Source of the DNA: Candidatus Bathycorpusculum grumuli
Lineage (GTDB): Archaea > Thermoproteota > Bathyarchaeia > Bathyarchaeales > Bathycorpusculaceae
Length of the DNA stretch: 34,297 bases
Assembly (NCBI GenBank): GCA_009776805.1
Contig: WRNB01000012.1
Coordinates: 1-34,297 of the forward strand
Reading direction: 5' to 3'
The notes under the pieces are model-generated. The model searched no databases and was not told where the DNA came from. It saw nothing but the letters and a program-made list of their open reading frames with translations. Both the position numbers and the translations under genes were made by a program. The stretch's first letter is position 1, and each line of letters begins with the position of its first letter. Positions 1 through 34,297 of the stretch are shown piece after piece.

Positions 1-75
1 GCCGCTCGGGTTAAGCCCAGTCTACTCAACGGTCGTTTTGACCAAGTAACGATCGGGCTAACCAGCAAGGTAAAC
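1..75 (+). ncRNA. Structured RNA candidate, truncated by window edge
   Basis: This segment is clearly richer in G+C than the AT-rich DNA after it and folds into one long interrupted hairpin. Bases 9-18 pair with 55-63 (one bulged A at 14), 20-22 with 51-53, 23-26 with 45-48, and 31-34 with 40-43 around a GTTTT loop at 35-39. The 20/53 pair is G-T, which pairs as G-U only if the + strand is transcribed. In AT-rich archaea such GC-rich islands are typically rRNA, tRNA, SRP RNA or RNase P RNA. I could not match it to any of these, and the 5' part may lie outside the window. The fold is seen; the ncRNA identity and strand are inferred. Confidence 0.4.
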
Positions 76-99
76 TAAAGGCAGGATCTTTCATAAAGT

Positions 100-666
100 C
101 TATTCAGAACTAAAATTTAAATCAATAATAATATTTTTAGGTAAAAAAGTCAACAGTTTTAATATAAGTTTTTCGCGATGTTCTATTATATTTGGACTTT
201 TTTTGATTTTAAGATTTTCTTCTTGGAAGAAACTATACACTAAATCTATGAGTTTATTTTGTGTTTGTTTTTTGGATAATCTGTAAACGGTTTCATCTAT
301 GGCTTGTTCTAAGATTTTAGCACAGTTAGCTTTTCCAAGTTTTCGTCCTAACACCATAAATGTAGCAACTGATGTCACATATTCGTCGGCAAGAATGTCT
401 TCAAAGAGTGTTTGTTCACGGTTACGAAAACGATATTCGTATTGTTGCCATATGAATGAGTGAACTAACATACGTATTAGCAGTTCTTTTGTTGTATTAT
501 TGTTATCTGTTTTTGATAAATATATACTAATTTCTAAGGGGTTACTTTCTTCGATACAACCATACCTATTTTGAGACGTTTTCTTATAAAGTAAAACTTG
601 GATACCAGTTTCTTTAGCAATATCTGGAAATGTATCACCACATACAGCTTCAATTTTTTGCAACAT
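100..666 (-). CDS. Hypothetical protein, 188 aa
   Basis: I do not recognise this family. The protein is soluble, with no signal peptide or membrane segment. The middle has a histidine-containing helix (LVHSFIW, around residue 68) followed about 20 residues later by an acidic helix (LFEDILADEY). That spacing recalls zinc metallopeptidases of the HExxH type, but the HExxH motif itself is absent, so this may be a catalytically dead relative or mere coincidence. The C-terminal third is lysine- and leucine-rich and helical. The ATG at 664-666 is the first in frame. The gene is divergent from the ESCRT-III-like gene across a spacer of about 300 bp. Codon use is A/T-rich like the other chromosomal genes, which supports a real gene. 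Confidence 0.7.
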   Translation of the reverse strand: MLQKIEAVCGDTFPDIAKETGIQVLLYKKTSQNRYGCIEESNPLEISIYLSKTDNNNTTKELLIRMLVHSFIWQQYEYRFRNREQTLFEDILADEYVTSVATFMVLGRKLGKANCAKILEQAIDETVYRLSKKQTQNKLIDLVYSFFQEENLKIKKSPNIIEHREKLILKLLTFLPKNIIIDLNFSSE

Positions 667-714
667 TTTTTGACCACTAATTTTCCAAGTTTTTTCATAT
701 TGTTCTTTTTTCTT

Positions 715-746
715 GGTAAGCCAAAAGCGATCGTTTTTGGTTTGCC
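715..746 (+). other. 32-bp palindrome, hairpin-forming
   Basis: The 32 bases pair end to end around a central CGATCG. The only departures from perfect symmetry are three positions (3/30, 6/27, 13/20) that are G-T. They pair as G-U in a + strand RNA and would be A-C mismatches in a minus strand RNA. It lies in the spacer between two divergent genes, upstream of the ESCRT-III-like gene on the + strand. It could be a leader hairpin, a protein-binding palindrome or a degenerate mobile-element end. The structure is seen; its role is unknown. The rest of the 667-940 spacer shows no gene I can support. Confidence 0.35.
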
Positions 747-973
747 CTGTTCCAACTTTAAATGCTATAGGCGGAAAATCGTTTATTGCTCTACACCTTA
801 TAAAAGTAATAGATTATATACAATTTATTTCTTATTATTTCTCAGCGCAAAATTGTTTTACCTTTCAAATAGATCAGAACTAATTCAAACATTTTAACAT
901 ATATATCTACATATTAGCAAGCATTAAGTACCTCTCAATAGTGAATACATTTTTAGAGGAAGTTATTAATTCA

Positions 974-1624
974 ATGTCTGAAAATTTCGCAAAAAAATGG
1001 GATCAAAAAAGAGAAAATACTATTCTAAATTCAATTAACCAAACAATTAGACCCCCACAACCATTAAAACCAAAATTGGATATGGCAACACGAAAACTTG
1101 ACATTCAAATCCAACGTTTAGAACAAACAAGTGAGCGTTTTATACAAAAAGATAAAGCGTTATTTACAAAACTCGTAGACTCTTATCAACAACATGATAT
1201 GGCTCACGCAAATATTTACGCCACTGAGCTATCTGAAATTCGCAAAATGACCAGAATTGTCATGAACGCTCGACTTGCTCTTGACCAAATAAGCCTTAGA
1301 ATAAAAACCGTGACAGAACTGGGCGACATAGTATCCATGTTAGGTCCGTGTATTGGTGTACTTCGTAGCGTGAATTCTGGAATGGGAGGAATTCTACCAG
1401 CCGCAGAAAATGAATTGGGTGAAATCGGTGATCTACTAAGTGGTGTAATGTTGGAAGCAGGACAAGGTAGCGGAATGTCACTCAACTTTAACACAGTCAA
1501 TGAAGATGCATCAAAAATTTTATCTGAAGCAGCCATAGTTGCCGAACAAAAAATTGGCGCAAGCTTTCCAGATCTACCAACTGGAATGCCAACTGGCGAG
1601 TCAACAGATAAATCAAGAACCTAA
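974..1624 (+). CDS. ESCRT-III/Snf7-family (CdvB-like) protein
   Basis: The Snf7/CdvB family forms membrane-remodelling filaments in archaeal cell division and vesicle formation. The protein fits: a basic N-terminal helix (AKKWDQKRE), a long basic and polar helical hairpin, then repeated amphipathic helices with the family-typical stretch (LGDIVSMLGP...GVLRSVNSGM...ELGEIGDLLSGVM), and a Pro/Thr/Ser-rich acidic tail. At about 216 aa it is the usual length of archaeal CdvB paralogues. I chose ATG 974, which has GAGGA about 13 bases upstream. An in-frame GTG at 941 would add 11 residues but has no ribosome binding site. CdvA and CdvC (Vps4) are not in the window. T-rich stretches just after the stop (1640-1670) would suit archaeal termination. 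Which Cdv paralogue this is cannot be decided here. Confidence 0.8.
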   Translation: MSENFAKKWDQKRENTILNSINQTIRPPQPLKPKLDMATRKLDIQIQRLEQTSERFIQKDKALFTKLVDSYQQHDMAHANIYATELSEIRKMTRIVMNARLALDQISLRIKTVTELGDIVSMLGPCIGVLRSVNSGMGGILPAAENELGEIGDLLSGVMLEAGQGSGMSLNFNTVNEDASKILSEAAIVAEQKIGASFPDLPTGMPTGESTDKSRT

Positions 1625-2068
1625 AAGGTAATTCAACACTTTTACTTTTTTCTATTTTATAACACGTTTTTATAGCTACAAAAATGTATAGTTTATACAT
1701 AAAACATGAATTTATATTTATTATTTAGCTGGGTGTAGAGCATGTTTTCTATCTGTAAACAGTTATGTATAGTAGCCTTTCGTTATTATTTGTAGATTCT
1801 AAAGTTGTATATACATATTCTAAATGATTCAAAAATTGTGTGCTTAAAACACGAATATTACACTATCACATTGACAAAATACACAACCATCACCAAACAA
1901 TAATAACGACTAAAGTATGTGATTTTTCGGCAGAAATTGAGGTTGTGAAATAAATGAAAAACGGAGTAAATGTTGTGTGAAAAATGTTTTACTATAAAAC
2001 ATTATACATAACCAGAACCTGCTGAGAAATAACAGATATATAACAAAAATTTTATAAAAAAAATGAGA
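1625..2068. other. Intergenic stretch, no gene seen
   Basis: This 444-bp spacer separates convergent genes. A T-rich tract at about 1640-1670 could end transcription of the ESCRT-III-like gene. The rest is A/T-rich with short imperfect palindromes around 1690-1710 and no open frame that resembles a protein. Confidence 0.5.
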
Positions 2069-2773
2069 TTAAGAAAGAGCTTCGAGAGCATTTATAGTAT
2101 TTGTGTCTACTTGTAAAACGTTTGATTCTACTAGCACATAATAAACAGTTAACATGATTTGAGGATTATTATAAATTTGCCTGTTTTGAAGTGCCACCAG
2201 TACACCTAACTCTTTATCAAAATAAATGTAAGCATATGACTCATAAGTTGTAGAATAAGTTTCATCGTCCATATCATAGAACGTTCCACTTACAGACATA
2301 AAATTTGTTGTCCGATCACCATCACTATACGGTACAATTTCAACACTATCAATTTCTGCACCTTCAGCATAATCTGGGCGAGATTGTTTACCAACCGCTA
2401 AATTTATAGCATAAATACCCCAGAAACTTCCTTCACCAGAACTAGCTCCTGTTGCAACATCAATTGCACCATCATAAATATAGCTGGTACCATTATGGAA
2501 TTGAGTAATCTCCGTGTACGAGACATTTGTAGATTCAACACCTGTTATCTGAATACGATAATAATCTGTTGAGTTTACAGCAATAAACTCGTTAGGTATA
2601 GCTACACCCTCATCAGCCCACTCTGCAACACCCACCATTTTGTATGTAAATACATCACCAACTTTTACACCTACTTCAGGCCTAACATCTGGTTGAGCCG
2701 CATAAATTACTGCCACTAACACAACTAACAAAACTACAAGTACCAATATTATGTAATATATTTTATGTTTCAT
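2069..2773 (-). CDS. Membrane-anchored extracellular protein, unknown function
   Basis: The protein starts with a short basic segment and a single strong hydrophobic helix (YYIILVLVVLLVVLVAVIYA, residues 6-25), then about 200 residues of polar, beta-strand-type sequence rich in Tyr, Thr and Ser with several Asn-Ser/Thr sites (for example NST, NGTS). This is typical of an N-terminally anchored protein whose body faces outside. It contains a VGDVFTYKM segment, a type of opening I associate with uncharacterised archaeal surface proteins. The open frame extends 39 codons further upstream to 2890. I prefer ATG 2773, because the extension carries no plausible signal and lies in the A/C-rich spacer. 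No enzyme motif is seen. Confidence 0.72.
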   Translation of the reverse strand: MKHKIYYIILVLVVLLVVLVAVIYAAQPDVRPEVGVKVGDVFTYKMVGVAEWADEGVAIPNEFIAVNSTDYYRIQITGVESTNVSYTEITQFHNGTSYIYDGAIDVATGASSGEGSFWGIYAINLAVGKQSRPDYAEGAEIDSVEIVPYSDGDRTTNFMSVSGTFYDMDDETYSTTYESYAYIYFDKELGVLVALQNRQIYNNPQIMLTVYYVLVESNVLQVDTNTINALEALS

Positions 2774-3205
2774 TTGTTGTAACAACTTGTACGTAACATA
2801 TAGCCTTTTTGCCAAATTCACCCGTAAAGAACAAAACGTTTTCGACACAAAATAACTAAACCACCAACCTACACATACATAACCAAACATAACACAACAT
2901 AAATCAAATCACCATTTAGACCTTAACCTAACCCACAATTCAAACATAGATTTTTCGATACAACCAACAAAAACAATAAACACCAACCACCACTACAAAA
3001 AACAACACACCACACAAAAAAATTGTATACATTCAACTATGTGAAAAAAGAGTTTCTTTGCACATTTTAAATCGAACAATAAAAATTTACGTTATTTCCG
3101 TTCAACAAACACAACAACACACACATGTTCATGCACGTATATTCATACGAGCCAAACACATACAAAAATTTTAACAAACTAGAACACTGTAGAGATAAAA
3201 AATGA
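2774..3205. other. Intergenic stretch, A/C-rich on the + strand
   Basis: No gene is supported here. From about 2880 to 3030 the + strand is dominated by A and C, one of the strand-biased blocks that recur across the window. The segment must contain the promoter of the anchored-protein gene, but I cannot pick a clear TATA box. Confidence 0.5.
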
Positions 3206-4102
3206 TTAAAAAAATTCATCTGTGAATTCTTCATCACCATTTGCAGACGTATGGTCATCTTCTTCTGTTTGAGCATCATGTTCAGTATTTAACTGACGTG
3301 ACTGTGGAAGCATATTCGGCGTTAATTGTGATGATACATCTTTTACAAGATCACTGAGAGGTTTACGACATTTACTACATTGAAATATTTTATTACCACA
3401 CTCTGGACAAAACAAATCGTGCTCAATCATACGCTGAAAAATTTCTATTAATACATTCTTATTATGAAGAAATTGCTCATCAGATAACTGAATTTGAGGT
3501 TTGACTTCTGTTTTTAGAGAGGTTTTTTGTGGCGTTATTTCTTGGTAAATTTTACTGATGCTTGTTTTTCCTTCGCGTAATTTTTGTTTGTCATCTTCAC
3601 TTGCTTTTTCAATAATTTTTTTACCCCGCTCAAGTGTCCGAGTTGATACACCTGCTTTTTTGGCAACTAAATCAACAGTTTTTTCGCTGGGCTTGAATTC
3701 AGAAAATGAGTCAACAACAGTTGTCTCTTCTGGCTGGTTAGGTTGGTTTTGTTTATTTTTGGTTTGGTATTTTTTTGCTATAGCCTTTTCGATCTCTAGA
3801 AGAGGCACAGCGAGTTCAACAAGTTGAAAATTGTTTAGATGACGCCGTCGTAGATTAGCTTCGATTACGAACTTTTTTTCCAATAGTTTATCTTCAAAAT
3901 GTTTAACTTCAAAGTCAGGTTCAATACCTAATTCTGTGCAAGCGCGAAAACGGTGGTGTCCGTCAAGAACTTCAAGACTTTCACTGACAATAATGGGATA
4001 ATGTTGTCCTTCTGTTCGAATAGACTCTTTAAGTTGCTCGAATTCTTCTAGGGTCATTGTGGGTAACATTTTTTCGTATTCAGGGTTTAAACGTAGACTC
4101 AT
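3206..4102 (-). CDS. ParB/Srx-fold domain protein with HTH and zinc ribbon
   Basis: Three parts are visible. Residues 1-110 are a ParB N-terminal (ParB/sulfiredoxin-fold) domain with the box II motif GHHRFRA at 48-54, the arginine-rich nucleotide-binding loop of this superfamily. Residues 138-166 look like a helix-turn-helix (VDLVAKKAGVSTRTLERGKK). Residues 232-245 hold two CxxC pairs (C232, C235, C242, C245), which would bind zinc. The C-terminus is acidic and disordered. Known members bind CTP or ATP and act in chromosome segregation or transcription; which applies here is not shown. No ParA gene is adjacent, which argues against a classical parABS locus. The start is the ATG at 4100-4102 with AGGCG shortly upstream. 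The next gene upstream (alaS) is co-directional, 109 bp away. Confidence 0.85.
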   Translation of the reverse strand: MSLRLNPEYEKMLPTMTLEEFEQLKESIRTEGQHYPIIVSESLEVLDGHHRFRACTELGIEPDFEVKHFEDKLLEKKFVIEANLRRRHLNNFQLVELAVPLLEIEKAIAKKYQTKNKQNQPNQPEETTVVDSFSEFKPSEKTVDLVAKKAGVSTRTLERGKKIIEKASEDDKQKLREGKTSISKIYQEITPQKTSLKTEVKPQIQLSDEQFLHNKNVLIEIFQRMIEHDLFCPECGNKIFQCSKCRKPLSDLVKDVSSQLTPNMLPQSRQLNTEHDAQTEEDDHTSANGDEEFTDEFF

Positions 4103-4211
4103 TTTATCGCCTGTGAATTTATGTGATTATGAGTTAATATTTGAACCAAACAATAAATTGTTTGCTTAAAATTTGTGTGTGTTGTTTTTGTTTTTAGTAA
4201 AGTAAAGGGAG

Positions 4212-7013
4212 TCATGGTTTGATTTGTTGTTTGATTGTGGCTTCAACTGTTTTAATGGCTTCTTGTAGTTTATTTGGCAATGTTCCCCCGCCTTGTGCAA
4301 AATTTGGTTTTCCACCTCCACCTCCGCCTATGATAGGGGCAGATTGTTTGATGATTTGTCCCGCGTGAATACCTTTTGCTGTTGCGCAGTCACCTGCCAT
4401 TATCATGATTCGCACTGTTTTTCCGTCTGTTCCGTAGAAAACCACAACTGTTGCAGAATTTTGTTTGATGATTTCACTACCGGTGGCTACCATACGATCA
4501 ACATCAATAACATCACCAAAGTCGCGTTTAACGATGTATACACCGTTAATTTCTTGAGCAACATCCTGTGTTTGTGCTGTTTGACTTTCCTTTTCTGATA
4601 ATTCCTTAATTAAACGTCGTTTGTCTTGCTGAACATTTTTGAAGTCTTTCATGACTTTTTCAACAGTTTTGTCAAGTTTTTCAACTGGTGCACCAATAAT
4701 AGCTGCGACATTCCAAAGCAATATTTCTTGTTTCTGAATTTCTTTAAGTGCCTGAAGTTCAACTGCATAACCTAAACGTTCTACACCATCTTGAACACGT
4801 TCAGTATAAATAATTTTTATTAAACCAACTTCAATTGTGCTTTTAAGATGAGTTCCTGCACAAGCTTCAACATCCCAATCACCAGTTTTAACAACTCGAA
4901 TATCTTTACCTGGAACTGCACCGCCCTGGTAGAGTCTAAACCCGTAACGTGCTTCTGCCTCGTTTCTAGAATACCAAGCTATATCGATTTTTATGTTTGC
5001 CATAATTGCTTGATTTGCTAAAAGTTCAATTTGGTGAATTTCTTCAGGTGTTAAACGTTTATAATGAGAAATATCAAGACGAGAAGTTTCAAGACCTTTC
5101 TGTGCACCTGACTGCCAGACATGATTACCTAGAACACGACGTGCTGCACCATTAACAAGATGTGTTACAGTGTGAGCTTTCATCAAATTATAACGTTTAT
5201 CCCAATTCAAAGAACCTTTAAGGGTTATTCCTTCTTTAAAAGGCGCATTTGCATTAATTTTGTGTACTATAACTTTGTTAATTTTTTGTGTATCTACTAC
5301 TGCAACCATAACACCGTTAAAGTTTAACCAACCTTCATCTGCAGGTTGACCACCACCTTCAGGATAGAAACAAGTTCGATCCAAGATCACATATTTTTCA
5401 TTAACTATTTTGATGACTTTTGCTTCAAATTCTTTCATGTAAGCATCAACATAGTATAGCGGCTCTGTTGGTGGCAATTGTTCTGCAACTTCTTTGAGAG
5501 TTTTTTCTACTTGAATTTGCGCTTCTTCAACAGGTTTATTGGCATTCATATGTCGATTAGCTATAAGAGAATAAAAATTTTCAGGCACATCAACCTGTAT
5601 ACCTTCTTTTTCAGCTACCTGTTTAACAATTTCAGGAGGTAAACCATGTGAGTCATAAAGTTCAGTTAAAGTTGTTTCAGGCAATTTACCAGTGTCTTTT
5701 GTTTTAAGGTCATCAGCTATACGTTTAATCATGCCCTCGCCACGTTTAAGAGTATCTTGGAATTTTTCTTCTTCATTTTTAAGCATTTCAATAATTTCAG
5801 TTTGCATTGTCTTAATCTGTGGAAAATCTTTTGACCAATAGTTAGCTTGTAACTCTATTATATCATATAAACTGTCAATATTAATATTCAAATTTAACAT
5901 TAAACGGTAGGTACGACGGAAAAGCAATCTGGCTAAATACCCTTCTTGAATGTTTGAAGGTACAACACCTTCACTTAACATGAAACTAAGAGTTTTTGTA
6001 TGATCCATTATGGCCCAAGCATTTTCAACTGGAATAAGTTTTTGCTCCAATGTTTTAAGACTAATATCAGTTAGTTGAGAAACACGTTTTCGCAGTACCA
6101 TACGATTTGCAGTTTTATCCACGTTGACAAGACCAGAATATTTTGCAACCTGGGAAAGAAAATCATTATCAACATTAGTTATACCTGCCAAGTCATAAAT
6201 TTTGTTTAGCATATTACCATAGATTGCTTGGAAACAACTTGGTACACCTTGACTTATCCATGTAAAACGATCAATACCGTAGCCTGTATCAACTGTGCGT
6301 ATGGGTAATTCAACAAAGTCATCACCAACCATTTTATACTGCATAAATACAAGGGTACCAACTTCTAAACCGCGCAGTATGCATTCAACATCTGGACCTG
6401 CATTACCGCCGCCAATCCATACACCTTCTTTGTAGACAACTTCTTCACTTTTTATACCTAAAACTTCGGTTACAAAACGGTGATGGAAACGAACAGTGTC
6501 ATCTTTCCAATAGACTTCTTTATCGGGCAGATTAAATGCATGAGCACCACCCATCTCAAAAATGGTTAAATGCCTACCAAATGTTGGTCCAGTATTAGGG
6601 ATATCAGTTAATCGTATACTTGGTTGTGAAATAACTAATGGATTTGCAGGAGGTGGAGAAATGCCTTCGGTTACGTATGGTTGGAAATCAATGATGCTTG
6701 CATGTGTTAGGTAAATGTCGCTTCTCCATCGAGCTACTACAGGGTAAGGTTTGATGCGTGTGTGATTGTTATGTTCGAAAAATGAAAGAAAAGCTTCACG
6801 CATTTCAGGTAGAGTATAACGTTTTGTTGTTGCTGGGTTTCCGATGAACGAGTAATGCCCACATTCGACAGAACTTGATTCTCCACAGGTTTCCATATGT
6901 GGATCTTGTGTCCAAAAATAGTCACCGCATTTTGGACAATGTTTACGTATAAAACCTTCCTGTTTAAAGAATGGTAATTCGTATGCTTCTGCTGGAAAGC
7001 GTTTCTCAACCAT
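4212..7013 (-). CDS. alaS: Alanyl-tRNA synthetase (archaeal type)
   Basis: Charges tRNA-Ala with alanine in the cytoplasm. At 933 aa it has the archaeal domain order. An N-terminal extension carries Cys motifs (CPKCGDYFW and a following C/H pair). The class II catalytic core follows (RPYVTEGI-type region, FEMGGAHAFN, PDVECILRG). Next come the editing domain with zinc ligands HTVTH and CAGTH, and the C-terminal C-Ala domain ending in the glycine-rich GGGGGGKPNFAQGGG motif. I moved the start to ATG 7013: an AGAGGT sequence sits about 6-8 bases upstream, whereas the longer frame to 7031 has no such signal and would add only MHRGNF. Divergent from the small membrane-protein gene at 7189. No key motif appears to be missing. 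Confidence 0.97.
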   Translation of the reverse strand: MVEKRFPAEAYELPFFKQEGFIRKHCPKCGDYFWTQDPHMETCGESSSVECGHYSFIGNPATTKRYTLPEMREAFLSFFEHNNHTRIKPYPVVARWRSDIYLTHASIIDFQPYVTEGISPPPANPLVISQPSIRLTDIPNTGPTFGRHLTIFEMGGAHAFNLPDKEVYWKDDTVRFHHRFVTEVLGIKSEEVVYKEGVWIGGGNAGPDVECILRGLEVGTLVFMQYKMVGDDFVELPIRTVDTGYGIDRFTWISQGVPSCFQAIYGNMLNKIYDLAGITNVDNDFLSQVAKYSGLVNVDKTANRMVLRKRVSQLTDISLKTLEQKLIPVENAWAIMDHTKTLSFMLSEGVVPSNIQEGYLARLLFRRTYRLMLNLNINIDSLYDIIELQANYWSKDFPQIKTMQTEIIEMLKNEEEKFQDTLKRGEGMIKRIADDLKTKDTGKLPETTLTELYDSHGLPPEIVKQVAEKEGIQVDVPENFYSLIANRHMNANKPVEEAQIQVEKTLKEVAEQLPPTEPLYYVDAYMKEFEAKVIKIVNEKYVILDRTCFYPEGGGQPADEGWLNFNGVMVAVVDTQKINKVIVHKINANAPFKEGITLKGSLNWDKRYNLMKAHTVTHLVNGAARRVLGNHVWQSGAQKGLETSRLDISHYKRLTPEEIHQIELLANQAIMANIKIDIAWYSRNEAEARYGFRLYQGGAVPGKDIRVVKTGDWDVEACAGTHLKSTIEVGLIKIIYTERVQDGVERLGYAVELQALKEIQKQEILLWNVAAIIGAPVEKLDKTVEKVMKDFKNVQQDKRRLIKELSEKESQTAQTQDVAQEINGVYIVKRDFGDVIDVDRMVATGSEIIKQNSATVVVFYGTDGKTVRIMIMAGDCATAKGIHAGQIIKQSAPIIGGGGGGKPNFAQGGGTLPNKLQEAIKTVEATIKQQIKP

Positions 7014-7188
7014 AAAGTTACCTCTGTGCAATGTAAATTAAAGTTACTTGGAGAAGGATGATTTTCACAGATTTAAAGTATATCCTATAGTACATTTGCT
7101 TGATGCTCAAATTTACTATTTTGATTATTATTTTATAGTATTAAACGGGTAGATAAATTTTTATGGTCCCGTGTTGTAGACATTAAGT

Positions 7189-7407
7189 ATGCAAATAAAA
7201 ACTCTCGTTATTGAGCTGGTAATACTCTTAGCATCAGTGCTAGTTTTTCGCAGTACTTGGATGATTCTTGATCAATACTTTGGTTCGGAATATGTAGAAA
7301 TCCTGCTTGCAGTTGGCATAATTGTAACGATTTTAGGATTAATTTCAATGAAACGAGAAATGAACAAAAACCCTGAAAATGAAAAAGAGCAACGACCAAA
7401 CATATAA
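7189..7407 (+). CDS. Small two-helix membrane protein, 72 aa
   Basis: A 72-residue protein with two hydrophobic helices (about residues 5-22 and 37-52) joined by a short loop containing DQYFGSEY, and a charged C-terminal tail (MKREMNKNPENEKEQ). The second helix followed by positive charges suggests the tail is in the cytoplasm. No family is recognised. It starts at ATG 7189 with an A/T-rich TATA-like segment (about 7150-7162) upstream. It is divergent from alaS across a 175-bp spacer and lies just left of the IS island. The clean two-helix pattern and normal codon use support a real gene, but its size makes this less certain. Confidence 0.62.
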   Translation: MQIKTLVIELVILLASVLVFRSTWMILDQYFGSEYVEILLAVGIIVTILGLISMKREMNKNPENEKEQRPNI

Positions 7408-7733
7408 ATCCATTAACTATAAAAAACATATTAGGCTTTAGTACTAATTATTGTTTCATCGTATTTACTTGCGTAATGGTGTAATTTTCACATTTTTCTA
7501 CATCCTTTTTTACCATTTAGCATAGTATACGAGCAGTTTGAGAATACAAAAATAATAAACACTAAAAACTATTATAATTTAAGAGTTCCCACGTATAAAT
7601 AAATAACCTGATTTCTTATAATTATACCCACTACCACCAACATTTTTAACCAACAAATTTCAATTTTTACACACCATTCACCATTTCTTTCACAACATAA
7701 CAAAATAAAACTTACAAACCTAACTAAAAAACC
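7408..7733. other. Spacer before the IS island
   Basis: No gene is supported. The spacer contains one copy of a 31-bp sequence repeated at 21017 (annotated separately). Its right part (from about 7620) already turns A/C-rich on the + strand before the element end at 7734. Confidence 0.5.
7534..7564 (+). repeat. 31-bp dispersed repeat, copy 1
   Basis: Starts CAGTTTGAGAATACAAAAA and matches 21017-21047 at 28 of 31 positions in the same orientation. Both copies lie in noncoding DNA next to IS remnants: about 170 bp left of the IS1634-type element here, and about 140 bp left of a transposase remnant for copy 2. This suggests a mobile-element end or a shared regulatory site. Confidence 0.5.
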
Positions 7734-7760
7734 TGAGTTTTTCATTTTTTGTACTATAAA
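7734..7760 (+). repeat. Left terminal inverted repeat of the IS1634-type element
   Basis: Reads TGAGTTTTTCATTTTTTGTA then CTATAAA. It is the inverted partner of 9653-9679 with two mismatches. The decayed transposase frame ends inside it, at the TAG complement at 7754-7756. Confidence 0.8.
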
Positions 7761-9524
7761 CCCTGCGAAACAACTTTCTTCAAAGACCGCCCCCGCCTAC
7801 GCACAACCTCCGACCCTAAACCAAAAACACACCCACCCGGAACCTCAAAACCAAATACCCCACACACAACCAACTACAACCCAACAAACAACAAAACCAC
7901 CCCACCAAACCCCACACACTCAATAAACCAAACCAACCGCATCCCATCCAAAACCACCAAACAAGAACAAAACAAACCACACAAACACGAACACAACCAC
8001 ACAAAACACAAATACAAACCCAACACCAAAAACACAAACAAAACAAACAACAAACCCACCTCCCCACCCTCAAACCAAACCCACTACCTACCAAACCCCA
8101 ACAGAACCCCCATCTAACCAAAACACTTCACCTACACATCACACAACCCATACACCTCCAAAACCCGCAACACACCAAACCCAACACCAAAAAACAAAAA
8201 AACAAAAAACCCAACAAACACACACACCCCATCAACCCGCCTCAAATCAACCCCAAACAACACAACCACCCCAAACAAATCACAAACCACCCTAAAAAAA
8301 CAAAACACACACCTAACAAACACCTCATCACCCAAAACACACCCATCTTCACCAACTCCAAAAGAGCCTCACGCTGAACAGCAACCATAATATCCAACTC
8401 TAAAAGAGCCGCACTACAACACATCGGATCAAAATACAAATTCAACATTAACCCAACAAACTTTTTACCAAAACACCCCTCAACTTCATAACTAACATCA
8501 TACTACCTATAATAAAGCCTAGTTTTTGCATCCACACTCATCCCCTCTAGACAATTACTAAAAGAACCCAACCCTTTGATAATTTGAGCAACTTCTCTTT
8601 GAACAGTTTTCACACACATAATAAACGACTGCTCCCTAAGGATGAATTCGTTTAGATTGTGCAACGAGTCGTATCCACGATCAGTGATATATATGGCGTT
8701 TTTAAAGCCTGCGTGATTTAATACTGTAAGAATAGTTTGTAGGCTTTTAACGTCGGGCATGTTGCCTGGGAAGGTTTGGTAGAATATGGGCATGTGGCTG
8801 GTTAGGGAGTAGACTACGACTTCTGTGGTTTGTGGGAGGGAGGTGGTTGTTTTTGTTTTTGCCCCATCGGATGTCTGCTAGGCAGTTTCCGTAGGCGGAT
8901 CGGGTGGTGGAGTCGATTGCGCAGAGTTCTTCTTTGCCGTGGTGTTGGGCGTGGAGTTTTAAGAAGTCTATTTTGTGTTGTTTTGTTATGGTTTGGGTGA
9001 GTCTTGTTATGGTTGTGGGGGTTAGTTCTTTTGTTGAGGGTGTTTTTACGTTTTTTTGCCATCTTGATTTTGTTGTAGGTGTTTTTTGTTATGTGGGGGT
9101 ATATGGTGAGTGTTAGGATGTTGTTTACTGTGGTTTGGTTTTGGTTAAAGATGGTTAGTAGGTTTTGTTTTAGTTTTGTTTTTTGGGTGATTTGTTCGAG
9201 GAGTCATATGCCTTTGTAGAGTTTGTTTTGGTATTTGGTGTCGCATGTGGTGTTTGTTGTTTGGTTTGTTGTTTTTGTGATTTGGGTTAGGTTCCAGTCT
9301 TTTGGGAGTATGAGTTTGTTGCGTTATTGTGGTGGGGTTAGGTGGTAGGTTTTGTTTGGGGTGAATTTTTTGTTTTGGTCGATTGTTCGTCAGTGTTTGT
9401 ATTTGTAGGTTTTTTTGTTTGTTTTTGGGTTGGTGTGGGGTGGTTGGGTGCTGGTGTATGTGTATTTGTTGTTGTGGTGGGGTTTTATTGTGTATTGTGT
9501 GTTTGGGTTTGTTGGTCGTGTCAT
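7754..9524 (-). pseudogene. Transposase pseudogene, IS1634-type DDE family
   Basis: Reading the minus strand across several frames recovers one continuous transposase. An N-terminal part begins at ATG 9524 (MTRPTNPNTQ...), followed by LPKDWNLTQI, YKGI-LLEQI and AIDSTTRSAYGN (first catalytic Asp at 8912-8914). Then come EVVVYSLTSHMP, TFPGNMPDVKSL, ITDRGYDSL (second Asp at 8680-8682), VDAKTRLYYR, LNLYFDPMCCSAALLELD and VQREALLEL. The C-terminal part is badly decayed. In-frame stops include TAG at 8503-8505 and TGA codons near 9203 and 9395, and at least one frameshift lies near 8830-8850. Length (about 590 codons if intact) fits the family. The 5' half uses codons ending in C or A, the 3' half codons ending in T or G. 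Not functional. Confidence 0.85.
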
Positions 9525-9652
9525 TGGGGTTTTTTTCTTTGTTTTGTTTATTGTGTATTTATAGTATAAATGTACTGTAAATATTTTTTGGTTGTGGGGG
9601 GTGTTTTGGGTGTATTTTTGAGTTTTGTTTGTTTTTGGTAGGTTATTTTGAA

Positions 9653-9679
9653 TTCATAGTACAAAAAATGTAAAACTCA
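9653..9679 (-). repeat. Right terminal inverted repeat of the IS1634-type element
   Basis: The complement reads TGAGTTTTACATTTTTTGTA then CTATGAA and matches the left end at 25 of 27 positions. It lies 47 bp from the stop of the adjacent surface-protein gene. Confidence 0.8.
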
Positions 9680-9725
9680 TAATAGTTACGGTTGAAAATT
9701 TTTAATCGTGCAATCATCTAGTGGG

Positions 9726-10487
9726 TTATGGACGTATAGTTTTTTTAAATATGAACAAAACAACTGCAACTGTTACACCTATTGCCAAAAGAAACAACCC
9801 TGCCATCAGTTTTAAGCCATAATCATTCTGGGCAGGAGAGTTACCAAGGGTTGAGGATGAGCAAACTGTGTCTGGAATTATTGTGTTCGATTGCTGATTC
9901 ATATTATAAACTACTATGTTGCTCCACCCGCTTGAATTGCCAATCAAAACACAATCTTCCGTGTAATATCCTATAATTGCTTCAGCCTGAAAATCAAGTT
10001 CTTCAACATTTGGAACAACCACCCCTGCATAAGAAGCACTAGTGTCGTACCCATTGATACCAAAAGATAGAGTAACGCGGTCAGCGGGGCGATTATTTGT
10101 TCCAGAGTCGTGGGGCAGGTAATACGTTTTTCCTCCGAAATATTGTTCGAGAGTTTGGTCGAGACTTTTCCATGTATTGTCTTGGTGGTTTTTCCATCGG
10201 ACATTATAGTATAGGTCTATTTGGTGTTCTTCGGAATCTGTGTAGGGCGTAAAGGTTTGAGATGGTCCTATGTACACGGTTAACCATCGTTCGTATGACA
10301 CGATGTAGCCCAAATCATTAAGTTGTATATAAATGGCTGGATGGGTGGGTGTGGGTATTGTTGCCTGCACTATACAGGGTTGGATTATGGTTAAATTTGA
10401 TAGTATCAAACTGGCAACAATAAACAAAACAGCCCTTATAGTACGCTGCATATTAAATAATACCATTATTGTAAGAAAAGTTTTCAT
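9726..10487 (-). CDS. Cell-surface protein, N-terminal signal and C-terminal anchor
   Basis: The protein has a hydrophobic N-terminal signal segment (AVLFIVASLILSNLTII), an extracellular beta-rich domain of about 170 residues, a Thr/Ser-rich stretch and a C-terminal membrane helix (LFLLAIGVTVAVVLFIF) followed by KKTIRP, so it is anchored with the body outside. It is a paralogue of the protein at 21493-22275: both have FTPYT near the start of the domain, an Q-A-IGY-E segment and a WSNI segment before the stalk. The domain may be fibronectin-like, but this is inference. The first ATG is used; a start at residue 13 (MQRTIR) is equally possible. It sits in the 861-bp gap between two decayed insertion sequences, 47 bp and 53 bp from their ends. 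Confidence 0.78.
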   Translation of the reverse strand: MKTFLTIMVLFNMQRTIRAVLFIVASLILSNLTIIQPCIVQATIPTPTHPAIYIQLNDLGYIVSYERWLTVYIGPSQTFTPYTDSEEHQIDLYYNVRWKNHQDNTWKSLDQTLEQYFGGKTYYLPHDSGTNNRPADRVTLSFGINGYDTSASYAGVVVPNVEELDFQAEAIIGYYTEDCVLIGNSSGWSNIVVYNMNQQSNTIIPDTVCSSSTLGNSPAQNDYGLKLMAGLFLLAIGVTVAVVLFIFKKTIRP

Positions 10488-10540
10488 ACTAAAAAACTTT
10501 TCTACCCATGGGTTTTTGTGTCTTTGCCCAAAATAATTTC

Positions 10541-11760
10541 ACCCCTAAGACTGTCCGAAAACTAGCACATTTTAACAACAAAACAACCACACACCACCAC
10601 AAAACCCAAAACACCAACAAAAACATAAAAACAAAACAAACACAAAACACATTCAAATACATCAAACACAATAAAACAAAACACAAAACTCACAACAGAA
10701 ACAAAAAACATGCCACACACAACACTACAAAACAAACACCAAACAACACCAACACCACACAAAAAAAACACTACATAACAAAAGAAAAACCAACAAAACT
10801 AATAAACACATACACAAACACCCCAAACCTACAAAAACTAGACCCAACAAAAACCACACCAAAAACAAAAAAACAACCAACATACCCACCACAACCACTA
10901 CCAAAACCACACACATACAACATCACAACAAAACACGACCCAACAAAAAACCAGCAAAAAACCCCAAAATAATATGACTATACCAAAACCAACACCCAAA
11001 CCTCAAAACAATAACAGACCAAAAAAAAGACAACCCAAAAACACTAAAACAAACAACCTACAATAAAACCTCTTCTGCAACAACCCAAAACCTCTTCAAA
11101 AAAAGAATACGAAACACAAAACGACGCCAAACTAAAGCCGACAACACCAAACACCAAAACACTACCCTAACAAAACTAGACGACCACATAAAACACATAG
11201 ACAACAACATCAAACAACACATCACCAAACCTAGAAAAAATGATACAGAAAAAACAAACAAACACAAATTCACCAAAAAAGAAATCAAACAAAAAAATAG
11301 CCACACACACCCAAAGAAAAACAAAATACGAAAAATACCAAAAAGAACAAAAACAAATGGTGAAACACAAAAATCATTAACAAACCACAGAAGCCAAACT
11401 AATGAAATTCAAAGACAGCTTTAACATTGGATACAACGTCCAAACAACCGGTAGACTCCAAACACCACCTAATAGCAACATACGCAGTTACAAATCATCC
11501 TTCTGATCATGGTTTGATTGCACCTGTGATTGGGGAGGTGAAAAAGGTTTTTAATTTGGATATTTTAGAAGCTACCCTCGATAAATGATATCGTGACAAA
11601 CAAGATATGATTGATTGTTTGGAGCAGGGTATTGTGCCCAATGTTCCACCCACTAAAAAATTAATTGATGTAATTTATTAGCCCAAAAAAGCCCTTGATA
11701 TTCAAAAACCATCTTATACCAAATTTACCCATAAATTTGATCAAAAACATTATACTTTTC
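10541..11760 (+). mobile_element. Decayed insertion sequence, IS1182-type (partial)
   Basis: The left end is placed at AGACTGTCCGAAAACTAGCA (10548-10567), which resembles the sequence complementary to 25153-25169. From there to about 11480 the + strand is nearly all A and C (111 of 120 at 10741-10860 by hand count). It then becomes T/G-leaning while the same transposase reading continues. I could not find a matching right terminal repeat, so the right end is lost or unrecognisable and the boundary given is approximate. Confidence 0.6.
11385..11681 (+). pseudogene. Transposase fragment, IS1182-type DDE family
   Basis: Two joined frames give the central catalytic region of an IS1182-type transposase. 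First, TEAKLMKFKDSFNIGYNVQ (11385 to about 11450). Then, after a frameshift, from 11451 come VDSKHHLIATYAVTNHPSDH, GLIAPVIGEVKKVF, LEATLDK, a TGA at 11586-11588 where the family has a glycine of DKGY, YRDKQDMIDCLEQGIVPNVP, and a TAG at 11679-11681. Upstream, lysine- and threonine-rich frames with ADN..KLDDHIKHID fit the less conserved N-terminal part. The C-terminal zinc-binding region is not recognisable. At least one frameshift and two stops make it non-functional. Confidence 0.72.
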
Positions 11761-11948
11761 AACAGAACCCATCACTCCACTTAACTCAGGACACCACCAT
11801 TGTTTTAAACATTATTTACCTATTTTTGGACGACATGTTTTGTTGACTGGGTTGAACTTAGAAAACTTGTTGTAATACCTTCACTGACAAGAGTGTTATC
11901 TTGATTTAATTTTCTGCACTATTTGCAAAGAATTTCACTCGTAAGATA

Positions 11949-13292
11949 CTAAGGTGAGTGCCAATCATGAATAAGTACAGCTGACACATTTTGTTTTTCC
12001 TGTCCAAACCGTCTTAAGGGCTTAGTCAAATGACGTTGTGAACGAACTGAAGATATATATAAACCTACTTTAAGTGTTCGCGGACTAACAATCCCTTGTT
12101 TTTTAAGATGTAAAAATTTTTCACCACATTTTTTACATCGAAACCCTTGATGTTTTCCCATAGATTTTAAACTCTTTTTACAAACAGGACATAAAGGATT
12201 TTGTTGCACCACCTTTTGATTAAGTGATATGACACGAATTTTTTCGAGATTTATAGTTAAGGGTTTAGATTTTGTTGCCTTATGTACAGCACCCACAACT
12301 TCCACGTGATCACCAATTACAAGCTCACGTGCAATTTTACGCAAAATCCCTGTAGGTTCATACGCGGCACAATCTACTTCACCAGAAAAGTCTTTAATAC
12401 TAAAAATCACATGCCGTACAGGTACAATCTGAGGATTTTTTGAAACAATCCCCTTCAGAATCACAGAACTACAATGCTCCAATTCATCCACAGAATTAAC
12501 ATGTCTCAAATGTGCGTCAGTACCCTGATTTGACCTAAAAATTACCCAACGCTCCACAGTCTCCAAAGATTTAACAAGTTCAAAAGCTTGCTTGACCACA
12601 TTTGCTGACTCACCTCTAATACCAAACAAAATAGGGTCTGTTCCGTGAGGAGTTATTATAACACGTTTTTTTTCAAAATCCACATTGTTAAAAACTTTTG
12701 GCTGTAACAGCTTATCCATATTAAAAATTGATTCTTTATCAACAAGCCGTTTGGTACCCCAGTTAACTGGTGTACGATAAGCAATTAACTCGTAAGTATA
12801 ATCACCAGTCAAAGTTTCACCTATAGCAGATAGAGCACCAATTATGCCACGACATGTGTTGTAACCTAACGCTTCTGCACCAACCTTACAAACCAGTTTA
12901 ACGGCTTCTTTTATAGTAACTATACTGGTTTCTGCACGACGAGAAAAAGCGGTTAACTCTTGTGGAATAGTTTCATTCTGATAAAATACAAGACCCGGGT
13001 TAGTTCCTTTTTTATCCACCTGTGAATACTGTTCCCAAAGATTCAAAATTAACTGTTTAATATAACCAACTAATTGTGATGGACAGCGAAAACGTAAACA
13101 GAGTGCACCATTTCCTCGAGTTTTCCAAGATACATTTGGATTAAGCCGTATCAATACGGGATAATCAATGAATTGCACATCAGATATTTGTGTGAGTTTG
13201 TCTATCAAAACTGCAGCAAGATATGTAGTGCAACCACCTTCGATTGAATCGGTATCGTCTAAACCAATATGTAACGTGGAAGTATTAGTCAA
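11949..13292 (-). CDS. tiaS: tRNA(Ile2) 2-agmatinylcytidine synthetase TiaS
   Basis: TiaS attaches agmatine to C34 of tRNA-Ile2 so that it reads AUA as isoleucine. The protein has the family N-terminus IGLDDTDSIEGGCTTYLAA, the conserved YNTCRGIIGALSAIGE region, an IAYR segment in the middle, an OB-fold part (about residues 270-350, near VILKGIVSKNP and FSGEVDCAAYEPTGILRK) and a C-terminal zinc ribbon (CPVC...CKKCGEKF). Full length at about 447 aa. The open frame begins at GTG 13310, but I prefer TTG 13292, which has GGAG eight bases upstream and gives a family-like N-terminus. The gene stands alone with A/C-rich + strand composition. It implies that a tRNA-Ile2 with a CAU anticodon exists elsewhere in the genome. 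Confidence 0.95.
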   Translation of the reverse strand: MTNTSTLHIGLDDTDSIEGGCTTYLAAVLIDKLTQISDVQFIDYPVLIRLNPNVSWKTRGNGALCLRFRCPSQLVGYIKQLILNLWEQYSQVDKKGTNPGLVFYQNETIPQELTAFSRRAETSIVTIKEAVKLVCKVGAEALGYNTCRGIIGALSAIGETLTGDYTYELIAYRTPVNWGTKRLVDKESIFNMDKLLQPKVFNNVDFEKKRVIITPHGTDPILFGIRGESANVVKQAFELVKSLETVERWVIFRSNQGTDAHLRHVNSVDELEHCSSVILKGIVSKNPQIVPVRHVIFSIKDFSGEVDCAAYEPTGILRKIARELVIGDHVEVVGAVHKATKSKPLTINLEKIRVISLNQKVVQQNPLCPVCKKSLKSMGKHQGFRCKKCGEKFLHLKKQGIVSPRTLKVGLYISSVRSQRHLTKPLRRFGQEKQNVSAVLIHDWHSP

Positions 13293-13310
13293 ACACCCAA
13301 CTCCAAACAC

Positions 13311-13686
13311 TTTACAGTAGTATCATAATAAAAAAGGTTGTTTTAACACTGCAAGAAACGCTTATATTCAGTTGTATACTAGAACCAAAATCAAATCAAA
13401 CAAAAATTTTGCACCCCCTTGTAAATAACTTTTCATAAAAGAGTTCACCATCAACTATGCTGATGATGGAAGAAACCAAAAACAGACAAATACTTTCATG
13501 TAAAAACTAATAATATAAACAAAGAAAAAATCATAATCGATCTCCGAAAACCTGTATTTTTTAAAAATTACTTGCTAAAAACCGTTTAGCTATGTTGCTT
13601 GTTTTTCTGAAATAGTGTTTTTGGCGGTTGCGCATAAAAAGAAAACAAAAAAACTTTACTATCACCAAGCATATGAATAACACTAT
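13311..13686. other. Intergenic stretch, no gene seen
   Basis: A 376-bp A-rich spacer between co-directional genes. A TGATGATGG sequence near 13460 resembles a box C motif, but no D box follows at the right distance, so I do not call an sRNA. No open frame is convincing. Confidence 0.45.
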
Positions 13687-14709
13687 TTACTTTTTTGCCA
13701 TTTTTATACTTATATACTGAAATGCCCCATAAGATACAATTAGCCTAAACCACAAAGTTACTGCTCGTGTAAGTAGGGTAACTGAAACACCAAGCCCTAC
13801 AGGTAAACCAAGTACACTAAATGTTGAAACCATAATAATTTCGTTGACACCAAATATTCCAAGTCCAACAGCTTGCAGTACACCTGAAATCGTATAAACT
13901 ATAAGTACACTAGCAGCTGGCGCAGAATGTCCTAATGCAACAAATACTAAAAACATTACGCTGATATCAAAAAACCAATTTAAAAATAAATAAATAGACG
14001 ATAGCACCAAAATGCGAGGTTTAGTTTTTAATTCATTAATACTTACGTGAAAATTACCTAAAGTTTCTGTTGTTTGCTGTTTGAAAGTTGTTGAGTCCCA
14101 TTTTTTACGAAAAAACAAAATAAATCGTGTTATAAAATGCAATAAAGTATCAGTAGCTTTGGGTTTAATACTTAAATAGTAAACTAAAAAAAGAGAAATA
14201 ACAGATAACATCAAAAATAGAGTAATAAAAAACATAGTTAAAGGTTCCAACGTATAGTTAAAAAGTACTATAATTAAGCCTATACTGAAGGTAACTACGG
14301 TCACAGTCATTACTACAAGTTTTTGGCAAATAACAGCCGCACCAATTTTTCCAGTATCTTCATTTGAGGATTTACTAAGCAAATACGTTTTGATTACATC
14401 ACCAGATAAACCAAGTTGTGGGATGACTGTATCAAAAAACAGGCCTACCCATGTGAAAAGGTAAGCTTTTTTTGAAGTTATTTTTACGTCTAACGTGTTT
14501 AGCAGACTACGCCAAGCCATAGATGAGAAGAAGATTCCAATAAGGTAAATAATAAAACAAATTCCATAGATAACAAGATTAGTTTGTGAAATAGTTTCAA
14601 TAAAATTTCCCAAGTCTATGAACAATACAAAGTAAACTATGAAGATAGCTAAACCAAAAATTATAAGCAGAAAAATTTTGTTAAATTTCGGTTTTTTTTG
14701 TGAAATCAT
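13687..14709 (-). CDS. Flippase-like membrane protein (lysylphosphatidylglycerol synthase TM-region family)
   Basis: A 340-residue polytopic membrane protein with about eight hydrophobic helices. It contains the family-like loop FFDTVIPQLGLSGDVIKTYLLSK after the third helix, where a P-x-x-x-G-x-G-D/E-type motif is typical, and a second conserved segment near the end (GVNEIIMVSTFSVLGLPVGLG). Members are archaeal and bacterial proteins related to the membrane domain of MprF, thought to move lipids or lipid-linked sugars across the membrane. No soluble synthetase domain is attached, so it is not a lysyl-PG synthase itself. ATG 14709 gives a short basic N-terminus before helix 1. The substrate cannot be told from sequence. 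Confidence 0.85.
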   Translation of the reverse strand: MISQKKPKFNKIFLLIIFGLAIFIVYFVLFIDLGNFIETISQTNLVIYGICFIIYLIGIFFSSMAWRSLLNTLDVKITSKKAYLFTWVGLFFDTVIPQLGLSGDVIKTYLLSKSSNEDTGKIGAAVICQKLVVMTVTVVTFSIGLIIVLFNYTLEPLTMFFITLFLMLSVISLFLVYYLSIKPKATDTLLHFITRFILFFRKKWDSTTFKQQTTETLGNFHVSINELKTKPRILVLSSIYLFLNWFFDISVMFLVFVALGHSAPAASVLIVYTISGVLQAVGLGIFGVNEIIMVSTFSVLGLPVGLGVSVTLLTRAVTLWFRLIVSYGAFQYISIKMAKK

Positions 14710-14872
14710 ACTTTACTGTAGTCCTAAAATAAAATATGTAATTAAACTTTTAAGTTTATGTCCACTGTCGATAAACTAAAGTGTGGTTACAGTATTGTTG
14801 TTCTCTTAAAAATTCAAAGATAGGGTAAAAAATTGTTGAATTAATTATGGTTTATCCATAACATTCAATGAT

Positions 14873-16084
14873 TTATTTGAGAAAGTTTAGGTTTTGAAGA
14901 ATTTTTTTGAATTCGTCATCATTTAGTGATGCTCGTCTGCCGTTTGCGTAAATGTCTTTAACTTTGTCTACGACTGTTGCGACATCTTGGTCAGTTGGTT
15001 CGTTGCCTGTGAATTCAGTCATTTTGTGTTTAATTATGCCTTTACCGCTTTGTTTTCCCACGGTTAGTCTGCGTTGATTGCCAACAAGCTCTGGCGGGTA
15101 TGGCTCGTAAGTCCATGGGTTACTAAGGACGCCATGAGTGTGTATACCAGATTCGTGAGCAAAACCATAATCACCTATAATTGCTTTGTTAGGTGGCACG
15201 TGAAAACCTGTGGCTTTACCGATGCATTCAGCTATTTGTTTTAGTTTTTGTGTTTTACCTTCAAATTTGCGTACACCACGGTGTAAATACAGATTCAAAA
15301 GGATCTTTTCTGTTTCAGCATTACCTGCACGTTCACCAATACCTAGGAAAGTAGTGCTTGCATATACTTGGTCCCAAATACCTTGAGAAGCTATGATTGC
15401 AGCCATAGTATTATTAACTGCATTACCAAAATCATCATGAGCATGAATTTCGATAGATTTAATTTTTGTTTCCTTTTTAATTGCAATAACTTTTGCAGGC
15501 ATACCACTTGGTAATGGTGCATCAATATCTGGAAGACCAATGCCTACTGTATCGCATATACGATAACATTCTGCACCTGCTTCAGCAACACTATTAATTA
15601 ATTTAGATTCAAAACTCCAATCTGCGCGAGTACTATCTTCACCATGAACAAACGTACGTAAGCCACAAGTTTTTGCTGCATATTCAGTTACATCAATGAG
15701 GTTTGCAACAATTTGTTCACGAGTTTTTTCCGGCCATTTTGCTTTGAAATGAATATCTGAAACTGGATGAGAAATTCCCACTTCATTAAACCCTAACTGT
15801 ACTGCACTATCAATATCTTCTTTTACTGCGCGACACCATCCTGCAACTCGCATGTCTAATTTTTGGTTTAGGATGAGTTTTGCTGCTTGCTTGTCTGGGT
15901 CTTGATAGTGAAATACTTCAATTCTTTCCACGCCTATTTCACTTAACATTTGAGCTATACGTGCTGCATCTGTTGGACCAACAGCTAAACCAGGCATTTG
16001 AATGCCATCCCTTAGTGTGCTATCATCGATTATTGGATCTGTTTTAAGTTCGGGTAATTTAAAATAAAATTGATTTAGCTCCAT
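14873..16084 (-). CDS. Homocitrate/isopropylmalate synthase family acyltransferase
   Basis: This family condenses acetyl-CoA with a 2-oxo acid (2-oxoglutarate, 2-oxoisovalerate or, in Re-citrate synthase, oxaloacetate). Seen in the sequence: DSTLRDGIQMPG (residues 21-32, the metal and substrate loop), the metal-binding HAH at 214-216, GIGERAGNAE (248-257) and HESGIHTHG (310-318), all in the proper order of a TIM barrel. At 403 aa it lacks the long C-terminal regulatory (LeuA dimer) domain of feedback-controlled isopropylmalate synthases, which favours a homocitrate- or citrate-synthase-like role. The motif after HAH is DDFG where HNDLG or HNDTG is usual. A strong AAGGAGAT lies eight bases before ATG 16084. 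No other lysine, leucine or nif gene is nearby to fix the substrate. Confidence 0.88.
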   Translation of the reverse strand: MELNQFYFKLPELKTDPIIDDSTLRDGIQMPGLAVGPTDAARIAQMLSEIGVERIEVFHYQDPDKQAAKLILNQKLDMRVAGWCRAVKEDIDSAVQLGFNEVGISHPVSDIHFKAKWPEKTREQIVANLIDVTEYAAKTCGLRTFVHGEDSTRADWSFESKLINSVAEAGAECYRICDTVGIGLPDIDAPLPSGMPAKVIAIKKETKIKSIEIHAHDDFGNAVNNTMAAIIASQGIWDQVYASTTFLGIGERAGNAETEKILLNLYLHRGVRKFEGKTQKLKQIAECIGKATGFHVPPNKAIIGDYGFAHESGIHTHGVLSNPWTYEPYPPELVGNQRRLTVGKQSGKGIIKHKMTEFTGNEPTDQDVATVVDKVKDIYANGRRASLNDDEFKKILQNLNFLK

Positions 16085-16286
16085 TTTGCATCTCCTTGCT
16101 TACTTTATTCTTTTTTCCAAGTATGATGTAATGGTATTTATTGTTTTTGTGCCATCAATAAACAAACTATATAGTTTCTATAACATTAACACATATTACA
16201 CCAATTCACAAATTTAACCCATTTTTATATATCAAATAAAGCATTTACACAAAAATTAAATAAACAAATTAAAATAAAACAAGACA

Positions 16287-16601
16287 TTAAGAAAGTTTTG
16301 CAAACAACGCCTTAATAGTACCTGAAACAGCCAACACATGCACAGAAGCCGACTTACCTGCAACATTTGTAATACAAGCTAAAGATGAACGAAAAGAATC
16401 CAACGCTTCAAGCGACACACGCACCACAACAATTTTACATGACACATCAAAACTAATCAAAGCCATACTCGTCAAACTAGCACCCACTTCACCATAAAAC
16501 CTAACAACAGAACCCCAAAATACATCCAACAATTCTTTCTCAGACGGCACACCATCCATTTCCAATTGTAACGCTAAATATCGCCGCTTCACACGCTTCA
16601 C
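16287..16601 (-). CDS. rnp2: Ribonuclease P protein component 2 (Pop5)
   Basis: One of the protein subunits of archaeal RNase P, which together with RNA trims the 5' end of pre-tRNA. The 104-aa protein starts KRVKRRYLALQLEMDG, the usual Pop5 opening, followed by an alpha-beta sandwich with KELLDVFWGSVVRFYGEVGA and a C-terminal VLAVSGTIKALFAKL, matching the family in length and order. It begins inside the last codons of the Rpp30 gene (4-base overlap), so the two RNase P proteins are translated from one message and probably made in equal amounts. It is the last gene of the L12-L15e-L13e-exosome-RNase P cluster. Confidence 0.92.
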   Translation of the reverse strand: MKRVKRRYLALQLEMDGVPSEKELLDVFWGSVVRFYGEVGASLTSMALISFDVSCKIVVVRVSLEALDSFRSSLACITNVAGKSASVHVLAVSGTIKALFAKLS

Positions 16602-17335
16602 AACTCACCACCCTCCCTAACAACACGAATACCAGGAGCAATAAAACTACTATCAAGTTTTTCACGATTACGCAAAACAATCGCTAACGGATTAGATGAA
16701 ACAGCATCCAAAGCCTCAACACTATTCAACCCAAACAAGTAGGATAAACTTGCCATGTCACGTGGCATACGCATATAACGCTCTTCAGTCACTCCACTAG
16801 AAACAATCAAAGGCACACCAAAAGTTTTAGCAATTGCAATTTCACGCCGTAAACAAGAAAGAAAACGGATACGTGCCGGCCCCTCTAAAATAAGCAAAGG
16901 CTTAATATCAATTTCCAAAGCAGCCATACCACTACGGACAAGTTCAGCTTCAGAACGGTCAAAAAAACGTTTACGATAATCAAAATTAGGAAAATTTAAC
17001 AAATCTACACGACGATCTTTAGCAGCTTGACGAGAAATTTCCTTATTATCACAAAATACACAAAGGATATCAAATTTTCTCCTTAATCTTCGCAAATTAT
17101 TCATAAGCTCATTTTCGCTTCGAGGATATAAATCAGCCCTTAAAATTGGTTCAATACCGACATTTTTACAAATATTTTTCAGGTTTTCAATTTCTTCTGT
17201 TGTCGGTTCATAAGAAAATGGAACTGCAATGTAACGGTAACCAAATTTTGCTGCGCGCTGTATTGCATTTTTCAAAGTTTGAGATTCTTTTGGAACAAAA
17301 AGTAGATGCAAATCTACAAAATCGCGTTTCATCAT
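16598..17335 (-). CDS. rnp3: Ribonuclease P protein component 3 (Rpp30)
   Basis: Archaeal RNase P subunit with a TIM-barrel fold that pairs with Pop5. The N-terminus KRDFVDLHLLFV is the family signature. The barrel continues with AAKFGYRYIAVPFSY, EPILRADLYP, RKFDILCVFCDN and VDLLNFPNFD, then FFDRSEAELVRSG and the late strand VPLIVSSGVTEE with MRMPRDMASLSYLFGL. The length of 245 aa is somewhat more than the shorter archaeal forms but within range. It overlaps the preceding gene by 4 bases (ATGATG containing the upstream TGA) and the following Pop5 gene by 4 bases, a pattern of tight translational coupling. Archaeal genomes often place rnp3 and rnp2 next to exosome genes. Confidence 0.94.
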   Translation of the reverse strand: MMKRDFVDLHLLFVPKESQTLKNAIQRAAKFGYRYIAVPFSYEPTTEEIENLKNICKNVGIEPILRADLYPRSENELMNNLRRLRRKFDILCVFCDNKEISRQAAKDRRVDLLNFPNFDYRKRFFDRSEAELVRSGMAALEIDIKPLLILEGPARIRFLSCLRREIAIAKTFGVPLIVSSGVTEERYMRMPRDMASLSYLFGLNSVEALDAVSSNPLAIVLRNREKLDSSFIAPGIRVVREGGEL

Positions 17336-17775
17336 ATTACCTCAAAATTTTTGAGGACTTCCAAGATTTCTTGACACGTTTTATTTTTAAAATGAAGTTT
17401 AAAATGAATTGGATCATCTTGTACAAATTTGATTTTACCCAAAGAAGCTGCCTGCTTATCAAATCGCAAATATAAATTAGTTTTTTCTAAGCGTAAATTA
17501 ATGTTGCTATTTAGGTCTTCTTTGTCAAGTGCACTTAGATTTTTACCAATTTTATCAAGTAATAATGGTAAAAGAGTTTTTTCAGTGATTTGGGTTGTAA
17601 AAAGAGTAATTGGATTGCCATGATGCCCAGTTAAACTGTTTTTTTCGAATTGCACAATTTCCACCAAGTCTATTGGCAACAAATTGTGTACGGCAGTTAA
17701 CACTTTTTCAGGATCTTCTGTTGCATGTGCAAATACACGTATATCGACATAACTAACATGTTGTTTTTGGGACAT
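17332..17775 (-). CDS. Predicted exosome-associated RNA-binding protein (COG1325-type)
   Basis: A family found next to RNase P and exosome genes in archaea, long predicted to be an RNA-binding exosome subunit. The sequence opens VSYVDIRVFAHATEDPEKVL and continues with the conserved GHHGNPI (the hallmark of the family), then RLEKTNLYLRFDKQAASLG-type strand and VQDDPIHFKLHFK near the end. I chose ATG 17775 (MSQKQHV) with a GGGTG about five bases upstream; the frame opens at 17805 without a signal. The stop overlaps the rnp3 start by 4 bases. The core exosome genes (rrp4, rrp41, rrp42) are not in this window, so the superoperon is split in this genome. Confidence 0.88.
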   Translation of the reverse strand: MSQKQHVSYVDIRVFAHATEDPEKVLTAVHNLLPIDLVEIVQFEKNSLTGHHGNPITLFTTQITEKTLLPLLLDKIGKNLSALDKEDLNSNINLRLEKTNLYLRFDKQAASLGKIKFVQDDPIHFKLHFKNKTCQEILEVLKNFEVI

Positions 17776-17819
17776 TTTGCACCCAAGTTTCTTTTGACTT
17801 TGCACTATTTTTTTAAAGA

Positions 17820-18029
17820 CTATGCTTCAGTCTTGGCAGCAGCTATTTGTGTCTTTAGGATTTCAATGTTGCTCTCGTGTTCACTTTTACGTCGAAAGTC
17901 AACAGATATGCCCAACTGATTAGCTTGTGTGCAGGTTATACCTGCCTTTGCTAACTCGTTTGGACTAAATCCTCGTCCATTTTTTGTTTTGCCGTTAGGT
18001 CGTTTAATAATTGGTTTTGTATTACACAT
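17820..18029 (-). CDS. rpl13e: Ribosomal protein L13e
   Basis: Large-subunit protein present in eukaryotes and only in some archaea (mainly the TACK side), so it is useful for placing the organism. The key stretch [15 protein letters not shown] with the following [14 protein letters not shown] is the L13e signature. The start is ATG 18029 ([11 protein letters not shown]), giving 69 aa: a GGAG sits about nine bases upstream, inside the last codons of the L15e gene, which shows coupled translation. The longer open frame that overlaps L15e is not needed. The C-terminus ends in a helix rich in Ala, Lys and Glu. Confidence 0.9.
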
Positions 18030-18033
18030 TTTT

Positions 18034-18618
18034 TTATTCTCCATGTTTTCTTGCACCTTTCCAGAGACCTGGACGGACTTTTTCGGCTCCACGCCCACGA
18101 TGACGTAAACCTCTTACATGTTTACCTGCACTGGTCATACTCCTAAAGACACGGCTTGTGTGTTGTCGTTCAACAATCCAACTTACATCTTTATCAGCTT
18201 GTATAACTGGACTATCAGGATCAACCAGAATCACTTCAAACCATTTACTTCGTCCATCTTGACCAACCCAGTAACTGTTAAGAACTTCAAGATTTGGAAA
18301 TTTCTTTGCAGTTCTTTCCTCTGCGATTAATCTAATACTCTTTGAGGGTTTAAATTTAGCAACACCCATACGTTTTGGTCGTCTACCAGATCTTGGCCTT
18401 ATTTTACGTAGTCCACCACGTCTTACACGTGTGCGAACAACTATAAAACCCTGTTTTGCTTTGTAACCTAGTTTACGTGCACGATCAAGTCTTGTTGGAT
18501 GCTCAATACGCATTACGGTTGGTTGTTTTCTCCATTGTATTAAACGTTGTCGCATTAGTTCTTCAACAAAGGAGGCTTCGGGTTTTGCCCATTCATCTGC
18601 TATGTATTTATACGCCAT
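18034..18618 (-). CDS. rpl15e: Ribosomal protein L15e
   Basis: Large-subunit protein shared by archaea and eukaryotes. At 194 aa it has the family length and the conserved blocks [76 protein letters not shown] and the glycine/arginine-rich C-terminus [15 protein letters not shown]. It starts at ATG 18618; the leader contains GTGAAAAATA and, farther upstream, two GC-rich hairpins annotated separately. It is followed immediately by L13e, whose ribosome binding site lies in the L15e tail. It is very basic, as expected for an rRNA-binding protein. Confidence 0.97.
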
Positions 18619-18652
18619 TATTTTTCACTTGTGTATTATTTGTTTACGGTTC

Positions 18653-18690
18653 AGCCTTTCGGCCACATCCCTGCGGACACGTTCATCCGC
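18653..18690 (-). ncRNA. Two GC-rich hairpins upstream of L15e (leader or small RNA)
   Basis: In an otherwise A/T-rich spacer this stretch is GC-rich and forms two hairpins on the minus strand: GCGGAU-GAACGU-GUCCGC (complement of 18673-18690) and GGCC-GAAA-GGCU with a GNRA loop (complement of 18653-18664). In each stem the one non-Watson-Crick pair is G-U only on the minus strand, the strand of the ribosomal genes. It could be the leader of L15e (autoregulation by a ribosomal protein) or a processed small RNA between L12 and L15e. A weak box C-like GGAUGA and a CUGA are present but do not make a convincing C/D sRNA. Confidence 0.4.
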
Positions 18691-18876
18691 CAGCATTTTT
18701 ACAACAAGACAACACTGCACAAAATAAACCTTTCCAAAAAATCATGCAATCTTGACACAACAATAAACAAAGAAACAAAAAACAAATTTAACAAAAATAG
18801 ATGTCAACACAACATTTTTTCACACAATAAAATAAGTGATAAAGAAATGTTGTAAAAATAAGTGTAAGGCATTATC

Positions 18877-19194
18877 TTAACCGAATAATGCGCCTAACCC
18901 TTCTAATGCTGCTTCTTCATTCGCTTTATCTTCTTCAGCTTTCTTCTTGTCGTCTGCTGGTGCTGCCACTGGAGCTGCACCACCTGCTGGTGCTGCCACT
19001 GGAACTGCTGCCATCATAGCTGGTGCTGCTTTGATTGCCTCATCAATGTTAACTTCACTGAGTGATGCAACAAGGGCTTTAACCTGAACTGAATCAACAG
19101 TAAGACCTGCTGCTTTGAGAACACATGTAACTGTATCCTCAGTAATTTCCTTACCTGCCTTGTGAAGGAGCATTGCTGCGTAAATGTTTTCCAT
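18877..19194 (-). CDS. rpl12: Ribosomal protein L12/P1 (stalk protein)
   Basis: Acidic stalk protein of the archaeal large subunit that recruits translation factors. The 105-aa protein opens [20 protein letters not shown] and continues with the dimerisation helices ([21 protein letters not shown]), an Ala/Pro/Gly hinge ([14 protein letters not shown]), a charged [12 protein letters not shown] segment and the universal C-terminal [10 protein letters not shown] tail that contacts GTPase factors. ATG 19194 is preceded six bases upstream by GAGGTG; the GTG at 19203 is part of an unneeded extension. Unusually, the genes that normally precede it in archaea (L11, L1, L10) are absent upstream. It has its own long leader and appears to head the L15e-L13e-RNase P cluster. 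Confidence 0.96.
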
Positions 19195-19360
19195 ACTTTT
19201 CACCTCTTCATTAAACTATTTTAACCTTTCAACAGTAAAACTAACATTGTTAGTTATACCATGAAGTGCAGTTGACTGCATCATATTTCCGCTTTAATGA
19301 AAACCCTATGCCTTAATAACCTTTCGCAACACAGATGCTACTGGGTAGCTTAAAATGTTA
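19195..19360 (-). promoter_or_regulatory. Leader and promoter region of the L12 gene with two hairpins
   Basis: The spacer upstream of rpl12 contains a TTTATACT TATA-like element near 19352-19360 (minus strand), which would give a leader of roughly 130 bases. In that leader are a palindrome at 19261-19284 (TGCAGT/ACTGCA stem, extended by ATGA/TCAT with an AG bulge) and a perfect 7-bp stem at 19239-19255 (AACTAAC/GTTAGTT). A GAGGTG ribosome binding site follows. The hairpins suggest RNA-level control, as for other stalk operons, but this is inference. Confidence 0.4.
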
Positions 19361-19443
19361 GTATAAACAAAATCACACAACCTGCATAAAAACTATACAC
19401 AATTAAAAGGCACAAACAAGCAAATAAAATTTAGCAAAAAAAA

Positions 19444-20571
19444 TTAGAGAGAAACATCAGAAAGCTCTGTTACAGGAAGTGATGCCAAAGGTTCTTCTTG
19501 CTTTTTATGCAACAACAAACCAACAAGTACTATGGGTATCCAACCTGTAATTATACATACTGTTGCAGGGAATCCACTTATACCAAAAAACGCCGTAATC
19601 TCTGGCAAATACGCATCCCAAATTCCAAAAGATACAACCATTGCAGCTATAGCAGCATAAGCATAATTTTTGCCAAACCTCTTAAATGTTTGAATAGCCA
19701 AAATACCAGCAAAAAAGAAGTCACCAAGACCAAGACCCCTAAAAAACATATTATCAATAGTAAAGATACCGGGTTCATTGAGAACAAATGGAAAATTAGG
19801 CAAATAAATTAGAGCTGGAAGACCTAAACCAGTAAAAGTTTTTGCGGCTACAACCATTGGTCCACTGAAGACCAAAATCACATCTATAATTGTCAATAAA
19901 ACAGCAAAAATTCCAACGGTTTTCCAACTAAACAAAGAATTAAGATAGATAATTATCAAAATTGCAAATACTGCCCCAAATATATCCAACAAATAAGGAT
20001 ACCAAATATTTAATGTACCATCGGTATGAAGTATATTAAAGAATACAAAAAACAGCAAAAATAATGCAGGCGGCTGAATTGCAAGTTTCCAATTTACCTT
20101 TTTCTCACAATCCTTCTTTTGTTCATAAATTGCAATTACAAAACATACGACAGCTAATCCAAAAAAAGCACCACATCTAAACAATGTAAAAGAATCTTTA
20201 AACTGTGCTAATAAACTAGCTACACCAGCAATCAAACTCACAGCACCAAACCCTATGGAGAACAATTGAGCTCTTTTCTTTTTAATATCTGAATATATGT
20301 GAGTAAGAGTAAACAACAACATTGTATAAGTACCTAAAAATATACCTAACAATATATTCTCAAACATACTTTCAGAATTAATGAAAGTTGTTAAGGCAAT
20401 AACAGAAATAACAACAGCCAACACTCCAACAAACATAAACAAATCATTTGTTTGAAATTCTTTAGTTTCAATTGTATCTTTGAGTTTTTTTTCAGCACGT
20501 TTATTTAAAAAGAACGCTACAGTTACGACAAGCAACAAAGCCATTGGTAGAGCAATATCAAGAGTTGGCAT
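19444..20571 (-). CDS. Presenilin-like GxGD intramembrane aspartyl protease
   Basis: A 375-aa membrane protein with about nine hydrophobic helices and the three hallmarks of the presenilin/signal peptide peptidase (A22) family. These are an aspartate in the sixth helix (LLTIID230VILVFSGP, followed by GLPALIY as in presenilins), the GLGD motif of the seventh helix (D284 in GLGLGDFFFAGIL) and a PAL-type motif in the last helix, here PAT (335-337). Family members cut single membrane helices inside the bilayer. Departures: Ile instead of Tyr before the first Asp, and PAT instead of PAL. The N-terminal 215 residues are less conserved. Both catalytic aspartates are present, so activity is plausible. 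Substrates are unknown; anchored surface proteins such as those in this window would be candidates. Confidence 0.8.
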   Translation of the reverse strand: MPTLDIALPMALLLVVTVAFFLNKRAEKKLKDTIETKEFQTNDLFMFVGVLAVVISVIALTTFINSESMFENILLGIFLGTYTMLLFTLTHIYSDIKKKRAQLFSIGFGAVSLIAGVASLLAQFKDSFTLFRCGAFFGLAVVCFVIAIYEQKKDCEKKVNWKLAIQPPALFLLFFVFFNILHTDGTLNIWYPYLLDIFGAVFAILIIIYLNSLFSWKTVGIFAVLLTIIDVILVFSGPMVVAAKTFTGLGLPALIYLPNFPFVLNEPGIFTIDNMFFRGLGLGDFFFAGILAIQTFKRFGKNYAYAAIAAMVVSFGIWDAYLPEITAFFGISGFPATVCIITGWIPIVLVGLLLHKKQEEPLASLPVTELSDVSL

Positions 20572-21186
20572 AAAGGCAAAATAAAAAATGCTACATTTAT
20601 TTGTTACCCATAAACGAGAAAAAATTCAGCAAGAAAAAACCTTCGGCACAAATTAACTATACCTACCAATACATAATCACGATCACCACCCACACACCAT
20701 AAACCAAACCACACCTTTATCAGCAGCTATACTTGCCCAATAAATCAGAGCATGCATATAGCATAGTTATGAAAAACATAAAATATACCAAACCAAGCGA
20801 AGATTTAAAAAAACATACATCCATAACCAACATACAAATTTTGAAAAACACCTTCATAACTACCTAAAAAACTACAGGCATACAAAAATAATGAACCAAT
20901 TTGACTTGACAAAAAAACACTAAACATATAATCTGAAAAAAGTTACTTTGTAATTCGTGTATACAAGTTATGGACACACAACTTTTTGTAATGTTTCAAT
21001 TATTTCTTCGATTTTTCAGTTTGAGAATACAAAAACAATAAGAACTAACGTCTATTGGAACAAACATTATATAAACTTTCTATGTTAAAAATTAAGTGCG
21101 TATAATTCCACGTCAGCATTATACGACATCGTAATATTATTAATTTGAATGCAAAGGCAATTTAATTTTTTCTTTTAAATTTTAGT
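20572..21186. other. Intergenic stretch with A/C-rich and T-rich parts
   Basis: About 600 bp with no gene I can defend. From 20580 to about 20940 the + strand is A/C-rich, after which it is A/T-rich. A short open frame (20770-20868, about 32 codons, MKNIKYTKPSED) has no supporting feature. The stretch contains the second copy of the 31-bp repeat at 21017 and A/T-rich promoter-like sequence around 21065-21090. Confidence 0.5.
21017..21047 (+). repeat. 31-bp dispersed repeat, copy 2
   Basis: Starts CAGTTTGAGAATACAAAAA and matches 7534-7564 at 28 of 31 bases, same orientation. It lies 140 bp before a transposase remnant. Confidence 0.5.
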
Positions 21187-21441
21187 TGTAAACTTTTTGA
21201 GGCTGGTTTAGATTGTGTTACCAAGTTTATTTGTGATGCTGCGAATTATTTGGTCACTTTTGCAAGATTAGCTATGAAAAGTGTTGTTATCCCTTTTTCG
21301 AATAATTTGGTGTAAAGGTTGATGAGTGAGATTACTAAACACGTTAAGCACTATGTGGATGCATTGGAGTGAGAGTGGTCTTTTGAATTTGCTAAATATT
21401 TTGTTGACTCGTTATTGTAATAGTTTTTTGGTGTATTGAAG
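21187..21441 (+). pseudogene. Transposase remnant, C-terminal part
   Basis: One frame reads KLFEAGLDCVTKFICDAAN, YLVTFARLAMKSVVIPFSNN, LV, a TAA, RLMSEITKHVKHYVDALE, a TGA, EWSFEFAKYFVDSLL and then stops. This matches the C-terminal end of an archaeal transposase type in which a segment like NNLVERLMGEIxKRxKHxWxHWS is followed by a hydrophobic helix and RY. The stop codons replace the catalytic-region Glu codon and a Trp/Ser position. No N-terminal half was found upstream. The remnant is G/T-rich, like the 3' parts of the other IS genes here. The family name is uncertain. It ends about 50 bp before the next gene. Confidence 0.6.
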
Positions 21442-21492
21442 GAAGGTACTTAAGTCCAAATGGTACTGTTGTTAGTGTGAAGGTGACGCAGG

Positions 21493-22275
21493 TTGAAAGT
21501 TAACCGATTGGAAGACATAACCAAACATTTGGTATTAATCTTCATTTTTTTGGCATTATCAAGTTTAATGGTGTTTTCAGCTAACTTTGATAATGTGCAT
21601 GCTGCATATAAGCCGTCTATTCCACAATTCACTGTAAAACTTGTTGACTACTCACACGATGTACCACCATCCACCACAACAATCACTGACCCATACACTG
21701 GAGAAAAAACCACAAACACCAACCCAGGTTATCGTGTAGATGACTTTAGGATCGATATTACAATTAAAAACCAACACTTCACACCCTATACTACCTCCGA
21801 TGGGCATGTGTGTAATGTGCATTATTCTGTTCAAATTAAGGGTCATTTTGAAGAGAACTGGCAAACTACTGCGGCAAACATTGAACAAACAGATTCTCAA
21901 TATACCCTTATATCTCGCTCTAACAGTTATGCTGATGGGTCACAATTAGATTTTCGAGTTCAAGCAGCAATCGGATACATAATTGAGGAATACAGATTAC
22001 CACCCGCACCCCCAGATCGTTATTTTATAGCTGAAGTTATAGGCGATTGGAGCAACATTCAGACATTTACTACACATAGCGGATCTTTAACTGTAGCACC
22101 GTCACAAACAACAAACCCTTCAGATCCACCAACAACTGATCCCAACAATCCACCCCAACAAACTCCAGATCAGCCCTATCTAATCATCATATTTGCCACA
22201 GCATGCATAATTCTAATTCCCATAGCAATAGTTACCTACATAATAGGCAAAGAAAAACAAAAACAACACATGTAA
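21493..22275 (+). CDS. Cell-surface protein, paralogue of the 9726-10487 protein
   Basis: The architecture is an N-terminal hydrophobic signal (HLVLIFIFLALSSLMVFSA), a beta-rich extracellular domain, a Pro/Thr/Ser/Asn-rich stalk (TTNPSDPPTTDPNNPPQQTP) and a C-terminal membrane helix (YLIIIFATACIILIPIAIV) followed by basic residues. The domain shares FTPYT, QAAIGY and DWSNI with the protein at 9726-10487, in the same order. The start is TTG 21493: GGTGA lies about six bases upstream and a stop codon in frame at 21484 rules out earlier starts. Unlike its neighbours it begins only about 50 bp after a transposase remnant. The function is unknown; a role in adhesion or in an outer layer is a guess. 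Convergent with the SPOUT methyltransferase gene. Confidence 0.8.
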   Translation: MKVNRLEDITKHLVLIFIFLALSSLMVFSANFDNVHAAYKPSIPQFTVKLVDYSHDVPPSTTTITDPYTGEKTTNTNPGYRVDDFRIDITIKNQHFTPYTTSDGHVCNVHYSVQIKGHFEENWQTTAANIEQTDSQYTLISRSNSYADGSQLDFRVQAAIGYIIEEYRLPPAPPDRYFIAEVIGDWSNIQTFTTHSGSLTVAPSQTTNPSDPPTTDPNNPPQQTPDQPYLIIIFATACIILIPIAIVTYIIGKEKQKQHM

Positions 22276-22574
22276 ACCCAATCACAACAAGTCAATAAAA
22301 TAATCACACAACCATCATACATTTTTGTAGTACATGTTTAGCTTCTTTGTTTTGTCCACACTTCTGTCAATTTTTGAGCCATAATTATGTAAAGATCAAA
22401 CTTCTGCTACCCAAAAACAGTTATCAAAGTCATTAATGTTTAATAAAATTTTGATAGTCAATAAAGCATGGTTAAAATTAACGTTAATGGTTCAAAACAC
22501 TTTCGGAACTACTGTTGTGGGTGTTGGGTGCTGCGGTAGTGTGAAAATGTGATAGATGTGTATTTTCGTGTGGT

Positions 22575-23429
22575 TTATGACAGTGTAATAATGTTAAATA
22601 ATGCTAAAGAGCTTAGAAGTGCCTCTTCAGTTCGTACTGTAGCGGTTCCCTGTTCAGGTATAGTGTTAACAACAAAATCAGAAACATTCTCAATATGTAA
22701 ACCTTCATCTTGAGCAATTTCATGTAAACCACGTGCAGGGGCACCAAACGCAACTAACACCTGCTCAGCCATACCCCAACGTTTAGAAATTTGGTCAGCA
22801 ACATCAACAATCGAGTTCGCAATTCGGGCTGTTGCAATTACTAAGTCAAAATGTTCAGTCTGCAACATATGTCCAAAAGAGTTGTCATCAATCTTGACCC
22901 AAAACCCCCAATAAGAAGGAACATCATTTCGGTTAACCGTCTGAACCTCAATACGGTTACCAGTTTTTATAATTTGAACAGTTAAACGTTCACCAACAGA
23001 ATAATGTCGCTCACGCAATAACGCCATACTTTGAACACCGATATCAACTGTTAATCCCTCTTGTGATTGGTTTAGAATTATGCCTTCACGATATTCGCCA
23101 ATTTTTAAGTCGCGGTTTTTGCCGCTGGTTGGGTGATGGGGTGCACGTAGAGGTGGCAATATACCAGCATATTGTAAATCAGGCTCTATTTTATAGAGGT
23201 CTTTTCGCAAATATTGTGGAGTTTCTATATAGTTTAATAATTTTGCGATAAGGTTTAAATCTCGTGTTTGATTTGTGCGCGTGTTATCTGGGTAGATAAT
23301 TATTTTTTGTACTCTAAAAATTGTGGCTGCTCTGGCGATTAACCCTATTTTGGCAGTTTTTTCTCGTAAATGAGGTGTATCAGATATTATGGATGCTGGA
23401 ATAGCAATAGATAGTTTACTTTTGTTCAA
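22575..23429 (-). CDS. SPOUT-class RNA methyltransferase (COG2106-type)
   Basis: A family of archaeal and eukaryotic SPOUT (knotted) methyltransferases, with a small OB-like domain inserted in the SPOUT fold. Seen: KLSIAIPASIISDTPHLREKT and IGLIARAATIFRVQKIIIYPDN at the N-terminus, the middle RNA-binding insertion (GEYREGIILNQSQEGLTVDIG, then VQIIKTGNRIEVQ), and the C-terminal knot region with VLVAFGAPARGLHEIA and FVVNTIPEQGTATVRTEEAL, where the SAM-binding loops lie. At 284 aa it is full length. The start is TTG 23429 with AGGA upstream. The target base is not determinable here; relatives include uridine-N3 methyltransferases. Divergent from pgi/pmi with only about 70 bp between the starts, so the promoters overlap. 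Confidence 0.88.
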   Translation of the reverse strand: MNKSKLSIAIPASIISDTPHLREKTAKIGLIARAATIFRVQKIIIYPDNTRTNQTRDLNLIAKLLNYIETPQYLRKDLYKIEPDLQYAGILPPLRAPHHPTSGKNRDLKIGEYREGIILNQSQEGLTVDIGVQSMALLRERHYSVGERLTVQIIKTGNRIEVQTVNRNDVPSYWGFWVKIDDNSFGHMLQTEHFDLVIATARIANSIVDVADQISKRWGMAEQVLVAFGAPARGLHEIAQDEGLHIENVSDFVVNTIPEQGTATVRTEEALLSSLALFNIITLS

Positions 23430-23498
23430 ATTTTTTTCCTACAGTATTTATGTTTACATTAAGCTTAAAAGGTGTATAGAGATATAAAAGGGAATAGC

Positions 23499-24689
23499 AT
23501 GAGATTTAGCATGGACAATCATTGTCTAGAAGATCCTGAAGAGATAAAGCAGATAGATAAAGCAGACATGCTAAAATTTTGTCTAAACATGAGTAAACAT
23601 TATCGGAAAGCAACAAGTTTAGCTGCAGACATAACAGTTAAGTATGCTAAACCATGTAACATCATAATTGCGGGTATGGGTGGTTCAGCCATTGGTGGTG
23701 AATTGCTTAAAGATTGGGCAAGAGAAAAAATTCATGTTTCTATAGAAGTTAACAGGGAGTACCATTTGCCTGTTTATGCTAACAAGCGAACTTTAGTTCT
23801 TGTAACTAGTTATACTGGTGATACAGAAGAAACATTAAGTGCTCTTCTTGATGCCATAAAAAAGAAATGCATGATTTATTGTATAACAAGTGGCGGTCTA
23901 CTTTTAGAAATTGCAAAGCAACTAAATATTCCGCACCTACAGGTTCCTGCAGGTATGCCTCCCCGTGCAGCATTACCTTATATGCTTATACCTTTATTGG
24001 TCTTTCTTGAAAAAATAGGATTAGCATCAGATATTTCCAAAGAAATTGATGAAGCATTACCAATTATAGAGGGAATTGAAAAACAAAACGCGGTTGAAAT
24101 ACCAGTAAAAAATAGTTTAATAAAAACTTTAGCAGTAAACATTGAAGGCTTCATCCCAGCAATTTACGGATTTGGCATTTATAGTAGCGTTGCCAGGCGG
24201 TTTAAACAACAAATTAATGAGAACGCAAAAATGATGGCAAAATGGGATAATCTGCCCGAGTTAGACCATAACGAAGTGGTTGGATATGAAAAAACGAAAG
24301 GTATTACGAGCCAATTTGTAGTAATTTTTATTCGAGATAAAGATGAACCTATAGAAATACGTAGTCGTATTGAAATAACAAAAAACCTTATAGAACCATC
24401 AGTTGCAGGTATTTACGAGGTTTGGAGCCAAGGTGAAAACGGTCTTGCAAAAATGCTTTCAGTTGTTGCTGTGGCGGATTTTTTGAGCAACTATTTGGCA
24501 ATACTACGTAAAGTTGACTCTACACCCGTTAAAACAATTAATAAATTAAAGGATTTGTTAAAAAAAGATGGTACTAAAGAACAAGTGATTAAAGAGTTAG
24601 AAAAAATATTAGTGTGTTATGACTTTTGTGGTCTTTGTGATAAAACTGTGTCGGACACACCTACAACGTATGGAAATTATATACCGTGA
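23499..24689 (+). CDS. Bifunctional phosphoglucose/phosphomannose isomerase
   Basis: Interconverts glucose-6-P or mannose-6-P with fructose-6-P, in gluconeogenesis and in making sugar donors for glycoproteins and lipids. The SIS-domain features of the archaeal PGI/PMI family are present: GMGGSAIGGELLKDW near the N-terminus, TSYTGDTEETL (sugar-phosphate loop), ITSGGLLLEIAK, PAGMPPRAALPYML, and the signature INENAKMMAKWDNLPELDHNEVVG containing the catalytic Glu and His. The length after start choice is about 396 aa, somewhat longer than the usual ~320 because of extra N-terminal residues and a C-terminal tail with Cys residues. ATG 23499 has AAAAGGG just upstream; the GTG at 23472 lacks one. 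Followed by IS-like debris. Confidence 0.93.
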   Translation: MRFSMDNHCLEDPEEIKQIDKADMLKFCLNMSKHYRKATSLAADITVKYAKPCNIIIAGMGGSAIGGELLKDWAREKIHVSIEVNREYHLPVYANKRTLVLVTSYTGDTEETLSALLDAIKKKCMIYCITSGGLLLEIAKQLNIPHLQVPAGMPPRAALPYMLIPLLVFLEKIGLASDISKEIDEALPIIEGIEKQNAVEIPVKNSLIKTLAVNIEGFIPAIYGFGIYSSVARRFKQQINENAKMMAKWDNLPELDHNEVVGYEKTKGITSQFVVIFIRDKDEPIEIRSRIEITKNLIEPSVAGIYEVWSQGENGLAKMLSVVAVADFLSNYLAILRKVDSTPVKTINKLKDLLKKDGTKEQVIKELEKILVCYDFCGLCDKTVSDTPTTYGNYIP

Positions 24690-25170
24690 ATTATTGTCTA
24701 TGATATCTGTTATGATGGGTTGTTTGTGTTTTTTAATTTTTTCCATCGTTTACCTCTTTGTTTTGAGGCTGTGGTGGTGTTTACGTTTTGAGAGTTAAAG
24801 GGTAGTTTGGTTGTGGTTTTTTGGTGTTTTGGCGGGTTTTTTGTATTTAGGGTTGTTTAGTTTTTTTCATAGTTTGTTTTGTATGGTTCTTGTGTAGAAG
24901 GTGTATATTGTTTTGTAGTTTGGTATTTTTTGGTAGTATGTGCTATTGGTAGTCTGTTTTGTTTATGTATTGTGTTGTGTTTATTAGGCCGTGTTTTTTG
25001 TGTTTTTTGTGGGAGACTACTTGAAAACTAGGTTACAAAATTTTTGTTGTTGAAAATAATTTTGAGAAATTGTGTTTTAGAACTATTTTCATGTTTTTAT
25101 TGTTGAGATATTTTGTATTATATAGTTTTTATTTTTAGTTCATAACTGCAGTTATTTTTCAGACAGTCTG
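24690..25170 (-). mobile_element. Probable insertion-sequence debris, G/T-rich on the + strand
   Basis: This gene-free block is almost all G and T on the + strand. At its right edge, 25153-25169, the complement reads AGACTGTCTGAAAAATA, which matches the left end of the IS1182-type element at 10548 (17 of 22 positions over the longer alignment). Read inward on the minus strand it is A/C-rich, as are the other IS 5' halves. Fragmentary Lys/Thr-rich frames are compatible with a decayed transposase N-terminus, but I cannot identify one firmly. Left boundary approximate. Confidence 0.35.
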
Positions 25171-25389
25171 GCGGGTGTTTTCCTTTTTGTTTTTGTGAAT
25201 ACAGGATGATTATTTTCCATTCTTTATCAATTAAGTAACCATCATACGTTAATTATATTGTTCAACATAATTTGCATGTGAATAGTTACAAATTTATTGA
25301 AAACAACTCACAAGTATGTAACATCAACTTAATAAACTATTTTAATACATGACCCAATGCTGGTAACTAAAATTAATTAGCATCAAAAT

Positions 25390-26658
25390 CTAATCTTTTA
25401 AACATCCAAGTGGAATAACCCATACACCATCATCACGTTGATATGCAATTTGTGTAGCAGTCACTATTGCCAAAAACGAAGGCGCACCCATTTTTTCCAT
25501 GTCAACTTTTTTCTTAAATTTCAACAAATTTAACGCTGCCTTTTCTTCCTCATCCCCACCCATTTTCACTTCAATAGCACCCCAACGACCATCTGAAAGC
25601 TCAACAATAGCATCCACCTCATTACCAAGCTTATCTCTGTAATAAAAAACATTACCATTCAAACTATCCGCATAAACCCTTAAATCACGCACAACCATTG
25701 ACTCAAAAAGCAACCCAAACGTTTTGAAATCATTAAACAATTTTTCTTTGCTTGCTCCAAGCAAAACACTTGCAATAGAGGGGTCTGTTAAATGTCTTTT
25801 TGGTGTGGTTCTCATAGCTGTTTTAGAACGCATTGTAACTCCCCAAATGGGTAAATCATCTACAACATACAACTTTTTTAGGGCACTTATGTAATCTGCA
25901 ATAGTTTTGTCAGAAAGGGTTTCATCATTTGTAGCTAAATCACCCAATATTGTTGAGTTTTTTACAGGTGAGGCAATGTGTCTGGCGATAGCGCGAAGTA
26001 AACTACGCACACGAGCAGGATTCCGCTTTTTTCCATCAACTCTTGACATATCATCGCTAATCACTACCTCCACATAATCAAACACTGTTTTCATAGCTAT
26101 TTCTATGTTTTTCTCTTTAACTGTTTCAGGCCAACCACCCCGAAGCAGCATATAAACTATTTTGTCAATTGTCTGCTTAGATGTGCCAATCATTCCTGTT
26201 TTGCCATCAAAAAGGTCTGTTAAAGATATTTCACCTGTTGATTCATTTGATTCGAAAAGTGACATTGTTCGCATAGTTAATCTTGAAATTCGTCCTGTTC
26301 CACTGTGCATATTTTTTCCCATTTTAGGAACAACTGAGCCTGTCAGTATGAATTGCCCTCTTTTTTTTCGTTGGTCGACAGTAAAACGAACAGCATTCCA
26401 AAGCACAGGTGCGTCTTGCCATTCGTCAATTAAACGTGGGGTTTCGCCCTCTAATAGTTCGGATGGTTTAAGCGATGCCATTTTCAAGTAGTTTTCTGCA
26501 AAATCAGGATGTTGCATAAATAAGGTGCTTTTGGCAAATTGTTTTGCTGTTTCAGTTTTACCACACCATTTAGGACCTACAATCAAAACTGCACCTGCTG
26601 ATTGTAAGGCTAAGCTTATTTTTTTGTCCGCAATTCGTGGTAAATAATCTGTGTTCAT
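25390..26658 (-). CDS. AAA ATPase with DUF4143 domain
   Basis: A family of ATPases common in prokaryotes, of mostly unknown role. The N-terminal part has Walker A GPKWCGKTET, Walker B-like LIDEWQDAP and the sensor segment QFILTGS. The C-terminal DUF4143 part has the nuclease-like pattern YRDKLGNEVDAIVEL followed by GAIEVKMGG, which resembles a PD-(D/E)xK core. The protein is full length at about 423 aa. I chose ATG 26658, though a GTG at 26667 is in frame. The gene stands alone between IS debris on the left and a small mobile element on the right. Such genes are patchily distributed and often laterally acquired, which fits this context. Not a transposase itself. Confidence 0.88.
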   Translation of the reverse strand: MNTDYLPRIADKKISLALQSAGAVLIVGPKWCGKTETAKQFAKSTLFMQHPDFAENYLKMASLKPSELLEGETPRLIDEWQDAPVLWNAVRFTVDQRKKRGQFILTGSVVPKMGKNMHSGTGRISRLTMRTMSLFESNESTGEISLTDLFDGKTGMIGTSKQTIDKIVYMLLRGGWPETVKEKNIEIAMKTVFDYVEVVISDDMSRVDGKKRNPARVRSLLRAIARHIASPVKNSTILGDLATNDETLSDKTIADYISALKKLYVVDDLPIWGVTMRSKTAMRTTPKRHLTDPSIASVLLGASKEKLFNDFKTFGLLFESMVVRDLRVYADSLNGNVFYYRDKLGNEVDAIVELSDGRWGAIEVKMGGDEEEKAALNLLKFKKKVDMEKMGAPSFLAIVTATQIAYQRDDGVWVIPLGCLKD

Positions 26659-26855
26659 GCTCAACACTCTATTGCCATTATAAATGTAACTTCTGTTTTT
26701 GTCAATATATTTTTTTCTATTTTGGCTTAAATTTTTTTCCGATTTTGGGCAAACTTAATAGTCATTGTCCGCAGAGTTAGAGAAAAAACTGTTTAACACA
26801 CCGTTGTAGCAACCTATTTTTTAGAGGTTAATGGTATTTCTTATTTTATTGTTAT

Positions 26856-27095
26856 TATGTAGTCAATGTTGTCAACCTAAAATTATTTGTTGATTAAACA
26901 GTCTGTGGGACGTTTATAGGTTTATTTTAAACGTGTTTTGTTGGTTAGTATTTGTCTGCTTTTTGTAGCGGCATCGTTTTTTGGCAATAATGTTTGAATT
27001 GATGTTTTGGCGTTATTGATTTGGTTTCTTATTTTATGGCGTTATTTTGTAGGTATTTAGCGGATGATCGTCAGGTTGACAACATTAACTATGTA
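26856..27095. mobile_element. 228-bp MITE-like element with 17-bp inverted repeats and 6-bp target duplication
   Basis: Bases 26862-26878 (GTCAATGTTGTCAACCT) and the complement of 27073-27089 (GTTAATGTTGTCAACCT) match at 16 of 17. Directly outside them the same six bases TATGTA occur at 26856-26861 and 27090-27095, the pattern left by DDE transposition. The 228-bp interior is T/G-rich on the + strand, has no open frame and is too short for a transposase. The element ends about 30 bp before the stop of the inositol-phosphate synthase gene. No full-length partner with these ends is seen in the window. Confidence 0.75.
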
Positions 27096-27126
27096 GTTGC
27101 ACGTAAGGCACTAAATGTGAATGTTA

Positions 27127-28182
27127 TCAAATAATTATGTAGTTTTTGAATTCTTCTTCAACTGTAGACATTGAAGTTAGTTCAGGTGGGCGTTTAAAGC
27201 CATAAACACAAACTGCATTAATTGGCCCTGCATGTTTTTTAGTTAATGCAACTTTAACCGCACGTACAACATCTAAAAGTACACTACCAGCATTTGGAGC
27301 ATCAACTGTTTGAAATTTAAGATCAATTTTTAGAGGCGTATTGCAGAAATAAACACCATTAATATAGAAATAACTATCACGTTTGTTCTGTAAGAAATCC
27401 ACATAATCAGTTGAGCCAGCAACAATATTTGTTTTATACGGCAATGAAGCTGCAACTGATTCGGTTTTGATTGCGCGTTTTATATCTCTTGTACGTTCAA
27501 GTGTGTCAACAGATTCTGTACCGCCACCAACATCAAGCTGATAAGTTTCAGAAATTTTCACTCCACTCTCAGAAAGAAGTTTAAGTAAGGTTTTATGCAA
27601 CGCTGTTGAACCAACTTGATCAACCAAATCATCACCAACAAGTGGCAAATTTGCTTCTTGGAACTGTTTTGCCCATGAAATATCACTTGCTATAAAATTT
27701 GGAGTTGCATTAATAAATGCACAACAAGCACAGATAGCCTGTTCCGCATAAAATTCAGTTGCTTTAACTGCACCACTTGGAAGCAAATTTATAACCATTT
27801 CAGCACCTGAATCTTTCAAAATTTGAGCTACATTAACATCTGCTTTACTGCTTACTTGAATTATATCTTTTGTTGACTCACCAACTCCATCAAGAAGCGG
27901 CCCTTTACTTACTATAACACCTGTTTTTGGCACTTGAAAAACCTTGAGAGTATTATTTGGTTTAGCATAAATTGCGTCTGAAATATCTAACCCTACTTTA
28001 CGCTCATCCACATCAAACGCGGCAACAACATCTATGTCACTTGGAGCATACCCAGCTAACATTGGATTACGTAAACCAACAAACTCTTCAGGCTTTACAG
28101 CTTTCCCATAATAACTTAGACCTTGAAGGAAAGCTGAAGCACAGTTTCCAACACCAACTAATGCAACTTTAATTTTTGACAC
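27127..28182 (-). CDS. ino1: Inositol-1-phosphate synthase (archaeal type)
   Basis: Converts glucose-6-phosphate to inositol-1-phosphate, the precursor of archaeal inositol phospholipids. The N-terminus has the NAD-binding KVALVGVGNCASAFLQGL. Further on come SDIDVVAAFDVDERKVG, EMVINLLPSGAVKATEFYA, CAFINATPNFIAS, the LVGDDLVDQVGSTALHKTL segment, and LDVGGGTESVDTLERTRDIKR with VDFLQNKRDSYFYI, all in the usual order. At 351 aa it is the typical length of the short archaeal/actinobacterial form. The start codon is GTG 28182 with GGTG eight bases upstream. Divergent from gatD. Its substrate is the glucose-6-P side of the PGI/PMI reaction encoded 2.4 kb away, though not in the same operon. Confidence 0.95.
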   Translation of the reverse strand: MSKIKVALVGVGNCASAFLQGLSYYGKAVKPEEFVGLRNPMLAGYAPSDIDVVAAFDVDERKVGLDISDAIYAKPNNTLKVFQVPKTGVIVSKGPLLDGVGESTKDIIQVSSKADVNVAQILKDSGAEMVINLLPSGAVKATEFYAEQAICACCAFINATPNFIASDISWAKQFQEANLPLVGDDLVDQVGSTALHKTLLKLLSESGVKISETYQLDVGGGTESVDTLERTRDIKRAIKTESVAASLPYKTNIVAGSTDYVDFLQNKRDSYFYINGVYFCNTPLKIDLKFQTVDAPNAGSVLLDVVRAVKVALTKKHAGPINAVCVYGFKRPPELTSMSTVEEEFKNYIII

Positions 28183-28344
28183 TTCTTTAACACCTACACA
28201 ACTTCATAGTTACACCAACCATTATAAAAAAGATATGCATAACAAGTTCATCAATAAGAATTCAAACAAAGAAATTATAGTTTTCTATCTACACTACTAC
28301 AAAAGCTTTTAGTTATGTGTGTGGTAGGTAACACTATAGCGTGT

Positions 28345-28393
28345 ACGTTTTTGGGTATAACGTATAATTTGTTGTTTAATAGAGAGATGTAAT
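28345..28393 (+). promoter_or_regulatory. Promoter and ribosome binding site of gatD
   Basis: A TATA-like GTATAACGTATAATTT lies at 28355-28370, about 25-35 bases before ATG 28394, and GAGATG at 28383-28388 is a plausible ribosome binding site. If the TATA call is right, the leader is only a few bases long. Confidence 0.4.
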
Positions 28394-29737
28394 ATGAGCG
28401 AGTTGGAGAATTCAGGTTACAAGGATTCAGCATTACGGTTACTTCAGGATGCTGGTTGTCAGATTGGAGATATTATCCGCATTACCAGTAAGGGTAGAAC
28501 TTATGATGGAATTTTGATTCCTCGTGCTGAGTTTGGAAATACGACAAATATAATCATAAAGATGAAAAACGGGTATAATGTTGGCATAACTGTTTTGGAG
28601 GATGTTGTAGTGGAGAAAATTGGCGTGGGTGTTAAGCCTACGTTTGCGACTTCACCGTTGCCTAAGCAGAATTCTGTTTTGCCTCATGTTATGATTATGA
28701 GTACTGGTGGCACTATTGCAAGTCGTGTTGATTATCGAACGGGAGCGGTTCGTTCGGCGATTTCTGCGAGTGATCTATATGGTGTTGTGCCTGAACTTTC
28801 AGATGTTGCTCGTGTTGATACAGAAATTGTTTTTAGCATTTATAGTGAAAATTTAACTCCTGAAAATTGGTCTTTGCTTGCCAAGAAAGTTGCTGAACAT
28901 ATTAAACATGGAATAGATGGTGTTGTGATTGCTCATGGTACAGATACTATGGGGTATACTGCGTCAGCGTTGAGTTTTGCATTACAGAATTTGCCAGTTC
29001 CAGTGATTCTTGTTGGTGCTCAACGTTCATCTGATCGTCCTAGTAGTGATGCTGCGACTAATTTAATTGGTGCAGTTAAAGCGGCTGGTGAGGCTTCTTT
29101 TGCTGAAGTTTGTTTGGCTATGCATGAGACAGTTTCTGATTCAGCTATTGCGGTGCATAGAGGTGTTAAAGTTCGTAAGTGTCATACAAGTCGTCGAGAT
29201 ACTTTCAAGTCGATTAATGGTTTTTCGATTGCTAAAGTGTTAGATCAAAAGATTATTATGCAAACCAATGATTATCAGCGTCGGGATGCTTCAAAAGAGT
29301 TGGTTTTGAAGCCGGATTTTTGTGATAAAGTAGCTCTTGTAAAGTTTTATCCGGGCATGGATCCTGCAATTATTGATTTTTATGTTAATCAAGGGTTTAG
29401 AGGTATTTTGCTTGAAGGTTCGGGTTTGGGGCATGTTAGTATGTTTTGTTTTGATTCTATTAAAAAAGCTATAGCTAAAGGGGTGATTGTAGCACTTGCA
29501 TCTCAGTGTATTTGGGGTCGGGTTAACATGAATGTTTATGATACTGGAAGGGATTTGTTGAGTTTTGGGGTTGTCCCACTTGATGATATGTTTCCTGAAA
29601 CTGGACTTGTTAAACTTATGTGGGCACTTGGACAAACTGGTGATTTTGAAGAGGCAAAAATGTTGTTGAAAACAAATATAGCAGGCGAGTTTTCGTTGTG
29701 TACTCGTTCTGAGGAAACGGTTTATGGAGCATCATAA
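28394..29737 (+). CDS. gatD: Glutamyl-tRNA(Gln) amidotransferase subunit D
   Basis: The asparaginase-like subunit that makes ammonia from glutamine or asparagine for the archaeal GatDE complex, which turns Glu-tRNA(Gln) into Gln-tRNA(Gln). The N-terminal 80 residues form the SH3-like domain of GatD. The L-asparaginase part has MSTGGTIASRVDYRTG (catalytic Thr at 104 and 107 region), VIAHGTDTMGYTASAL (H181-M186 second motif with Thr and Asp), LVGAQRSSDRPSSDAATNL and KCHTSRRDTFKS, the usual catalytic set. Full length at 447 aa. ATG 28394 follows GAGATG. Its stop TAA overlaps the region of the gatE ribosome binding site, so the two subunits are translationally coupled, as expected for a fixed-ratio complex. 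Third-codon positions are strongly T/G-biased. Confidence 0.97.
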   Translation: MSELENSGYKDSALRLLQDAGCQIGDIIRITSKGRTYDGILIPRAEFGNTTNIIIKMKNGYNVGITVLEDVVVEKIGVGVKPTFATSPLPKQNSVLPHVMIMSTGGTIASRVDYRTGAVRSAISASDLYGVVPELSDVARVDTEIVFSIYSENLTPENWSLLAKKVAEHIKHGIDGVVIAHGTDTMGYTASALSFALQNLPVPVILVGAQRSSDRPSSDAATNLIGAVKAAGEASFAEVCLAMHETVSDSAIAVHRGVKVRKCHTSRRDTFKSINGFSIAKVLDQKIIMQTNDYQRRDASKELVLKPDFCDKVALVKFYPGMDPAIIDFYVNQGFRGILLEGSGLGHVSMFCFDSIKKAIAKGVIVALASQCIWGRVNMNVYDTGRDLLSFGVVPLDDMFPETGLVKLMWALGQTGDFEEAKMLLKTNIAGEFSLCTRSEETVYGAS

Positions 29738-29738
29738 A

Positions 29739-31634
29739 ATGTCAACTGTTGATTATGCTAAAATTGGTTTAAAGGTTGGTTTGGAGATTCATCAACAGCT
29801 TAATGTTGGTTCGAAATTGTTTTGCAGTTGTCAGCCTGAGTTGTTTAAGGAAGATCCTGAGATAACTTTTTTGCGTCGTCTTCGTCCAACGCAGAGTGAG
29901 TTGGGACAAGTTGATCCTTCGGCGTTTTTTGAGTTTCAAAAGGGTGTAAGAATTCTTTATGAAGCGAACCGTAAAAGTGCTTGTCTTGTTGAAATGGATG
30001 AGGAGCCACCTCATTTGTTGAATATGGATGCAGTTAAAGTTGTTCTTACAGCGGCACTTATGATGAATATGCAACCTGTTGATGAGGTGCATGTTATGCG
30101 TAAAACTGTTATTGATGGTTCGAACACGACTGGTTTTCAGCGTACAAGTATTATTGCTTTGGGTGGTTGGATAAAAGTTGGTGAAAAAGTTATTGATATG
30201 CAGGCTGTGAGTTTGGAGGAAGATGCTGCACGGAAGATAGGTGTGGAAGATGATGCAAAGATTGTTCGTTATCGTGTTGATCGTCTTGGTATTCCGTTGA
30301 TTGAGGTTACTACTGCTCCTGTGATTTATTCGCCACTTGAGGCACAACAGGTTGCTTTAGTAATTGGACGGATTTTGCGTGATACTGGTAAGGTTATGAG
30401 GGGTCTTGGGGTTATTCGTCAAGATCTTAATGTATCAATTACCGACGGTGCTTTAATTGAGATTAAAGGTGTGCAAGAACTTGAATTGATTTCGACTGTT
30501 ATTGATTATGAGGTGCAACGTCAGTTGGAGTTACTTTGCGTGAAAAGTGAATTATGTAAACGTGGTGTAACTAGAGAAGAGTTAAAGACTGATTTTGTTG
30601 ATGTAACAGATATATTTAGAGAAACTAAAGCAAAGGTTATTCGAAAAGCCATTGATAAAAACCATAGAGTTTTAGCGGTTAAACTTGTTGGATTTGCGGG
30701 GCTTTTGGGCAGGGAGTTGATGCCTAATTTTCGTGTGGGTTCAGAGTTATCGGATCGCGCCAAGTTTTGGGGTAGAGTTGGAGGGATATTTCATACTGAT
30801 GAGATGCCTAATTATGGCATAAGTATTGAAGAAGTTGCTGCTGTATGTAGAGTAGTAGATGCGGTTAATGGTGATGGAGTTGTGTTTGTTGCTGACACAG
30901 TAGAGAATACGCGTGATGCACTTAAAGCAGTGGTGGATCGTGCGCAAGAATTTTTTGTTGGTGTGCCTGCTGAAACTCGAACAGTTAAAGATGATGGTAC
31001 AACACGTTATATGCGTCCGCGACCAGGTGCGGCTAGAATGTATCCTGAAACAGACATTCCTGCACAGTCCATAACAGCTGATTTGGTAAAAGAAGTCTTG
31101 GTTAACATGCCGGAATCTGCTGAAAAAAAGTTTACACGTTTAATGAAACAATACACGTTAAATGAAAAGTTGGCAAAACAAATCATTGATTCGGAATATG
31201 CTGTATTGTTTGAAGAAATAGTTAAAGGCACAAATGTTACAGCGTCTATTGTTGCAGTTTTTCTAACAGAAACTATAAAATCTCTTAAACGTGACGGTAT
31301 AATAGTTGAAAACGTTAATGAAGTTCAAATTAAAACCTTGTTTGGCACTATTGGTTCAGGCATACTTGCTAAAGAAGCAGTTGTAGAAATTTTCAGTTGG
31401 CTTGCAAAAAATGAAGGTAAAACTGTTCAAAATGCAATAGACACTTTAGGTTTAAAAATGTTCACAGAAGCTGATTTGGAACTTGTTATTAACCGTATAA
31501 TCACCATTAACAAGGCTGTAATTGAAAAAAATGGTAAAAACGTGTTTGGTATGTTAATGGGTGCAGTAATGAAAGAAGTACGTGGTAAAGCCACTCCGGA
31601 ATTGGTTAGTAAAATTTTAAAACAAAAACTCTAA
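29739..31634 (+). CDS. gatE: Glutamyl-tRNA(Gln) amidotransferase subunit E
   Basis: The GatB-related subunit of archaeal GatDE that binds tRNA, activates the glutamyl group with ATP and performs amidation. Seen: GLKVGLEIHQQLNVGSKLFC with the conserved RRLRPTQSELGQVD, EMDEEPPHLLN, VHVMRKTVIDGSNTTGFQRT, LEEDAARKI, RLGIPLIEVTTAP, RDTGKVMRGLGVIRQDLNVS, an AspRS-like GAD insertion (about residues 270-400), and a helical YqeY-like C-terminus. Standard length for GatE (about 631 aa). I chose ATG 29739, nine bases after GGAG located inside the end of gatD; ATG 29724 is also in frame. GatDE is found only in archaea and implies that this organism lacks a direct glutaminyl-tRNA synthetase. Codon third positions drift from T/G-rich to A-rich along the gene. 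Confidence 0.97.
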   Translation: MSTVDYAKIGLKVGLEIHQQLNVGSKLFCSCQPELFKEDPEITFLRRLRPTQSELGQVDPSAFFEFQKGVRILYEANRKSACLVEMDEEPPHLLNMDAVKVVLTAALMMNMQPVDEVHVMRKTVIDGSNTTGFQRTSIIALGGWIKVGEKVIDMQAVSLEEDAARKIGVEDDAKIVRYRVDRLGIPLIEVTTAPVIYSPLEAQQVALVIGRILRDTGKVMRGLGVIRQDLNVSITDGALIEIKGVQELELISTVIDYEVQRQLELLCVKSELCKRGVTREELKTDFVDVTDIFRETKAKVIRKAIDKNHRVLAVKLVGFAGLLGRELMPNFRVGSELSDRAKFWGRVGGIFHTDEMPNYGISIEEVAAVCRVVDAVNGDGVVFVADTVENTRDALKAVVDRAQEFFVGVPAETRTVKDDGTTRYMRPRPGAARMYPETDIPAQSITADLVKEVLVNMPESAEKKFTRLMKQYTLNEKLAKQIIDSEYAVLFEEIVKGTNVTASIVAVFLTETIKSLKRDGIIVENVNEVQIKTLFGTIGSGILAKEAVVEIFSWLAKNEGKTVQNAIDTLGLKMFTEADLELVINRIITINKAVIEKNGKNVFGMLMGAVMKEVRGKATPELVSKILKQKL

Positions 31635-31990
31635 CCTCCTTCAATTTTTTCAGCAAAAAAGAGAAAGTATATCAAAAAATTTAACATAAAACTGTTTTTT
31701 TGAAATGACGAACTTGTAATCAAAAACTCTTGCGGTAACATAATAATTTGAAGGTTATATTCAAACAATATTTCAGAATAACCTTCAAGTCATTTTTCAC
31801 CACCAAAATTAACAGGTACTTGAGAAAAATATGTATAAGACCACCTAATTATAATAACCTGATTTACATCTACAGATCCAAATTTGCTACAACTACAAAT
31901 TAAACATAATAAAATAACATATACAAAACAAATAAAAAATATCCTAACAACAAATCTCGTTAAACACATACAAAAAGAGAATGCTATATA
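31635..31990. other. Spacer with an imperfect hairpin
   Basis: Between gatE and the secreted-protein gene. It holds one clear inverted repeat: TTGAAGGTTATATTC (31748-31762) pairs with GAATAACCTTCAA (31776-31788), leaving a 2-base bulge and a 13-base loop. It is about 115 bases past gatE and not followed by a clean T-run, so it is not a clear terminator. No gene is seen. Confidence 0.45.
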
Positions 31991-33463
31991 ATGAGAAAAA
32001 TAAAACTAATTACATTTGTTACAGCGTTACTATTATTATTAATTGGGTCAATAATAATCACAAATTATATTACACACAACCAAAAAGAAACCCAAAAAAC
32101 GTTCTATGTTGGTGTTACTTACTGTGGCAATTCAGTTCAGGAAGCAAAAGAACTTGTAGACAAAGTAAAAAATTACACAAACCTTTTCACACTACAATCA
32201 GGAACCATGCAAAACGCCACTGAAGTAGAAGAAATAGGTGACTATGTAGTTGCTTCAAAAATGAGTTTTGCAGTCTATAATAGCGATAAAATCTATTACG
32301 GTACTGTGGGCGGTATTGGAGTAAATCAATGGGCACTTTCTGCAAAAGAAAGATGGAAAGAACAATTCATTGGAATATATTACCGTGACGAACCTGGAGG
32401 CGATCTATTAGATGGCAAACTAGTTAATTTGGAAAAAACAGGTTATCAGATAAACGAGTACCGTGGGGAAACGGAAATAGTGCCATCGCTCACAAAATAT
32501 GGAGAATCAATAACTGTTTATGAACGAGACCAAGATGGAAGAATTACATCTACAACAGCATATTGGCCTGATGGTAGAGTTAACATTAGAACCTACAACA
32601 GAACTAATAATGAACTAATTCAGTATTTCCCAAATGGAACAATCATAATAAACAAAACCACATTGGGCAACTTTAGAGGTACAAGTGAAGTGTATACAGA
32701 AGAAAACATTACTAAACACTCCTCCACAATACAATCTTACGAGCAGGTTTTAAAACAAAACCCTATACAAAACAATGATGACGCTGCAAAAGCATTTGTA
32801 AACATGAACCAAAAATTTCTTGACGACATAAACAAAAAACAGTTAAACAAAGAATCAATTTCAGTTTTTACAGCAGACTATGGCCTTTACTGGTGGGAAT
32901 ACAAAGGTGGGTACGATTTTGTGCTTGCAGAGTTAGGATGGAACAACTCGATAACTCAAGAAATCAGCTTAGTAAGAGGAGCAGCTAATCTACAAAACAA
33001 AGAGTGGGGTACCATACTCACATGGAAATACACACATCCACCATACCTTACCGACGGTGAGGAAATGTTTGAACAAATGAAAATTTCTTACGAAGCCGGA
33101 GCAAATTATGTAATAATTTTCAACTACTCAGAAGATCCAATAAATCACAATACTCTGCAAGAAGAACATTTTCAAGCACTAGAACGTTTTTGGAAGGATA
33201 TAGTTCAAAATCCTAAGGTAATTCATGGAGGTATAAAAGCTGAAGCAGTACTAGTTTTACCCCAAAATTATGGATGGGGAATGCGAAATCCACAAGACAC
33301 ACTTTGGGGTCTATGGTACGCAGACAATACCACACAAAAAATCTGGAACCAACTACAAGATAAAACAGAACAATACGACTTAAAGTTAGACATAGTTTTC
33401 GAAGACCCAAACCATCTAGCCATATGGAAATACAACAAAGTTTACTACTGGAATCAAAAATAA
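31991..33463 (+). CDS. Membrane-anchored or secreted protein, 490 aa, unknown
   Basis: An N-terminal membrane helix (KLITFVTALLLLLIGSIIIT) is followed by a large extracellular body. The body starts KTFYVGVTYCGNSVQEAKEL and runs through alternating strand and helix segments, with aromatic-rich stretches (SVFTADYGLYWWEYKGGYD, ILTWKYTHPPYLTDGEE, ANYVIIFNYSEDP). It ends with VLVLPQNYGWGMRNPQDTLWGLW and NHLAIWKYNKVYYWN. The YWWEYKGGYDFVLAELGW and WKYTHPPYL parts suggest a TIM-barrel type extracellular hydrolase or sugar-binding protein, but I recognise no named family and no catalytic pair with certainty. Several N-glycosylation sites (NRTN, NGTI, NKTT, NITK) fit an exported protein. It starts at ATG 31991 and is followed by an A/C-rich spacer and an IS5-type remnant. 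Confidence 0.75.
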   Translation: MRKIKLITFVTALLLLLIGSIIITNYITHNQKETQKTFYVGVTYCGNSVQEAKELVDKVKNYTNLFTLQSGTMQNATEVEEIGDYVVASKMSFAVYNSDKIYYGTVGGIGVNQWALSAKERWKEQFIGIYYRDEPGGDLLDGKLVNLEKTGYQINEYRGETEIVPSLTKYGESITVYERDQDGRITSTTAYWPDGRVNIRTYNRTNNELIQYFPNGTIIINKTTLGNFRGTSEVYTEENITKHSSTIQSYEQVLKQNPIQNNDDAAKAFVNMNQKFLDDINKKQLNKESISVFTADYGLYWWEYKGGYDFVLAELGWNNSITQEISLVRGAANLQNKEWGTILTWKYTHPPYLTDGEEMFEQMKISYEAGANYVIIFNYSEDPINHNTLQEEHFQALERFWKDIVQNPKVIHGGIKAEAVLVLPQNYGWGMRNPQDTLWGLWYADNTTQKIWNQLQDKTEQYDLKLDIVFEDPNHLAIWKYNKVYYWNQK

Positions 33464-33888
33464 CAATATTGGTTTTAATTATTTGGACCATTCTTATGTT
33501 AAACACATACACACTAAATAACACAAAAAACTAAAACCAAAAACACAAACACCAACAAAATACACACCCACACCACCAAACACAAATAATAACTAGGATC
33601 TAACCAAAAAGGTTATTACTACTATCACTTAACATTTAAAACTTTACAAAAATACAGGATACAACCACCTACTACCTTACCCTTACAACCTCAACAACAA
33701 AATACCAACACACCACACACATATAAATTATGACACAATTCCCCACAACAAAAACACCACTCAAACACTCAACACCAAAAATACACCCACCAACACATCA
33801 ACCAACTAAAACACCAATAACAAACCCTACAACACTCAGAACCGGTATACAATAAAGTAACAATTGCACCACAAAACCCATAAAACAC
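33464..33888. other. A/C-rich spacer, no gene
   Basis: The + strand is dominated by A and C, with few G. The only structure seen is a short AACC...GGTT hairpin near 33602-33615. The block probably includes the decayed left part of the IS5-type element that follows; its exact left end is not visible. Confidence 0.5.
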
Positions 33889-34297
33889 AACACAACAACA
33901 CATGGATAATAAAAATAGGATACCCAACAGGATCTAACAAACACACAATGGAAACTAATCAAAAAAAACTTTCAAAACAAACAAAGACAATCACCTACAA
34001 AAACACAACAAAAAAACCATGTAAACGCCATACTATACCGCAACAAAACAGAATGCCAACGAAGACTATTACCAAACGATTTCCCAAATTATACCACAGT
34101 TGGGTCATTTTACAAAAGAGCCATAAAAAAGGCATCTGGGAAAAAGCAATGAACAAAATAGTCCAAAAAGTACACATTGACACAGAACGCACACAAAAAC
34201 CAAGCTATTACCCGATAAATTCACAAAGCACAAAAAACAACAAACACAAACAAAAAACGCGACATCGATGAGGAAAAAATCAAGGACTACAAAAAAC
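33889..34297 (+). pseudogene. Decayed IS5-type transposase, N-terminal part, cut by window edge
   Basis: Frames joined by shifts give the IS5-type (DUF4096) N-terminal domain: GYPT, then [44 protein letters not shown] (from 34021), and after a shift near 34130 [32 protein letters not shown] (the SQS of the usual IDSQSVKT, with Asn for the catalytic Asp), then a TGA at 34269-34271 near the RGYDGGKK-like region. There are at least two shifts, one stop and a lost catalytic Asp, so it is dead. The coding strand is A/C-rich, as in the 5' halves of the other IS genes. The 3' half lies beyond the window. Confidence 0.7.

Follow-up and report, generated by a model that had tools for sequence, protein, structure and literature searches.

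Mirror-symmetric, strand-specific mutation of living transposons in the archaeal genus Candidatus Bathycorpusculum

The DNA analyzed here, referred to as the window, is a stretch of 34,297 nucleotides which corresponds to contig C12 of a 2.29-Mb Bathyarchaeia MAG (G000) of the genus Candidatus Bathycorpusculum. An IS1634-type element of 1,946 bp lies at positions 7734–9679. As an earlier note on this DNA had proposed, it is bounded by 27-nt inverted repeats, at 7734–7760 (plus strand) and 9653–9679 (minus strand), which are 93% complementary to each other. The copies of the element on contigs C28 and C91 of the same genome have the same end, with no mismatch to the end sequence used as query. 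The family assignment was obtained with an intact relative in genome G004, for which the NCBIfam model NF033559 gives 163 bits (cut-off 100) and which is 60% identical over the middle piece of the window element. No direct repeat flanking positions 7734 and 9679 was found that could represent a target-site duplication, as is expected for an old copy. The neighboring genes at 4212–7031, 11949–13310, and 28394–31634 have ordinary housekeeping functions in archaea (alanyl-tRNA synthetase, TiaS, GatD, GatE).

The transposase gene is only present as remnants on the minus strand (7760–9278), interrupted by TAG, TAA, and TGA stops, and the pieces (8347–8865, 7760–8341, 8831–9115, and 8964–9278) match residues 6–515 of the intact G004 protein. 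The window copy is thus dead. A single short piece in the center, 8503–8793 on the minus strand, is still open and matches DDE_Tnp_1 (PF01609). It does cross the compositional switch described below, so that of the continuous transposase reading reported before only this part stands, the remainder being broken by stops.

The base composition of the element is highly unusual. In 200-bp bins the A+C fraction of the plus strand is 0.92, 0.93, and 0.88 at 7801–8400, passes through 0.68 and 0.43 at 8401–8800 and drops to 0.26, 0.15, 0.16, and 0.12 at 8801–9600. The A/C-saturated half extends over 7751–8425 (0.89 A+C over the tract) and the G/T-saturated half over 8926–9660 (0.15 A+C over the tract), and they are separated by a center of nearly balanced composition (8426–8925). 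A maximum-likelihood change-point and the crossing of 0.5 both place the switch 1,038–1,040 bp from the right end, at about position 8642; the midpoint of the element is at 973 bp. A switch near the midpoint, as reported earlier, is therefore correct. From left to right the GC skew rises from about −0.9 to +0.84; the AT skew starts at about +0.8 and ends at −0.7. The GC content stays at 0.35–0.49 throughout, and we therefore regard the pattern as a strand flip, in which the purines of one strand have mostly become A and its pyrimidines C. The flanks do not take part in the pattern: to the right the A+C fraction is back at 0.44–0.49 from position 9601 on, and the left flank is G-poor only in part. 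The left terminal repeat is likewise free of the bias and still T-rich. Equally extreme tracts did not occur in 20 × 100 kb of shuffled sequence of this genome.

The two halves are mirror images with respect to the 3′-ended strands, as the earlier note had recognized. In the left half the 3′-ended strand is the minus strand, in the right half it is the plus strand, and in each half it is this strand which is depleted of C and A. To obtain the direction of the changes we compared the left half with a truncated, less mutated copy on contig C28 (L002), whose C-terminal transposase frame is open. On the minus strand 35 of 54 C have changed to T in the window copy (65%), and of 72 A, 18 have changed to G (25%) and 12 to T (17%). 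Reverse changes are nearly missing (no T>C and 2 G>A at 246 sites). These changes fall on codon positions 1, 2, and 3 in 31, 43, and 14 cases, the third position having been near saturation beforehand. For the right half we used the intact G004 relative (L022) and found on the plus strand C>T at 21 of 43 and A>G at 9 of 48 sites, with T>C at 8 of 164 and G>A at 5 of 149 sites; these figures are approximate, as L022 is distant and itself flipped. The alignment proposed earlier as a check, namely for C-to-T and A-to-G changes on the 3′-ended strand, thus gives the right direction in both halves. Since the substitutions are one-directional and mostly affect codon positions 1 and 2, they reflect directional mutation and not codon preference, and this dead copy leads us to reject selection on codons. 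No clear neighbor preference was seen at the C>T changes or at the changed A residues, with small numbers in both cases, and hence nothing resembling a deaminase motif. Another copy, L003 on contig C91, has most derived changes in common with the window copy, transversions included. Therefore their common progenitor must have carried mutations before the copies sat at their separate sites.

The earlier note had put forward, as a hypothesis, that single strands left in an excised or broken element had been deaminated, and had stated that an intact copy with the same pattern would mean an ancestral bias instead. Such intact copies exist. We describe them by AC3, the A/C fraction at codon third positions, and by d, the AC3 of the first half of a gene minus that of the second half. 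In the intact 517-aa transposase of G004 the AC3 by gene eighths is 0.89, 0.94, 0.83, 0.38, 0.26, 0.19, 0.05, and 0.37. Along the coding strand of intact transposases of the genus AC3 falls from 0.8–1.0 to 0.0–0.1, and more than 10 further transposases of the genus run at 0.95–1.00 and then at 0.00–0.10; ordinary neighboring genes are flat. For the ordinary genes of the window's own genome d has a mean of 0.009 with an SD of 0.12. Within the genus the DDE transposases (n = 29) have a median d of 0.54, IS110 (n = 18) one of 0.31, and the rve types (n = 14) one of 0.20, and no value is below −0.2. The flip occurs in IS1634 (NF033559), IS5 (NF033581), IS110 (NF033542), and an IS481-like group which scores under the cut-off of its family model.

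In DDE transposases of sister genera of the same family the median d is −0.14 (n = 12, none above 0.4) and none of the 12 flips. One IS1634-type family could be followed across classes: it is flipped at 9 of 9 loci in Bathyarchaeia and at none of 6 loci in Thermoplasmata, where the sequences are 45–47% identical and AC3 is flat at 0.35–0.60. The pattern depends on the host lineage and not on the IS family. Where relatives of the genus transposons come with a name, it is that of a Candidatus Bathycorpusculum species or of another member of the Bathyarchaeia. Damage confined to excised, broken, or dead copies is thus not borne out, given the intact transposases, and the alternative attached to it fails as well: the flat members in Thermoplasmata rule out a codon bias inherited with the IS family, and the pattern is specific for the host lineage, is found in several unrelated IS families and is strictly directional. 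As it is present in intact elements, directional and bound to a lineage, the process must hit living elements repeatedly. All evidence is drawn from assembled MAGs; an assembly artefact is unlikely, as MAGs of different projects share the pattern.

There are exceptions inside and outside the genus. Three open DDE transposase frames within the genus are flat (L199 on contig C74 of G000, L197, and L214) and are perhaps recent arrivals. Six loci in genera elsewhere in the family or order (L187, L190, L191, L193, L194, and L196) show the reverse trend, with AC3 rising from 0.06–0.34 at the 5′ side to 0.63–0.85 at the 3′ side. IS200 elements are mobile as a single strand. For IS200/IS605 the median d is 0.13–0.15 (seven TnpA and two TnpB, several of them from weakly affected genomes). 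In the two IS200-type TnpA genes L079 and L090 the second half alone is G/T-rich and the first half is not A/C-rich.

For seven elements the ends are defined; in these the switch lies at 0.48–0.56 of the length from repeat to repeat, the terminal repeats are spared and the flanks are unaffected. The affected strand is always the one whose 3′ terminus coincides with the closer end of the transposon. A reference to the ends and a reference to the gene are not fully separable, because in every family examined the transposase gene takes up nearly the whole element. The large nonautonomous elements that were candidates for separating the two turned out to be dead IS or mosaics. We favor the ends, because the dead copy has changed at all codon positions and because short noncoding elements have a bias of the same sign. 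The latter form a repeat-bounded family of about 100 bp with 10 copies in the 640 kb surveyed, among them window position about 13539–13640, C7:3990, C7:32292, C8:2969, C8:18506, C11:10843, and C1:67847. They carry ACCTCCGAAAA ends similar to those of the IS5-type element in L198/L201, and their consensus has an A+C fraction of 0.72 on the left and 0.32 on the right. The support from this family is weak, as such elements may be palindromic by descent, and the divergence between its copies is only mildly biased.

Compositional strand bias is not restricted to transposons in this genome. In the own-genome surveys, made on stretches summing to 640 kb of the 2.29 Mb, noncoding A/C or G/T tracts occur at 15.7 per 100 kb and make up 4.75% of the sequence. 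Genome G024 has 10 tracts per 100 kb. In samples of 18–80 kb from other genomes of the genus the density was between 0 and 1.2 per 100 kb. Within contigs of the own genome tracts share their polarity above chance (174 pairs of same polarity versus 130.9 ± 7.7 expected, p ≤ 0.0005), as would be expected of replication direction. The tracts may reflect the same mutator in another form, but they leave the reversal in the middle of the elements unexplained. In the window, saturated noncoding tracts without an obvious IS are located at 10521–11425, 24706–25020, 33641–34020, and 2861–3020. The open reading frame at 10508–10972 is an artefact of the absence of stops.

We also looked at repair genes in the genus. 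Endonuclease V acts on deaminated adenine (PMC8438529). Its gene (EndoV, PF04493) is intact in 12 of 32 genomes of the genus, and the rest lack it or have a broken version; it was not found in G000, and in G012 it lies in three pieces with stops. Elements in genomes with EndoV have a median d of 0.23 (n = 21) and those in genomes lacking it 0.47 (n = 46; Mann–Whitney p = 8e-5), and the genome means of d differ as well (p = 0.015). Both the adenine and the cytosine axis differ between the two groups of genomes (p from 1e-6 to 2e-4). UDG (PF03167) is present in 28 of the 32 genomes and was not found in G000, G022, G044, and G045. Single absences of EndoV or UDG could be due to incompleteness of the MAGs. 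The loss of UDG as a general cause is rejected, the gene missing in four genomes only, and a loss of NucS mismatch repair is excluded with NucS being present in 30 of 32 genomes. The genus comprises two separate termite-gut lineages in addition to species from soil and digesters (PMC10684969). In a NucS protein tree of 30 genomes of the genus there are two separate clades lacking EndoV which fit these two termite-gut lineages, and the window's own genome belongs to one of them.

The geometry, the direction of change, the occurrence in intact elements, the dependence on the host lineage and the involvement of several IS families are observed. We infer from them a link to transposition with a single-stranded intermediate, and propose that in Bathycorpusculum transposons undergo recurrent, directional, and strand-specific mutation which is set by their two ends, the strands becoming exposed in connection with transposition; we assign this reading a probability of roughly 0.55. 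During excision or insertion the 5′-ended strands would be resected or displaced from both ends inward and the 3′-ended strands would be left as single-stranded template. Alternatively, strand-displacing synthesis could start from the gaps present after insertion and proceed into the element from either side, in which case the same strand would serve as template. The exposed 3′-ended strand would be deaminated and then copied, or it would be copied inaccurately. On this strand C would change to T and A to G, less often A to T, and the opposite strand would turn A/C-rich. The two inward zones would join near the middle, giving the flip from A/C to G/T, and changes would accumulate with each round of transposition. 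As long as the element is alive, selection would preserve the terminal repeats and the transposase protein; the bias would therefore appear at synonymous sites in living copies and everywhere in dead ones. Against this reading counts that IS110 flips too, though it is no classical terminal-repeat cut-and-paste element.

Deamination is a possible but unproven chemistry. Deamination of C and A on the exposed strand would have the same outcome as insertion errors in the new strand, with A placed against C, C against A, or A against A. A low-fidelity polymerase or unbalanced nucleotides could introduce these very errors during the inward fill-in of the 5′ strand, with no deamination at all. This is rather unlikely but has to be taken seriously: the C and A axes shift together between genomes, A>T is frequent (12/72), the substitutions are without sequence context and UDG is retained in most genomes, including most of the strongly affected ones. 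It fits poorly with strong flips accompanying the loss of EndoV, which is an enzyme for deaminated adenine. That this loss of deaminated-base repair, mainly of endonuclease V, itself causes the strong bias of the termite lineages appears doubtful to us. The larger d of elements without EndoV argues for it, as do the genomes with EndoV sampled for chromosomal tracts, which are nearly free of them. The effect predicted is, however, specific for A, and the C axis has risen at least as much, so that EndoV loss as the sole cause is unsupported. In addition G019 has EndoV and yet a d of 0.51, G018 and G022 lack it and yet have a d near 0, and there are only four phylogenetically independent contrasts, about one of them informative. 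Loss of EndoV may amplify the bias or may be no more than a marker of the lineages concerned.

The remaining explanations dispense with the transposon ends or with transposition. A process tied to the transposase gene, such as transcription or an RNA-directed system, would account for the flip always running from A/C to G/T on the coding strand, and the gene is about as long as the element. We consider it quite improbable, as transcription exposes one strand over the whole gene, which does not account for a reversal in its middle; moreover, the changes in the dead copy are not concentrated at the third codon position and noncoding elements share their sign. A host defence that mutates recognized repeated DNA, similar in purpose to repeat-induced point mutation (RIP) of fungi, would agree with mobile repeats alone being affected while ordinary genes and flanks are spared, but intact transposases mean that nothing is silenced and the mirror-like strand switch is foreign to RIP, which makes such a defence very unlikely. 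Ordinary strand asymmetry of chromosomal replication is hardly credible. The common polarity of the noncoding tracts speaks for it, but fork direction cannot flip in the middle of the element at every site, the right half of the window element is opposite to the A/C tracts on both sides, and in G012 the elements are saturated whereas the one 20-kb chunk sampled is free of tracts.

Among known systems, the single-switch clusters at bidirectionally resected breaks appear closest to recurrent mutation from the two transposon ends. In yeast and cancer such APOBEC clusters contain mutated C only on the left and mutated G only on the right of a double-strand break (PMC6786661). In both systems the 3′-ended strand is hit on each side with one switch, which in the APOBEC case is explained by 5′-to-3′ resection. 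There, however, the switch is at the break and the clusters have a tCw motif, whereas here the switch lies between the transposon ends, no motif is seen, both C and A change and saturation is reached in living elements. Replication-linked strand asymmetry gives a G/T-rich leading strand. It resembles our pattern in the C>T and A>G changes on one strand, but the scale here is one element of 1–2 kb with a reversal in its middle and exempt flanks. In fungi the only change made by RIP is C to T, and the copies are inactivated; it is likewise heavy, directional, and confined to repeated mobile DNA. With frequent A>G and A>T changes, switching strands, and intact transposases our pattern does not agree with RIP. 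Diversity-generating retroelements (DGRs) mutate template adenines at one target, and although they too are a directional and strand-specific prokaryotic hypermutation, here the base most often changed is C and whole transposons are the targets. In the literature searched, which did not extend to subscription papers, we found no earlier report of a mirror pattern in transposons, and transposons do not come up in the papers on Bathyarchaeia genomes that were searched. The findings point to a so far unreported mutation process proceeding inward from transposon ends.

The pattern is real, unusual, and wider than the single element in which it was noticed: it is a mirror-symmetric mutation of living transposons in a whole archaeal lineage, for which the geometry is strong and the link to transposition is the part that we infer. 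Stretches consisting of A/C or G/T only, together with the spurious open reading frames within them, are, most likely, to be read as real sequence in these MAGs rather than as assembly errors. The pattern would be a natural, saturating record of the fate of both transposon strands during movement, kept by several unrelated IS families at once. Tentatively, and with somewhat less confidence than an even bet, we suggest that transposition in these archaea may itself be mutagenic and that the codon usage of every transposon family of the lineage may record the rounds of transposition it has undergone, as a molecular odometer with its mirror axis in the middle of the element. The pattern would also demonstrate that a transposon can be heavily mutated by its own movement and yet keep its transposase.
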